DNA from: Pseudomonadota bacterium
GTDB lineage: Bacteria; Desulfobacterota; Syntrophorhabdia; Syntrophorhabdales; Syntrophorhabdaceae
Assembly: GCA_026388275.1 (NCBI GenBank)
Contig: JAPLKB010000038.1
Coordinates: 1-60,243 of the forward strand
Length of the DNA: 60,243 nt
Direction: 5' to 3'
Part shown: positions 1 to 60,243 of the stretch, in pieces
How the letters are laid out: each line of letters opens with the position of its first letter
Numbering within the stretch: the first letter of the stretch is position 1
Program-made: the position numbers and the translations under genes
Notes under the pieces: generated by a model
The model's database searches: none
What the model was told of the DNA's origin: nothing
What the model saw: the letters and a program-made list of their open reading frames with translations, nothing else

Positions 1-1
1 A

Positions 2-145
2 AAGGCAAAGATAATCCTCAGCAGCGGCTATAGTTTGAACAGTCAGGCACAGCAGATTATGGATAAAGGATGTCACGGGTTTATCCAGAAGCCATTCGAC
101 ATGACTCAAATTTCCAAACTGGTCCGGGGAATATTGGATTCATAA
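2..145 (+). CDS. C-terminal end of a response-regulator receiver domain (partial)
   Basis: The gene enters from the left edge, so only its last 47 codons are visible, ending at TAA 143-145. The translation shows the end of a REC (receiver) domain: a beta strand KIILSSGYS, then a helix, then GFIQKPFDM. The KPF lysine is the conserved switch lysine of the receiver fold, and the ending RGILDS is usual for receivers that close hybrid histidine kinases. The full protein is probably a hybrid sensor kinase or a stand-alone response regulator, which cannot be decided from this fragment. Confidence 0.75.
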   Translation, partial: KAKIILSSGYSLNSQAQQIMDKGCHGFIQKPFDMTQISKLVRGILDS

Positions 146-177
146 GCAGTGTATCAAATCAAAAAAGGGAGAAAATA

Positions 178-2199
178 ATGTCAAAAACCAGAATTATCAG
201 TGCAGTTTTTCTGTGTTGTATGATAGTTTCCACACTTGCATCTGGCGAGACGGTTAAAACACAAAATCCCTATGAAAGCGCCGTTACCATAGCCCGCAGC
301 GAAATATGGCAAGCCATAAACAGCGGCAAATGCGGGAGCGTTACCACTGCCATAACAGTCAATGGCAAAGTCGTTTATGCCGAAGGCTTTGGCATGGCAA
401 ACAGAGAGAAGAGTATTCCTGTTGATACGTCTACACTCTTTAATATCGGCTCCATCAGCAAGGTGTATGTTGCAACTGCAATCATGCAGCTTGTTGATGA
501 TGGCAAAGTCTTGCTCGATAAGCCGGTCATATACTATCTTCCGGAATTCAAGATGGCTGACGACAGATATAAGAAGATCACCGTAAGAATGCTGTTAAAC
601 CACGTATCAGGCTTACCAGGGACTGAGGGTTCTAATTCCTTTGGATTTAAGTATGATAATAATATAAAGCAGGAAACAATCAATACTTTAGCCCGCGCAC
701 ATCTTAAACATGCACCGGGAGCAATGGCAGTGTACTGCAATGACGGGTTTACATTGGCAGAAATGATAGTGGAACGGGTAAGCGGAAAAAAATACATCAC
801 TTTTCTTAATGAAAGAATATTTGGGCCGTTGGGACTGAGAAATACCGGTATGGGCGTGGGTGAGATCAAGGGTAAGTCTGTAGCATTGTATTATGACCCT
901 GCAACCGGAAAAATTCATCCGCCTGAAACACTCTCGATGCTGGGCGCAGGCGGGTTGTCATCAACTGCCAGGGAACTCTGCCGTTTTGTGGATACTTTTG
1001 CGGAAAACAAACTATTGAAGAAAGCATCTCTCGATGAGATGAAAAAGGCGCAGCCTTCAGCGTTCCGGGGCAAGCTAAGAAATCCTGAAATTTCGTTTGG
1101 GCTGGGCTGGGACCTTACAGGCCTTCCGCGGTATGATGCAGCCGGGGTTCAAATATTGGGCAAGAGTGGCGGCACTGGAAATTACTCTTCCATGGTTTTT
1201 ACAGCTCCCGATAAAAGAATATCTGTTGCGGTCATTGCTTCCGGAGCCGCAAGTGGGGCGATGGAAATAGCACTGCATATATTGGATGCGGTACTGGTTG
1301 AGAAAAAGCTCATTTCCAAAGAAGAAAAGGCCGTCCTGGTTCCCCCGGAATCGCAGAAATTGCCGCAAGATTATGCTTCATATGGCGGTTATTATGCCAG
1401 CGGTGTTGCATTAGGCCAGGTAGTGTTTGATGCGGATAAAAACAGCGCCACCCTATACAGTTTCAAGGAACAGGAGAAAACACCGGCAATCACACTTGTC
1501 TATAATAATGGCTATTACCATGATACCAAAGGCAACCGTTACTATTTTACCAACATAGACGGAGAAGGCTATTTAGTGAACTGTCCGTCAATAGCCAGGA
1601 TCGATACGATCATAATGCAAAAAGTAAAGCCGATAGAAAAACCGCAAAGTCTCAAGATCGATATGGCTGATAAGGTTTGGCTGCGGCGTAACGTTTCCCC
1701 TTTTGAATCGATTATGGCTGTAGAATCGCATTTTGCAAAATCATTATTGTATAAAGACCTGCCTGGATATGTGGTTTTTGGTGGTGTCAAAAAGATCGAT
1801 TCCGCTGAATTCGCGGGCATGCCTTTTGACTCTGTCCGCGATCAGACAGAACTGACCCTTTTTGAAAAGAATGGGGCCACATGGGCATGGGTTTCGGATA
1901 TATTATATAGTCCGGCAGAGAACGCCGCTGCACTGAAAACCGGAGAGAATTCCATAAAAATAGGGAGGGATGGATATAACGAGTGGCTGAAAGCAAATGA
2001 AGGCATGGTTTTAAGTTTTACAAAACCTGAACAGGGGAGAATAATCATATTCTCTCCCGACGATACAACAACCTATGATAGCGCGCTTGATACAGGCGAT
2101 GCGTATGCTGCCAGGGGCAGTTATATTGAATTTGCAGGTTTTGCAAACGATGTTTTTACAGTAAAAGCCAGGTCTGCAGCAACAGGTGAAAAGAAGTAA
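178..2199 (+). CDS. Exported serine hydrolase, beta-lactamase class C / penicillin-binding family
   Basis: This is a 673-residue protein with an N-terminal signal peptide (SKTRIISAVFLCCMIVSTLASG). I chose ATG 178 because GGGAG lies just upstream and because the longer frame from position 70 overlaps the preceding receiver gene and hides the signal peptide. The beta-lactamase-like domain fills the first 380 residues. It has the SxxK nucleophile motif SISK near residue 94, the YxN motif YCN near 187, and a GKSGG segment near 320 in the place of the KTG box. The last 250 residues are an unassigned accessory domain. The family includes esterases, D-aminopeptidases and penicillin-binding proteins, and the substrate is unknown. 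The protein should act in the periplasm or on the cell surface. Confidence 0.85.
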   Translation: MSKTRIISAVFLCCMIVSTLASGETVKTQNPYESAVTIARSEIWQAINSGKCGSVTTAITVNGKVVYAEGFGMANREKSIPVDTSTLFNIGSISKVYVATAIMQLVDDGKVLLDKPVIYYLPEFKMADDRYKKITVRMLLNHVSGLPGTEGSNSFGFKYDNNIKQETINTLARAHLKHAPGAMAVYCNDGFTLAEMIVERVSGKKYITFLNERIFGPLGLRNTGMGVGEIKGKSVALYYDPATGKIHPPETLSMLGAGGLSSTARELCRFVDTFAENKLLKKASLDEMKKAQPSAFRGKLRNPEISFGLGWDLTGLPRYDAAGVQILGKSGGTGNYSSMVFTAPDKRISVAVIASGAASGAMEIALHILDAVLVEKKLISKEEKAVLVPPESQKLPQDYASYGGYYASGVALGQVVFDADKNSATLYSFKEQEKTPAITLVYNNGYYHDTKGNRYYFTNIDGEGYLVNCPSIARIDTIIMQKVKPIEKPQSLKIDMADKVWLRRNVSPFESIMAVESHFAKSLLYKDLPGYVVFGGVKKIDSAEFAGMPFDSVRDQTELTLFEKNGATWAWVSDILYSPAENAAALKTGENSIKIGRDGYNEWLKANEGMVLSFTKPEQGRIIIFSPDDTTTYDSALDTGDAYAARGSYIEFAGFANDVFTVKARSAATGEKK

Positions 2200-2222
2200 A
2201 ATAAATAGCAGTTGCTGCATGG

Positions 2223-2252
2223 AATATAACATCGGAATGTTAATGTTATATT
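2223..2252. repeat. Inverted repeat downstream of the serine hydrolase gene
   Basis: Perfect 10-base arms AATATAACAT and ATGTTATATT are separated by 10 bases. The stem is AT-rich and no U-run follows, so it is a weak terminator at best and could equally be a protein-binding site. The remaining sequence up to the next gene at 2435 holds nothing I recognise. Confidence 0.5.
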
Positions 2253-2434
2253 ACAAAACCTGTCCCGTCATCTGTTTTAAAAATGTATTGTATCTGTGTG
2301 ATTTTCCGAGTATTGTCTTCCCATGCTTAATGTTTTATGCCATTGACATATTTAGCATTAAATACTAATATCTTAGGAAATTACAGCTTGCAGTATATTA
2401 ATTATTAGATGTCTACCATGAAAGGAATGAATTA

Positions 2435-3136
2435 ATGTCTTCTGTCTTTTTATGCCACAGTTCTAAAGACAAGCCATTTGCGGCAAGTTTAGCTTCTAAA
2501 CTTGCCGCAGAGGACATCAAAGTGTGGATAGATGAAGCAGAAATAAAAACAGGCGATTCACTTTCAGAAAAGATTGGATCTGCCATTAATGAAATGAGTT
2601 ACTTTGCCATCATTCTATCAAATAATTCCATAGGTTCTCAATGGATAAAAAGAGAACTTCAGGCTGCCATTCAAAAAGAGCTTTTTGAAAAAAGGGTCGT
2701 AATATTGCCTTTGCTACTAAATGAAGTCGATCTTCCACCTTTCTTAAGAGATAAAAAATACGCCAATTTTATTGACGTTGACAAATTTGATGAATCATAT
2801 GAACAACTCTTGACAGTATTAAAACCTGTTGCAACAAAAAGGTTAGTAGACAACATTACTTCTTTTGAAATAAGACGGGTCAAAAGAAAAAAAACAAACA
2901 CAAAATGCCAAATAGATGGGAATGACATAGTCATAGTTGACATAAGCAAAGAAAATTTAGGGTTCTTAAGCAATATCCATTTTATTTACAATGAGGTTCA
3001 AACTATCAATATTGAGCACGATTACCTGTCTGAGATAATTAAATTTGTTGTGACCAGGTTAATGATTGCTGACGGAAAAACAGGATTTAATTACTTTATA
3101 GGCGCTGACATATTAGGGAGAGACATCCACATATAA
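2435..3136 (+). CDS. TIR-domain protein
   Basis: This 233-residue protein begins with a TIR domain (about residues 1-135). It has the first strand SVFLCHSSKDKPFA, a conserved VWIDEAEIKTGDSL loop, and SQWIKREL, whose glutamate sits where TIR NADases place the catalytic Glu. The C-terminal 95 residues (VDNITSFEIRR to the end) match no family I know and may be a sensor or effector partner domain. Bacterial TIR proteins are often NAD-consuming antiphage effectors, but no partner gene (SIR2, Thoeris ThsA, ATPase) is adjacent, so a defence role is inference. The coding sequence is more AT-rich than its neighbours, and an attC-like sequence begins at its stop codon, which suggests acquisition. Confidence 0.8.
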   Translation: MSSVFLCHSSKDKPFAASLASKLAAEDIKVWIDEAEIKTGDSLSEKIGSAINEMSYFAIILSNNSIGSQWIKRELQAAIQKELFEKRVVILPLLLNEVDLPPFLRDKKYANFIDVDKFDESYEQLLTVLKPVATKRLVDNITSFEIRRVKRKKTNTKCQIDGNDIVIVDISKENLGFLSNIHFIYNEVQTINIEHDYLSEIIKFVVTRLMIADGKTGFNYFIGADILGRDIHI

Positions 3137-3204
3137 CCTGCGGCTCAACTCGGACGGGCCTTCAGCCCGCCTGTCAGCTCGTCGTCGTCGCCTCGTTCTA
3201 TGCA
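3131..3204 (+). repeat. Integron attC-like recombination site (degenerate)
   Basis: This begins at the TIR stop codon. The outer boxes are ATATAAC (3131-3137) and GTTCTAT (3195-3201), which pair except at one position and resemble the RYYYAAC/GTTRRRY core. The inner segment GCTCAACTCGGACG matches the usual inner box of attC sites, and GGGC-loop-GCCC forms the tip. A TCGTCGTCG run distorts the right arm. The length of about 74 bases is normal for attC. No integrase gene or second site is visible, so it would be a solitary or decayed cassette end. Confidence 0.4.
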
Positions 3205-3444
3205 TGAAACCGAATTGGTATCAGATATCATGACGAGCATATCTGATTGTTACCCACTCTAATGTGAGAAAGAACCAAAAAAGGCAATTGCCTTCATTTA
3301 AATCCCTTTTTTATTTTCACTAATTTCTTCCCGCAGAAATATGTCTATACTTAATTCTATGTACCAAATTATCATACTTTCGACAATACCTTTGCAATTG
3401 CCTCGATGTTGCCGGTATATTATCTTTTGGAAGGGAGAAATCGT
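3205..3444. other. Intergenic stretch with a 14-base palindrome
   Basis: No gene is seen between the attC-like site and the next start. AAGGCAATTGCCTT at 3281-3294 is a perfect palindrome, and GCAATTGC recurs at about 3391. The AAAAAAGG and CCTTTTTT blocks around 3277-3311 could form a weak hairpin. The function is unknown. Confidence 0.4.
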
Positions 3445-3663
3445 ATGGATGGAACAAATCGGTCTGATATAACACCGGGGATAAAGGTTGCCATAGTACT
3501 GAAAAAAGATCAGCGCACCGGGATAATGACAGAAGGAGTTGTAAAGGATATCCTGACTAAATCACCACGGCACCCCCATGGCATAAAAGTACGCTTGCAA
3601 GGCGGGGAGATTGGGCGGGTGAAAAAAATACTTGATCGGATTTCAATAAATACCGGGAGTTGA
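3445..3663 (+). CDS. YwbE family protein (DUF2196)
   Basis: This is a 72-residue protein. The motif pattern NRSDITPGIKVAIVLKKDQ, then GVVKDILTKSPRHPHGIKV, then GRVKKIL is the signature of the short YwbE/DUF2196 family, a small beta-rich fold of unknown function. ATG 3445 is preferred over the earlier ATG 3406 because AAGGGAG lies 8 bases upstream and family members start at this point. The next small gene follows after 6 bases, so the two are probably cotranscribed. Confidence 0.8.
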   Translation: MDGTNRSDITPGIKVAIVLKKDQRTGIMTEGVVKDILTKSPRHPHGIKVRLQGGEIGRVKKILDRISINTGS

Positions 3664-3669
3664 AGATCT

Positions 3670-3876
3670 GTGGACAATAAGGATATCGATTGTAAAAATT
3701 GCAGGCACTATTATATAACCTGGGACAGGAAATTTCCTTACGGGTGCAAAGCAATTCAATTCAAATCTGCCAGATTGCCTTCTCTCGAAGTCTTTGCTGC
3801 ATCCGGTATTGCCTGCCTGCGTTTTGAAGAAAAAATAATAAAACCGGGAAAAAAGCGTGTATCCAGAGGCAAATAA
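3670..3876 (+). CDS. Small cysteine-rich conserved protein
   Basis: This is a 68-residue protein starting at GTG 3670. It has CKNCRHYYITWD near the N terminus, then FPYGCKA and a later IACLRF, giving four cysteines in a C-x2-C...C...C pattern that could bind zinc or an iron-sulfur cluster. I recall the same arrangement (HYYITWD, FPYGCKA) in small uncharacterised proteins of anaerobic bacteria, but no function is known to me. It sits 6 bases after the YwbE-family gene. Confidence 0.6.
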   Translation: MDNKDIDCKNCRHYYITWDRKFPYGCKAIQFKSARLPSLEVFAASGIACLRFEEKIIKPGKKRVSRGK

Positions 3877-4165
3877 ACTAATTTTCTGAGGAGATATCAG
3901 AAGCGGCCCGAGGATTGTCTAAACTTGCAGGAAGTTTTGAAAGTGAAGACCGGAGCCTTAAGGTTCAGTAATATAAATATCACAATATATACATTTACTA
4001 CTAAGAGTTTTACTCAACGGGCGGGGCCTTTGGCTGTCAATAGTCAACGTTTAGGATTTATACGTGAGATATGCTCGTATTTCTGATGTAAAATAGTTTG
4101 CTAACAAGTCAGATATTAACTATAATACAAAATAAAAATTATGGAGTAATAATGAGTGGTGCATT

Positions 4166-4942
4166 GTGAAGATTGCCATATCAGGTAAAGGCGGAGTGGG
4201 GAAAACAACCCTTGCAGGGGTAATGGCAAGGGCACTGGGGGAACGTGGTTTTAAGGTGCTCGCAATAGATGCTGACCCTGATTCTAACCTGGGGAGTGCT
4301 ATAGGTTTTACATCAGAAGAATTGAAAGGGGCTGTGCCGCTGGCACAGATGGAAGAATTCATCGAAGAGCGGACAGGCGCAAAAAAAGGACAGTATGGCT
4401 CATTTTTTAAACTGAACCCAATGGTTGATGACATACCCGACAAATTTTCCGTTGAAAAAGGCAATGTCAGGTTAATTGTTCTGGGCAATATCGTTCAGGG
4501 CGGCGGCGGCTGTTTTTGCGCAGAGAATGTACTTTTAAAGAGCCTGCTCTCCTATGTACTTATTGAGCGGGATGAATACGTGATTGTGGATATGGAAGCA
4601 GGACTTGAGCATCTTGGAAGGGGTTCTACAGCTTACATTGATGCGCTTATCGTTGTTGTGGAACCCGGTCAGAGAAGTTTCCAGACAGCATACCAGACTA
4701 AGAAACTTGCTGCTGACCTTGGGATAAAAAATATATTTATTGTAGGAAACAAGGTGATGAACGATGATGACCTGACCCTGATTAAGGAGAACCTTGGCGG
4801 TTTGTCGCTCATCGGATGCCTGGGATATAACGGAAAAGTGCTGGAGGCTGATAAGCAGGGTGTATCCCCTTATGATATAGATGCACAAATCAAGGCGGAA
4901 ACTGGAGATATTATCGATAACCTTGAGAAATCAATAAAATGA
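4166..4942 (+). CDS. cooC: CooC/AcsF-type nickel-inserting ATPase (CO dehydrogenase maturation)
   Basis: This is a 258-residue SIMIBI-class P-loop ATPase. The deviant Walker A motif GKGGVGKTT is at residues 7-15 and DADPDSNLG at 35-43. The diagnostic CFC pair (Cys116 and Cys118) is the metal-binding dimer-interface motif of CooC, which delivers nickel to the C-cluster of carbon monoxide dehydrogenase. The start is GTG 4166. A six-codon mini-frame (ATG 4151 to TGA 4165-4167) runs into it and might affect translation. No CO dehydrogenase gene is in the window. plsC starts inside the stop codon (ATGA overlap). Confidence 0.85.
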   Translation: MKIAISGKGGVGKTTLAGVMARALGERGFKVLAIDADPDSNLGSAIGFTSEELKGAVPLAQMEEFIEERTGAKKGQYGSFFKLNPMVDDIPDKFSVEKGNVRLIVLGNIVQGGGGCFCAENVLLKSLLSYVLIERDEYVIVDMEAGLEHLGRGSTAYIDALIVVVEPGQRSFQTAYQTKKLAADLGIKNIFIVGNKVMNDDDLTLIKENLGGLSLIGCLGYNGKVLEADKQGVSPYDIDAQIKAETGDIIDNLEKSIK

Positions 4943-5640
4943 TGAGAATTATTGCTCCCATCAGCCTCATATGTTCAACTATTTTTCTCTCATCTATTGC
5001 CCTTGCAGCTTCTATCTTTGACAACAAAGGCATAGTAATCCACAAGTTTTCATGCTTTTGGGCTTTTCTCCATCTGAAGATGTGCGGCATTAAGGTTTTG
5101 TCAAAAGGAACGGAAAATCTTTCGAAGCCGCCTTATATAATTATGTGTAATCATCAGAGTGCACTTGATATATTTGTGCTCTATATTGCACTTCCTTTTT
5201 TATTTAAATGGGTTGCAAAGAGACAACTCTTTTCCATTCCTTTTGTGGGGTGGATCATGAAAAGAGCCGGTTATGTCAGCCTCGACAGGGAAAACGCGAG
5301 GGAAGGTTTAAAAGCGATAAACGATGCAGCGCAAAAAATCAGGGAAGGCATGAATATAATCATATTCCCTGAAGGCACCCGAAGTAAGGACGGAAAACTG
5401 CTCCCCTTTAAAAAAGGGGTGTTTTCGCTCGCTCTACGTGCCGGTGTTCCTGTGATCCCCGTAGGGATTATCGGGACGAGCAGATTGCAGCCGAAGGATA
5501 GTCTTATGCCTAAAGCAAAAGGGGTAATATATGTTAATATAGGTAAACCGGTATTGATCAACGGGGATAAAGCTTCGGAAAAGGCAAGGATAATGGATGA
5601 AGTAAGAGCGTCCATTGAAAAGCTGACGGCAGAAAATTAA
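4939..5640 (+). CDS. plsC: 1-acyl-sn-glycerol-3-phosphate acyltransferase
   Basis: This 233-residue, membrane-associated enzyme transfers an acyl chain to lysophosphatidate to make phosphatidate. An N-terminal hydrophobic helix (residues 3-25) is followed by the catalytic HX4D box NHQSALD at 71-77 and the substrate-binding FPEGTRS box at 143-149. The length is typical of the family. The start overlaps the cooC stop codon by four bases, so translation is probably coupled. ftsK follows 25 bases later. Confidence 0.88.
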   Translation: MMRIIAPISLICSTIFLSSIALAASIFDNKGIVIHKFSCFWAFLHLKMCGIKVLSKGTENLSKPPYIIMCNHQSALDIFVLYIALPFLFKWVAKRQLFSIPFVGWIMKRAGYVSLDRENAREGLKAINDAAQKIREGMNIIIFPEGTRSKDGKLLPFKKGVFSLALRAGVPVIPVGIIGTSRLQPKDSLMPKAKGVIYVNIGKPVLINGDKASEKARIMDEVRASIEKLTAEN

Positions 5641-5665
5641 GTAATTGTTGAGAGGATAAAAAGGT

Positions 5666-7699
5666 ATGTCTGGAGAGTTTAAAAAGGAGATATTAGGCAT
5701 CGGACTTTTCGGTATCTTTGTATTTTTGTTTGTCAGTCTGATTTCATACTATCCTCTTGATCCCTCTTTTAATACGCTTGCAGAAGGATCTGCAAAAAAT
5801 CTTTGCGGGAAGGTCGGCTCTTATATCACGGACATCCTTATCCAGTTGTTTGGGATGGTGAGCTATCTCCTGCCTGCGATAACTTTACTGTTTTCTGTGT
5901 TTTACCTGAGAAAAAAAGACCCTCCTCATATACTTGTGCTCTCATCGGGGCTTGTACTGCTATTTCTGTCAATGTCGGTTATTTTACAACTCCTGGTAGG
6001 AAGATTGCAGATCAAAGGTGTTGTTATTCCCTTTTCCGGTTTCCTCGGTGTTCTGCTTGAAAAAACCCTGGTGAATCTATTCAGCTATTTCGGCAGTTAC
6101 CTTATTTCTGTTATCCTCTTTCTGATTTCTATTTTTCTGATTGTCCAGGCGCCGATGCTTTCCCTCCTCGAAATACGTATTGCAAGGAGAAAATCGGTAG
6201 AGCACAGGAAAGAGATCAAAGTAGCGGAAGAAAAGAAGCCTGAGCCAGTGATAGAGAAAAAAGCAGTTCAGGAGTCTTTTGAGTTTTTTAAAGATATCGG
6301 CCCCTATAAGCTTCCGCATGTTTCACTACTCGATGCCATAGAGAAGAAAGAAGTAAAAATTGACAAAGAGAGTATACAGCTCAATGCAAGTATCCTTGAG
6401 AAAAAATTGAAGGACTACGGGATTAACGGAAGGGTTTCAGAGGTAAAGCCCGGTCCGGTAATAACCATGTATGAATTTGAGCCTGCCCCGGGCATAAAGG
6501 TAAGCAGAATTTCTAATCTTGCCGATGACCTGGCAATGGCGTTAAGTGCTGTGTCAATAAGGATTATTGCGCCTATTCCGGGGAAAGCCGTGGTAGGTAT
6601 AGAAATACCTAATAAAATACGTCAGACGGTATATTTCAGAGAGATTGTCGAATCCGAACAGTTCATTTCATCTCAATCTTATCTGACCCTTGCGCTGGGC
6701 AAGACAATATCAGGCGAGCCATATGTTGCAGAGTTGTCCAAGATGCCCCATCTACTGGTTGCCGGTTCCACCGGCTCCGGTAAGAGTGTGTCCCTCAACA
6801 GCATGATATGCAGCATTCTTTACAAAGCCACGCCGGTCAATGTAAGGTTTCTCATGATTGATCTGAAGATGCTTGAACTCTCCTTCTATGACGGCATACC
6901 GCACCTCCTTCTTCCTGTTGTTACAAACCCTAAAAATGCAAAGACGTCTTTGCATTGGCTCATAGATGAGATGGAGAGAAGATACACGATGATGGCGGAA
7001 ATGGGTGTGCGGAGCATAGAGAAGTACAATCAAAAGACGGCGAAGCTGGAGCGGGAGCAGGGACATGATATACTGCCCTATATTGTTGTTGTCATAGACG
7101 AGCTTGCCGATTTGATGATGGTCTCTACGAGGGAAGTGGAGGAATATATCGCAAGACTTGCGCAGATGGCCAGGGCGTCCGGAATCCATCTGATTCTTGC
7201 TACACAACGGCCATCGGTAGATGTGCTGACAGGCATTATCAAGGCAAATTTTCCGGCCCGCATCTCATGCCAGGTATCGTCAAAGGTGGATTCAAGGACA
7301 ATTCTTGATGCAAACGGTGCTGAAAGCCTGCTCGGATACGGAGACATGCTTTTTATGAGTCCCGGACTCAGCAAACTTCAGCGTATTCATGGTCCCTTCG
7401 TGTCGGAAGGGGAGATAAAGAGAATCGTCGGTTTTCTGAAAGAACAGTCGACGCCTTTATATCAGACCGAGATACTTGAGGAAAAGGATGAAAAGGGAGA
7501 GGAAGAAGAAATAGATGACGAGAAATACAAAGAAGCAGTGGAGTTTGTTGTGGATAAAGGGGAAGCATCTATAAGCATGGTTCAGAGGAGGTTCAGGATA
7601 GGATACAACAGGGCTGCCAGGATTGTGGAGAGGATGGAAAGGGATGGTGTTGTCGGCCCCTCTGACGGGGTTAAACCGAGAGAAGTTTTGAGAAAATAA
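5666..7699 (+). CDS. ftsK: DNA translocase FtsK/SpoIIIE
   Basis: This 677-residue protein is a short version of the family. Four N-terminal membrane helices occupy about residues 5-170, followed by a short charged linker that is much shorter than in E. coli. The alpha/beta motor domain has Walker A GSTGSGKS near residue 367 and Walker B VVVIDELADLM near 475. The C-terminal winged-helix gamma domain (KGEASISMVQRRFRIGYNRAARIVERME) reads polar KOPS-type sequences. It pumps chromosome ends through the division septum toward dif. lolA overlaps its stop (TAATG), a linkage seen in many Gram-negative genomes. Confidence 0.92.
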   Translation: MSGEFKKEILGIGLFGIFVFLFVSLISYYPLDPSFNTLAEGSAKNLCGKVGSYITDILIQLFGMVSYLLPAITLLFSVFYLRKKDPPHILVLSSGLVLLFLSMSVILQLLVGRLQIKGVVIPFSGFLGVLLEKTLVNLFSYFGSYLISVILFLISIFLIVQAPMLSLLEIRIARRKSVEHRKEIKVAEEKKPEPVIEKKAVQESFEFFKDIGPYKLPHVSLLDAIEKKEVKIDKESIQLNASILEKKLKDYGINGRVSEVKPGPVITMYEFEPAPGIKVSRISNLADDLAMALSAVSIRIIAPIPGKAVVGIEIPNKIRQTVYFREIVESEQFISSQSYLTLALGKTISGEPYVAELSKMPHLLVAGSTGSGKSVSLNSMICSILYKATPVNVRFLMIDLKMLELSFYDGIPHLLLPVVTNPKNAKTSLHWLIDEMERRYTMMAEMGVRSIEKYNQKTAKLEREQGHDILPYIVVVIDELADLMMVSTREVEEYIARLAQMARASGIHLILATQRPSVDVLTGIIKANFPARISCQVSSKVDSRTILDANGAESLLGYGDMLFMSPGLSKLQRIHGPFVSEGEIKRIVGFLKEQSTPLYQTEILEEKDEKGEEEEIDDEKYKEAVEFVVDKGEASISMVQRRFRIGYNRAARIVERMERDGVVGPSDGVKPREVLRK

Positions 7700-8406
7700 T
7701 GAAAAAGAGACCATTTAAGTGCAATTATATTTTATTGATGTTTATGATACTTTGTTCATGTACTTTCGTGACAGGTGTTTCAGGTGAAACGCTTAAGACT
7801 CCGGCTGCGCAAGGCGGAATTGAAGTCAAAACCGATGTGAAGCATTCTTCTCCCTTTGATACGATTGAAAAGACATATGCGGAGATCAACACCCTGAATG
7901 CACAGTTCCAGCAGAAGATAGTTATTTCGAGCTTGAAGAAGGAAAGGGCATTTGAAGGAAAATTTCTCTACAAAAGACATAAGGGTTTTCTTTGGCAGTA
8001 TGTATCACCAAAAGGCAGGTATTTCCTCTATGACGGGAAGTATATATGGCAGGGGGAAGATGAAAAACCTTTTGTGCAGAAAAACAAGGTGAGCAAAGAT
8101 AAAACTGATGGTACATTTCTGGACCTTGTAGAAGATGTATCCAAATTAGATGAACTTTTTAACCTGAAACATCATGAAAAGACAGGGGATACAGAAGTGC
8201 TTGAACTTATTCCTAAAAAAGACAGCACAATAAAGACGGCAAAGGTCTGGATAGACAGACAAAACATGGTTAAAAAAATAGAACTTCATGAATTTACAGG
8301 GAATGTTAACACAATTGAGTTTGTATCCATAAAGGTGAATCAGCCCATAGAGGATACGAGGTTCATATTTAAACCGGACAAGCAAAAAGAAATTATAGAA
8401 AGATGA
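7699..8406 (+). CDS. lolA: Outer-membrane lipoprotein carrier LolA-like protein
   Basis: This 235-residue exported protein has a signal peptide (CNYILLMFMILCSCTFVTGVSGE). The LolA pattern is present: LNAQFQQKI, then FEGKFLYKRHKGFLWQYVSPKGRYFLYDGKYIW in the first half, and later AKVWIDRQNMVKKIEL. LolA carries lipoproteins across the periplasm to the outer membrane. The position right after ftsK supports the call. LolB, if present, is not in the window. Confidence 0.82.
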   Translation: MKKRPFKCNYILLMFMILCSCTFVTGVSGETLKTPAAQGGIEVKTDVKHSSPFDTIEKTYAEINTLNAQFQQKIVISSLKKERAFEGKFLYKRHKGFLWQYVSPKGRYFLYDGKYIWQGEDEKPFVQKNKVSKDKTDGTFLDLVEDVSKLDELFNLKHHEKTGDTEVLELIPKKDSTIKTAKVWIDRQNMVKKIELHEFTGNVNTIEFVSIKVNQPIEDTRFIFKPDKQKEIIER

Positions 8407-8447
8407 ATAAAAACAGGAAAGATAACCGGGGAAGGGGGAAGGGGGTA

Positions 8448-8510
8448 GGGGTCCGGCCTTTGATTATTGACGGCGGCAACTCCGTCAACGTCAAGGGCTG
8501 ACCCCTTTTT
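8448..8510 (+). terminator. Long structured terminator-like element just before recO
   Basis: Three nested stems can form: GGGGTC (8448-8453) with GACCCC (8500-8505), CCTTTGA (8457-8463) with TCAAGG (8491-8496), and GACGG (8469-8473) with CCGTC (8482-8486). A run of five T follows. It ends 3 bases before the recO ATG, so it may both end the lolA transcript and attenuate recO. The sequence style also resembles REP elements associated with IS200-like transposases, but no such gene is nearby. Confidence 0.55.
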
Positions 8511-8513
8511 ACT

Positions 8514-9299
8514 ATGGGACTGCACAAAGACGAAGCGATTATCCTTTCAAAAAGAGCATACGGCGAGTCGGATAAGATTATGCGGCTTTTTACGCTGATA
8601 TCCGGGAAGATTTCCGCAATTGCAAAAGGTGCCGGTAAAAGCCAGAAACGCTTCATGAATACCCTTGAACCCTTTAATCATATAAATGTCGAGTATTTTG
8701 AAAAACAGGCCAGGGGGATGGTAAGAATAGAAAATGCCGATATTATAGAAACCGGCAGCGGTATGGAAACAAGTCTTAAAAAGGTATCTGTTGCCGCTTT
8801 TTTTGTAGAGTTTGCCGACAGGCTTACTAAGGAGCGGGAGAAGAATACCGCCCTCTTTTATATACTGAAGGATATACTGGCAAGACTGAAATATAATGAG
8901 TTTGACTATGAAGACATTCTTCACCAGGAGCTTAAAATACTGGAAATATTGGGTTATATGCCTAATTTTATTGGCTGCGTCTATTGCGGCAAATTTATTA
9001 CTGATGACCATAAAGTTCATTTTTCAAGCGAAAGGGGAGGCATCCTCTGTCCTGCCTGCTCAAGGGCTATCCCGCACAGGACCTATTCGGGGGGCACTAT
9101 CCCGAGGCTTATTTCAATCGGCAATAACGGTAACAGTTCAGCATTTGAGGTCCGCGATAGTAAAGGACCTTCAGATGTATATATTCCGGATGAGACAAAG
9201 CGTTTCGAGAGGGAAGTCATGGAGATCATGGAAAGCTTTATCTCCTTTCATCTCGATGTTGAATTCAAATCGTATAAAATACTGAAAAGTCTGATCTGA
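8514..9299 (+). CDS. recO: DNA repair protein RecO
   Basis: This is a 261-residue protein. The N-terminal OB fold begins DEAIILSKRAYGESDKIMRLFT, the usual RecO opening. A helical middle follows, then a four-cysteine zinc site (CVYCGK near 160 and CPAC near 185). RecO works with RecR to load RecA on SSB-coated gapped DNA. No Shine-Dalgarno sequence precedes ATG 8514, since the upstream terminator-like hairpin occupies that space, so translation may be weak or controlled. Confidence 0.9.
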   Translation: MGLHKDEAIILSKRAYGESDKIMRLFTLISGKISAIAKGAGKSQKRFMNTLEPFNHINVEYFEKQARGMVRIENADIIETGSGMETSLKKVSVAAFFVEFADRLTKEREKNTALFYILKDILARLKYNEFDYEDILHQELKILEILGYMPNFIGCVYCGKFITDDHKVHFSSERGGILCPACSRAIPHRTYSGGTIPRLISIGNNGNSSAFEVRDSKGPSDVYIPDETKRFEREVMEIMESFISFHLDVEFKSYKILKSLI

Positions 9300-9457
9300 A
9301 AAAGTTATTTTCTTTAAATTTTTATTGTTGTGGATGTTAACGTTCCTGACCTTCTCTGTACACTGCTACCGGACCTGCATCGCCTCTTCCCTGGCACTAA
9401 CTGCGAAACGCGAATAAGGAAGGAAACCTCAACTTATTTACCAATAAACAACTGTAT

Positions 9458-9496
9458 GGGCCCGCTTTTCTAGAAAAGCGGGCCCGAAGGCCCGCT
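9458..9496 (-). terminator. Terminator of the HU gene, nested in a 28-base palindrome
   Basis: Read on the minus strand, AGCGGGCC-TTCG-GGCCCGCT followed by TTTTC is a strong intrinsic terminator just after the HU stop (plus-strand 9477-9496). Its 3' arm is also half of a perfect 28-base palindrome at 9458-9485 (GGGCCCGCTTTT, CTAG centre, AAAAGCGGGCCC). Three copies of the AGCGGGCC arm can therefore pair in two exclusive ways, and recO transcripts from the left could also stop here. Confidence 0.8.
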
Positions 9497-9505
9497 CTAT
9501 GTGGT

Positions 9506-9844
9506 TTATTTCTTCTTTGCTTTGGCTGCTGGTTTCTTTACTGCTTTCTTTACGGGTTTTGCGGCTGCCTTACCATTGACCACTGCCTTTAACGCTGCTC
9601 CTGCGGAGAACTTAGGCACTTTCTTCGCGGCAATTTTGATCTCTTTGCCGGTCCGTGGATTTCTACCCTTTCTTGCGCTTCTTTGTGCGACAGAAAACGT
9701 ACCGAATCCTATAATTGTTGTTTTCCCACCTTTCTTCAGTGCTCCCTCTATACAGCCGATAATCGTCTGAAATGCCTTACCTGCTGCTACTTTTGAAATC
9801 TTAAGTTCTTCTGCTACCTTTGCTACGATTTCTGTTTTTGTCAT
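9506..9844 (-). CDS. HU-family DNA-binding protein with lysine-rich tail
   Basis: This is a 112-residue nucleoid protein. Residues 1-90 are the HU/IHF fold, with the DNA-arm signature GFGTFSVAQRSARKGRNPRTG. The last 20 residues (AKPVKKAVKKPAAKAKKK) form a histone H1-like basic tail that standard HU of 90 residues lacks. I chose ATG 9844 over GTG 9853 because AGGAGG lies 9 bases upstream. The upstream DNA carries a good promoter with a palindrome over its -10 box. Confidence 0.9.
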   Translation of the reverse strand: MTKTEIVAKVAEELKISKVAAGKAFQTIIGCIEGALKKGGKTTIIGFGTFSVAQRSARKGRNPRTGKEIKIAAKKVPKFSAGAALKAVVNGKAAAKPVKKAVKKPAAKAKKK

Positions 9845-9889
9845 TTGTCCCACCCTCCTTGATTTTATATTAATTATATATATGATTAT

Positions 9890-9975
9890 CAGGCAAAAAC
9901 ACTTTGCCTGTTATATCAATCCCTGTAAATACAACCATCTATATGGATTATCCATATAACTATCGATAATGTCAA
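9890..9975 (-). promoter_or_regulatory. HU promoter with palindromic operator candidates
   Basis: On the minus strand TTGACA (9975-9970) is spaced 17 bases from GATAAT (9952-9947), close to the sigma-70 consensus. A palindrome ATATGGAT-T-ATCCATAT (9941-9957) covers the -10 box and would block polymerase if bound. In the leader, CAGGCAAA and TTTGCCTG (9890-9910) form an 8-bp inverted repeat with a 5-base loop. The regulator is unknown, and HU autoregulation is one option. Confidence 0.6.
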
Positions 9976-10091
9976 GGAAAATATGCACTTTATTGTAATA
10001 TTTCTTGCTCTGACAAGTGTTCAAGAGAGGGGTTGTTTCTAAAGGCCTATAGATCCTGTGTTTTACCGTTGTTGCTATTGCGAATGAACCT

Positions 10092-10201
10092 CCCCGCAGC
10101 AAGCTGCGGGGTATCACTGGAAAGAGGCTCATATCCCCCTCATATCCCCCTCACCCCCGGAGGGGCGAGGGAAAGTAGTAACCCTGCAGCAAGCTGCAGG
10201 G
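10092..10201. repeat. Pair of REP-like palindromes with CAAG loop
   Basis: CCCCGCAG-CAAG-CTGCGGGG (10092-10111) and CCCTGCAG-CAAG-CTGCAGGG (10182-10201) are 8-bp hairpins with the same tetraloop, 90 bases apart. A short direct repeat (CATATCCCCCT, twice, from about 10129) and a GC-rich patch lie between them. Related elements occur at 55367-55427 and 56528-56609. Together with the HU promoter this accounts for the gene-free stretch 9845-10245. Confidence 0.65.
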
Positions 10202-10208
10202 AATCATG

Positions 10209-10246
10209 TTGACAAACCGGTCTTTCTGATGCAGATTATATCTGCA
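10209..10246 (+). promoter_or_regulatory. Promoter-proximal palindrome before the iclR-type gene
   Basis: TTGACA at 10209-10214 is followed by the perfect palindrome TGCAGAT-TAT-ATCTGCA (10230-10246), whose last base is the A of the first ATG. The -10 box (GATTAT, spacing 19) lies inside the palindrome. This is a good candidate for an autoregulatory IclR operator. Confidence 0.5.
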
Positions 10247-11067
10247 TGGTTTCTAAAGTGGAACACATGACCGGGGAAAACCAACCAACCTTCTTTAACA
10301 AATCATTGGAGAGGGCATTACAAATCATGAATGCCTTTCGGACCGACCGACGGGAGTTTACTGTGGGCCAACTTTCCTATATCCTGGGTCTGTCCAGGGC
10401 TACAGTTTCAAGACTGTGCACAACGCTCGTCAAATACGACTACCTTAAGCAGGCCCCGGAGTCAAAACAGTATTCTCTTGGCATAAGATTGTTTGACCTG
10501 GGTAGTATCGTCTTTGACTCCTTCTCTCTCAGGCGCATTGCCTCTCCCCACCTAAGCCGCCTGCAAATTAAGGTAGGCAAGACCATATACTTAGGGATTC
10601 TGGAGAACGACGAACTGCTTTATATTGATAAGAGGGAAGATCCCCGGAACCCAGTTAGTTTCACATCGAGGATAGGTACGCGCCGTTCCCCTAATTGGGG
10701 TATGCTGGGGTTAGTGCTCATGGCATACCTTCCGGATAGTGAGGTGGACAGGCTTCTTCGCAAATATCCTCTCGTAGCATCGACAAAGAGGTCCATTATT
10801 AGGAAAGATGAGTACAAGGAACGGCTTCGGAAGGTGCGGGAAGAGGGCTATGCCATCGACGTGGAAGAGGTCTTTGAGGGCATTAGCGGGGTATCCGTCC
10901 CGATCCGTGATTTTACAGCAAAGGTTACGGCAAGCCTTGGTGTAGGCTTCATCTCTTCCTCGGTGGATTCGAAGGGTCTGAAAAGAATAATCAAAGAGGC
11001 TATGGAAACTGCCCGGATCATCTCCAGGGAGATGGGTTATGTCAAAAAAGAAGGGCAGACCGAATAG
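10246..11067 (+). CDS. IclR-family transcriptional regulator
   Basis: This is a 273-residue protein. The N-terminal winged helix-turn-helix (about residues 18-80: SLERALQIMNAF, then SYILGLSRATVSRLCTTLVKYDYL) is followed by the effector-binding IclR domain (FDLGSIVFDSFSLRRIASPHLSRL to ISREMG). IclR proteins usually control a neighbouring catabolic or uptake gene in response to a small organic acid or aromatic compound. Here the likely target is the TRAP binding protein 270 bases downstream. The start is either ATG 10246 or ATG 10267. The first overlaps the promoter palindrome, so the second may be the real one. Confidence 0.88.
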   Translation: MVSKVEHMTGENQPTFFNKSLERALQIMNAFRTDRREFTVGQLSYILGLSRATVSRLCTTLVKYDYLKQAPESKQYSLGIRLFDLGSIVFDSFSLRRIASPHLSRLQIKVGKTIYLGILENDELLYIDKREDPRNPVSFTSRIGTRRSPNWGMLGLVLMAYLPDSEVDRLLRKYPLVASTKRSIIRKDEYKERLRKVREEGYAIDVEEVFEGISGVSVPIRDFTAKVTASLGVGFISSSVDSKGLKRIIKEAMETARIISREMGYVKKEGQTE

Positions 11068-11163
11068 CCTATCGATTCTTCACCACCCTCTTTTCAGGGC
11101 CTGTCTTTTCGAGTTTGTTCCACCTTCAGGACCACGGATGATTCTTGATTCCGGACTTCTTAC

Positions 11164-11239
11164 TTGACAAAACTTTTGGACATGATAGAATGGTCATAAA
11201 ATGGACATGGTGGTCACTAAATAACCACATGCCGTGCAT
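11164..11239 (+). promoter_or_regulatory. Promoter and operator-like repeats before the TRAP binding-protein gene
   Basis: TTGACA (11164-11169) and TAGAAT (11186-11191) with 16-base spacing form a good sigma-70 promoter. The related blocks TGGACATGATAG...TGGTCA and TGGACATGGTGGTCA overlap and follow it. GTGGT and ACCAC (about 11209-11227) form an inverted repeat just downstream of the likely start. These are plausible binding sites for the adjacent IclR protein. Confidence 0.5.
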
Positions 11240-11339
11240 TTTTGGAGGCTGACCGGAGTCCCAAGAGGGCAGTCCTGCACGGGAAGAGTTAGTCAGCGTG
11301 GCGCGATGCAAGAAAGACAAAATAAAGGGGGTATGAAAA

Positions 11340-12395
11340 ATGAGAAAAGGCGCATTTGTACTGGGGCTTATCGTTTCAATTCTATTCTCGACCTATTGTC
11401 AAGCAGATGTGATCAAGTTGAAGTTCGCGAACTATTTCCCACCCATGCACAAGAATTCAATCATTATGGAAAAGTACTGCAAGGAACTGAACAAGAAGCT
11501 TGCAGGCAAGGTGGAGATAACCCATTACACCGGGGGCATACTCCTGACAGCAGCCAAAATAGCCACAGGAATAGGAGCAGGTGTTGCAGACATAGGCCTC
11601 TCACATTGCTCTTACTCAAGAGGCCGCTTCCCGGTAATGGAGATCATGGAGTTGCCCCTTGGTTTCCCGAGCAGTTGGGTGGCAACACATGCGGCAAATG
11701 ACTTTTATAACAAGTTTAAACCCAAGGAGTGGGATAACTACCAGACTCTCATGTTCAGCACCAGCCCTCCCTGTGTTGTGCAAACCCTTACTAAGCCGGT
11801 CAAGACTCTCGAAGACATTAAAGGGCTCAAAATCCGGGGCACGGGTAGGATTGCGGATATAACAAAGGCTCTGGGAGCGTTACCAATGCCATTGGAGATG
11901 GTGGATGTGTATGAATCTCTCAGACGGGGTGTGCTTGAGGGGAACCTTGGCAATTTTGAGCAGATGAAGGGTTTCAAGATAGGGGAACTCTTGAAGTATA
12001 ACACCGCATCCTGGAAAATCTCGAGCGTCAATATCTTTTATGTCATTATGAACAAGGCTAAATGGAATAGTCTTCCAGCTGACGTTCAGGCGGTAATAAC
12101 CGATTACACGAAAGGATTTCTGGAGGAATGGGCGGTATCGTGGAACGATATAGAAATCGAGGGCAGAGAGTTCTTCCTGAAACAGGGTGGCCAGATTATA
12201 CCCCTCGCGGACACAGAGGCTAATAGGTGGATAAAAGCTGTTGAGCCTATTATAGCAGAATATAAGAAAGACATGGTCTCCAAGGGGTATAAAGCCGATG
12301 AGGTCGACAATTGGGTAAACTTTTTGCGGGAACGCGTAGAATATTGGAAAGGCCAGGAAAAGGCCCGGAACATACCGACAGCTTACAAATACTAA
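11340..12395 (+). CDS. TRAP transporter solute-binding protein, DctP family
   Basis: This 351-residue periplasmic binding protein has a signal peptide (RKGAFVLGLIVSILFSTYCQA). The DctP fold is indicated by KLKFANYFPP, VADIGLSHCSY, and the ligand region LEDIKGLKIRGTGRIADITKALGALPMPLEMVDVYESLRRGVLEG, where the R of KIRG normally binds a carboxylate. The ligand is probably an organic acid. The usual dctQ and dctM membrane genes are not adjacent, so the protein is an orphan here. ATG 11340 is chosen by its GGGGG-containing ribosome site. Confidence 0.88.
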   Translation: MRKGAFVLGLIVSILFSTYCQADVIKLKFANYFPPMHKNSIIMEKYCKELNKKLAGKVEITHYTGGILLTAAKIATGIGAGVADIGLSHCSYSRGRFPVMEIMELPLGFPSSWVATHAANDFYNKFKPKEWDNYQTLMFSTSPPCVVQTLTKPVKTLEDIKGLKIRGTGRIADITKALGALPMPLEMVDVYESLRRGVLEGNLGNFEQMKGFKIGELLKYNTASWKISSVNIFYVIMNKAKWNSLPADVQAVITDYTKGFLEEWAVSWNDIEIEGREFFLKQGGQIIPLADTEANRWIKAVEPIIAEYKKDMVSKGYKADEVDNWVNFLRERVEYWKGQEKARNIPTAYKY

Positions 12396-12533
12396 CAAGT
12401 GTGGGCCTTGACCGGAAAGGGGGTACACCCCTTTCTACTCGGGTCCTAGGGAGAACGAAGGGAACATTCCTAAGAAAATAAGAAACTCGTAATAATATTT
12501 ATTTTCTAAAGAATGTCCCCTCTTCTCTACTGT

Positions 12534-12722
12534 GCTTCGCGGTTTTCTAAAGGTAAGGATTATCTATGGAAATGTGTCCCTTAAGTCCTTTCCTGGATGA
12601 CTCTTTCCTGCACGTACAAAGCATGAGCTTCGCGGTTTCCCAGAGGCAAGAACTACGGATTGAAATGCGGCCCTTCTACCCTTAACTGGATAATTTTTCT
12701 TTCACTTACAAGTCGAAGCATG
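12534..12722. repeat. Imperfect tandem duplication of about 95 bases
   Basis: Unit A (12534-12626) and unit B (12627-12722) both begin GCTTCGCGGTTT and end AAGCATG, with matching blocks such as GAAATG.G.CCCTT and ACTGGAT or CTGGATGA in between. A weaker partial copy may lie at 12509-12533. It fills much of the 510-base gene-free stretch 12396-12905. No open frame spans it. Confidence 0.55.
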
Positions 12723-12905
12723 GAGAGTTCAGAGAAAAGTCGCCAAAGTATCTACCTGCGTAATAAGTTGATCAAGAATTGAGGGTGTTTCAGGAAGAAG
12801 AATGGACTTCCAATCAGTGTATTAAAAGAGCATTCACAGTACAGGAACATATAAGGATTGATACTGGCGGAATAGGAACTGCTCAGGTCACAGATCGCAA
12901 ATTGG

Positions 12906-14444
12906 TTATACTTTAAACCTCCCAATTACGTTGTTCAGTTCTTCCACTGATCGCTGTAACTCACCTGCCAGTTTTACATTATGCTCTGTTGCAGAAGAGG
13001 TTTGTATAATAGAATCTTTAATATTGCCGACAGTTTTACCGATTTCTTCCGAGACAATAGACTGCTGAGATGAGGCACTCGCTATTTGTGTAACCATTGC
13101 CATTACCAAATCAGCTCCACTAACAATTTCTGTTAATGCATTTTTTGCTTCATAAATCTTGTCTTTACTTTTTAAAACCTCTTCTTTGCTCTTTCCCATT
13201 GAACTTACCGCATTAATGGTACCGTTTTTAATGGAGATGATCGTTTTGCCAATATCTTTTGTTGCTGTTGCTGTCTTTTCAGCAAGCTTTCTGACCTCGT
13301 CTGCGACAACAGCGAAACCTCTCCCTGCATCTCCAGCGCGGGCTGCCTCAATTGCTGCATTTAAAGCAAGCAGGTTGGTCTGGTCAGCAATGTCTTCTAT
13401 AACCTTGATTATCTCATCAATTAAATCGGATAGCGTTCCTAACTCATTTACTGCACTTGAAGATGTTTCTACCGAGTTTACAAGACCATCCATGATCTCC
13501 ATATTCTCGATGGTTTTCTTTTCGCCCGTCTTTGCAATATCCGATGATTTATTGGCTTCATCTTTTGTGCTGTTAGCATTTCTTGCAACTTCGAGGATAC
13601 TTGAGGTCATTTCTTCAACTGAACTTGCAACTTCAATAGTATGATTCATTTGCAGGACAATCACATTTTTCATTTCTTCTGTCTTTTCGTAGATATCATT
13701 GGCAGAACGTGATACATTTGAAGTGTTTTGCCCTACCTTCACAACAATTTCATGTATTTTATCGACGAATTTGTTAAACTTCTTTGAAAGTACTTCGAAT
13801 TCGTCTTGTGTCTCGACCCTTTCCAGCCTTTTCGTGAGATCTCCATCTCCTTCGGCTATGTCCGTCAGCATGACCGTAACTTTTTTTAGCGGTTTCATTA
13901 TTCTGTTTGAAACAAGAAGGGAAACCAATGGCAAAATCAGGCAAAGTATCAAAACACTGATTAAGACACCTCCAAATATAAAGGCGTTTATCTTTTTACT
14001 AATGGTTGTCTTCTCGATGCCTATATGTAAAATGCCGGCAGTATCTCCTCCATCGTTTTTAATGGGGTATGCTTTGTCAATGACATTTTTTGCCTGCTCG
14101 AATGTTTTGTTTATATACTGATTTTCGGTATGGTAATGGACTAACCCTTGTGCATCGGTAACTGCTAAATATAAGATGTCCTTATCTGAGGCTTTGGTCT
14201 TCTCGCAGTCCCTTTTGATCCAATCCATTATCACTCCGCTGCTTCCCAGGGAGCCTGATTTCAGTATGTCATTAATCGACTTAATGACACTTTGCGCAGA
14301 TGCGTTTATCTTGCCGTCAATAGCTTCACGATAATATTTTGAGAAATTGTATACATTAACCCCTATACACAAAATGGCTGTTGACAGCACTGCGAGAGAA
14401 ATTACCATTATGAGTTTCGTTCTGACACTTTTGTACTTTCTCAT
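12906..14444 (-). CDS. Methyl-accepting chemotaxis protein
   Basis: This 512-residue receptor is anchored by an N-terminal helix ([22 protein letters not shown]). A periplasmic sensor of about 130 residues follows, then a second helix ([25 protein letters not shown]), a HAMP domain and the cytoplasmic signalling hairpin. The tip has the canonical [36 protein letters not shown]. It transmits ligand signals to CheA/CheW. I chose ATG 14444 because GGAAGGGGTGG lies just upstream. The longer frame from 14489 adds a segment unlike a receptor start. Confidence 0.92.
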
Positions 14445-14691
14445 ATTCCACCCCTTCCGGTCTGCTAACTGGTTTTTTGAAACTCCCAACTACCATAATT
14501 ATCGGGATTATATTAAATAACTTAAATATTAAAGGCGGATATCATAGACATTTTTCACTTATTATGACACCTCATTCATGACAACGCAGTGTATACGAAG
14601 CCTCCCCTATTCCCCCAATGTCAAGGATACATCATTTTTTAATAAGTTAAGCTTAATCAACGATAGGGAGATGTTGCGATATTGAGGAACA

Positions 14692-14865
14692 TTATTCCTC
14701 TTTTAAGATTATGGCCTCAATGTTCCCCTGGAGTTTTTTATCAGACTTATCTACATTCATCTTTGTTCCTGCTTCCTTAATCATATGCATTGGTGTGGTT
14801 ATATGGGGTAGCCTTATAAGATTTAACATTATTGAAGTCGAGATTTGCGGCAGATGTGTTTGCAT
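14692..14865 (-). CDS. Possible small protein of 57 residues
   Basis: A short frame starts at ATG 14865 with a good AAGGAA ribosome site 8 bases upstream. The product (MQTHLPQISTSIMLN... ending EAIILKEE) has no cysteine, no membrane helix and no family I recognise. GAGGAA/TTCCTC at its stop could form a short hairpin. The ribosome site is the only support, so it could be chance. Confidence 0.3.
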   Translation of the reverse strand: MQTHLPQISTSIMLNLIRLPHITTPMHMIKEAGTKMNVDKSDKKLQGNIEAIILKEE

Positions 14866-15047
14866 GGCAGCTTTCCTTCTGTAATGTGCACAATTGATCA
14901 AATAAATAATTGAAAACGATGGTTATTAACTCCACCTATAAATATTTACAACCAAGATGCTCATGCAACTCGAAAGAAAGGCATTCATAGGGGGTATTGC
15001 TGATAAGTATTGTACCGATATAAGTGCTCTATGGATTTATATGTCAC

Positions 15048-17477
15048 CTATCTGTCCAGGACCTCGCGGACCCTCTGAAGAAAGCTGTTGAGCGACAAGG
15101 GTTTGGCAATAAAGTCAAATTCCTTATCCTTAATTCCTTTATCGAGGACAACATCCTTTGTGTGTCCGCTGGTAAAGATCACCTTGATATGAGGGTTTAT
15201 CCTGTGTATCTCCTCGTAGGCCTCACGTCCATTCTTTTTTGGCATCACGGAGTCAACGACGATAAGGTCTATGTCCCGGTATTGTTTGAATTTATCTATC
15301 GCATTTTCACCGTCTGTTGCTTCAATGATTTTATAGCCGTATTCTTGGAGTACTTCACACATAAAAGATCTTACTTCTTCATTATCTTCGGCGATAAGGA
15401 CAGTTTCGTTCCCTCTTTCTATGATGGTCACTGAATCCTGTTTATCATCGACTTTTATACGTGCCGCAGGAAGATAAATGCGGAAGGTGGTACCATGGCC
15501 TATTTCGCTGTATACGGTGATATATCCGTCGTGTTGCTTTATGATACCGTAGACGGTAGCAAGGCCGAGCCCTGTACCTTTCCCGACCTCCTTTGTTGTG
15601 AAGAAGGGGTCGAAGATCTTCTCACACGTTGCTTCATCCATACCCGTTCCTGTATCGGAGATGGTTGTAAGCACATACCTTCCTGGTTTTCCGAACCCGT
15701 GTGCCCTGAAGAACCCATCGTCTATATCGGCAATGCTCGTCTCTATGGTGAGCGTCCCTCCTCCCGGCATGGCATCCCTCGCATTGGTGACAAGGTTAAA
15801 GAGGATCTGGTCCATCTGCGACTTATCGGCCATGACGATCGTATCATCCTGCGCAAAGGATGTTCGTAGTTCTATGTCCTCGGTAAGAAGCCTTTTCAAT
15901 AATTTCTCCGTCGCTTTTATTGTGTTATTTATATTAAGGGGAGTAAAGGCTACGGGTTGTTGCCTGCTGAAAGCTGAAAGGCTGCGGGTGAGATCGGCTG
16001 CCTTCTGGGAAGCGGAAAGTATCTGATCCACATATGGCTTTAAAGGGTTCGACTTGTCCATCTTCATCTGCATGAGGCTAGCATATCCCATGAGGGCAGT
16101 GAGGATATTGTTAAAGTCATGAGCAATGCCGCCTGCCAGAGTACCAATGGACTCCATCTTCTGGGCCTGACGGAGTCTTGATTCCACCGTCAGTTCATGG
16201 GTTATATCCCTGCAAATCTCAAGATAGTTAAAAATCTGCCTTTTCCTGTCCTGAAGGGGAATGATTACGGTTTCCAATATGGCCGGCCCGGAGGCATCTT
16301 CATTAATTTTGAGACGGCCTGTCCACACATTGTGTGAGTCAAGGGAACGCCAAATCTCTTCCTCTGGAATATCATTAATATTTGTCAAGATTGGCCGCGT
16401 GCCTATGATTTCCGCGGAAGGCCGGTTCATCAGCTCTTCCATGGCGAGATTGACGAATTCAATTCTCTTGTCCTGTCCTATCATGGTGACCATCTCTCCT
16501 GAATGGAGCGTCACCTGTTTGAGGGTTTCGATAGCCCTCTGAGCCGGAGTGCTTATTTTCTGCGACAGAATAACGATGCTGACCACGGTAATGGCAAGAA
16601 AGATGAGGCCGACCAGAATAATCATGTTAAGGATCGCGTTGACGGGCGCCATGATCTCGTCTATGTTCTGGGTCACGATGACGTTCCAGCCGGTAATTGG
16701 AATAGGAGCAAAGGCAGCCATCTTTTTCATCCCTCTAAACATGTATCTTGCCACTCCTGTCCTGCCTGTGGCCATCTGATCCACAAGAGGCTTCAGCTCC
16801 GGTTCTTCTTCAGTCTTGAAACGGAAATTTTTGTCGGGACGGATAACGATCGGTTCTTTGGCATTACCAAGATAAGCGTACCCTGTTTTACCAAGCTTCA
16901 CGGCGTTTATAGGGTTGAGTATGAATTTGATGTGCTGGAAGACAACTGCGGCTCCCACAAAGCCATGCTTTTCCGAGACAATGGGTGCGCACAGAGCAAC
17001 GCCCATCTCCCTTGTTGCCCTGTTGACTGCCAAAGCACCTACACTGGCCTTACCTGCCTTTGCGGTAAGGAAATAGGGACGGTCGGAAACATTAATGCCG
17101 GCACGCTTCGCGTCGTCGGCATCAGCCCGGATGATGCCGTTCTTGTCTGTCATAAAGAGCGAACCATCAGATGCTCCGCTCACGCAAAAGACATCCTCCA
17201 GTCTCTTCTGTAGAAACCGGTAGTTGTCCGAGGCTGCCGCTTCCCTGATTTCGGGATCACGAGCGACGGCGGAAACAAAATTGAACTCCCTGCTGAGAGC
17301 GATCTGCACAAGACCCGACAAATCAACGGCAATCTGCTTTGCTTTTTCTTCGGACAGGCGATCGAGGGAGCGGGACAATTAAATATATGTCACGGCTCCG
17401 GCAATGATAAAAGGTATTAATACGGCGACAATAACACCGTAGATCATCTTGGCACGAATGCTCATACTCTTGAACAT
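15048..17477 (-). CDS. Cache/PAS hybrid histidine kinase, N-terminal helix split off by in-frame TAA
   Basis: The intact part (TTG 17378 to 15048, 776 residues) has a periplasmic Cache sensor (DRPYFLTAKAGKASVGAL), a membrane helix near 260, and a PAS domain. It then has HisKA with GGIAHDFNNILTALMGY, HATPase (NLVTNARDAM, DTGTGMD, GKGTGLGLATVYG) and a C-terminal receiver (VVDSVMPKKNG, FTSGHT). The same frame continues upstream to ATG 17477 through 32 residues that form the missing first membrane helix (MIYGVIVAVLIPFIIAGAVTYI), interrupted only by TAA 17381-17379. This is probably a recent nonsense mutation or a sequencing error. Alternatively, the kinase is made from TTG without its first anchor. 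Confidence 0.82.
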
Positions 17478-17994
17478 AGTCAAAATCTGCACCTCACAAT
17501 GATCATTGCTGCGTCAGGCAACCGTTCCGGAGTAAGGAGACATGCATGGTCTCTCAGTGTCTACAGATTCGGTGCAAAAACTGTTTCAACTCTAATCCAC
17601 CAAATGATTTTTGTCAATCATAATGAGAGGAAACATATGGCAGCTTAATGGTGTGCCCGTGAAAACGGAGGAAGATCAAAAATCAAATGACGGGTGGAAG
17701 CAGGGGTTTCTCAACTTATCTGTTTTAGCTCTTAACTTCACTCCTCTTATTTACCTAATCCTGCAAATATTTTGCAAGCAAAAATTCTTATCAGTTCATT
17801 AAATGCCATACAAAAACTACACATCATGAAGATCTGGAAGAAAGACTTTTTTAAGTATGCAAAACCTGATGAGCCTAAAAATACTCACTTGATTGTAGGC
17901 AATTGTATATATGCAGGATGCTATAAATACAACTTATTTACAAAAAATACATAGTCCGGGAAAATTAAGTTCCTTGAGATACTTTACATAATTC
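17478..17994. other. Gene-free stretch
   Basis: This stretch is AT-rich and has no convincing gene. Short frames at 17611-17802 and 17772-17954 lack ribosome sites and family resemblance. GAGAC-ATGCATG-GTCTC near 17541-17558 is a small inverted repeat that could lie in the promoter of the histidine kinase gene. Confidence 0.4.
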
Positions 17995-18171
17995 TTAAGG
18001 AAAACAACTCAACTGACAACCGGTAACTTTGATCTTCAGTTCATTAAGCATCTCCCCCAATTTTTTTGAGGGGATTTTTTCTTCCTCGGCTATTTTGAGG
18101 GCCTGCATACAGGCAATCTTACCGTCCTTTGTGCGAGCATTAATCTTTTCTATAATCGCTTCTTTATTCAT
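17995..18171 (-). CDS. Small conserved protein of 58 residues ending GCQLSCF
   Basis: This short gene starts at ATG 18171 and stops at TAA 17997-17995. A strong ribosome site (AGGAGA, 5 bases before ATG) supports it. The product runs MNKEAIIEKINARTKDGKIAC..., then a helical stretch ALKIAEEEKIPSKKLGEMLNE, and ends ELKIKVTGCQLSCFP. The pattern KDGKIxC...A, then IKxxGCQLxCF, is one I associate with a helix-turn-helix-like small protein of anaerobes, with no known function. The two C-terminal cysteines could bind metal. It is monocistronic, 86 bases from the next gene on the same strand. Confidence 0.65.
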   Translation of the reverse strand: MNKEAIIEKINARTKDGKIACMQALKIAEEEKIPSKKLGEMLNELKIKVTGCQLSCFP

Positions 18172-18257
18172 CACACTCTCCTTTTGTTTCTAACATTTGA
18201 TTATAATTATCTATAAATATCCCGTTAAAGTCAACTGTGATTGCTGAAAGGCAAACA

Positions 18258-19280
18258 TTATCGGAAAGGCAGGATATTTCTCAGCTCGACCTGCCTTTGA
18301 CAAACATCAATAAGTTCTCGCAGTCGGGTAAGGGTTGCCGTATGTGAAACCGCACGTTGAAGGTTCATAAGTCCGGCAGGAATATGCTCAAGGAAAGCCG
18401 TAACCCCTTTCATCAGCCCCAAAAAACCATAAGCTCCAAGTGCTTGCATAAGACGTTGCGCCGAAGCCTCCCAGAAGGTATTTCTGAAGTCAGGCCAATC
18501 AAGGACCTGTTTTGACAACCTGTAATAAAAAAGCAACAGGTCTTCAACCTCGGCTTCGGAAAACCTTACATAGGGATCACAGAGCAGTGAACCAATATCA
18601 TAAAAGGGACTTCCAAAACGCATCCCCTGAAAGTCGATAAGAAATGGTTCTCCATCGCGGATCATCACATTCTGAGATTGCAGGTCACGGTGTATAAGCG
18701 AATGCCCGGTTCCAATGAGCCGCCGGGCAAGGGCAGAAAGTTCTGCCTCAATTTCCTGCCATATGGATGCTTTCATGTCAATTCCACATACACCGCTTAC
18801 AAAATTTTCCCTGAAGTAGTTCTGTTCCCAGCAATAGAGTTCAAGATCAAAACCGTCCATGAGCCTCACATGTTCCTGAGGGAAATCACTTTCAGGAAAT
18901 GAATGAAGTCTGTGCGCAATTGACAGTGTCTTCTGATAAAGTCCCTGTCTGGTTTCCCAGGAAGTATCTCTTAAAGACCAGAGGTCTCTTTCTCCCACGT
19001 CTTCCATAAGCATGAGACAAGCTGCCGGGTCATGGCTGATCATAAGAGGCACAGGTATATGAATGCTGCAGAGGAATACTGCAATATCTGCATAGTAAGT
19101 GTTCTCTAATCGATTCGGATTGTATTGAATTAAGATAGCCGAATCCTTGTCACCCCAAGTCATACGAAAAAAATTGCGATCCGACCCCCTTATTGCCAAA
19201 GGCACAAGCTCTATTAAGACTGATGTTGAAAGTCCCAGGGCGCCCCGAGCAAAATCAATCAGTTTTTTATTAGTCTTTAT
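18258..19280 (-). CDS. AmgK-like sugar kinase (aminoglycoside phosphotransferase fold)
   Basis: This protein-kinase-like fold has the catalytic loop [10 protein letters not shown] and the metal-binding motif LIDFQG, followed by [16 protein letters not shown]. It pairs with a MurU-like nucleotidyltransferase. In Pseudomonas, AmgK phosphorylates N-acetylmuramate at C1 and MurU makes UDP-MurNAc, a salvage route for wall sugars. The first standard start, GTG 19205, would remove a plausible N terminus. The frame continues to ATA 19280-19278, which overlaps the upstream stop and sits 4 bases after GGGAGA, as a real start would. ATG appears to have become ATA when the upstream stop became TAA instead of TGA. 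Confidence 0.8.
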
Positions 19281-20008
19281 AGATTCTCCCTGCCGGTCTG
19301 CATGGCTGCCTTCAAACTTTTGTATGCTTCAATGGAACCAATATCGTACCACTGACCCTGGTCAATAACAACTCCCCGGATAGATCCCTGCTTTTTGACT
19401 ATTCTTTCAAGAAAAGCAGGAACGATAGACTCAATTTTACCTGATTCAAGAAAACGGAGAAATGACGTCTCCAGGGCATAAATGCCGGTAAAAAGGCAAC
19501 TTTGAACGCCTCTATTCTTTAATTTATGCCGCATATCACAAATCTCGCCATACTCATTGATATTTACATTCAGCAAAGGGCCGCTGCTTCGCAGTGCAAG
19601 CGTTGCCTCAGGCCGTTTTTCTTCATGGGATTGCAAAAGCCTCTGCAAGGGGAAATTGCTTACCACGTCCCCATTGTAGCAAAAGATCGCTTCGTCATCA
19701 CCAAGGAGGTCTTCAATGTTCTTTAATCCTCCTGCTGTATCCAGAAGCACCGGTTCATGACGAAAAACAATAGGTACACCCCGCCAAAGCCTGTCAGGGA
19801 ATTTTTCCGCATAGACCTCCGGGCAATGATGGGTATTTATGATGAAACGGTCAACGCCTGTTTCAATCAGATGATCCATTGTATAGGTAATAACAGGACG
19901 TCCTTTGATCTCAAGAAGCGGCTTCGGACACCTTTCCGTCAGGGGGCGAAGCCGCATACCCAAGCCGGCACCCAGTATAAAGGCTGTCTTAAACCGTCGC
20001 CTCTTCAA
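19277..20008 (-). CDS. MurU-like sugar-1-phosphate nucleotidyltransferase
   Basis: This is a 243-residue Rossmann-type nucleotidyltransferase. The nucleotide-binding start is [26 protein letters not shown], and later come [11 protein letters not shown] and [15 protein letters not shown]. It should add a nucleotide to a sugar 1-phosphate. With the AmgK-like kinase next to it, MurNAc-1-phosphate uridylyltransferase is the likely role. A hexose- or mannose-1-phosphate substrate cannot be excluded. The start is TTG 20008, overlapping the SpoIID stop (TTGA), so translation is probably coupled. Confidence 0.82.
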
Positions 20009-21450
20009 TAGACCCTCTGGATTTCTGTACCCGGGAAATAATGCCTGAGGATTTCTTGTGCTGAAAAACCCTTCGTTGCCATAACAGCGGCACCGATCTG
20101 GCAGAGCCCTACGCCATGCCCCCAGCCGGCACCATGAAACACAAAGGTCTTAACCTCCTTGTGAGCGTCGTATTCCACAGTCACAATAAAAGCACTGCTG
20201 TATAGGTGACTCCTGGAAAGCCAGCGCCGTATTTCAAGTTCTTTTCCCACAACCATGCTTTTTTTCGAACCGATGATCTTCAGCCTAAATATCCGCCCTG
20301 AAGGACCACGGGATAGAGGTTGAATCTCCTTAAGCATCCCAAAATCAATACCTGATTTTTCCAGGAGGATCTCTTCCAATTCCTCCCGTTTATATTCAAT
20401 CTTCCAGCGGAAAAACGCCTTTGTTTCCTGGTCAAAGTCCGAAAGGATCCTTTTGAGAATATCTGCATCTTCTGTATTGCAATAGGCATCAGGTTCCGAA
20501 AGGATCCAGTGTGCCGCATCTTCCTCTGTTGTAATCGGGAAACAGGGTGCTGCTGCATCTGAAATACTTGACAGATAAGGGATATGTTTATCGTCCCAGG
20601 CTGTCTCGAATGCCTCTGTCATTCCCCCGCAGGCTTTTGAATACCGGGCATCACAAATCTCTCCCGCATAAGTAATTGCCTGTGCGCGTGTTTCCAGAAC
20701 GGATTTACCGGCATGAGTTGAAACAATCTTTGTAATACCCTGATAACGCTGGCAGTGGTCATCGGCACATACATCGTAGAGATCATGGTCTTCCTGTTCA
20801 TACCAGCGGATAACCTCAACCCCCGGCTTACCCGGCGGGCTAAGAGAAATATCCCGTGCCGGAAACTGTTCAGAAGAATCTACTTTCTCAGGGGCTTTTG
20901 CAAGCGCCTCTTTTGTTTTCTTTTTTCGATCCAGGGCTGCAATAAGCCAGCTTCTGGAAATAATGGCATGTGCCTTAAGAAATTCCATAGGGGCATTACT
21001 GCTCATCTCCGAGGAAACCACACTTCTAAGATAATCTTCCAGGAGGAGTTCATTTATGACCGCCATTGTTCCATCATTGCGGGACTTAAGAATCAGGTTC
21101 CCCTGAAAGGTTTGATTCTCTTTTCTCTCCCAGTGAAACTGTTTTCCGATAGTAACTTGAAAGAGTGTAAAAGTCGAATCTTTATCGGCTGTAAGCCTGA
21201 TTGTTGAGGAGCAGGCAATCTCACGGTTGTCCTCGCCGGCCAGCACAATGTTGCCGGACGTTACCTTTGCTGAAAACATGCCTGACACAGAACCGAATTC
21301 ATCCACGTAAAAAATGCCATTCAGACAACCGGCAACATCGGTCTGTCTGTCTATAATACCTACAGTCATTGTTGGTTCGTTCAATTTAATAATAGAGGGT
21401 TCGTGTATATCCGACACTGACAATGTATTTTTCGAAACCGTTCTACTCAA
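20005..21450 (-). CDS. SpoIID/LytB-domain protein (putative lytic transglycosylase)
   Basis: This is a 481-residue protein. The SpoIID core starts near residue 130 with [32 protein letters not shown]. The glutamate in SSEM is the catalytic acid of SpoIID transglycosylases. Later come KACGGMTE and the closing [15 protein letters not shown], all standard for the family. No signal peptide is seen, so export or anchoring is unclear. The start is TTG 21450, with AAGGA 7 bases upstream. First gene of a three-gene overlapping set with MurU- and AmgK-like partners, which suggests release and reuse of glycan fragments. Confidence 0.85.
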
Positions 21451-21885
21451 CCTCTCATCCTTTTTTAAATGATTTTAAGAGTATTACTGTCATATGTTAT
21501 AAGATAAAAGGGAAATGAATATTCGTAATGTATTCAGCATATTATACAAAATGGCAGCAGCCTCTCTTTTATCCTGTTTTATGGCATTTTATCACAATCC
21601 GTTAGAAAATAGTTAGTAGAAAAGGGGGGTGAGCCTTACCGCTTATCTTTACTTCTGGAGCTATTAAAAAGGATATTAACCTTTTTACCGATAAAAGAAA
21701 TAAATAATTGCAACTTTTTTACGAAAGAACCGAAAAATTGAGGAACAACTGTCCCTTGTCAATGACCCTTATGCGTTCACTGAATTATGGACATGACCTG
21801 TGCAATAAAAATAAATTGATTTAGTCCTTACGTGATGATAAACATAGTTTTTCACTATAAAGGACTTGCTGCAACAAGGGAGATC
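21451..21885. other. Divergent intergenic stretch
   Basis: No gene is seen. TAAAAAGG and CCTTTTTA (21665-21687, loop of 7) form a small hairpin. The stretch must carry the promoters for the SpoIID set (minus) and the HD gene (plus), but no clear -35/-10 pair stood out. Confidence 0.4.
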
Positions 21886-22458
21886 ATGGGAACTATTTAC
21901 GACATAATTTATGATATGGCCAAACCATACTTAGATACACGCAAGAATGACATACACATCTCTTTATCTTTAATGTTTGCCCGCCAATTGTTGGAACATT
22001 ACCCTGATGCCGATGAAGACATTGTCCTGCCGGCTGTAATTCTGCATGATGTGGGTTGGAAAATTGTACCAGAGGAAAAGCAATCAGGCGCCTTTGGCCC
22101 GAATACTAAAGATACGGAAACCAGGCGACTTCATGAGATTGAAGGGGCAAAGATTGCAAGAGAAATTCTGCGTTCAATCAATTATGATGAATTGAAGATA
22201 GCTGAAATCACTGCAATTATTGATGGCCACGATTCAAGGAAACAAGCCCTTTCGCTTAACGATTCATTAGTTAAAGATACTGATAAATTATGGCGTTTCA
22301 CACCAATTGGGGTTGATATAGATCACACCCGCTTCGGTATCGACCGCAACGTCTACATAACATATCTCGACAGCATTATAGAACAGTGGTTTTTTACGCC
22401 TGAAGCCGGTGATATGGCGCGTGAAGCTCTGGATGAGACAAAGTCATTACAGATATAG
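21886..22458 (+). CDS. HD-domain phosphohydrolase
   Basis: This is a 190-residue protein with HD-fold metal ligands: an early H (NDIHISLS), the HD pair in VILHDVGW, and later H and D residues (LHEIEGAKIAREIL, IIDGHDS). Proteins of this shape hydrolyse phosphoester bonds in nucleotides or second messengers. I chose ATG 21886 because AAGGGAG lies 3 bases from it at a good distance. The longer frame from 21832 has no ribosome site. No neighbour indicates the substrate. Confidence 0.78.
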   Translation: MGTIYDIIYDMAKPYLDTRKNDIHISLSLMFARQLLEHYPDADEDIVLPAVILHDVGWKIVPEEKQSGAFGPNTKDTETRRLHEIEGAKIAREILRSINYDELKIAEITAIIDGHDSRKQALSLNDSLVKDTDKLWRFTPIGVDIDHTRFGIDRNVYITYLDSIIEQWFFTPEAGDMAREALDETKSLQI

Positions 22459-22775
22459 AAAATAAATGTGGAAGTCTACCGTTTATCCCAGGGAGGTGCA
22501 ACTTTGGCTTTCCATCCACTCTTGAGAAAGGGGTATGCCACTTTAAGCTTCCCATCCTGCCATTGGAAGGCTGCACAAGGAAAAATTGCCGTTTCATCAT
22601 CCAAATATCCAGCTTTGTTTGTTTTACGCTGGCCGCAAGAAACATCCGGTCTTATACTCTGTATACATATGTGTTTGATTTATGCACGAACTTTATTATA
22701 ATTGATCAATAAGGTTTAAAACCTCAAAAACCATGAATCAGCTTCAGAAAAAAAGTCTAAAAGGGAGACTCAATA
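22459..22775. other. Gene-free stretch
   Basis: Nothing recognisable was found. Overlapping short frames on both strands (22468-22701 plus, 22394-22645 minus) lack family resemblance. Confidence 0.35.
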
Positions 22776-23426
22776 ATGAAAGAAATTACAGAATTTGAAA
22801 AATGGTATGAGGATTTACAGATACAAAGAACGCTCAAATCGCTTAAAAAAAATAATTTCGATGCTCGATTCGTGCCAAAGGCTTCTTACGCATTAGCCGA
22901 AATTTTTAAAATGATTCCCAAGGATGCAACTGTTGGTGTCGGAGGGTCTCAAACCCTGGTGCAGATTGGTTTTTTTGAAGAAATAAAAAAACATCCAGTC
23001 AGGTTTTTAAATCCTTCCATACAGGGCATGTCGCCTGAAGAGGTAACAGAAAAGAGAAGGGAAGCATTGCTCGCTGACTTTTTTCTCAGCAGCAGTAACG
23101 CTATCACAGAAGATGGCGAAATCTATAACATCGACTCTATAGGAAATCGAATAGCAGCAATGATGTTTGGGCCAAAGAACGTAATCCTTGTCTGCGGAGT
23201 CAACAAAATTGTAAAGGATATTAATGAAGCAAAAAGAAGGGTTCATGAGATTGTTGCACCTATAAATGCAAGAAGGCTCAGTTTGAAAACACCATGTGCA
23301 GAAACCGGTCAATGTACTGACTGTTCATCTCCGCAAAGAATCTGCAACATCTATACTGTTTTTGCAAAAAAACCTATGCGAACAAACGTAACAGTTATTC
23401 TTGTTGGTGAAAAACTGGGATTTTAA
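22776..23426 (+). CDS. LUD-domain protein (lactate-utilisation-like, DUF162)
   Basis: This is a 216-residue protein. The LUD fold is shown by ATVGVGGSQTLVQIGFFE, ADFFLSSSNAITEDGEIYNIDSIGNRIAAM and KNVILVCGVNKIV. The C-terminal part has PCAETGQCTDCSSPQRICN, a four-cysteine motif typical of the stand-alone subgroup and possibly a metal site, and ends VILVGEKLGF. LutC-type members take part in lactate oxidation. This single-domain type is uncharacterised, and no lutA or lutB is nearby. Confidence 0.85.
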   Translation: MKEITEFEKWYEDLQIQRTLKSLKKNNFDARFVPKASYALAEIFKMIPKDATVGVGGSQTLVQIGFFEEIKKHPVRFLNPSIQGMSPEEVTEKRREALLADFFLSSSNAITEDGEIYNIDSIGNRIAAMMFGPKNVILVCGVNKIVKDINEAKRRVHEIVAPINARRLSLKTPCAETGQCTDCSSPQRICNIYTVFAKKPMRTNVTVILVGEKLGF

Positions 23427-23735
23427 TTGAGATTTTTAGTTCTTCCGGTTGTACTTCTTTTTGGTTGTATGAGTGTCCGCCTAAAACGGGGGCTACTCCA
23501 GGCACATATTCCCATCATTAAAAAAGATAGTTGGCTGTTTTTATGGGATTGTATGCCCACTTTTTTACACAAAATAAAAGTGCCGGATTTATCCATAGTA
23601 ATTTCATGATGTTAAAATTTTATTAGAATAAGTCTAAACTAAATCAGCAAAACTGCGATAATTGCAATATGATGTCCGTATTGGATTTTAAGCTTTTTAA
23701 AAAACAAAAAAACAGACAAAGTTTAAGATTAAGAT
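23427..23735. other. Gene-free stretch
   Basis: No supported gene. A 60-codon frame beginning at the preceding stop (23427-23609) shows a lipobox-like stretch but has no ribosome site. The last 100 bases are very AT-rich and presumably hold the promoter of the next gene. Confidence 0.35.
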
Positions 23736-25598
23736 ATGTCGAATAATAACCCGCTAATCGATCAGTCTCTTGGCGAAAACTTTAGCCGGCTTTTTAAATG
23801 GGACAACCAACTGCAGGAAACCGGGAATGATCTTTACGCCTTGGCAGCTTCTACTGAAAATGAGTTTTTATCTGTAGGGAGCAATTTACAGGATTTCTAT
23901 AATCGCGCAACGGTTATTTCTGAACTGTCCTCTTCTCTGGTAAATTCCATGTCCGGTGAAGAGGCTGTGAATGTTATTGAGGGGCTACGGGAACTTCTCA
24001 ACAACATGCAGATTTATATAGTACAAACCGAAGAAGAATTCAGTCAAGGGATCATAACCTTGCAAAGCATCCTTAATATTATAGGGAATATTTATAAGCC
24101 TATAAGCGGTTTTAAAAAAATTGTGAAAACTTTGAAAATATTGGGTATTTCTACAAAAATAGAAAGTTCGCAGCTTCGTAGCGATAACAATGGTTTTCTT
24201 ACTATAGCGGATGACGTTGAAAAATTGTCAGTTCTGATTAATTCAAGGTTTGCCGAAATACTCGGTAGCGCAGGTTCATTGGAGGCTGACGTTAAACAGA
24301 CACTTTCCAGCGTTATCAGTCTTGAAACACAACAAAAGGGCAAGGCACAATCTGTCCTTCAAAACACGGAAGCTACCATTGTCTCACTTGCAGAAAAAAA
24401 TAAATCATCGGTCATCACAGCCAGTCATATTTCCGATGAGTTGGAGACAATCACAAGCAAAATAGGAGAGATTGTATCTTCCATGCAGTTTCATGATATT
24501 ACACGCCAGCAATTGGAACATATAAAAGAAGCATTTGACGTTATTTATTCAAAACACAATGCTCTTTCTGAAGATAAGAACTCTCTTGGCTTATCCGAAA
24601 ACGGTAATTTCAAAAAAACTATCCTGGATACATACACAATCTGCGAACTTCAAAAAATACAAATTATTGACGCAGAGGATAAATTTACAACTGCAGTAAA
24701 TAGTATTATAAACAACCTAAAAGATATAGCAGGCAATATTATCGTTATGCACAAGAATGTACAAAATATAACGGGCAGCGGAGATGAATCATCGTCTTCG
24801 TTTTTTACAAAGATCGAGTACGGGGTCTTATCAGCCATTTCATCGATTAAAGAAATTAAAAATGCCATGTATGAATTATCATTAACAATTGAAGGTCTTA
24901 CAAAAACAATAAATGATATTTCGAGATACATGAATGACATTGAAGAGATAAGTTCAGAGATACAGCTTATCGCTGTAAATGCTCGTATAAAAGCGGCACA
25001 TACCGGATCAGAAGGAGCCCCTTTAGGCATCATCGCAGAAGCTATACAGAATCTATCAGTAGATGCCAGTATCCAGAAAATGGAAATATCTGAGGAATTG
25101 AAAAAGATTGTAGCAACAGTTGAAGAATTGCATAATAATGCTAATTTTAATACGGATGAACAGGAGGCCGAAACAAATATCCTGTTAAAGAACCTGAATG
25201 GACTGCTCGATAGACTTAACTCCACAAACAATACAATAAAACCACACCTTAATAAAATTGAAAATGACGGGAAAAAGCTTGCCCATGACATTGAAAGAGC
25301 AGCCTTAGATATGACCGTTCAGAAAACATTTATAGAAAAAGTTGAAAGTGCTAAGTCCGTACTCGACTCTATAATTTCACAGATACGTGAGATGCTACCT
25401 GAGATAGATAACCACGATAAAATTGAGGCATTAAAAAATCTTGAAATTAATTACACAATGCACAGCGAGCGACACATTCATAAATCATATATGGCATCGA
25501 ATAAACACAGACCGGAAAATACACCAAATAAAATGCCTATTTCAAACAGCGACACAGAAACCGGGAACGCTCTCGGAACAAATGTAGAGCTTTTTTAG
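23736..25598 (+). CDS. Soluble chemoreceptor-like coiled-coil protein with two degenerate signalling tips
   Basis: This 620-residue, mostly helical protein has no membrane segment. Two stretches resemble the MCP signalling tip: residues 135-165 (ILGISTKIESSQLRSDNNGF, then IADDVEKLS) and 407-443 (EIQLIAVNARIKAAHTGSE, then PLGIIAEAIQNLS). Between them, SMQFHDITRQQLEHI (250-263) is a motif common in CheZ- and MCP-associated helical proteins. The tip residues deviate from the CheA/CheW-binding consensus, so it may be a scaffold or an unusual cytoplasmic transducer rather than a normal receptor. Confidence 0.7.
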   Translation: MSNNNPLIDQSLGENFSRLFKWDNQLQETGNDLYALAASTENEFLSVGSNLQDFYNRATVISELSSSLVNSMSGEEAVNVIEGLRELLNNMQIYIVQTEEEFSQGIITLQSILNIIGNIYKPISGFKKIVKTLKILGISTKIESSQLRSDNNGFLTIADDVEKLSVLINSRFAEILGSAGSLEADVKQTLSSVISLETQQKGKAQSVLQNTEATIVSLAEKNKSSVITASHISDELETITSKIGEIVSSMQFHDITRQQLEHIKEAFDVIYSKHNALSEDKNSLGLSENGNFKKTILDTYTICELQKIQIIDAEDKFTTAVNSIINNLKDIAGNIIVMHKNVQNITGSGDESSSSFFTKIEYGVLSAISSIKEIKNAMYELSLTIEGLTKTINDISRYMNDIEEISSEIQLIAVNARIKAAHTGSEGAPLGIIAEAIQNLSVDASIQKMEISEELKKIVATVEELHNNANFNTDEQEAETNILLKNLNGLLDRLNSTNNTIKPHLNKIENDGKKLAHDIERAALDMTVQKTFIEKVESAKSVLDSIISQIREMLPEIDNHDKIEALKNLEINYTMHSERHIHKSYMASNKHRPENTPNKMPISNSDTETGNALGTNVELF

Positions 25599-25649
25599 TC
25601 TTAGAGCCGCTTAAAATCAGCTTACTTGCATAAATACCCGGAGATTCTA

Positions 25650-26129
25650 TTATAACATCTGTAATATATCTTCTGCTTTTTCCCTTACTTCAGCCGATCT
25701 GTCGGTCAATTTCATGATAGACAGTTTTCTTCTTATATCCTCTTTTTGTCTTGGAGATAGCCCACTGTAAATAGTTTTTATTTTATCGAATGCTTTAAAA
25801 ACAATGTCCTGCTCTTTTGTATCAAGAATGAGTATGAGAGTTGGTGCATCATCAGGCATATCATATTTTTCAATATATTTTTTCAAATTTACAAGAAAAC
25901 TACCTGAACCGTAGGATTTATGAATTTTATTAAATAATTTTTCATGCTCAATTGTCCCCTTCTCTCCCATAAATAGCCTGTCCAGTGCTTCCTTTCTTCT
26001 GGCAACATTCCATCGATCTTTCGGGATATCTTTTTTATATGCAACTTCCTGTCTTCCATACTGTCTGCTGCTGTCCTTTCTTCTGTCAATCTCCCGCCAG
26101 TCAGGCTTTTCATCTTCATAATCACTCAT
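25650..26129 (-). CDS. Conserved hypothetical protein, charged N terminus
   Basis: This is a 159-residue protein of unknown function. The first 55 residues are strongly charged and probably disordered (DYEDEKPDWREIDRRKDSSRQ). The rest is helical and looks like an all-alpha repeat fold (APTLILILDTKEQDIVFKAF, then RQKEDIRRKLSIMKLTD, then AEDILQML). There is no signal peptide. It lies downstream of the YjbH-type cluster on the same strand, with about 210 bases before it, and converges with the chemoreceptor-like gene. Confidence 0.6.
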   Translation of the reverse strand: MSDYEDEKPDWREIDRRKDSSRQYGRQEVAYKKDIPKDRWNVARRKEALDRLFMGEKGTIEHEKLFNKIHKSYGSGSFLVNLKKYIEKYDMPDDAPTLILILDTKEQDIVFKAFDKIKTIYSGLSPRQKEDIRRKLSIMKLTDRSAEVREKAEDILQML

Positions 26130-26337
26130 ATCTCACCTTTATGTTTCATTTTATCTGCAATATTCAAACTTTCCTTTGAAATCCGGCAGAAATACTTTGG
26201 CTTTTTGTTGCTTTTTTTATTTATGACAACTAAAGCTCTTTTCATTCTATCAATAAATTTCTTTACAATGCTCTTATATTGCTGTTGACTTTACATTTCT
26301 ATCCGTCAGATGTTTTCTGCATTTCAAATTTCATGAT

Positions 26338-26835
26338 CTATTTCTTTCTTGTCCAGAAAGTTTCAACAAGACCTACCTTCCACTTTCCGTCTTCTTTAAA
26401 CATCATCAAAACGGCAGGGTTTTCAGCTTTTCTGTATTTGATTATTATTTCACCCTTGTCTTTCTCAAATTTGCCTGTATCCCATTTACTATGTTCTAAA
26501 GCCGTATCTGGGTTAAAATTTTCAAGGAAACTTTTCCAGTATTCTTTTGACAAGTTACCACCATTATTAAAATCACTATTTATATTTTCCTTTAAGTGCA
26601 CCACTCCTGCACCTTTCTCTTCTTTATAGACATCATCTATAATCACATCTTTCGATTTCTGGGTCAGTAACGACCAGATTTTGGGGTAGTTTCCGCTTTT
26701 CATCATTTTGAACAATGATTCTGCAGAAGAAAGAGCAGATTCAACATTGCTGTCAAACAACGTCCCTGCATAAAGACAAGGCTTAAACAACAACGTTGAT
26801 AAGAATACAAAAATAACTATATATTTTATTTTCAT
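26338..26835 (-). CDS. Exported small protein, NTF2-like or DUF4878-like
   Basis: This 165-residue protein has a signal peptide (KIKYIVIFVFLSTLLFKPCLYA). The mature part has the helix-then-sheet pattern of NTF2-like stress or lipoprotein domains: SAESLFKMMKSGNYPKIWSLLTQKSKDVI, and at the end GEIIIKYRKAENPAVLMMFKEDGKWKVGLVETFW. I chose ATG 26835 because the longer frame to 26868 would run into the strong terminator hairpin. It probably belongs to the exopolysaccharide cluster, but its function is unknown. Confidence 0.6.
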   Translation of the reverse strand: MKIKYIVIFVFLSTLLFKPCLYAGTLFDSNVESALSSAESLFKMMKSGNYPKIWSLLTQKSKDVIIDDVYKEEKGAGVVHLKENINSDFNNGGNLSKEYWKSFLENFNPDTALEHSKWDTGKFEKDKGEIIIKYRKAENPAVLMMFKEDGKWKVGLVETFWTRKK

Positions 26836-26848
26836 GCTAATAAAAAAT

Positions 26849-26888
26849 AAAAAAGGCTGGAAAAACATTGGTTTTTCCAGCCTTTTTT
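26849..26888. terminator. Strong bidirectional intrinsic terminator
   Basis: An 18-bp perfect stem (AAAAAAGGCTGGAAAAAC with its complement, loop ATTG) starts with A6 and ends with T6, so it works on either strand. It follows the Gly/Ala-rich gene (minus) by 12 bases and should separate it from the 26338-26835 gene. Confidence 0.88.
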
Positions 26889-26900
26889 GTAAATTTATAA

Positions 26901-27221
26901 TTAATGATGTACTGTTGTTGGCGTAGAAGAACCGCCGCCGGAAGTTGCAGCTGCTACTCCCGCTGCTACTGCTGCTGCACCAGCTGCCATTCCAGCTACA
27001 GTTCCAGCCCCAAGACCTGCCGCTGCACCTGCACCTGCACCTGCACCTGCACCTGCCGCACCTGCACCGCCTGCCGCACCTGCACCGCCTGCACCTGCTC
27101 CTGCACCGCCTGCACCTGCTCCTGCACCGCCTTCAGCCTGTGCGAATGTCATAGAAGGTATAGTAAGACACATAATTAACAAAAATAAAACTGCCAAATT
27201 AAAAACATTTCTTAATCTCAT
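26901..27221 (-). CDS. Secreted Gly/Ala-rich repeat protein, YjbE-like
   Basis: This 106-residue protein has a signal peptide (NLAVLFLLIMCLTIPSMTFAQA). A low-complexity body built of GAGAGGAGAG-type repeats follows, then an alanine-valine stretch (GAAAVAAGVAAATSGGG) and the end SSTPTTVHH. E. coli YjbE, encoded with YjbH, is likewise a small exported protein with Gly/Ala runs and a Ser/Thr tail, so the context and composition fit. I chose ATG 27221 because GAGAGG lies 7 bases upstream. The GC-rich repeats stand out from the AT-rich surroundings. Confidence 0.65.
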   Translation of the reverse strand: MRLRNVFNLAVLFLLIMCLTIPSMTFAQAEGGAGAGAGGAGAGAGGAGAAGGAGAAGAGAGAGAGAAAGLGAGTVAGMAAGAAAVAAGVAAATSGGGSSTPTTVHH

Positions 27222-27340
27222 AATCAAACCTCTCTTTGGCTTTTAGTATTTATATTTCTAAAAAATATTGATTAGTAGTGCATTTCTCTTTTTTAAGCAT
27301 ACCCATCTATGTTAGCTGTAAAGACTCAAAAATACTATTG

Positions 27341-29419
27341 TCATTTATATAAAATAGTTTTATCCTTGTCAAGATAAATGTTTGTGTTCCTGCCAAAAAG
27401 ATCAAACAATACCGTATGATGGTAAATATCCTGGGCGACATCCCTTGTCCAGGGCGATATTGCATAATTGAAAGTTGTTTTGCTGTCAGAGCCTTTAAAT
27501 AACCTTAGAGGAAATGTCAGCATCACACCTTTGTCATGATATCCCCTGTTAAAGCTGTCTTTAAATATTGAGGTATCCGTCCAACTATACCATCCTGATA
27601 ACACAACCCCTTTAATAAATTTAGAAACAGTGACCCTCGCTCCTTTGTCTCCTGCAAGAAACCTGCCTGCCTTAACATCTACTGAAGTTTCAATTTCAGG
27701 CATATTCAACCTTGTGTTCAAAAAAACCGTATAGTACGTACCAGTATAAAGGCTGCTCATTTGAAATATATTATCGACATCCCTTTTCTTCACTATGCTA
27801 CCGCTTACACCTAACAGAACCCTGCCTCTTTCAAGCGGCATAGCAACCTCGCCGTCTAATCCTGCATATTGAATTTCCAATAAACCTACAGCGAGTTTTG
27901 CATAAATATCGTATTCTGTTTTGTAAATATGGTTATACATTAAATTGCCAAGTGATACCTTCTTTTTCTGATAGGGCACAATATCTGTCCTAATAGGCTC
28001 AGACGAAGGTTCATTGGATGTAGAAACAGTGTTTATAGGAAAACCTTCAAGACCAGCAATAAATAAACCACCTTTCCAGGGAGTATAGCTACCCCATAGT
28101 TCAGCACCAAGTCTGTATTTAAAAAAACCTGACGGGTCGTTCAGGAACGTTCTGAAAGCTGGTTTAAAACCAAAATCAAAGTATTTCCTTTGCTCTTGTT
28201 TAACATCCGGCAATTCAACAACATCTGTATTTATCTTTGATAAATGAAAAAACTCGCCTGGGGTAATCTTTTCTTCGAATAATTCAGTTATATCAAGTCT
28301 TGTTGTTGTAAACCTGATTATAGGGATCAGATTATCAGTAAGTACAACACTTACTTTTTGAATATTCAAAGGCATTATATCATTGACAATATTAAGAATT
28401 ACGCCCATTGCCCTTGTGCTGTAATAATACCTGTCGTTTTGGGCTTCTATAAAAAGATCATACCCCTGCTCATCAATACCGATGTTACTGAACCCTGACT
28501 CATGCAACGCTTTAACTAAACGTTTGTGTAATGTGGCTGTCCTGTCTCCCTTTTTTTCTCTGTATGGATGATCATATACAGGGATCATCGGTTGCCCGAT
28601 ATCAAATGCCACAGAAAGATTCACACCAAACTGATCGCCTCTTTGATAACTTAAATCAATATCCGCCCACTTCCAAGGTTTTAGCCTCAAACCATAATTG
28701 AAATTTGATTTCACAGGTTCATTAAAATATTTCGCCCGGGCAGGATCCTGAATCTGTTTTTCATACCTTATCGGGCTATATTCCATCATAAGAGCAAATT
28801 TCTCCGAAGGCGCAAACTGAAGGCCCCAGAAAAATTGTGAGTCCTTAAGCCACCCCCTTGGATCTTGAAACATTTCAACTCTAAAACCTTCCTCAGAAGA
28901 TATGAGCGGTCTTTTCCCGAATCTTCCGTTGCCGAACCCAAGTGTGAAATCAAAGGGGTATATTTGTTTGCTTGCAACAAGATATTGCGATGCATAGACC
29001 CTGGTTCCATGAGGATCCATAATACCGATAGAAACAGCGGGACTGTATTTGCCTTCTTCAAGCAATTTATATTTCATATCAATTGCTTTATCTTTATAGT
29101 TGCCGTAACCTGACTGAAGCGCTTTAATGCCAGTAACCTCGGTAACACGGCCATTTATCTCAATATTTTTGAATGGGCTCACAGTAATATAATAATATCT
29201 GTACGGATCTACCTGCCCTGCCCCTGCCCTGAATTTATTTTCCTCCAGCACTCTTGCAGTAGGGGTCTCCATAAGACCTGTTATACCAATGTTGGAAGGT
29301 CCGCTGAATGGTTCGATTGAAGCCATGCAAAAGTTTGGGATACAAAAAAGAAGAACACAAAAAAGAGAGGCTATACTTATGAAAAGAGAAAACCTATTTG
29401 TGTTCTTTGTTTTCAGCAC
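27341..29419 (-). CDS. YjbH-family outer-membrane protein (exopolysaccharide-related)
   Basis: This 692-residue exported protein has a signal peptide (FISIASLFCVLLFCIPNFCMA). The family opening SNIGITGLMETPTARVLEENKFRAG leads into a long beta-barrel pattern of alternating aromatic strands. A periplasmic-type insert lies at about residues 290-400. YjbH/GfcD proteins are thought to form outer-membrane pores for a polysaccharide. The usual YjbF and YjbG partners are absent. A Gly/Ala-rich YjbE-like gene follows after 119 bases. Confidence 0.82.
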   Translation of the reverse strand: MLKTKNTNRFSLFISIASLFCVLLFCIPNFCMASIEPFSGPSNIGITGLMETPTARVLEENKFRAGAGQVDPYRYYYITVSPFKNIEINGRVTEVTGIKALQSGYGNYKDKAIDMKYKLLEEGKYSPAVSIGIMDPHGTRVYASQYLVASKQIYPFDFTLGFGNGRFGKRPLISSEEGFRVEMFQDPRGWLKDSQFFWGLQFAPSEKFALMMEYSPIRYEKQIQDPARAKYFNEPVKSNFNYGLRLKPWKWADIDLSYQRGDQFGVNLSVAFDIGQPMIPVYDHPYREKKGDRTATLHKRLVKALHESGFSNIGIDEQGYDLFIEAQNDRYYYSTRAMGVILNIVNDIMPLNIQKVSVVLTDNLIPIIRFTTTRLDITELFEEKITPGEFFHLSKINTDVVELPDVKQEQRKYFDFGFKPAFRTFLNDPSGFFKYRLGAELWGSYTPWKGGLFIAGLEGFPINTVSTSNEPSSEPIRTDIVPYQKKKVSLGNLMYNHIYKTEYDIYAKLAVGLLEIQYAGLDGEVAMPLERGRVLLGVSGSIVKKRDVDNIFQMSSLYTGTYYTVFLNTRLNMPEIETSVDVKAGRFLAGDKGARVTVSKFIKGVVLSGWYSWTDTSIFKDSFNRGYHDKGVMLTFPLRLFKGSDSKTTFNYAISPWTRDVAQDIYHHTVLFDLFGRNTNIYLDKDKTILYK

Positions 29420-29743
29420 TTTTTTCAGCCATTTTTTTGAAATCTAAGAATAAAGTTCTTTTAATATTTATTTACCAATTGTCTTCTATTTGTCCGTTTA
29501 TATAAGGGCCTTTTCCACATCTGAACTGATAGCCAGGATGAATTAACTGGGCGCTGTTCTTTATCTCCCTCAGCCAGGCAAACAGGTTTAACCTTTTCAG
29601 GGATTTTCTTCCAAATACTCTCTCTTACCAGATATTCTTGTTTTATTCAGTTTATACAGATTTATCGTAATTATTATTCGTTTCTTCATTTGCAAAAGTC
29701 AAGATATTTCATAAAAGTTCTGTAAATATTTCGTTGAATTCCC

Positions 29744-29780
29744 TTGACAAAAAAGAATTTCAATTGATATGTAATGGAGC
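29744..29780 (+). promoter_or_regulatory. Promoter of the sdh-Rieske-cytochrome b operon
   Basis: TTGACA (29744-29749) and TATGTA (29768-29773) are 18 bases apart. The first codon of the operon is at 29781, about where transcription would start, so the first gene may be read from a leaderless mRNA. The rest of the 360-base gap before it (29420-29743) shows nothing I recognise. Confidence 0.5.
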
Positions 29781-30086
29781 ATGTTTATATGGCTTTTTCA
29801 CAGAATCAGCGGTGTATCTCTTATAATACTTTTCGGCGTAAAAATACTAACCGGCTTCTTTCTCTTCACAAAAGACAAAAAACCTGACTGGGCACTCAGT
29901 CTCCACCGTCAGCCTGTGATTGATGTATTAATACTCATACTTTTTACCTTTCACAGCATATACGGTTTAAGGACAATAGTTTTGGATTTTGGATACAAGA
30001 AGGAAAAACAGCTGTTCCGGTTATCTAATATTGCAGCAACAGTCATTTCGCTGGCCCTTATTTATCTATATAGTATAATCTCATAA
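29781..30086 (+). CDS. sdhC: Succinate dehydrogenase/fumarate reductase membrane anchor subunit
   Basis: This is a 101-residue protein with three membrane helices (about residues 8-28, 45-68 and 80-99). The opening FIWLFHRISGVSL is the heme- and quinone-site signature of SdhC/SdhD anchors, and HSIYGL in helix 2 holds a second candidate heme ligand. It is the only anchor in the operon. Either it works alone as a homodimer or the partner is encoded elsewhere. Its stop overlaps the sdhA start (TAATG). Confidence 0.8.
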   Translation: MFIWLFHRISGVSLIILFGVKILTGFFLFTKDKKPDWALSLHRQPVIDVLILILFTFHSIYGLRTIVLDFGYKKEKQLFRLSNIAATVISLALIYLYSIIS

Positions 30087-31792
30087 TGATGCTTTCTTAT
30101 GATGTCCTCATCATTGGTGGAGGTCTTGCCGGACTCCGCACAGCAGTGGGTCTCTGCGACATATATAATGTAGGGGTTTTGTCCAAGGTACACCCTGTCA
30201 GGTCACATTCTATCGCAGCACAGGGCGGCATCAACGCTGCCCTTGCAAATAATCCGGACGGTAAAGACGATACCTGGGAAAAACATGCCTTTGACACAAT
30301 AAAGGGTAGTGATTACCTTGCAGACCAAAAAGCTGTGGAAATCATGTGCAGAGAAGCAATAAAAGTCGTTTATGAAATGGAACACTGGGGTTGCCCCTTC
30401 AGCAGATTTTCTGACGGCTCAATTGCACAAAGACCTTTCGGTGGGGCAGGTTACCCTCGTACCTGTTATTCGGCAGACTTAACAGGTCATGTTCTGCTCA
30501 ATACACTCAACGAAAGAGCAACGGCTAAAGGGATAAAAGCCTATTCCGAATGGTTTGTCCTGGCTCTTGTTACAGACAACAATGTTTGCCACGGTGTTAT
30601 TGCTTTAGACCTTAAAAACGGTAAAATTGTGCCTATACTCGCTAAAACAATTCTGTTTGCTACAGGCGGTTACGGCAGGGTCTATCTCCATTCCACCAAT
30701 GCCCTGATTAACACTGGAAGCGGCATCGGCATTGCTTATAAGGCCGGTGTGCCCATAAAGGATATGGAATTTGTCCAGTTTCATCCTACTGCCCTTATCG
30801 GCACCAATATCCTTATAACAGAAGCAGCCAGGGGCGAAGGCGGCTACCTCATCAATAAAGATGGTGAGAGGTTTATGACACGTTATGTACCAAATGCCAT
30901 GGAGCTTGCGCCACGCGATATTGTTTCAAGAAGTATACAGACAGAGATAGACGAAGGCCGGGGGTTCGAGCACCCTTTGGGCAAATACATCAATCTTGAT
31001 TTGAGACACCTCGGTTCCAGGAAAATACTTGAAAAGCTGCCCGGCATCCGCAACATATGCATTGATTTTATAGGACTTGATCCGATACTTGAGCCGATCC
31101 CTATCATGCCCTGTCAACACTACTCCATGGGTGGCATAGACACAAACGAGAAATGCGAAACCAATATATCAGGATTTTACGCTGCCGGAGAGTGCGCCTG
31201 TGTAAGTGTACACGGTGCAAACAGGCTTGGTGGCAATTCGCTTCTCGATACAATAGTTTTCGGAAAGCTGGCATGTTCTGCCATTGATGAATATATCCGG
31301 GACAACAATATAAAACCTGATAGAAAGCTCCTCATAAGTAAAAATGAAGAGATGGAAGAGAAAATATACAAATTGATACATGGAGGAAATGAAAAACCAT
31401 ACAAGATCCTTTTTGATTTAAGCAAAACAATGAGTGACTGTGTTGGCATATTCAGAGAAAAAACAGGGCTCGAACAGGCGCTAAGTGATATTGAAAAAAT
31501 TAAGGAAAGATTCAGGAACATCCACGTTTCCTCCACAACAATGCATATGAATTATGAACTTCTTAATGCCATAGAGCTTGAATACATGATCGAAGTAGCC
31601 CACACAATTGCCGTGGCCGCCTATCTAAGGGAAGAAAGCAGGGGCGCCCATTTCAGGAAGGACTTCAGCACAAGGAATGATACTGACTGGCTTAAGCACA
31701 CTGTTGCAAGAATCGGCTCAAACGGAGAACCGGTAATTTCTTATAAGGACGTCGTAATTACAAACTATCCGCCCATGGAGAGGAAGTATTGA
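30086..31792 (+). CDS. sdhA: Succinate dehydrogenase/fumarate reductase flavoprotein subunit
   Basis: This is a 568-residue protein. The dinucleotide-binding motif is VLIIGGGLAGL. SHSIAAQGG contains His41, the covalent FAD attachment site. QFHPTAL, RGEGGYLINKDGERFM and HGANRLGGNSLLDTIVFG are the conserved substrate-site and FAD-contact motifs. It oxidises succinate, or reduces fumarate when run in reverse. The family alone does not settle the direction. It overlaps sdhC upstream and sdhB downstream. Confidence 0.93.
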   Translation: MMLSYDVLIIGGGLAGLRTAVGLCDIYNVGVLSKVHPVRSHSIAAQGGINAALANNPDGKDDTWEKHAFDTIKGSDYLADQKAVEIMCREAIKVVYEMEHWGCPFSRFSDGSIAQRPFGGAGYPRTCYSADLTGHVLLNTLNERATAKGIKAYSEWFVLALVTDNNVCHGVIALDLKNGKIVPILAKTILFATGGYGRVYLHSTNALINTGSGIGIAYKAGVPIKDMEFVQFHPTALIGTNILITEAARGEGGYLINKDGERFMTRYVPNAMELAPRDIVSRSIQTEIDEGRGFEHPLGKYINLDLRHLGSRKILEKLPGIRNICIDFIGLDPILEPIPIMPCQHYSMGGIDTNEKCETNISGFYAAGECACVSVHGANRLGGNSLLDTIVFGKLACSAIDEYIRDNNIKPDRKLLISKNEEMEEKIYKLIHGGNEKPYKILFDLSKTMSDCVGIFREKTGLEQALSDIEKIKERFRNIHVSSTTMHMNYELLNAIELEYMIEVAHTIAVAAYLREESRGAHFRKDFSTRNDTDWLKHTVARIGSNGEPVISYKDVVITNYPPMERKY

Positions 31793-32532
31793 TTACTGCC
31801 AACGAATATACATTCAAAATTCTCCGATATGATATGAAACAGCCTGAAGTCCGGCCTCATTTTAGTTCGTACCGCATTAAGGTTATATCCGGTCTTACTG
31901 TGCTCATGACACTTTTGCGCATCAGGGACGAAATTGACGGCACGCTTTCATTCAGATCGTCATGCAGATCAGCGGTCTGCGGCTCCTGCGCGATGGTAAT
32001 CAACGGCAAGATTGATCTTTCCTGCAGGTCCCAGGTTGCTTCCTTCGGCGACAGCACAATTATTCTTGAACCCCTCCCAAATCTAGATATTATCAAAGAC
32101 CTTGTTGTTGACATGACCCCTTTCTGGAATATGTACGAAAAGGTTAACCCATATATAATAAGAAAAAGTTCTGAACCGGAAAAAGAGATACATCAAAGCG
32201 AAGACGAAAGGAAACGTATAGACCAGAATGTTAATTGCATCCTATGTGCATCTTGTTATGGGGCATGTCCGGTACTTTCAAGAGACCCTGATTATATGGG
32301 TCCTGCTGCCCTTGCAAAGATCGAACGGTTTATTCTCGACTCCAGAGACGAAAGGCCACTGCAATCCCTCGAAGGAATAAACAATGAAAAAGGAGTATGG
32401 GGATGTGATACAATGCTTCGCTGTATCGATGCATGTCCGAAAGATGTAAGACCCATAGACTCTATTGTGGGTTTAAGAAAAACACTTTTGAAGTACAAGG
32501 CAAAAAAGATTTTCGGGATGACAATAAAATGA
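31789..32532 (+). CDS. sdhB: Succinate dehydrogenase/fumarate reductase iron-sulfur subunit
   Basis: This is a 247-residue protein. The 2Fe-2S site is SCRSAVCGSCAM with a later LSCRS. The 4Fe-4S site is CILCASCYGACP, and the third cluster site is MLRCIDACPKDVRP. It relays electrons from FAD to the quinone. The start is TTG 31789 with a GAGAGGAAG ribosome site, overlapping the sdhA stop. The Rieske gene starts inside its own stop codon (ATGA). Confidence 0.93.
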   Translation: MITANEYTFKILRYDMKQPEVRPHFSSYRIKVISGLTVLMTLLRIRDEIDGTLSFRSSCRSAVCGSCAMVINGKIDLSCRSQVASFGDSTIILEPLPNLDIIKDLVVDMTPFWNMYEKVNPYIIRKSSEPEKEIHQSEDERKRIDQNVNCILCASCYGACPVLSRDPDYMGPAALAKIERFILDSRDERPLQSLEGINNEKGVWGCDTMLRCIDACPKDVRPIDSIVGLRKTLLKYKAKKIFGMTIK

Positions 32533-32999
32533 GGATTGATTATTCATTATTGACACGAAGGACATTTCTCAATACTCTCCTTGGCGGATGGTTCATCGCC
32601 TTCTTTTCAGGGGTTATCTATGCGCTTATAAAGTTTGCCTTTCCCACCCTCGGAAAAGAACCTGATTTCGTGGTGCTCAACGCCAATGACTTCTTAGATA
32701 TACCGCCAAACTCAGTAAAACCATTTGCATGGGGAGGGAAGGTCGGGCTTTTTTTTAAAAAGGCAGACGGGGCTACAACAGCCCTGAAGGGTTTGTGCAC
32801 ACATATGGAATGCAATATCACATATAAGCAGGAAGACAGGAAATTCTATTGCGCATGTCATGAAGGCTGGTATGACGAAAATGGCAAAAATATCAAAGGG
32901 CCTCCGCCAAAACCACTTGAATTTTTTAATATCAGAACTGAAGGTAAAAGTATCATCGTTTTTAGAAAGGGGACAAAGGTTGAGTTATCAAAGGGTTAA
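32529..32999 (+). CDS. Rieske iron-sulfur protein
   Basis: This is a 156-residue protein. The N-terminal helix (TFLNTLLGGWFIAFFSGVIYALI) is preceded by the twin arginine TRRTFLN, as in Tat-exported Rieske proteins. The cluster boxes are CTHMEC (Cys90, His92, Cys95) and CACHEGW (Cys108, Cys110, His111), giving two Cys and two His ligands plus the disulfide pair of quinol-oxidising complexes. ATG 32529 is chosen because it overlaps the sdhB stop. It is the partner of the cytochrome b encoded next. Confidence 0.9.
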   Translation: MRIDYSLLTRRTFLNTLLGGWFIAFFSGVIYALIKFAFPTLGKEPDFVVLNANDFLDIPPNSVKPFAWGGKVGLFFKKADGATTALKGLCTHMECNITYKQEDRKFYCACHEGWYDENGKNIKGPPPKPLEFFNIRTEGKSIIVFRKGTKVELSKG

Positions 33000-33999
33000 A
33001 AACAGGTTTAAAGATTTGTGTAAAGAGATCGAGGTTTTTGCTAAAAAGAAAACAGGCGGCATCGCCTTGTTCCTTTTTATTATTCAGTTTATAACCGGAA
33101 TGGTTCTGTCATTCTATTACATACCCTATTTTGAGCAGGCACATAAAAGCATCCTGGACATTGTTACAAAATTAAATATGGGGTGTTTCTTCCGTTCGAT
33201 ACATCATTGGGGAGCTCAATTGATTATGGCAGCCCTGTTTATACATACATTCAGCATACTGCTCTTAAAATCTTACAGAAGACCAAAACATTTATTGTGG
33301 CTTTCGGGCTTTATTCTTCTTGGTATATCTATCTTTTTCGGTTTAAGCGGCTACCTTTTGGTATGGGATGAAAGGGCCTTTGCAGCAGTGAAGGTTGCAA
33401 CAGGCGGAGCCGGTAGTATCCCTATTGCAGGGGTTTTTATCAAATCCTTTTTAAGAGGAGGAATTGACGTAACCGGTGAGACTTTGACTCGTTTTCATGC
33501 ATTCCATGTATCTATCCTTCCAATTATCGCAATTTTATTAATATGCATACATATACTTCTCGTTCAATATCGCGTAACAAGTATGCCGTTTTCTCTCAAA
33601 AAAAGAACAAAGCAAACGCCCTTCTTTCCTTATAGGTTCTATAAATATCTTATAATCTGTCTTATAGTATTGGGAATAGTCGTAACTCTGGCAACACTTT
33701 TCCCTCCGGAAATAGGCAAAAATGCAGATCCCCTTGCGCCTGCACCAGAAAACATTAAACCCGAATGGTACTTTCTGTTCCTGTTTCAGACTTTAAAACT
33801 CTTCCCAGGAGAAATTCTGGGATTGAACGGCGAGATGATCGCAGTTACCATTATTTCCTGTGGAATTTTTTTCTTATTTCTCATACCATTCTTTGACAAA
33901 AGAGCAGTGCAGGGCATAAGAAATACAGTATTTACCTGGATTGGAATTGCATATACACTTTATTTTATTGTCATGACAGTCATGGGCTTTCTGAGTTAG
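32980..33999 (+). CDS. Cytochrome b of a Rieske/cytochrome b complex
   Basis: This is a 339-residue membrane protein. The heme ligands fit His75/His89 in one helix and His176/His191 in the other. The second pair is 15 apart, as in b6-type cytochromes. The C-terminal half carries KPEWYF (PEWY box of the quinol-oxidising site), so the b6 and subunit IV parts are fused. TTG 32980 is preferred because AAGGGG lies 7 bases upstream and no ATG gives a sensible N terminus. It overlaps the Rieske gene by 20 bases. No cytochrome c gene follows. Confidence 0.88.
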   Translation: MSYQRVKNRFKDLCKEIEVFAKKKTGGIALFLFIIQFITGMVLSFYYIPYFEQAHKSILDIVTKLNMGCFFRSIHHWGAQLIMAALFIHTFSILLLKSYRRPKHLLWLSGFILLGISIFFGLSGYLLVWDERAFAAVKVATGGAGSIPIAGVFIKSFLRGGIDVTGETLTRFHAFHVSILPIIAILLICIHILLVQYRVTSMPFSLKKRTKQTPFFPYRFYKYLIICLIVLGIVVTLATLFPPEIGKNADPLAPAPENIKPEWYFLFLFQTLKLFPGEILGLNGEMIAVTIISCGIFFLFLIPFFDKRAVQGIRNTVFTWIGIAYTLYFIVMTVMGFLS

Positions 34000-34006
34000 C
34001 TAAACA

Positions 34007-34021
34007 CGCCCCTCAGGGGCG
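34007..34021 (+). terminator. Short GC hairpin after the cytochrome b gene
   Basis: CGCCCC-TCA-GGGGCG lies 7 bases after the stop codon and is followed by ATTTGTT. The tail is only partly U-rich, so termination would be leaky. Confidence 0.5.
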
Positions 34022-34125
34022 ATTTGTTACTGAGTAACTTTAATGAAACAGGGTCAATTTACTCAAAAGAAGTTCTCTAATCTTGCTCGTACAGGGTTCA
34101 GAACATAGTTTTTTTAGGAGGACAG

Positions 34126-34413
34126 GTGCTAAAAATAATATCCGTAATTAGCAATATGGCACGCACAATTATTAAAATAATTGCTTTGCTCGTTCTCATT
34201 TTTTTGCATACGACTCCTCTCTGTTCTCAGGACAAGGTAGAAATGTTCCCTGCTGCACCATACGACAGATTTATCATATATCAAACACTGGCCATTTTCT
34301 GGGTTGCTATTATCGGGCTAATCATAATCATAAAAATGAAGCTCAGAGAGATCGAAAGAATTCAAAAGATGGGTATTGACAAGGAAGAAAAAGATATCCC
34401 CACCCTTGACTAA
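34126..34413 (+). CDS. Small membrane protein downstream of the cytochrome b complex
   Basis: This is a 95-residue protein with two hydrophobic helices: TIIKIIALLVLIFLHTTPLC, probably a signal anchor, and YQTLAIFWVAIIGLIIIIKM. A charged cytoplasmic tail (KLREIERIQKMGIDKEEKD) follows. It has no heme motif. GTG 34126 is supported by AGGAGG 5 bases upstream. It may be an accessory subunit of the complex, but I do not recognise a family. Confidence 0.6.
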   Translation: MLKIISVISNMARTIIKIIALLVLIFLHTTPLCSQDKVEMFPAAPYDRFIIYQTLAIFWVAIIGLIIIIKMKLREIERIQKMGIDKEEKDIPTLD

Positions 34414-34444
34414 AAGATAGTAATCTATTATCATCTTTGAAAAT

Positions 34445-36346
34445 ATGCATCCTTCTATTTTAAGAAATACTCTTATATCTGAAGCAGGAATCAAAAACAT
34501 CCTATCTCTGCCTGGAGAAACAGGTATATATTTGTCCCTGTCGGAAATACTCGCAAAATTTGAGAACATAAAAAAGTTCGCCAGTGAAATCCATACAGAA
34601 ATACACCTCATAAAGCCTATCCTCAAACTATTCGGTTATGCCTACGAATCAAAGCCTAAATTCTATGAGAACAGCATAAAAGGTCCTGATATGGCGCTCT
34701 TTACTGCCGAAGAAAACAGGGTTGCAACATCGCCGCTTTGGGGCACAAAAGAATATTACGACAATGCTCTCGGTATACTGTTGTTAAAAAGATACGGGAG
34801 AACCCTAAATAAAGGGATAAGCGGATTCTACCTTGAATTTGAAAACAAAATACCAATATATCAGCTTATCTACATTTTAAAGAAGATAAAAACCCCCTGG
34901 GGCATTCTTACAAACGGTAGAAACTGGATTCTCATTAGAAGATCAATAAATTTTGAAATAAAACTCATCGAAATAGATATTGAGCAAACATCTTTCGAAG
35001 GAAACGATGAAATACTGCACCTTTTTTACCATATATTTTCTTTAAATGGACTCAACAAAACCATTCCTGATTTGCTGAAGAATGAAAGAGATAAACAAAT
35101 AAAATTTCTGAATGAGAAAAAAGATTTTGCGAGAAGTTCGCTTCTGGGAATCAAAAAAAAGACAGAGATATATACCAAAATCACTGATATTTACAAAGAA
35201 TTCTTCCCTGACCAGGCACTACCGTCAACAGAAACATATTTAAATGAAAAACATAGTGAAGGAAAGATAACGGGAAACAAAATACATGAAAAACCCGACA
35301 TAATCAATGAATACGATACACCGGAAGTCTTCTCTTATCTGTTTGTAAAAAATGAATATCACGCCGGATTTAATGTTGAGGAGATATTGCTGGACAACAA
35401 CCAAAAGTATACCAAGGAAGACGTTCTTTCCCTAAAAATACTCGATATGACGCCAGGATTCGGTGCAGTTGCAACCAGAGTTCTTGAGGAAATGGCTTAT
35501 TTATCATTTGTACTCCCATACAAAGAAAAAAATACATTTGTTGCAGAATGGGAAGATGAGTACGCACTAAAAAGTTACATTTTAAATAACGTAATGTACG
35601 GCGTTGAAAGATCTCATATATCGCTCGATATTTTTCAAAATATATTAAAAAACCGTTTCGATACAACAGCCGGGCACTTTAAATCTGGCAACCCACTTAT
35701 AGGGATATCGATCAAAGACCTGCCAGATTTTTCAGATTTAAAAAATCAAATGAACTTATTCAGCAGAAGCCCGGGGGAAATCATACAAGATTTCAGAGAT
35801 AAATATAAGCTATATTTTATCCTTTCTGACAAAATAAAAGAAGACGCAGAAGTAAAAAAGGAAATTGAGATTAAATTGAACATATACCGGGAAAGAATTA
35901 GGGATACGCTTGATGTCATAACATCCACATATTTCAGCAAATCTATTGAAAACAGAAATGTACAGGATATGCTCTTCGGTCTTGACAGTTCGGAATCTGC
36001 GTGGGAAACCTTTAGAAAAAAGAACTGGTTCATTGAATCAAAGGACATAGCAAAAAAGAACGGTTTTTTTCATTTTGAAATAGAATTTCCCTTACTTCTT
36101 CAAAACTCTTTCGATTTTATATATGTTCAGCCGTCCTTCAACTATATATGGGAAGATGAGCCCCCTATTAATGAAATAACAAAAGCATATATAAAAAGTG
36201 GAATGAGATATTTGAAACCTGAAGGAAAGTTTATTGTATGTGCGGAAAACATTGAAAAAGACCTGCTTATTGAGCTGCAGAAATCAAAAAAATATAATAT
36301 AGAACTGAAGGCAGGGGCTATAATCATAAAAATGGAAAACCTTTGA
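34445..36346 (+). CDS. Type IIG (Eco57I-like) restriction-modification-related protein with eroded motifs
   Basis: This is a 633-residue protein. Residues 45-170 match the nuclease-like front end of type IIG enzymes (IHLIKPILKLFGYAYESKPKF, then GPDMALF, then WGILTNGRNWILI). The usual E-x-K catalytic pair appears as LLLK near 113. The methyltransferase part has LDMTPGFGA near 333 for the AdoMet loop, NPLIGIS near 417, and FIYVQPSFNY near 560, where active enzymes have NPPY/F. Both active sites therefore look damaged, yet the frame is open over 1.9 kb. It is probably an inactive homologue with a binding or regulatory role. Confidence 0.65.
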   Translation: MHPSILRNTLISEAGIKNILSLPGETGIYLSLSEILAKFENIKKFASEIHTEIHLIKPILKLFGYAYESKPKFYENSIKGPDMALFTAEENRVATSPLWGTKEYYDNALGILLLKRYGRTLNKGISGFYLEFENKIPIYQLIYILKKIKTPWGILTNGRNWILIRRSINFEIKLIEIDIEQTSFEGNDEILHLFYHIFSLNGLNKTIPDLLKNERDKQIKFLNEKKDFARSSLLGIKKKTEIYTKITDIYKEFFPDQALPSTETYLNEKHSEGKITGNKIHEKPDIINEYDTPEVFSYLFVKNEYHAGFNVEEILLDNNQKYTKEDVLSLKILDMTPGFGAVATRVLEEMAYLSFVLPYKEKNTFVAEWEDEYALKSYILNNVMYGVERSHISLDIFQNILKNRFDTTAGHFKSGNPLIGISIKDLPDFSDLKNQMNLFSRSPGEIIQDFRDKYKLYFILSDKIKEDAEVKKEIEIKLNIYRERIRDTLDVITSTYFSKSIENRNVQDMLFGLDSSESAWETFRKKNWFIESKDIAKKNGFFHFEIEFPLLLQNSFDFIYVQPSFNYIWEDEPPINEITKAYIKSGMRYLKPEGKFIVCAENIEKDLLIELQKSKKYNIELKAGAIIIKMENL

Positions 36347-36497
36347 TTCAAATTACCGTGCCTTGCATCGCCCCTTAACCGGCAAAGCACGACCCGCGAA
36401 GCGGGTGCTCCGGCCTCCCCCTCTCGCACACCGTATATACTATTTAGCGTACTGCAAAAGCCTTTTTACTCGACAAGGTCAAAAAACCTGTAGAAAA

Positions 36498-36517
36498 CTA
36501 TTGGCTTCAGCCAATAG
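36498..36517. repeat. Hairpin between the type IIG-like gene and the DUF3553 gene
   Basis: CTATTGGC-TTCA-GCCAATAG is a perfect 8-bp stem. A second small hairpin, CCCGC-GAA-GCGGG, lies near 36392-36404 in the same 219-base gap. No U-run follows either one. Confidence 0.5.
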
Positions 36518-36565
36518 CGGTTTATTCACTTTCCACTGCTTTTAAGATATGTTATAAGAAAGATT

Positions 36566-36838
36566 ATGGGAAGAGACCGTTTCCTGTATCTCAAAGTAGG
36601 TGATCGGGTATACCATAAAAAATTTTTAAGGTGGGGTATGGGTATCGTTTCAGAAGAGAGGATGTCCGATTTGCCGGGAGGCTTTTGTTACGTCAGAATC
36701 AATTTTCAGGACGGAAAGATAAGGGTCTTTGATAATAATCTCAGAAGCGGGAATTGTTGTTATTACGCAGGCATAGAAAAACTGGATGCGGAACGGCCGG
36801 AGCATACAACCGGCTTGGGCTTTAAGGCAATCAGTTAA
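36566..36838 (+). CDS. DUF3553-like small protein
   Basis: This is a 90-residue protein. The pattern LKVGDRVYHKKFLRWGMGIVSEE, then FCYVRINFQDGKIRVF, fits the short beta-barrel DUF3553 group, which resembles the CarD/UvrD tail fold that binds RNA polymerase or nucleic acid. That function is inference. It ends 24 bases before selD and is probably cotranscribed with it. Confidence 0.6.
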   Translation: MGRDRFLYLKVGDRVYHKKFLRWGMGIVSEERMSDLPGGFCYVRINFQDGKIRVFDNNLRSGNCCYYAGIEKLDAERPEHTTGLGFKAIS

Positions 36839-36862
36839 CAGGGATCAAAGGAATAATTTAAC

Positions 36863-37888
36863 ATGAATGTTGAACTGACCAAATATGTCCGCGGAGCTGG
36901 CTGAGCTTCAAAGATAGGTCCGGCGGACCTTGCAAACATATTATGCGGAATTGAGATACCGGAGGACAACAATGTCCTTGTAGGTATTGAAGGTTTCGAA
37001 GACGCAGGGGTCTATAAAATCACTGACGATATTGCTATTGTCCAGACAATAGACTTCTTTACTCCCATAGTCAACGACCCGTACTGGTTTGGACAGATTG
37101 CGGCTGCAAACGCTATGAGTGATATTTACGCAATGGGCGCAATACCGAAGACAGCGTTGAATATGGTCTGCTTTTCTCTGAAACAGTTCGATATAAGCGT
37201 CCTGAAAGAAATACTGCGGGGTGGTATTGATAAAGTACGGGAGTCAGGCGCAAGCCTTCTGGGTGGCCACAGCGTTGATGATGTTGAAACAAAATACGGT
37301 CTTTCAGTTACAGGTATAATACACCCGGATAAAATTATAAAGAATGAAGGCGCAATACCCGGAGATTGCCTTGTAATCACAAAACCACTCGGTACTGGCA
37401 TCCTTAACACAGGCATTAAAGGCAATGCCTTAAGTGAGGATTCAATACAAAATCTCATCAATGTAATGGCTGCTTTAAATAAAAAGGCATCCGAAGCAAT
37501 GTTGTCTGTCCGGACCCATGCAGCAACTGACGTAACAGGCTTTGGTCTTGCCGGACACCTGAAGGAGATGATCAAAGAGAATACAGGAGTGGAACTGTTT
37601 GCTGATAAAATCCCCTATTTTCAGGAGGCTGCAGAGCTTTCGCAATCAGGTTTTGTCCCAGGCGGCTTATACAGGAACAGGGATTATTACAAAGAACATG
37701 TAACAGGCAATAACGAAGGCTTTCTGTATGACATTTTGTTTGATCCTCAAACATCGGGAGGGTTGTTAATGGCAATACATCCCGAGGATATCCGTAAATT
37801 TGAAGAAACAGCTGTAAATATAAAATTGGATTACTGGATTATAGGCCGGTTTACAGGCGAACCAAAAGGAAAAATCCTGCTTATCTGA
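36863..37888 (+). CDS. selD: Selenide water dikinase (selenophosphate synthetase), selenocysteine-containing
   Basis: SelD makes selenophosphate from selenide and ATP for selenocysteine synthesis. The visible frame from ATG 36863 reads MNVELTKYVRGAG, then TGA at 36902-36904, then ASKIGPADL, and continues without another stop to 37888 (341 residues with Sec). The TGA sits exactly at the catalytic Cys/Sec position of the family (GAGC/U). A SECIS-like hairpin starts 11 bases after it. The rest carries normal SelD motifs: FTPIVNDPYWFGQIAAANAMSDIYAMGA, LLGGHSVDD, TDVTGFGLAGHL and DPQTSGGLL. A start at ATG 37115 would remove the active site. Confidence 0.93.
36902..36930 (+). promoter_or_regulatory. 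UGA selenocysteine codon with SECIS-like hairpin
   Basis: The TGA codon (36902-36904) is followed after 11 bases by AGGTCC-GGC-GGACCT (36916-36930), a 6-bp stem with G residues in the loop. Its position and size match bacterial SECIS elements that recruit SelB. Confidence 0.8.
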
Positions 37889-38033
37889 TACCGATCAACC
37901 TTCAATCATATAACCCCATATTTTCCATTAAGATAAGTATAAATGTCGGGCTGTCCTATGGCAAGTACAATGAACTCTATATTTTTATTGTTGGCACGAT
38001 CTGTAACTTATGGTAGCTTTTATATAAAGAAAA

Positions 38034-38106
38034 TGCCGAGGAACGGAATTGAACCGCTGACACGGGGATTTTCAGTCCCCTGCTCTACCGACTGAGCTAC
38101 CTCGGC
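38034..38106 (-). tRNA. tRNA-Phe (anticodon GAA)
   Basis: This is a 73-base cloverleaf on the minus strand. The acceptor is GCCGAGG with its complement, the D arm is GCTCAGTCGGTAGAGC, and the anticodon stem GGGGA-CTGAAAA-TCCCC has anticodon GAA. The T arm contains GGTTCAATTCC. CCA is not encoded. Confidence 0.96.
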
Positions 38107-38208
38107 ATTGTTTTTATTTAAAACATAACTCCTTGCCGTATGTCAAGATATTAGTACCTTTAATTTGGGACTTGTTGCAGAACCGTTATGATGTTATGAT
38201 CTTATACT

Positions 38209-39003
38209 ATGAGAGCCGGGTTTTACCAGTTCGAGCCTGTTTTCGGGGAAAAAGAGAGAAACATTGAAAAGGTCTTAAATATCCTCAAGGATGTTAATGC
38301 TGACCTTATTGTGCTGCCGGAACTTTTTGCCACCGGCTATCAATTCGTCTCGCATGATGAAGTTGACCGACTTTCAGAACAAATACCTCATGGTTATACT
38401 ACAGAAATGCTGGCCGGGCTATCCCGCAGCAAGGGCATGTATATTGTAGCAGGGCTTCCGGAAAAACATGGAGAGAAATTTTTCAATTCGGCCATTCTGA
38501 CCGGACCTGAAGGATATATCGGGGTCTATCGTAAAACACATCTCTTTTTCGAGGAGAAGCTCTGGTTCACCCCCGGTGATACCGGTTTCGATGTCTTTAA
38601 TACAGCCATAGGCCAGATCGGCATTATGATCTGCTTTGACTGGATATTCCCTGAATCAATGAGGACTCTTGCACTCAAAGGTGCAGAAATGGTGGCACAT
38701 CCGTCCAATCTTGTTTTGCCATACTGTCCCAACGCTATGCCTACCCGATGTCTGGAGAACAGGGTTTACGCTGTAACAGCAAACAGAATAGGTGCAGAGA
38801 GCAGGAAGGAAGGGCAAACATTTAAGTTTATCGGCACAAGTCAGATAATTTCACCGGACAGCACTATATACGCTAAAGCCCCGGAAAATGAAGAGTCCCT
38901 GGAAATAGTGGACATTGTCCTGGAAAAAGCAAGAGACAAATCTCTGAATCCCTTTAATGATATTTTTCTCGATAGAAGACCCGGAATGTACCGGAATGCC
39001 TGA
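38209..39003 (+). CDS. Carbon-nitrogen hydrolase (nitrilase superfamily amidase)
   Basis: This is a 264-residue protein with the Glu-Lys-Cys triad of the superfamily: Glu38 in VLPELFATGY, Lys109 in VYRKTHLF and Cys142 in MICFDWIFPE. The overall shape is close to omega-amidase or carbamoylputrescine-type amidases, which release ammonia or carbamate from short amides. The substrate is not determined. It stands alone, with tRNA-Phe on one side and a convergent gene on the other. Confidence 0.88.
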   Translation: MRAGFYQFEPVFGEKERNIEKVLNILKDVNADLIVLPELFATGYQFVSHDEVDRLSEQIPHGYTTEMLAGLSRSKGMYIVAGLPEKHGEKFFNSAILTGPEGYIGVYRKTHLFFEEKLWFTPGDTGFDVFNTAIGQIGIMICFDWIFPESMRTLALKGAEMVAHPSNLVLPYCPNAMPTRCLENRVYAVTANRIGAESRKEGQTFKFIGTSQIISPDSTIYAKAPENEESLEIVDIVLEKARDKSLNPFNDIFLDRRPGMYRNA

Positions 39004-39046
39004 TTGACATTCCAGGGTTCACTACCGGCATCATCAAAGGTTTCTC

Positions 39047-41128
39047 CTATAAAATCATTCTGGCATCCACAACACAGACATGATCCTCATAAACAATTAC
39101 CGGATTAAGATCCAGTTCCTGAATTTCCGGCACTTCGGTAACCAGTTGCGATATGTGTTGAATGATCTCTGTAACCCCCTTTTTATCCAGGGCCTTTTTA
39201 CCTCTTGCACCATTGATTATCGGCGCTGCCTTTAAAGAAGCGAACATTTCCTGCACATCCACGGTAGTCACAGGGGACAGCTTGAAAACCGTATCCCTTG
39301 TAATTTCGACATTTATACCACCGATGCCGAACATAATAAGATGTCCGAGTTCTTCTTCAGCCTTTGCTCCTACAATGACCTCTGTGCCTTTCGGGAGATA
39401 TTTCTGGACAAGAAATCTGATGTCCCGTATATTCTTAAACCTTCTTTCCATTTTTTTCACAGCCGATCTTACAGAGCGTCCATCACAAAGATTTGTTGCT
39501 ACGCCGCCCTGATCACTCTTATGAATAACAGACTCAGAATCTATTTTTACCACTACAGGAAATCCTATTTTCGCAGCTATTTTTTCAGCATCAGCAGTGT
39601 TATCCACTATCTGCCAGTCTGCAACGGGTATATTGTAGGCAGCCAGAACTCCATAAACATCAGCAGCAGATAGTATTTTACGTCCCTCAGCCTGTGCTTT
39701 TCCGATAATATTTTTTACTTTTATCTTATCCGTATCTTTGAACTGAACAACCTTGCCGGTCTTACGCTTGCGAATCTCAGCATATTTCGTCAGCGCTGCA
39801 AGTGCTTTTGCAGCTGCACCAGGGAAGTCATAAATAGGAACACCGCCGTCTTTGAGTATGCTCACGGTTCTGGTCCACTGGTTCTTGTCTGTCATAAGGT
39901 TGCACACGATAGGTTTTTTATATTGCCTGTTTGCCTCGACAATCTCTACGGCAATGCTATCCGGATCAACAAAGGGCGCTGTTACAAAATTGATATAGAT
40001 GCTGTCAATCCCGTCTTCATTCATCATCGAATCTATTGCGGCTCTGAAATGATGTGCCTCGGCAGTGGCCAGCACATCTAAAGGATTATTGATCGATGCC
40101 TCAGAAAATAGTTTGTCTTTTAGTATGAGTATTGTTTTTTCTGAAAGATGGGGTATCTTAAGGCCGCATGCTGCAAGCACATCTGTGGCAATGACTGCCG
40201 GACCGCCTGTATTTGTTATAACCCCTACCCTGTTCCCACGGGGAATCGGCTGAGTTGCAAAAACAGCTCCTGCCTGACATAGCTCTGCTTCATCCCGGAA
40301 ACTGATTATACCTGCCTTTTCAAAAATAAGATCAGTGGTCATCTCCTGCTTTGCAATGCCCCCTGTATGAGAGGAGGCTGCCCTTGCCCCTTCTTCTGTG
40401 CGACCTGATTTCATGGCAAGAATAGGTTTCTTTTCTGCAGTCATCTGTGCCACTTCGAGAAAGGCACGAGGCTCTTTGAGCCCCTCCACGTATAACACAA
40501 TTACCCGTGTCCCCTCATCTTTCCCGAAATACCTGATAATTTCCGGAATTGAAACATCGCAGGCATTTCCGTTAGATGCATACATCCTCGTTCCAATGCC
40601 CATATCGGCAAATGCCTGGTGTATAAATGAAGCAACTCCACCGCTTAAGGCCACTATGGAAAGTGAACCAGGTTCAGGCTTTGTGAATGTAAAATTACAG
40701 TAAGCCCTGACTTCAGGGTCGGTATTGATAATGCCCTGGCAGTTAGGACCAAATATCCTTATGTCATTTCGTTTGGCTCTTGCCATACAATCCTCTTCTA
40801 TGGCTGCTCCTATAGAACCAGTCTCTGAAAAGCCTCCTCCATTGAGGACAACCATCTTAACCCCTTTTCTTCCGCAATCCTCAATTGCCTGGGGCACGAA
40901 TGAAGCCGGGATGGCCATGTGTACCACGTCAACATCGGTAGGCACATCCAGAATGGATTTGTACGCTTTAACTCCCCGGATTTCATCGGCCTTGGGGTTA
41001 ATCGGGTAAACGCTCCCCTTAAACCCGAATTCCAGCAGGTTCCTGATGATTTGATTGCCGATGTGAAGCTCTTTTGCAGAAGCGCCGATAACAGCTACTG
41101 CCTTTGGTTTGAATAATGCGTCTAACAT
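39047..41128 (-). CDS. ADP-forming acyl-CoA (acetate-CoA) synthetase, fused alpha-beta
   Basis: This 693-residue NDP-forming synthetase converts an acyl-CoA, ADP and phosphate to the acid, CoA and ATP. The CoA-binding Rossmann domain (PKAVAVIGASAKELHIGN) and succinyl-CoA-ligase-like domains come first, with phosphohistidine candidate His254 in SSHTGG. The C-terminal ATP-grasp domain starts near 470 (VYGVLAAYNIPVADWQIV, VVVKIDSESVIHKSDQGGV). In anaerobes this enzyme makes ATP at the end of fermentation. AGGAGG is 7 bases before ATG 41128. A terminator with a competing antiterminator lies in its leader. Confidence 0.9.
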   Translation of the reverse strand: MLDALFKPKAVAVIGASAKELHIGNQIIRNLLEFGFKGSVYPINPKADEIRGVKAYKSILDVPTDVDVVHMAIPASFVPQAIEDCGRKGVKMVVLNGGGFSETGSIGAAIEEDCMARAKRNDIRIFGPNCQGIINTDPEVRAYCNFTFTKPEPGSLSIVALSGGVASFIHQAFADMGIGTRMYASNGNACDVSIPEIIRYFGKDEGTRVIVLYVEGLKEPRAFLEVAQMTAEKKPILAMKSGRTEEGARAASSHTGGIAKQEMTTDLIFEKAGIISFRDEAELCQAGAVFATQPIPRGNRVGVITNTGGPAVIATDVLAACGLKIPHLSEKTILILKDKLFSEASINNPLDVLATAEAHHFRAAIDSMMNEDGIDSIYINFVTAPFVDPDSIAVEIVEANRQYKKPIVCNLMTDKNQWTRTVSILKDGGVPIYDFPGAAAKALAALTKYAEIRKRKTGKVVQFKDTDKIKVKNIIGKAQAEGRKILSAADVYGVLAAYNIPVADWQIVDNTADAEKIAAKIGFPVVVKIDSESVIHKSDQGGVATNLCDGRSVRSAVKKMERRFKNIRDIRFLVQKYLPKGTEVIVGAKAEEELGHLIMFGIGGINVEITRDTVFKLSPVTTVDVQEMFASLKAAPIINGARGKKALDKKGVTEIIQHISQLVTEVPEIQELDLNPVIVYEDHVCVVDARMIL

Positions 41129-41160
41129 GGAATAACCTCCTTTTTATTATAAAAGTGAAA

Positions 41161-41230
41161 TAAAAAAAGGCCCTGCACGGTCGATCCGCACAGGGCCTTG
41201 TAATACAAAACTAAAGGCCTATGGCGGATC
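41161..41230 (-). promoter_or_regulatory. Terminator/antiterminator leader RNA of the acyl-CoA synthetase gene
   Basis: Read on the minus strand, AAGGCCCTG (41199-41191) pairs with CAGGGCCTT (41175-41167) and is followed by seven U, an intrinsic terminator about 33 bases before the start codon. Upstream, GATCCGC (41230-41224) and GGCCTT (41219-41214) can instead pair with GCGGATC (41189-41183) and AAGGCC (41199-41194), destroying the terminator. The two folds are mutually exclusive. The ligand or factor is unknown. Confidence 0.65.
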
Positions 41231-41358
41231 TATGCAGCTAAAAAAACCAAAAAATATAAAAAGAGCAAAAGTTGTCCTGCCTGATGCAACAAATGGCATC
41301 TGAATATCAGATTTATGCCACGTTTTCTTAATGAAAATATGATCAATCCCTAATATAT

Positions 41359-42942
41359 TTATGCGATCCATAATGTACCCAAAGAAACGCCGGAAACATG
41401 AACATGCACCTTTGAAAGGTTATTTTCAATGTCCCACGGAACAAAGTAGGTCAAATCTTCTATTTCCTGTGTGAAACCTGAATGGAATTTCTTCCTGAGC
41501 CAGTCTCTTGTATCTTTTATTGTATTGACTATAACACTATCAATGTTGATGCCGCGATTTATTTCCTTTAAATACGGTATTGTCTTTATCTGATCAAGGG
41601 CCTCCTGTGAATGTATTCCTTCCACTTGCTTTCGCAAAACATAGATATTCCCGCTGTCTCGAAAGATGAGGAGAATAGGATTGATCCTGATTGTTGTCCC
41701 GCGGATACTCAGTCCTGACAGGGATTTCTCGATTTTCCTCAAGAATGTTCTTTGTCTGACAATGGAAGAAAAGAAAATGGGGGATATCCTCTCAAATATA
41801 TAATTTTGTCCTTTGTGGCGAAATTCTTTCAATCTTGAAGGATCGAAACCAAGGCTGAGGAGGTCGGATATCTTCAACGCTTGCTGCGGCCAAATCTTCA
41901 TGTTTTCCCGGTAATTATACAAATAAGGTCTCCGGTAAAAGGGAAGACTTTCAATAAAATACGTGGGCTCTTCTTTCAATTTGCCCGGCAGACTTCGTAG
42001 AGCACCTTCATCGCCCCATATGCCAGCGTCCTCTTCATCAAGTTGCCATTGAGAATAAGGCTGGATGGAAAGGTTCCTGATATTGTCGGGGAAGGAGATC
42101 TGCCCGAGAGATTCTCCGCCGGTGTAACCGATAAGCGATGTTATTCGTCTTTGAAAGCCCAGGAACTTTGTTGTAAACCGTGTAAACATGAAACGCATGA
42201 GAGGGGTTGAAACCCCTGATTCAAGCTCCTCATTGAAAAGCTTTGTCAAAGTCTCATAGACGGCATGAAACTCCTCAATCGTCCTCTTTACCATATCCTC
42301 GTTATCATGCATGTTAATAAAGGCCTTCTTTTTTTTGAGGTTAAAGAGAATCCGGATCAAATGATCCTTGAGGCTGTGTGATACAACAGTCTCCGGCACG
42401 AAAACCATATAATTTTGCCATTCTTTAATTATGTCGTTTCCGACAAAATCCGAAAGAGCTTTCCATCCGAGTCTGGTGTAAATCTCATATGCAGCGTCCT
42501 CACGGGGAACAATATTGTCCAGAAGCCCGATTGCCTTCCTTTCTTTTAAAAACTCGATGAAAGCATTGAGAATCTTGTTTCCCAGGCCTAATCCCCGAAA
42601 TGACGGCATGATTTCAACATAAATAAGGTAGTAGCAAGGTACATATCTTTTTATGTATAACATGTTGAGATAACCAAGTATTTCTCCATTTTCAGTATGT
42701 ATCTCGAGGGTGTGAAAATGCCTGCTGTTATCTCTTGGCAGAAAACGCTCGATCTTGGCTCCCCGAACGGTCCGGTCAATCAATGTGCTGAGATCTTTGA
42801 AGGTTTCATAGGGAGAAGATGCGTCAAGCCTTTTTATCTGGTCTTCGAAAGTCATATCAATGACAGACAGGGTGCTTTTCAGGCCTACACCGCTTTTTTT
42901 CATTCTTTCCCGTATTTCCAAAATCTGATCAGAGAGAGTCAT
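41359..42942 (-). CDS. GNAT-domain protein with large unassigned C-terminal region
   Basis: This is a 527-residue protein. Residues 80-175 form a GNAT acetyltransferase fold with the acetyl-CoA loop in MPSFRGLGLGNKILNAFIEFL. The remaining 340 residues are predicted soluble and match no family I know. They include many aromatic and charged residues (SIQPYSQWQLDEEDAGIWGDEG, YRRPYLYNYRENMKIWPQQAL). The substrate is unknown. The start at ATG 42942 lies 12 bases after the U-run of a leader terminator, so expression is probably controlled by attenuation. Confidence 0.6.
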   Translation of the reverse strand: MTLSDQILEIRERMKKSGVGLKSTLSVIDMTFEDQIKRLDASSPYETFKDLSTLIDRTVRGAKIERFLPRDNSRHFHTLEIHTENGEILGYLNMLYIKRYVPCYYLIYVEIMPSFRGLGLGNKILNAFIEFLKERKAIGLLDNIVPREDAAYEIYTRLGWKALSDFVGNDIIKEWQNYMVFVPETVVSHSLKDHLIRILFNLKKKKAFINMHDNEDMVKRTIEEFHAVYETLTKLFNEELESGVSTPLMRFMFTRFTTKFLGFQRRITSLIGYTGGESLGQISFPDNIRNLSIQPYSQWQLDEEDAGIWGDEGALRSLPGKLKEEPTYFIESLPFYRRPYLYNYRENMKIWPQQALKISDLLSLGFDPSRLKEFRHKGQNYIFERISPIFFSSIVRQRTFLRKIEKSLSGLSIRGTTIRINPILLIFRDSGNIYVLRKQVEGIHSQEALDQIKTIPYLKEINRGINIDSVIVNTIKDTRDWLRKKFHSGFTQEIEDLTYFVPWDIENNLSKVHVHVSGVSLGTLWIA

Positions 42943-42954
42943 TATTCATACCCT

Positions 42955-43168
42955 AAAAAAAAGAGCCATGGATTAACCCATGGCTCTAATCTTATAACCC
43001 TTGTCCATGGGCACCCTTTAAAGCCCGCCCATGGCCTCTTTTCAGTTCATTATATGCCCTGACAGAGGAAGGCAGACCTGTTCCTAAAGTAATAAAAATA
43101 AAATAAACCGAACTGATAGTCTCTTTCTGTCATGAAAAGCATTTTAGCACTTTTTCAGGAAAAGTCAA
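42955..43168 (-). promoter_or_regulatory. Promoter and attenuator leader before the GNAT fusion gene
   Basis: Minus strand: TTGACT (43168-43163), 16 bases, TAAAAT (43146-43141). The leader then has segment 1 CCATGGGC (43034-43027), segment 2 GCCCATGG (43012-43005), and terminator arms 3 AGAGCCATGG (42987-42978) and 4 CCATGGCTCT (42971-42962) followed by seven U. Segments 1:2 and 3:4 pair, but 2 can also pair with CCATGGGT of segment 3. This is the alternative-hairpin layout of a transcription attenuator. Confidence 0.68.
43050..43133 (-). CDS. Possible attenuator leader peptide rich in Phe and Tyr
   Basis: A 27-codon frame from ATG 43133 to TAA 43052-43050 lies in the attenuator leader and contains FGLFYFYYF. 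No clear ribosome site precedes it, and the ATG is about at the predicted transcription start, so it would be leaderless. A T-rich run could give this composition by chance. Confidence 0.3.
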   Translation of the reverse strand: MTERDYQFGLFYFYYFRNRSAFLCQGI

Positions 43169-43423
43169 GTCTGAATTGTCATATAAAATTAGTATATTGA
43201 TCTTTTTTGGGTACATTGTATAAAAACCAGCTTGACTCCTTATCTCATGTCGTAATATCCTTGATCTTAACCAGGGCATATTCAGGAACCTTGCTTATGG
43301 ATAACCATGGTTTTATGCTTTATAGAAGAGAAGTCAAAAACTTGTTTTCCTGAAAGTCCCTGGCCTCGAAAACAGGGAGTTTCATACTTTAGGCCTGCTT
43401 AAAGCAGGTGAAGGAGCGGTGGG
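43169..43423. other. Divergent intergenic stretch before the sirtuin gene
   Basis: No gene is seen. CCTGCTT-A-AAGCAGG near 43394-43408 is a small inverted repeat just upstream of the sirtuin ribosome site. The promoter for the sirtuin gene was not identified. Confidence 0.35.
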
Positions 43424-44194
43424 ATGGAAGATAAAATTCAACAGATAGCTGAATGGATCATAAGTTCGAAGCGTATTGTTGTTTTTGTGGGTGCAGGTCT
43501 TAGTACAGAATCGGGCATCCCGGATTTCAGGAGCCCAGGAGGCGTATGGGATAGATACGACCCTGAGGACTTTTATTTCCAGAACTTTATTTCTAAAGAA
43601 ACATCGCGTGAAAAATACTGGGATATGGCAACCGAGATGTATAATTCCATGAAAGATGCATTACCCAATGCAGGTCATCTTGCTATCTCAGAAATGGAAA
43701 GGCTGGGCAAGCTTGACTGTTTGATCACGCAGAATATTGATGGACTTCACTTTAAAGCAGGCAATTCCACAGAAAAAGTATTGGAGCTGCATGGGACGGC
43801 TATGCACGTTGCCTGCTTGAGTTGTCACAAAAGATATGATCGCGACGATATTCAGGCCAGACGCGCAAAAGAAGGAAAAACTCCCGGTTGTGATGTCTGT
43901 GGGAGCCTTCTCAAACCTGCAACCATCTCTTTTGGCCAGTCCATGCCTGAGCAGGAAACAGCGGAGGCTTACAGACGGTCGGAAACATGTGATCTTTTCA
44001 TTGTCATCGGATCGTCTCTTGTTGTACAGCCTGCTGCCTATATGCCGGTCACAGCAAAACATACAGGAGCCGGACTTGTAATTATAAATCGGGATGAAAC
44101 GGCCTGTGACAACCTGGCCGACATAATTATAAATGGTCCGGCAGGCCCGACAATGGCTGCAATTGTTGAAAGAATGAAACGCTTAATCGGATAA
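43424..44194 (+). CDS. Sir2-family NAD-dependent protein deacylase
   Basis: This is a 256-residue sirtuin. The NAD site is VFVGAGLSTESGIPDFRSPGGVW and TQNIDGLH, the catalytic His is in LELHGTAMH, and the zinc site is CLSCHKRY with CDVCGS. FGQSMPE and VIGSSLVVQPAAYMP complete the family pattern. It removes acyl groups from lysines using NAD. The anaerobe's acyl-CoA synthetase, often a sirtuin target in other bacteria, lies 2.3 kb away, but no direct link is visible. Confidence 0.9.
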   Translation: MEDKIQQIAEWIISSKRIVVFVGAGLSTESGIPDFRSPGGVWDRYDPEDFYFQNFISKETSREKYWDMATEMYNSMKDALPNAGHLAISEMERLGKLDCLITQNIDGLHFKAGNSTEKVLELHGTAMHVACLSCHKRYDRDDIQARRAKEGKTPGCDVCGSLLKPATISFGQSMPEQETAEAYRRSETCDLFIVIGSSLVVQPAAYMPVTAKHTGAGLVIINRDETACDNLADIIINGPAGPTMAAIVERMKRLIG

Positions 44195-44405
44195 GAAAAG
44201 AGTCCTCTGTATATAAGGAGTTTTTACTCCGGTGTTCATTCACTATGAGAAGCATTAGAAAGAATTGGTATTGTTCCGGACAGGTCAATAACGCAGGCTG
44301 AGGATTATTGGATGAAATGTTGATTTCTGGATACATTCAGCAATATAATATCTTTTTAGGAAATGCTTTGAAAATAAAAATTTCGTATTTGTGTAAATTT
44401 TATCT

Positions 44406-45329
44406 ATGATGAGAGAAAAGCAAAAAGAGCTTTGGGTATCAGGAAGGCCTCTTGCATTCATGTTAAGAGTGTTGCGTGGTTTTAATCGTAATCAGGGTTT
44501 ACTGTTATCCGGTGCTCTTGCATATTATACCCTTCTGTCAATTATACCTATGTCAATCCTTACCCTTATTGTTCTGTCGCATTTTGTGGGAGAGGAGCAA
44601 TTGTCTCAAATTTTATCAAAATTTACAGGGATGGTAATACCGGGCTATGCGGCGATCTTAAAAGAGCAGATTCGGTTATTTATCGAACACCGGAAAGTGA
44701 TCGGCATTATTGGTTTTTTAGTCATGTTGTTTTTCAGTTCCATGGCCTTTTCAGTGCTTGAAAGTGCCATGTCGATGATCTTCTCTCTTCGCACAAGGGC
44801 TCGCCGCCGTTTTCTTGTTTCTGTGATTATTCCTTATATATATATTTTTTCATTGTGTGTGGGTATATTGCTTATTTCATTTATTGCAGGAGCCCTGGAC
44901 TCTATTGAAAAAAAACAATTAATTTTTTTTGGATGGAGTTTGAGGCTTGAAGGCGCTTCCGGAATTGTACTGTATCTCCTGGGGACTGCAGGAGAAGCGC
45001 TTATGCTTACCTCCATATATCTGGTTATGCCCGTTGCACGCATTACTTTCCGTTATGCACTGATGGGAGGAATAACAGCAACTATTTTATGGGAGATTGT
45101 ACGCCATGTGTTGGTCTGGTACTACTCAGCATTATCCATGGTAAATTTAATTTACGGCTCCTTTGCCACAGCAGTTGTAACCCTTCTTACAACAGAAGCT
45201 GCGGCAATAATTCTGTTATTGGGCGCTCAGGTAATAGCAGAGCTTGAGCATAAAAACAAAAAATCGAACAAGAAAAACAAAAATCAGGTAAATTTTCCTG
45301 ATGACCCAGGGAGGTTAAAATGGAAATGA
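44406..45329 (+). CDS. YihY/BrkB-family inner-membrane protein
   Basis: This 307-residue protein has six predicted membrane helices. The family signature GALAYYTLLSIIPMSILTL starts near residue 37, and ALSMVNLIYGSFATAVVTLLTTEAAAIILLLGAQVIAEL is the usual C-terminal helix pair. A lysine/asparagine-rich tail (NKKSNKKNKNQ) follows. The function is not firmly known. The cyclic-nucleotide-binding gene starts inside its last codons, which suggests coupling. Confidence 0.85.
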   Translation: MMREKQKELWVSGRPLAFMLRVLRGFNRNQGLLLSGALAYYTLLSIIPMSILTLIVLSHFVGEEQLSQILSKFTGMVIPGYAAILKEQIRLFIEHRKVIGIIGFLVMLFFSSMAFSVLESAMSMIFSLRTRARRRFLVSVIIPYIYIFSLCVGILLISFIAGALDSIEKKQLIFFGWSLRLEGASGIVLYLLGTAGEALMLTSIYLVMPVARITFRYALMGGITATILWEIVRHVLVWYYSALSMVNLIYGSFATAVVTLLTTEAAAIILLLGAQVIAELEHKNKKSNKKNKNQVNFPDDPGRLKWK

Positions 45330-45670
45330 CAAGACACTTTCATCCCGGTGAGATCATTATAAAAGAAGGAGATGAACCTGATGGGTTTTATATTCTCCAA
45401 TCAGGAGAACTGGATATACTGAAAAAAGAAGAAATAATAGCTAACATTACAGAAGAAAATATTATTTTTGGTGAACTTGGCAACATCTTGAGAGAACCGA
45501 GAACATGCACTGTGAGAGCCAAAACCTCATCGTATGTCATGCATGTGCCGAAGGAAATGGATGATATTATTATAAAATATCCTGAAATTGCAAAAAAGCT
45601 TATTCATATACTGGCAAAAAGGCTTGCAGAAACAACCGAAATCCTCAGCAAATTAAGAGGAATACATTAA
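45320..45670 (+). CDS. Single-domain cyclic nucleotide-binding protein
   Basis: This 116-residue protein consists of one cyclic-nucleotide-binding fold (FHPGEIIIKEGDEPDGFYILQSGELDIL, then FGELGNILREPRTCTVRAKTSSYVMHVPKE). It has no DNA-binding domain. The phosphate-binding cassette FGELGNILREPRTCTV has the glutamate and arginine positions used for cNMP binding, partly changed. It may be a regulatory subunit for the overlapping YihY-family protein. It converges with the aminotransferase gene, overlapping by 4 bases. Confidence 0.8.
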   Translation: MEMTRHFHPGEIIIKEGDEPDGFYILQSGELDILKKEEIIANITEENIIFGELGNILREPRTCTVRAKTSSYVMHVPKEMDDIIIKYPEIAKKLIHILAKRLAETTEILSKLRGIH

Positions 45671-46845
45671 TTAAGATTGCATATTCTGAACTTAATGAGG
45701 CGGTCTGCTGCTGCCTCCAGCGTCTCCATTTTCTTTGGAAAACAGAAACGCACCTTAGTGTTACCCGAACCGGGATAACTATAGAAGGCACTGCCAGGTA
45801 CTGTCGCGACACCGGCTTCTTTCACCAACTTAAGTGCAAATGCAACATCATCAACATACCCCCAGTGACTCACATCAGTCATAATGTAATAAGCACCACA
45901 AGGTTTGAATGCATTGAACCCGGCATTCGTCAGAGCTGAAAAGAAAAAATCCCTCTTCTGTCTGTACTCTGATGCAAGTCGTTCATAATATGACTGATCT
46001 GCCTTTAATGCTTGTGCAGCGGCAACCTGTAGGGGATGCGGCGCCCCGACAGTCAGGAAATCATGGACTTTGCGTATAGAGGCAGTAATAGACGGTGCGG
46101 CAATTACCCAGCCTACCCGCCACCCCGTTAGGCTGTATGTTTTTGAAATTGAATTAATAGTAATTGTCCGGTCCTCCATACCTGGGAGAGATGCAATGCT
46201 GATATGTTCGGCACCATCGTAGAGAATATGCTCATATATTTCGTCGGTTACAGCAAAAACACCCCATTTTTGACAGAGCTCGGCAATAAACTCCAGTTCT
46301 TTCCGAGAAAAAACCTTGCCGGTGGGATTGTTGGGAGTATTTATGACAATGGCTTTGGTCTTGTCGTTGAATGCCTGAGTCAATTCATTCTCATCAAACC
46401 TCCAGTCAGGCTCACGTAAGGTAACAAAACGGGGAATGGCTCCGCAGAGGACAGAATCAGGACCGTAGTTTTCGTAAAAAGGTTCAAAGATGATTACTTC
46501 CTCTCCCGGATCTATAATAGCCATAAGTGATGAAATCATGCCCTCCGTTGATCCACAGCAAACCGTAATTTCCCTCTCAGGGTCTGTTTTAACACCATTG
46601 TACTTAGCAAATTTATCTGCTATGGCACGGCGCAACGTTGGTGTACCCCAGGTAATTGAATACTGGTTGAAATCTTCCCGGATTGCGCGAACAGCTTCCT
46701 CTTTAATTTCCGAAGGTGCCGGAAAATCAGGAAAACCCTGGGCAAGATTAATGCCCTTGTGTTCTATACAAATCCTTGTCATTTCCCTTATTACAGATTC
46801 TGTGAAGCTGAGTGCTTTTTGCGAACCAAAACCGTTTATTGACAT
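45667..46845 (-). CDS. Class I/II pyridoxal-phosphate aminotransferase
   Basis: This is a 392-residue fold-type I aminotransferase. It has GINLAQGFPDFPAP at the start, NTPNNPTGKVFSRKEL in the middle, TDEIYEHILYDG, and the PLP lysine in SISKTYSLTGWRVGW. It resembles aspartate/aromatic aminotransferases and kynurenine-glutamine-type enzymes (GFPDF opening). The exact amino acid is undetermined. It starts 3 bases after the stop of the AsmA-like gene on the same strand. Confidence 0.9.
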   Translation of the reverse strand: MSINGFGSQKALSFTESVIREMTRICIEHKGINLAQGFPDFPAPSEIKEEAVRAIREDFNQYSITWGTPTLRRAIADKFAKYNGVKTDPEREITVCCGSTEGMISSLMAIIDPGEEVIIFEPFYENYGPDSVLCGAIPRFVTLREPDWRFDENELTQAFNDKTKAIVINTPNNPTGKVFSRKELEFIAELCQKWGVFAVTDEIYEHILYDGAEHISIASLPGMEDRTITINSISKTYSLTGWRVGWVIAAPSITASIRKVHDFLTVGAPHPLQVAAAQALKADQSYYERLASEYRQKRDFFFSALTNAGFNAFKPCGAYYIMTDVSHWGYVDDVAFALKLVKEAGVATVPGSAFYSYPGSGNTKVRFCFPKKMETLEAAADRLIKFRICNLN

Positions 46846-46848
46846 GAT

Positions 46849-47946
46849 TTATTTTGTAAATCCCTTTTTTATACTTTTCCCAATATTCTTGAAGCCATCA
46901 ATAAGCAATTCCCCTGCCCCTTTTACAGAACCACCGATTTGTCCGGTAATTCCAGTGATGATCTTATTAATAAAATCCTCTTTAAGGCTGAACTTAGGAT
47001 TATCAAGGTTCCCTTCTAAAACAAAATTTGCAGAAATTTCATTTCTGTTATTTTTTAAAAATGAAACTGCAGCAGAAAGAGGTACATCAAAGACAGTATT
47101 GCCCATCGATGATCCGCTTTTAAATTCGAGGTTTCGCAATACTGCCTTACCAGGTGCATTAATTTTATTTGATACTACTTTTACATTCATATCAATATCG
47201 AGGAACCCTTTTGTAATGTCTATTGAATTTTTCTTTTGAAAATATGGTTTAAACTCTACAATATCAATATGTTGTCCATCTACTTTACATTCCAGGTCTT
47301 TTTTGGTCTTCAGGTTTATTGTCCCATTGCTTTTTACAGTGCCCTTGCTTCCTGTTACCGGTATGACAGCACTTAACCGATAGGTCGTAAGACGTCCATC
47401 CGGCGGCAGCACAACATCGAAAGTCTCGATCTCAATATCCCTTATTTTTATTAACACAGGCTGACCTTCAGGTACCTTTCTGTCAAGATAATCGAGAGAA
47501 CCTCCTGTTAAAACAATCTTTTTTAATATAAGTGATGGGGACGGTTCTTCCGGTTTCTCTGCAGCAGGTTGGGATGGTAAGGCAGGGCCAATAATTTTCC
47601 CGGTTTTCTCCCTTTCAATAAGTATATAAGGATTTTTAACAGATAGTTTTGAGATGATGTATTCCTTCTTAAGAAAATTCATAAAATCGGCATTGAGAGA
47701 AATGCTTTCAATTTTTATTATATCTTTGCCTTTGGGGTTTTTAAGGCAAAGATTAAATACATCAACATGGTTCCACCGCAGATCAATATTGCCAACAGAA
47801 ACAACATTCCCAAATCTGGATTCAAGAATATGCTTAATAGCCCTGTTTGAATTTTTAACAAGTAAAAAAGTCGCAGAACATATAATCAGGAATGAAATAC
47901 CTATTAAGATAAAAACAGTTTTAACCCATCTTTTTTTTGTGTTCAT
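46849..47946 (-). CDS. AsmA/DUF748-like membrane-anchored protein
   Basis: This 365-residue protein has one N-terminal membrane helix (TVFILIGISFLIICSATFLLV). The beta-rich body is typical of AsmA/DUF748 proteins: GNIDLRWNHVDVFNLCLKNPKGKDIIKIESISLNADF, then LRNLEFKSGSS, then LEGNLDNPKFSLKEDFI near the end. Such proteins are linked to lipid transport and outer-membrane upkeep. It is transcribed with the aminotransferase gene, whose role is apparently unrelated. Confidence 0.7.
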   Translation of the reverse strand: MNTKKRWVKTVFILIGISFLIICSATFLLVKNSNRAIKHILESRFGNVVSVGNIDLRWNHVDVFNLCLKNPKGKDIIKIESISLNADFMNFLKKEYIISKLSVKNPYILIEREKTGKIIGPALPSQPAAEKPEEPSPSLILKKIVLTGGSLDYLDRKVPEGQPVLIKIRDIEIETFDVVLPPDGRLTTYRLSAVIPVTGSKGTVKSNGTINLKTKKDLECKVDGQHIDIVEFKPYFQKKNSIDITKGFLDIDMNVKVVSNKINAPGKAVLRNLEFKSGSSMGNTVFDVPLSAAVSFLKNNRNEISANFVLEGNLDNPKFSLKEDFINKIITGITGQIGGSVKGAGELLIDGFKNIGKSIKKGFTK

Positions 47947-48096
47947 TAGATACCCTTACAACGCTTTATTATATTTTTAAAAAGATTACCACAACAATTT
48001 ATTCTCCACAAGGAACAAGTTTATTTGATGTATTTTGTTGAATTGATCCCCTAATATATAAGAAAATTAAAAGTGATAACAAGAGGAGGTTTGTTT

Positions 48097-48495
48097 ATGA
48101 TGCCAAGCGACATCCACGTTGCATTAATGATTACCGGGTTCTTTGTCCTCTTTTTCGGTTTTTTTACAGCAAGGTTTATGAAAAAAAAGCGCTGGTGGCT
48201 GAAGATGCATGAATCGCTCGGTGTTTTTGGGGCATTTCTGACAATGCTTGGTTTTTTTATCATTGTATTCCATATCTCACTTTCAGGACGACCTTATTTC
48301 ACTCAATCGCATGGATATGTGGGTATCATGATAGCATTGCTTGCTGTCATAATGCCCACCCTCGGGTTTATACAGTTGAAGATAAGAATGGTAGCAGGAA
48401 AGATAAGGCCGATTCATCGATTTTTCGGCTGGATCATGCTCATGGCAATGTTTATTAATATAATCCTTGGTATGTACATGGCAGGCATATTTTAA
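48097..48495 (+). CDS. Cytochrome b561-like membrane protein
   Basis: This 132-residue protein has four membrane helices. Histidines are spaced as in the b561 fold: near the start (SDIHVALMI), WLKMHESLG, IIVFHIS, SQSHGYVG and RPIHRFFGW. Two heme b groups could be held across the membrane. The electron partner is unknown. I chose ATG 48097 because AGGAGG lies 7 bases upstream. The frame from 48073 has no ribosome site. Confidence 0.72.
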   Translation: MMPSDIHVALMITGFFVLFFGFFTARFMKKKRWWLKMHESLGVFGAFLTMLGFFIIVFHISLSGRPYFTQSHGYVGIMIALLAVIMPTLGFIQLKIRMVAGKIRPIHRFFGWIMLMAMFINIILGMYMAGIF

Positions 48496-48665
48496 ATATA
48501 TTAATCCCTTTAATTATTATAATAAACCATTTGTTCGGCTATAGTGCCATTAAACAAAACATATTGCCGATATAAGCAAATGACAGGTAATTATTTATTT
48601 TTAGCTGATATAATGTATAATTCAGATATAGCGGGCATAGAACTGTAATAATTCAGGAGAAAGAG

Positions 48666-49898
48666 ATGGCTAATATAGATGTTAATGAAGTCTTGAAGCA
48701 GAAGGAACAGGAATTGATGATTTTACATGAAGTGGCAAAGGACATAAGCAGCAACCTCGAACTGAAAGAATTGTTAAAGCGGGTTGTTGAGATGGTTATA
48801 AACCTTACAACTGCAGATTCTTGCCTTATCTATCTCTATAACAGAAAAAACAACGAACTTATTCTCAGTGCTTCCAGCCATCCGGAAGATAAAAATCTCG
48901 GTCAGATAAAATTAAGGATGGGTGAAGGTGTAACCGGGTGGGCTGCGCAGCAGAAAAAACCTGTTTCCTTACCCGGCAAGGCTTATGAGGACAAGAGATT
49001 CAAGGCATTCACCATTCTTGAGGAAGATAAGTACGAATCCTTTCTTTCTGTGCCAATTCTTTCAAAAGACGAGGTTGTAGGCGTAATGAACCTGCGCAAT
49101 AAGGAAAAATATGTATACCCTAAACCGCAGATAAACCTCCTTTTTACAGTCTCCAGGTATCTGGGAAGCGCTATCGAAAATGCAATTATCTATGATGAAG
49201 TTGTGAAAAAGGCACAGCAATTGGATCTTTTATCTGAGATATCACGGACAATTGTTTCCGATTACTACCTCAAAGAAATATTACAATTAATTGTTACTAT
49301 GACAGCAAAGGTAATGGATTCAAAGATATGTTCCATTATGCTTCTGGACGAAAAGAAGGAGGAGCTTGTAATTTCTGCAACTCAAAGCCTTAGTGATGAT
49401 TATATAAGCAAGCCCAATCTGAAGGTGGGCCAATCCATTAGTGGAAAGGTAGTGCTGGAGAAAAAACCTATTACCGTTCTTAACGTTACAAAAAACCCGG
49501 GGTTTATGTACCCCGAAATAGCCCAGAGAGAAGGGATTGCCTCGCTTCTGTCCGTACCAATGATGATTAAAGAGAGAGTAGTAGGTGTTATAAACAGCTA
49601 TACCAATAAAGAACATGCCTTTAATAAAGAGGAGATAGATATCCTCCAGGCAGTTGCGAACCAGGCTGCTGTGGCCATAGAAAACACCCATCTAAGTCAG
49701 GAGATTTTTGCTGCCAGAGATGCCCTGGAAACCAGAAAGCTTGTGGAAAAAGCAAAAGGCATTCTTATGAAAGAATTGAATATCTCTGAAGATGAGGCTT
49801 ATAAGAAGATTCACAAAAAAAGCATGGACATAAGAAAAACGATGAAAGAAATATCTGAGGCAATCATACTTTCTTCTGAGATAAGGAAGAGGACTTGA
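48666..49898 (+). CDS. GAF-GAF-ANTAR RNA-binding antiterminator protein
   Basis: This is a 410-residue protein. Two GAF sensor domains occupy about residues 20-170 and 190-340 (GEGVTGWAAQQKKPVSLPG, GQSISGKVVLEKKPITVLNV). The C-terminal ANTAR domain (about 345-405: KLVEKAKGILMKELNISEDEAYKKIHKKSMDIRKTM) is the RNA-binding three-helix bundle of NasR, AmiR and EutV. Such proteins bind a pair of hexaloop hairpins and stop a terminator from forming. A matching RNA lies directly downstream. The GAF ligand is unknown, and no histidine-kinase receiver is present, so signal input is probably by small-molecule binding. Confidence 0.9.
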   Translation: MANIDVNEVLKQKEQELMILHEVAKDISSNLELKELLKRVVEMVINLTTADSCLIYLYNRKNNELILSASSHPEDKNLGQIKLRMGEGVTGWAAQQKKPVSLPGKAYEDKRFKAFTILEEDKYESFLSVPILSKDEVVGVMNLRNKEKYVYPKPQINLLFTVSRYLGSAIENAIIYDEVVKKAQQLDLLSEISRTIVSDYYLKEILQLIVTMTAKVMDSKICSIMLLDEKKEELVISATQSLSDDYISKPNLKVGQSISGKVVLEKKPITVLNVTKNPGFMYPEIAQREGIASLLSVPMMIKERVVGVINSYTNKEHAFNKEEIDILQAVANQAAVAIENTHLSQEIFAARDALETRKLVEKAKGILMKELNISEDEAYKKIHKKSMDIRKTMKEISEAIILSSEIRKRT

Positions 49899-50031
49899 CA
49901 AACAACGCTTAAGGGTTTATGATAATTCATTATAGATATTGATGTCTTTTTGCTAAAGAAAGCTAAAGAGTATTTAGTCAGCCCGGACAGAGGCGTCCAA
50001 AACACCATCGGTGATTTGGACGCTTTTTTTT
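49895..50031 (+). promoter_or_regulatory. ANTAR-target leader: promoter, two hexaloop hairpins, overlapping terminator
   Basis: TTGACA (49895-49900, overlapping the upstream stop codon) and TATGAT (49919-49924) form a promoter. Hairpin P1 (49946-49970) has stem GCT/AGC extended by CTTTTT/AAAGAG and the hexaloop AAAGAA. Hairpin P2 (49985-49998) is GGAC-AGAGGC-GTCC. Both loops have A at position 1 and G at position 4. The intrinsic terminator (GCGTCCAAA 49993-50001 with TTTGGACGC 50015-50023, then eight U) shares six bases with P2, so P2 and the terminator exclude each other. Confidence 0.85.
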
Positions 50032-50097
50032 ATATTTTTTGGCGCAGAATCCTTTTTAAAAGGAATTAGTATCAGAAATGAAGAGGAGTTAGAGGTC

Positions 50098-51804
50098 ATG
50101 AATAAAATATACCGTATAGCCGTTGCCCAGATTAATACAACAGTTGGCGACCTTGAGGGCAATTGCACAAAGATGAAAGAGTATATGGGAATGGCCATAG
50201 ACATGAAGGCAAATATAGCTGTTTTCCCTGAGCTGGCTATTACCGGCTATCCGCCGGAAGACCTTTTGCTCAAACCGAAATTTATAGAAGACAACCTCAT
50301 GGCATTACAGCGTTTTTCCAAATCAGTCGTAAAGATTATTGTTGTTTGCGGTTTTGTGGACAGGCAAGGCAAAAAGTATTTTAATGCAGCTGCCATTATT
50401 TATAACGGCAAGATCAGAGGTGTTTATCACAAGATGCTGCTCCCCAATTATGGTGTATTCGACGAAAAACGGCACTTTATCTCCGGGGAAGAAGTGCTGA
50501 CATTCATACATGATGGTCTCCATTTCGGTGTCAATATATGCGAGGATATCTGGCATAAGAAGGGACCAACTCAAATACAGGAGGCAATGGGGGCACAAGT
50601 GATTCTGAATATCAACGCCTCGCCCTACCATGCAGGGAAAGCTGCATTACGTACAAAGATAGTAAAGGAAGAGGCAAAGGCAAACATGATACCCATTGTT
50701 TATGCAAACCTTGTGGGCGGACAGGATGAACTCGTCTTTGACGGACAGAGCATGATTGTTAATGCAGACGGCAGAGTCATTGCCCGTGCGCTTTCCTTTC
50801 AAGAAGACCTTCTCCTGACAGACTTGTCTATAGAAAGCAGCATATCCGGAGTTCAAAGACAACAATGGGAAAATATAAATACACGTACCATAATATTACC
50901 GGACAAAGGAATAGATGAAAGCGATAAACCTGCAATCTCCGCAAGAAGATCCCATCGGTTCAACCCCGTTGCAGAGATATATCAGGCTCTCTTGCTGGGT
51001 ATTGGTGATTATGTTAAGAAAAACGGTTTTCAGAAGGTGACACTTGGATTGAGCGGAGGAATTGATTCCGCTGTAGTTGCCGTAATTGCTGCAGATGCCC
51101 TGGGCAGCCAGAATGTAGTCGCAGTTTTTATGCCATCCAGATATACGTCAGAGGAGTCTGTATCTGACGCTAATGATCTGGCTTTTAATCTGGGGATCAC
51201 CCTTCATAATATTCCCATAGAAGGCGTTTATAATGCATATCTATCTACCCTTGCACCCTTTTTTGAGGGGTTAACAGAGAACGTAACCGAAGAGAATATA
51301 CAGGCACGTATACGCGGCAATATCCTTATGGCCCTCTCAAATAAATTCGGCTGGCTTGTCCTGACAACAGGCAATAAATCAGAAATGAGCGTCGGATATG
51401 CAACTCTCTATGGCGACATGGCAGGAGGTTTTGCAGTCATAAAAGACGTGCCCAAGACACTGGTATACGAAATAGCACGCTATAGAAACAAACTGGGCAT
51501 GGTTATCCCTGAACGGGTCATAGTAAAAGAGCCCACGGCAGAGCTGAAGTCTGACCAGAAGGACAGCGACACTTTGCCGCCTTATGAGATGCTGGATCAG
51601 ATCCTGAAGGCTTATATTGAAGAAGATAAACATGCAGGAGAAATTTCACCTGCAATAGCAGCAAGCGGATTTATCGATAAGACATTCCGTATGGTCGACA
51701 ACAGTGAATATAAGCGTCGTCAGTCACCCATAGGGATTAAGATTACACCAAAGGCATTCGGAAAAGACAGAAGGATGCCCATAACAAATAAGTACAGGGG
51801 GTGA
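50098..51804 (+). CDS. nadE: NAD synthetase, glutamine-hydrolysing
   Basis: This 568-residue enzyme makes NAD from deamido-NAD, ATP and glutamine. The N-terminal amidase domain has the triad Glu45 (FPELAITGYPPED), Lys112 (YHKMLLPNYGVFDE) and Cys148 (VNICEDIW). The synthetase domain has the P-loop SGGIDSA at 319-325. I chose ATG 50098 because family proteins start here and the 50011 frame would begin inside the terminator. An ANTAR-type leader precedes it. The sigma-factor gene starts 3 bases after its stop. Confidence 0.93.
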   Translation: MNKIYRIAVAQINTTVGDLEGNCTKMKEYMGMAIDMKANIAVFPELAITGYPPEDLLLKPKFIEDNLMALQRFSKSVVKIIVVCGFVDRQGKKYFNAAAIIYNGKIRGVYHKMLLPNYGVFDEKRHFISGEEVLTFIHDGLHFGVNICEDIWHKKGPTQIQEAMGAQVILNINASPYHAGKAALRTKIVKEEAKANMIPIVYANLVGGQDELVFDGQSMIVNADGRVIARALSFQEDLLLTDLSIESSISGVQRQQWENINTRTIILPDKGIDESDKPAISARRSHRFNPVAEIYQALLLGIGDYVKKNGFQKVTLGLSGGIDSAVVAVIAADALGSQNVVAVFMPSRYTSEESVSDANDLAFNLGITLHNIPIEGVYNAYLSTLAPFFEGLTENVTEENIQARIRGNILMALSNKFGWLVLTTGNKSEMSVGYATLYGDMAGGFAVIKDVPKTLVYEIARYRNKLGMVIPERVIVKEPTAELKSDQKDSDTLPPYEMLDQILKAYIEEDKHAGEISPAIAASGFIDKTFRMVDNSEYKRRQSPIGIKITPKAFGKDRRMPITNKYRG

Positions 51805-51807
51805 ACC

Positions 51808-52329
51808 ATGCCTTTCGAAGAATTGGTGCAAAGGATAAACCCTACTTTGAAAAGAATCACAAAGAAGCTGAACGGTCATTTCACCTTTTTCAATGATGAA
51901 GATCTATATCAGGAGGCATTGACCAACCTTTGGGTACGCTACAACGAGGGTGTGCTTCATGATAAGACCGATAGTTATATATTGCAGGGTTGCTACTATT
52001 ATCTGCGAAACCATCTGCGCAAGGTTCGTGAGGATGCTGACTTCTTAAGTCTTGAAAGCCCGATAAATGAAGATGGATTAAAACTCGAAGATATCCTGTG
52101 TTCGAAAGATCAATCTTCATTTGATGACCTTGAAAGCAATATGGATATCGAAGACGCAGCAGACAGATTCCTCAATGAAAGAGAAAGGCAGATTCTTATG
52201 TATCTGCTGGAAGGCATGTCTATGCGCGAAATAGGTATTAAATTCTCCATATCCCATGTAATGGTACTAAAGATCAGGAACAGGATACGGGAAAAATGCA
52301 CAGGACATGGGAACTGGCTCAGAAATTGA
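51808..52329 (+). CDS. Sigma-70 family (ECF-like) sigma factor
   Basis: This is a 173-residue protein. Region 2 is suggested by FFNDEDLYQEALTNLWVRYNEG and YYYLRNHLRKV. Region 4 is the C-terminal helix-turn-helix (LNERERQILMYLLEGMSMREIGIKFSISHVMVLKIRNRI). There is no anti-sigma gene. It lies between nadE and the NifA-like gene in the same direction, so it probably shares the antitermination-controlled transcript. The spacing to nadE is 3 bases. Confidence 0.78.
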   Translation: MPFEELVQRINPTLKRITKKLNGHFTFFNDEDLYQEALTNLWVRYNEGVLHDKTDSYILQGCYYYLRNHLRKVREDADFLSLESPINEDGLKLEDILCSKDQSSFDDLESNMDIEDAADRFLNERERQILMYLLEGMSMREIGIKFSISHVMVLKIRNRIREKCTGHGNWLRN

Positions 52330-52404
52330 AGGACAGTTGGTAAGCGTTAAAATAACATGTGCAGAATTGCAATAACAGAAAGAACTTATATGGTGTGATC
52401 CTAT

Positions 52405-53949
52405 ATGCCTGATAATAAACCATCGCGCGAGATAAAAGAACTCTCTTTGCTGTTTGAAATAAGTACAAAGCTGAGTGAGACTCTTGATCTTAAAGCTGTA
52501 CTGAAGCCAATTCTTCAGATGACGGCAATGCATATGGAAATTCCAAGGGGCACACTGACTATCTTGAACAGAAATAGGGGTGAGATCGTCGTTGAAGAGG
52601 CATATGGCCTCCGGCCCGAAGAACAAGCAAAGGGTAAATACCGCATGGGCGAGGGAATCACCGGTAAAGTGATTAACTCAGGACAGCCTGTCATTATCCC
52701 CAGGGTTTCTGATGAACCTTTGTTTCTTGATAAAACCGGGTCGAGAAGAAACCTTAACAAAAGCGATATTGCTTTTATCTGTGTACCCATAAAAATAGGC
52801 AGCGAGGTAATAGGCGCAATTTCTGCTGATCGCCAGTCTCAAGAGACAGTTTCTTTCGAAGAAGATGTTAAACTCTTAACCATTATTGCATCGAGCATCT
52901 CACAGGCAGTGCGCCTTCGGCAACTGGCACAGGAAGAACTGGAGAAGGTAAAGGAGGAGAACCAGCGTCTTCAGGATGCCTTAAAAAACAGATATAGGCC
53001 AAAAGCGATCGTCGGCAACTCTAAAGTTATGCAAGATGTCTACCAACTTATTGAAAAGGTAAGCAGGACAAACACGACAGTTCTTATTCTTGGCGAGAGC
53101 GGGGTTGGCAAGGAACGGGTAGCACACGCAATCCATTACGGTTCAGCACGTGCCAATAGACCATTTATAAAAATAAATTGCGCAGCTCTCCCGGAATCGC
53201 TTATTGAAAGCGAACTTTTCGGACATGAAAAAGGGGCATTTACCGGTGCTGCAACATCCCGCAGGGGACGTTTTGAGGTGGCTGACAAAGGAACTATTTT
53301 CCTTGATGAGATAGGGGATATTCCCCTGACTCTTCAGACAAAATTGCTGCGGGTGCTTCAGGAAAAGGAGTATGAGCGAATAGGCGGAGATACCACCATT
53401 AAAATAGATGTAAGGATTATTACTGCAACAAACAGAGACCTCGAAGCTCTTATGCAGCAAGGAAAATTCAGAGAAGATTTATTCTATCGGCTTAATGTTT
53501 TTCCAATTGTTGTCCCGCCCCTTCGGGAACACAAGACAGATATCATGCTTCTTGCCGATTATTTTATTGAAAAGTATAGCAAGGAGCATGATAAAAAAAT
53601 AGTAAGCATATCAACCTCTGCAACGGACATGCTTATGAATTATCACTGGCCGGGGAATGTGCGGGAACTCGAAAACTGCATAGAACGGGCAATTATTCTC
53701 TGCACTGACGGGGTTATCCAGAGCTATCATCTTCCGCCGAATCTTCAGAAAAGCGATATTGGTGAACTTGAAGGAACAAACGGTACCTTCAGGGAGATTA
53801 TTGTCAATATGGAACGGGAGATTATTCTTGATGAGCTGAAACGATCACGGGGAAATATGGCCAAAGCAGCACGGGTTCTTGGAATCACTGAGAGAATGAT
53901 CGGGATACGGGTGGCAAAATACGGGATAGATCCAACACAGTTTAAGTAG
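52405..53949 (+). CDS. NifA-like sigma-54-dependent activator (GAF, AAA+, HTH)
   Basis: This is a 514-residue protein. A GAF domain fills about residues 15-185 ([20 protein letters not shown]). The AAA+ domain has Walker A GESGVGKE near 230, the sigma-54-contacting loop GAFTGA near 276, and DEIGDIPL. The C-terminal Fis-type helix-turn-helix ([23 protein letters not shown]) binds enhancer DNA. The layout is that of NifA, with a GAF sensor that often responds to nitrogen status through PII. A sigma-54 promoter with upstream palindromes lies 1.3 kb downstream and is a likely target. Confidence 0.9.
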
Positions 53950-54094
53950 AATACGCGTCTGAAATCACCCGGCTCAGAAAAGAGATTCAGGGGGCAGCAG
54001 CCCGTATAGCCTGATTTAAAAGTAACAATGGAGCTGCAAAGGGTTAACAAAAAAATGGAGATTGGTAATATATGGTAATACTTAAAAAAACTTT

Positions 54095-54165
54095 TGGGGG
54101 ATCGTCTAACGGCAGGACTGCAGGCTCTGGACCTGTCAATTGAGGTTCGAATCCTTGTCCCCCAG
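54095..54165 (+). tRNA. tRNA-Gln (anticodon CTG)
   Basis: This is a 71-base cloverleaf. The acceptor is TGGGGGA/TCCCCCA with discriminator G, the anticodon arm GCAGG-CTCTGGA-CCTGT has anticodon CTG, and the T arm has GGTTCGAATCC. CCA is not encoded. It sits between two nitrogen-related gene groups, which may be coincidence. Confidence 0.95.
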
Positions 54166-54267
54166 TTTATTCTATATTGCCATGCCTGCTCTATTATTAA
54201 CGTGACACTTCCACTTCTTTCGGTTGATAATAAAACAAAAATACAGTAATGATTAAAAGGTTGTACT

Positions 54268-55035
54268 ATGTCAGATAAGAGATTCGTGATTTTGTCAGGG
54301 CCTTCATGTACAGGAAAAAGCCCCCTTGTTGCGGCAATGAATCAATTTCATCCGGATATAAAATACACAAAAATTCCTGTTATCAAAAGCAAGGAGTCCA
54401 GACCGCAAGGACCGAGACCCGAAGAAACGGGAATCTGGAATAACCCGGATTTCTTTCTAACAAAAAGAGATATTCTTCAGCTCAGCGATAATCTCCGCTA
54501 TTTTGTCGGCGACTGTCTTGGGTTGCCTCAGGCTGTCGATCTTCAAAAAATTAAGGAAAATGATTCGGGACTTTTCTTTGCGGATATTTATCATACCATC
54601 GGTGCGCAATTGCTAAAAAGTAAGTTTCTTTCTCATATGGAGATCGCGACCGTTTTCCTATCTCCAATCAGTCGTGAGGAAATTGAGGATTTGAAGGCAG
54701 CAAATATCGATCTGAAAAGCTATCTATATCAAATCATGCTTCACAAACAACTGGTCCGAGCCAGATACCACGGAAAAACAGTTGATGCCTGTTTCGTCAA
54801 GGATGCTCTTGGTAGAGCCGGAGACTCCTTCTCTGAACTTGCAAGCGCATGCAAGTATTCATACGTCATAATTAACCATGATGGGGAAGGCAGTCCTAAT
54901 TGGCATCGTCTCCCAAGCGGTGTATTTACAACAAGACCGGAGGGTGATGCAAGGCGGGCAGTTACCGCCCTGGTACAGATTCTTACAGACTCAATTACTG
55001 ATCAGATTGAAAATTGGGAGACCTTAAGGATTTGA
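54268..55035 (+). CDS. Guanylate-kinase-like P-loop protein
   Basis: This is a 255-residue protein with Walker A GPSCTGKSP at residues 11-19. A region KSKESRPQGPRPEETGIWNNPDFFLTKRDI follows, similar in layout to the GMP-binding part of guanylate kinase. The middle and C-terminal regions differ from true guanylate kinases, and the usual GKST threonine is proline. The substrate is therefore unknown. It lies between tRNA-Gln and the sigma-54 control region without overlap to either. Confidence 0.6.
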   Translation: MSDKRFVILSGPSCTGKSPLVAAMNQFHPDIKYTKIPVIKSKESRPQGPRPEETGIWNNPDFFLTKRDILQLSDNLRYFVGDCLGLPQAVDLQKIKENDSGLFFADIYHTIGAQLLKSKFLSHMEIATVFLSPISREEIEDLKAANIDLKSYLYQIMLHKQLVRARYHGKTVDACFVKDALGRAGDSFSELASACKYSYVIINHDGEGSPNWHRLPSGVFTTRPEGDARRAVTALVQILTDSITDQIENWETLRI

Positions 55036-55104
55036 TTCAAGCCTGAGATAATAAAAATGCATGAAAGAGTAAAAGCTGTCCAATAACGTTTACCGGCCCT
55101 GCAT

Positions 55105-55152
55105 TTCCTACATTTATGTAGCCTTATAAGACCATATTCCTACATTTATGTA
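55105..55152 (+). promoter_or_regulatory. Duplicated palindromic sites, candidate enhancer for a sigma-54 activator
   Basis: TTCCTACATTTATGTA occurs at 55105-55120 and again at 55137-55152. Each contains the palindrome TACAT-TT-ATGTA. The copies are 32 bases apart, about three helical turns, and lie 135-180 bases upstream of a sigma-54 promoter, the usual place for activator binding. The NifA-like protein encoded upstream is the obvious candidate. Confidence 0.65.
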
Positions 55153-55285
55153 AGCTGATATTTGATTTGTATCATTCATACTATGTCGTAATAAAATTGC
55201 GTAAAATATAATGTATATTATAACATGCTGTAATTATTATTTTATTTAAGTTAATAACCGTATCTTGCACAGACATCTACTCCTT

Positions 55286-55300
55286 TGGCACGCAGATTGC
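55286..55300 (+). promoter_or_regulatory. Sigma-54 (-24/-12) promoter of the porin-amtB-glnB operon
   Basis: TGGCACG (55286-55292), four bases, TTGC (55297-55300) followed by T match the RpoN consensus fully, with the GG and GC doublets correctly spaced. Transcription should begin near 55312, directly before the P2-type hairpin. Confidence 0.88.
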
Positions 55301-55313
55301 TTTAATAAAACAC

Positions 55314-55362
55314 AGACACAGGCGTCTTTAGTCCGATGACGGATATAAAGACGCTTTTTTTT
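55314..55362 (+). promoter_or_regulatory. Leader terminator with ANTAR-type hexaloop hairpin
   Basis: The hairpin AGAC-ACAGGC-GTCT (55314-55327) has A at loop position 1 and G at position 4. It overlaps the terminator 5' arm GCGTCTTTA (55322-55330), which pairs with TAAAGACGC (55346-55354) and is followed by eight U. The P2 loop and the GGCGTC arm match those of the nadE leader. No clear P1 hairpin lies between the predicted start and this hairpin. Confidence 0.68.
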
Positions 55363-55366
55363 ATTG

Positions 55367-55427
55367 CCCCGCGGCTTAATACCTCGGAGCTTGCTTCGAG
55401 ATGGTTGTCCTGCAATTTGCTGCGGGG
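55367..55427. repeat. REP-like palindromic element
   Basis: Outer arms CCCCGC and GCGGGG enclose a smaller hairpin with a CTTG loop (GGAG-CTTG-CTTC). The tail GCTGCGGGGTGATTCATT resembles the minus-strand reading of the element at 10092-10111. Together with the sites above this accounts for most of the gene-free stretch 55036-55525. Confidence 0.55.
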
Positions 55428-55525
55428 TGATTCATTTCATTCTTAGGGTGGTAACGGAACAGAGCAGTAAATCAAGCATAGAGGGCCTGCATATTAGATG
55501 CGGGCGTAAATTCAGGAGGTGTAAA

Positions 55526-56413
55526 ATGAAAGTTTTGAAATGTATGTTGTTATTTTTGGTTATTTCTTTGTTTGCTGTAACAGGTATTCTTTATGCAGAA
55601 GAAATAAAGGAAATAAAACCTCCGGATGCAAAGCCCCAGGAGAAAGTGGAAGAGGCAAAGGTAACCGGAAGTGGTTCAGTCGGTGTCTTCAATCAGTACA
55701 TATTCCGTGGGTATGAGATCGGCCAAAGCGGTCTCGTTATGCAGCCATCCCTTACTGCATCATACAAGGGATTTTCGGCAACCCTCTGGGGTAATGTGGA
55801 TACGAATCAACGCAGCACAAAAACTGCCGCCTTTAATGCTGAAACCCAGCAGTTTAAGAAGGGATGGAACGAAACAGACCTTACCCTCAGTTATACATAT
55901 GCCATCAATAAGCTCTCTTTAACCGGTGGTTTTATTTACTATGGCACAAAATATGCCGATGAAACAGAGGAGCTCTTTGCATCAGCTACTTATGATATCC
56001 TGACAAAACCTACATTTGCAATCTATCGGGATATTACTAACTATAAGGGAACATATTTTAACCTTTCCTTTTCACACTCACTCCCTGTCTACAAGGATAC
56101 CACTCTTGATCTGGGTGCATCATTCGGTTATTTCATCGGTGAGAGTGACTACTGGAAAACCTACGACCAGTCAACAGCAAGCTATACGGGAAGCAAGTAT
56201 AAAGGGCTGCATGACGGCATGGTAAAGGCAGCCCTCACTATACCGGTTACAAAGGCATTCTCGATTCAGCCTATGGTTCAATACTGGTTCCCTCTCTCGA
56301 GCGATGCAAAGAAAGAGTATGCGAATGCTACGGATATAAAAGATTCATACAACCCCAATGGACCTGTGAAAAGCAATTTTATCTATGGCATAGGTTTCAC
56401 TTACAGTTTCTGA
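55526..56413 (+). CDS. TorF-family putative porin
   Basis: This 295-residue exported protein has a signal peptide (LKCMLLFLVISLFAVTGILYA). The family pattern GSVGVFNQYIFRGYEIGQSG, then FSATLWGNVDTNQ, is followed by alternating beta strands ending in a terminal aromatic (FIYGIGFTYSF), as needed for outer-membrane insertion. Genes of this family are often found beside amtB, and a role in passage of small nitrogen compounds is plausible but unproven. ATG 55526 is fixed by AGGAGG 6 bases upstream. Confidence 0.8.
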   Translation: MKVLKCMLLFLVISLFAVTGILYAEEIKEIKPPDAKPQEKVEEAKVTGSGSVGVFNQYIFRGYEIGQSGLVMQPSLTASYKGFSATLWGNVDTNQRSTKTAAFNAETQQFKKGWNETDLTLSYTYAINKLSLTGGFIYYGTKYADETEELFASATYDILTKPTFAIYRDITNYKGTYFNLSFSHSLPVYKDTTLDLGASFGYFIGESDYWKTYDQSTASYTGSKYKGLHDGMVKAALTIPVTKAFSIQPMVQYWFPLSSDAKKEYANATDIKDSYNPNGPVKSNFIYGIGFTYSF

Positions 56414-56527
56414 TCTCAGTGTGGCCGGCGCACTGAAGAGGCGGCTCAGACCCCTGACTAGTTGGGTCGGCCACCTCCGCGGCCCCGCGATGCAGCAATA
56501 AAAGCTTGATCGGTCAGAAATGAATCG

Positions 56528-56609
56528 CCCCGCCGCAAGCGGACAGGGTATCAAAGGCAAGAATATGGAACCATTTCGAAGCAAGCTTCGGGGCATTGAC
56601 CCGGCGGGG
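56528..56609. repeat. REP-like palindromic element between porin and amtB
   Basis: Perfect outer arms CCCCGCCG (56528-56535) and CGGCGGGG (56602-56609) enclose CCG-CAAG-CGG and CGAAG-CAAG-CTTCG hairpins with the CAAG tetraloop seen in the other copies. It lies inside the operon's 275-base spacer and may stabilise or process the mRNA. Confidence 0.6.
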
Positions 56610-56688
56610 CAACAAATTGATGGCAAAAGATATTGGGGTCCATGAAGACACGAGATCCTTACTAAATCAAGGAAATAAGGAGGCTAAA

Positions 56689-58606
<1,918 letters not shown>

Positions 58607-58646
58607 CGGATCATCACAACCTCCGGTTGCCGGTGATGGCATCTCA

Positions 58647-58838
58647 ATGACGAGATTCCTTGCTCCGCACACTGGTAGCCGGAGGATTAAAACATTTATC
58701 AACTCCCTTAAAAAAGAGAACCGCTATGTTGCTTTAGAAAAGTTCGGCTACCCGGGTCTTATGTTTAGCGAGATTGAAGGCCAGGGGAAACAAACGAGTA
58801 TGACCACCTCCCGGCAAATGACAACAATCTTGTTTTAG
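58647..58838 (+). pseudogene. PII-like fragment
   Basis: The 63-codon frame contains IKTFINSLKKENRYVALEKF, then GYPGLMFSEIEGQGKQTSM, which resembles the N-terminal strand-helix-strand and the G-x-G-[RK]-Q turn of PII proteins. The T-loop and B-loop halves are missing. GGAGG precedes an ATT codon rather than the frame's ATG. It may be a decayed second PII gene (compare tandem nifI genes) or a short expressed PII-like peptide. Confidence 0.4.
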
Positions 58839-58924
58839 TTTGTAGTATATTATATATTCTTTAGATAGCCAGCCTAACCTTGTCGGTCCAAATGGCTGGG
58901 GGCTATAAGACTCAGGGAGGTATA

Positions 58925-60243
58925 ATGAGCGGAATCTTCGGGTTTATTGGTAAGGGTAATGCTTTTGTAGAAGTGAGGACCGGTCTTGAGAATCTCTCAC
59001 ACAGAGGGCAAGAAAGCTGGGGTATTGTTTCCGGTCAGCGAGACGGTTCTTTCTCGGAAGCGAGAGGCTTGGGATCAATTTTTCAGTCTTCCCTGCTGAC
59101 TCGATTCCATCCTGGCTCTGTGGCAGTTGGAGAGGTACGTTATTCCACTTCAGGGGAAGCAAGCGAAAGAAATAGCCAGCCCATAGTGGGAAGCTTAAAG
59201 AAAGAAAAGATCGCTCTCGTCCATAATGGTCATATTCCCCAATACAGGCAGTTGATGGAGGAACTAGGCGGTCTCTTCCAGACGGAGACAGACACTGAGG
59301 TGATCCTGCAAATTATTGCCCGAACAGAAGGTGTGGACTTTCTTGAAAAAACGGAGAAGACACTGAGCTTTCTGGGCCGACAGGCAGCTTTCAGCATCAT
59401 AATCCTCCATAACGGGAGTCTTATTGCCGCCCGGGACCCCTTCGGGTTCAGACCTCTTTCCATCGCGAGAAGAGGAGAGGAAGGTGATTACACATGGGCA
59501 GTAGCCTCTGAAACATGCGCTTTTCACAGCCAGTTCGAATGGATAGGAGACGTCGAACCCGGTCAAATGGTAGTAATGGATGGAAAGGATATAAGGACAA
59601 TTTCTTTTGCCTCCCCTGATCCTCACCCCTGTATCGTTGAATGTCTTGATTATGCTTCCCCGGCCAGCCAGGTCTTTTCGACAAGCAGTTACGAATTCAG
59701 GGAGAAAATAGGCACAAGGCTGGCGAAAACAGAAACTCAAAAAGCTGACATTATTGTTCCAATTCCCAGGGCTGCCATTCCCGCAGCCTTGGGTTTTCAT
59801 GATGTCACGGGGATCCCCTTTAAAGTAGCCATAAGCACTGTGGGCGAAATCGGCAGAATATTCATAATATCCAAAGAAAAAGACAGGTTTGACCAGGCCG
59901 AAAGGAAGTTTCAGGTCAACGAGGAACTGGTAAAAGGAAAAGAAGTTTTTCTGATTGATTCGCTTCTGGTACGGGGGTCAACGGCCATGGTCTTGATCCC
60001 TAAATTGCGTAAGGCAGGGGCAACGAAAATTCATTTGCGTCTAACTGCACCGCCACCACGCTTTCCCTGTTTTATGGGAATGGCAATGGCCAAGCCCGGT
60101 GAGTTGTTGGCAAGCAATCGGAGCGACGAGCAACTGAGAAAACTCATAGGCGTGGACACTTTCCGGTATTTAAAGACCGAGGAACTAAGGGAACTGGTGG
60201 GTACGCAGTTCTGTGACGCGTGCTTTACCGGAAAGTACCCTTT
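58925..60243 (+). CDS. PurF-like amidophosphoribosyltransferase paralogue with Ser in place of the catalytic Cys (partial)
   Basis: The frame is open from ATG 58925 (GGGAGG 4 bases upstream) to the window end, 439 codons. It aligns along PurF: Ntn-glutaminase landmarks ENLSHRGQESWG, GEVRYSTSGEA, ALVHNGHI, RDPFGFRPL; then IPAALGF, IGRIFI, and CDACFTGKYPF near the end. PurF enzymes start M-C-G-I; here it is MSGIFGFIG, so the nucleophile Cys is Ser. The PRPP loop reads LIDSLLVRGS instead of VDDSIVRGT, and GID becomes GMA. The four cysteines that bind 4Fe-4S in Bacillus-type PurF (HPC, FPC, CDAC) remain. It lies in the amtB/PII region. Confidence 0.82.
   Translation, partial: MSGIFGFIGKGNAFVEVRTGLENLSHRGQESWGIVSGQRDGSFSEARGLGSIFQSSLLTRFHPGSVAVGEVRYSTSGEASERNSQPIVGSLKKEKIALVHNGHIPQYRQLMEELGGLFQTETDTEVILQIIARTEGVDFLEKTEKTLSFLGRQAAFSIIILHNGSLIAARDPFGFRPLSIARRGEEGDYTWAVASETCAFHSQFEWIGDVEPGQMVVMDGKDIRTISFASPDPHPCIVECLDYASPASQVFSTSSYEFREKIGTRLAKTETQKADIIVPIPRAAIPAALGFHDVTGIPFKVAISTVGEIGRIFIISKEKDRFDQAERKFQVNEELVKGKEVFLIDSLLVRGSTAMVLIPKLRKAGATKIHLRLTAPPPRFPCFMGMAMAKPGELLASNRSDEQLRKLIGVDTFRYLKTEELRELVGTQFCDACFTGKYP

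Follow-up and report, generated by a model that had tools for sequence, protein, structure and literature searches.

A Ser-type PurF paralogue with a conserved glutamine pocket and an altered phosphoribosyl site in the order Syntrophorhabdales

The window, i.e. the whole stretch of 60,243 nucleotides that was analyzed, lies on contig C38 of the window genome (G000) and ends within a gene for a PurF-like protein in which Ser has replaced the catalytic N-terminal Cys. It is preceded, in this order, by a NifA-type activator gene, a sigma-54 box, a porin-like gene, amtB and glnB. The features are as follows.

52405–53949, + strand: NifA-type sigma-54 activator (GAF-AAA-HTH); TIGR01817, 533.7 bits (cut-off 528.85)
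55286–55301, + strand: perfect sigma-54 -24/-12 box, TGGCACGCAGATTGCT; box scan
55526–56413, + strand: porin-like outer-membrane protein, conserved neighbour in G000, G001, G011, G026 and G034
56689–58254, + strand: amtB ammonium transporter; PF00909, 373 bits
58268–58606, + strand: glnB-type PII gene, upstream of the paralogue; PF00543, 111 bits
58925–60243, + strand: Ser-type PurF paralogue, 439 of 442 amino acids; TIGR01134 (purF), 291 bits (cut-off 350)
58928–58930, + strand: codon AGC for Ser2 (E. coli Cys1; hereafter Ser1), AGC or AGT in the orthologues read
59138–59140, + strand: R72, E. coli Arg73, glutamine site, invariant; alignment, column table
59225–59230, + strand: N101-G102, E. 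coli Asn101-Gly102, oxyanion hole, invariant; alignment, column table
59291–59293, + strand: D123, E. coli Asp127, glutamine site, invariant; alignment, column table
59630–59632, + strand: C236, Fe-S ligand 1; alignment
59765–59776, + strand: PPi loop P-R/K-A-A, canonical P-D-S-G; alignment, column table
59843–59848, + strand: G307-E308 in place of the flexible-loop Arg-Tyr (NRYVGR to VGEIGR); alignment, column table
59957–59983, + strand: PRPP loop D-S/T-L-L-V-R-G-S-T, canonical DDSIVRGTT; alignment, column table
60068–60070, + strand: C382, Fe-S ligand 2; alignment
60077–60085, + strand: GMA in place of GID; alignment, column table
60212–60223, + strand: C430-D-A-C433, Fe-S ligands 3 and 4; alignment

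The paralogue starts at the ATG at 58925, with a GGGAGG ribosome-binding site just 5' of it, and its frame stays open to the window end, giving 439 codons (MSGIFGFIG...FCDACFTGKYP). Contig C36 of the same genome, which shares an exact 141-base end with C38 (window positions 60103–60243, C36 positions 21072–21212), supplies the last three codons (FPV) and the stop, bringing the protein to 442 amino acids. The G001 assembly also breaks in the Ser-type paralogue, its contig C78 beginning in that stretch; such shared contig ends perhaps reflect a strain-variation branch in the assembly. No Cys-Gly start is present in frame upstream of the ATG at 58925. Ser-type orthologues, 64–96% identical and all starting with MSG, were found in 17 of 60 related genomes. 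The N-terminal codon was read in 16 further orthologues, each of which has AGC or AGT for Ser, and the remaining, eighteenth one (G041) has the MSG start too; no reversion to Cys was seen in the orthologues read, though a single base change would yield Cys and synonymous sites have reached saturation between members. A wrong start was therefore rejected together with a sequencing error at 58928–58930, which the earlier note had named as a possible undoing of its reading: both the substitution of Ser for Cys in the window copy and the existence of MSG-type homologues in related genomes, as that note had envisaged, are now established.

The family thus counts 18 carriers, the window genome and the 17 orthologue-bearing genomes. 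Across 84,980 genomes, a pattern scan recovered 10 relatives, each a MAG that seems to belong to the family Syntrophorhabdaceae or the order Syntrophorhabdales, and 395 genomes drawn from the phylum held no further family member, the next best proteins (about 40% identity) being canonical PurF. Among viral contigs, phages and plasmids, no protein nearer than canonical PurF was found (best database matches 35–38%), which led us to reject a mobile or viral origin. The Ser-type window family appears to be confined to the order Syntrophorhabdales. A canonical purF of the MCG type, for which the earlier note had proposed to look in the window genome, is present on contig C64 (36% identical to the paralogue) and likewise in 16 of the 17 other carriers, G004 being the exception; the paralogue is hence not the sole purF of its genome. 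Pairwise dN/dS among the orthologues is 0.03–0.17, indicative of purifying selection and, where computable, about that of canonical PurF of the same genomes. These values and the intact orthologue frames dismiss a pseudogene and agree with the initial impression that the protein is not decaying at random.

In the phylogenetic tree, the window family forms one clade (100/100, with bootstrap values not fully settled) whose stem measures 3.13 changes per column and which stands apart from the clade of a second Ser-type paralogue described below; divergence within the clade is of the same order as that of canonical PurF. Proteins that change function usually show a burst of change and then constraint, and the long stem and later constraint would fit this pattern. 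As an exception to the similar divergence, the window copy lies 7–17 points nearer to its counterparts in several other genera than the canonical PurF of the window genome does, which suggests transfer of the paralogue within the order or replacement of purF. The window protein (291 bits) and two orthologues (288 and 296 bits) fall below the TIGR01134 equivalog cut-off of 350 bits, and the canonical PurF of the window genome scores 525 bits. The Ser-type family is a real, selected, lineage-restricted PurF paralogue, and it is very improbable that the window protein works as a glutamine PRPP amidotransferase.

In E. coli PurF, Cys1 is the nucleophile, Arg73 and Asp127 contact glutamine and Asn101/Gly102 form the oxyanion hole; the PRPP, PPi and flexible loops are likewise established functional elements of the enzyme. 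Alignment to B. subtilis PurF confirmed that the landmarks of the enzyme and its four cluster cysteines are kept over the 439 codons: C236, C382, C430 and C433 align with B. subtilis C236, C382, C437 and C440 and are invariant in 16 of 16 full-length orthologues. The same alignment corroborated the replacement of the second aspartate in the PRPP loop (DS for DD) and of GID by GMA. We further compared the window family with the 151 columns that are conserved in canonical PurF, of which 96 are unchanged and 55 differ, 33 of the latter uniformly. Apart from Ser1, the glutamine pocket is intact, with R73, T76, N101, G102 and D127 (E. coli numbers) invariant; directly after N101-G102 follows H103, a family-specific and invariant residue at a position where canonical PurF has Asn. 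Within the phosphoribosyl domain, the loop for the 5'-phosphate (RGST) and the equivalents of Arg332, Arg342 and Lys349 are retained, whereas replacements affect the PPi loop, the second Asp, Tyr329, Tyr258, Asp263 and Asp408. Across the family, the sequence of the PRPP loop is D345-S/T346-L/I-L-V-R-G-S-T, and R282, E308 and D242 are novel near-invariant residues in the site. YFARPDS has become DYASPAS in the window protein. Mutation of B. subtilis S283, K305, R307 or S347 relieves nucleotide inhibition (PMC4223553), and these feedback positions, which are among the 55 differing columns, are most often A, T, G and L in the window family, those of K305 and S347 being altered in most members, though not to a single residue.

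An AlphaFold2 model of the window protein reached a mean pLDDT of 88.8 and a pTM of 0.88 with 33 input sequences (the window protein, 10 orthologues and 22 canonical PurF proteins from viral contigs), compared with a pLDDT of 50 when 11 close orthologues alone were supplied. Both the Ntn amidotransferase and the phosphoribosyltransferase fold are retained in the model, which overlays B. subtilis PurF (1ao0) with a Z score of 46.8 and 1.8 Å over 412 residues, an agreement that is not independent of canonical PurF because the alignment leaned on it. Alignment, column table and fold model together support the view, already expressed in the earlier note, that catalytic motifs were altered while the fold and the Fe-S motifs were preserved.

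The window genome encodes a third, more distant PurF-like protein, 27% identical and also starting with MSG, on contig C11 (positions 29603–30784; L003, positions 1297–2682, - strand). Many Syntrophorhabdales encode a paralogue of this C11 type, as do G044 and G050, which represent two other families of the phylum. The C11 protein resembles the window family in the MSG start, the kept Fe-S cysteines and the normal purF alongside, but it belongs to a separate clade and shows the reverse pattern: the glutamine pocket is lost (Arg73–Gly78 deleted, Asn101 and Asp127 mostly lost), while the PRPP loop, (E/D)DSIVRGTQ (EDSIVRGTQ in the C11 protein itself), and the PPi loop, PDSG, are kept. By its residues, the C11 protein is a candidate ammonia-dependent PRPP amidotransferase. 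Since the glutamine residues are invariant in the window family and lost in the C11 paralogue (G102 apart), they are not kept by inertia alone; no other observation argues as strongly as this contrast for continued use of the glutamine pocket in the window family.

The genomic neighbourhood is conserved in part. Past the end of the paralogue, C36 carries amtB-glnK-amtB-glnK. G001 and G011 likewise have this porin gene upstream, and in both a gene for an amino-acid-permease-PII fusion plus a PII gene replace amtB and glnB; at L042 (7234–9129) and L052 (5403–7280), the permease and its C-terminal PII domain share one frame, followed by a free PII gene (PF13520 plus PF00543, as tested on L042). 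G026 and G034 have kept only the porin gene from the operon, the paralogue being directly 5' of it. The sigma-54 box before the porin gene is perfect in G000, G001, G011 and G034 and has one mismatch in G026, with 0.04 perfect boxes expected per 60 kb; no strict box was found within 350 bases upstream of any orthologue. The paralogue thus adjoins a sigma-54-promoted porin gene in 5 of 18 carriers, PII genes being adjacent in 3 of these. In the other 13, no nitrogen-gene link was seen in the available sequence, several contigs being short, and the genes beside the paralogue are unrelated and vary from genus to genus. The proposed clustering with amtB and PII genes consequently holds for the window genus and, with the permease-PII fusion standing in for amtB, for G011, not for the porin-only G026 and G034 or the other 13 carriers, so a nitrogen link of the paralogue is plausible but not obligatory.

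Several further observations concern these surroundings. The porin gene, whose product had no match in Pfam or NCBIfam, is common in the order Syntrophorhabdales and mostly single-copy. Between the activator and porin genes lies a gene for a guanylate-kinase-like protein (window positions 54268–55035; without a Pfam match, 75% identical in G001). The protein encoded at 52405–53949 exceeds the NifA cut-off beside a sigma-54-promoted porin-amtB-glnB cluster in a genome where nifH gave no match over cut-off. Among the carriers, nifH is full-length in G018 only, with partial matches in G043, a distribution that rejects nitrogen fixation as a general partner. PII copy number was 3.0 in carriers versus 1.3 (p 0.0006), an association that we set aside since carrier genomes are also larger (p 0.0002). 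In G003 only, a formyl-transferase (PurN-like) gene is divergent from the Ser-type paralogue (L050, 10574–11440).

Our favoured explanation, advanced tentatively and with a not quite even chance of being right, is that of a repurposed PurF: glutaminase-dead, probably glutamine-binding, with a rebuilt phosphoribosyl pocket, and acting as a regulatory protein of nitrogen or nucleotide status. We infer the loss of glutaminase activity from the Cys1-to-Ser mutant of E. coli PurF, which, as far as the account of Mei and Zalkin 1989 given in PMC3261824 goes, had no detectable glutamine activity and kept its ammonia activity. The Ser1 protein would no longer hydrolyse glutamine and would probably still bind it. 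With the 5'-phosphate loop kept and the PPi loop, second acidic, flexible-loop and feedback residues replaced, the phosphoribosyl pocket seems to have been rebuilt, and the protein therefore probably has another phosphorylated ligand or leaves PRPP unconverted. The [4Fe-4S] fold is predicted to be intact, and the protein would have no remaining part in phosphoribosylamine synthesis because the normal purF takes care of it. Its most likely role would be that of a ligand-binding regulator, which in some lineages sits in a sigma-54/PII nitrogen-uptake operon. The narrower proposal of a catalytically silent Fe-S protein that senses glutamine plus a phosphoribosyl-type ligand in sigma-54/PII nitrogen control, close to what the earlier note had in mind, is in our estimate unlikely.

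Other explanations deserve consideration. The earlier alternative of an ammonia-using PRPP amidotransferase is weakened, since it is the PRPP site that has been altered and the glutamine pocket that was kept; ammonia-dependent PRPP chemistry fits the C11 protein better. A wider version, in our judgement rather unlikely, sees the protein as an enzyme with a new acceptor: a phosphoribosyl- or phospho-sugar transferase, or an aminase, for which free ammonia or some other amine is the substrate and the glutamine domain only a scaffold or allosteric site. The invariant RGST loop and Arg332, Arg342 and Lys349 equivalents are in line with such an enzyme, the near-invariant R282, E308 and D242 suggest specific binding, and the AmtB neighbours could supply ammonia; however, exclusive use of ammonia should have let the glutamine pocket decay, as in the C11 protein, and the AmtB linkage is restricted to the window genus. 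We regard it as improbable that the paralogue joins PurF tetramers as a partner or inhibitor of the canonical enzyme, tuning purine synthesis to the glutamine level: the co-occurring canonical purF and the full fold of the model would permit this, but the two proteins are deeply diverged and the gene resides on another contig than purF.

Our repurposing explanation has points against it: the 13 carriers in which no nitrogen-gene link was seen, and the lack of a strict sigma-54 box in the 350 bases before the orthologues. The retained oxyanion hole also speaks against it in one respect, as a working Ser nucleophile would need the same residues. An active glutamine amidotransferase of this kind, comparable to Ser-type Ntn hydrolases and perhaps aided by His103, would account for the invariance of the oxyanion-hole and glutamine residues and of H103 beside them; yet we know of no natural Ser-type class-II amidotransferase. 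The E. coli C1S enzyme, in which glutamine use is abolished (PMC3261824), argues against it as well, and we consider it improbable too. Virtually negligible is the chance of a decaying duplicate or an assembly or sequencing artefact: a contig end interrupts the gene in G000 as well as in G001, but the orthologue frames are intact and under purifying selection, Ser is identical in every carrier genome and the overlap with C36 is exact.

With the [4Fe-4S] PurF of B. subtilis (1ao0, TIGR01134) the window family shares the two-domain full-length fold, the Fe-S cysteines, the glutamine-pocket residues and the 5'-phosphate loop, and it differs in having Ser for Cys1 and replaced PPi loop, second PRPP-loop Asp, flexible loop and feedback residues. 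By fold, the model also matches beta-lactam synthetase (1jgt; Z 15.8), a relative among the class-II amidotransferases that has lost glutamine hydrolysis in its N-terminal domain; that enzyme, in contrast, has an asparagine-synthetase-type C-terminal domain and neither Fe-S cluster nor phosphoribosyl domain. Our literature search for a Ser-type PurF family yielded nothing beyond PMC3261824, which describes Mlab_0150 of Methanocorpusculum labreanum, a duplicated PurF whose active-site Cys has become Ser. The claim that no such family has been described stands as regards a family, not as regards the substitution itself. As described there, Mlab_0150 is an archaeal, recent duplicate nearest its own purF, whereas the window family is bacterial and forms a deeply diverged clade.

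For Ser-type genes, the homology-based annotation 'amidophosphoribosyltransferase' is wrong or unsafe. The two Ser-type paralogues, which have lost opposite active sites, would represent a natural experiment separating the glutaminase and phosphoribosyl functions of PurF. If our explanation is true, a textbook purine enzyme became a non-hydrolysing glutamine-binding protein that has been retained over long evolutionary time.
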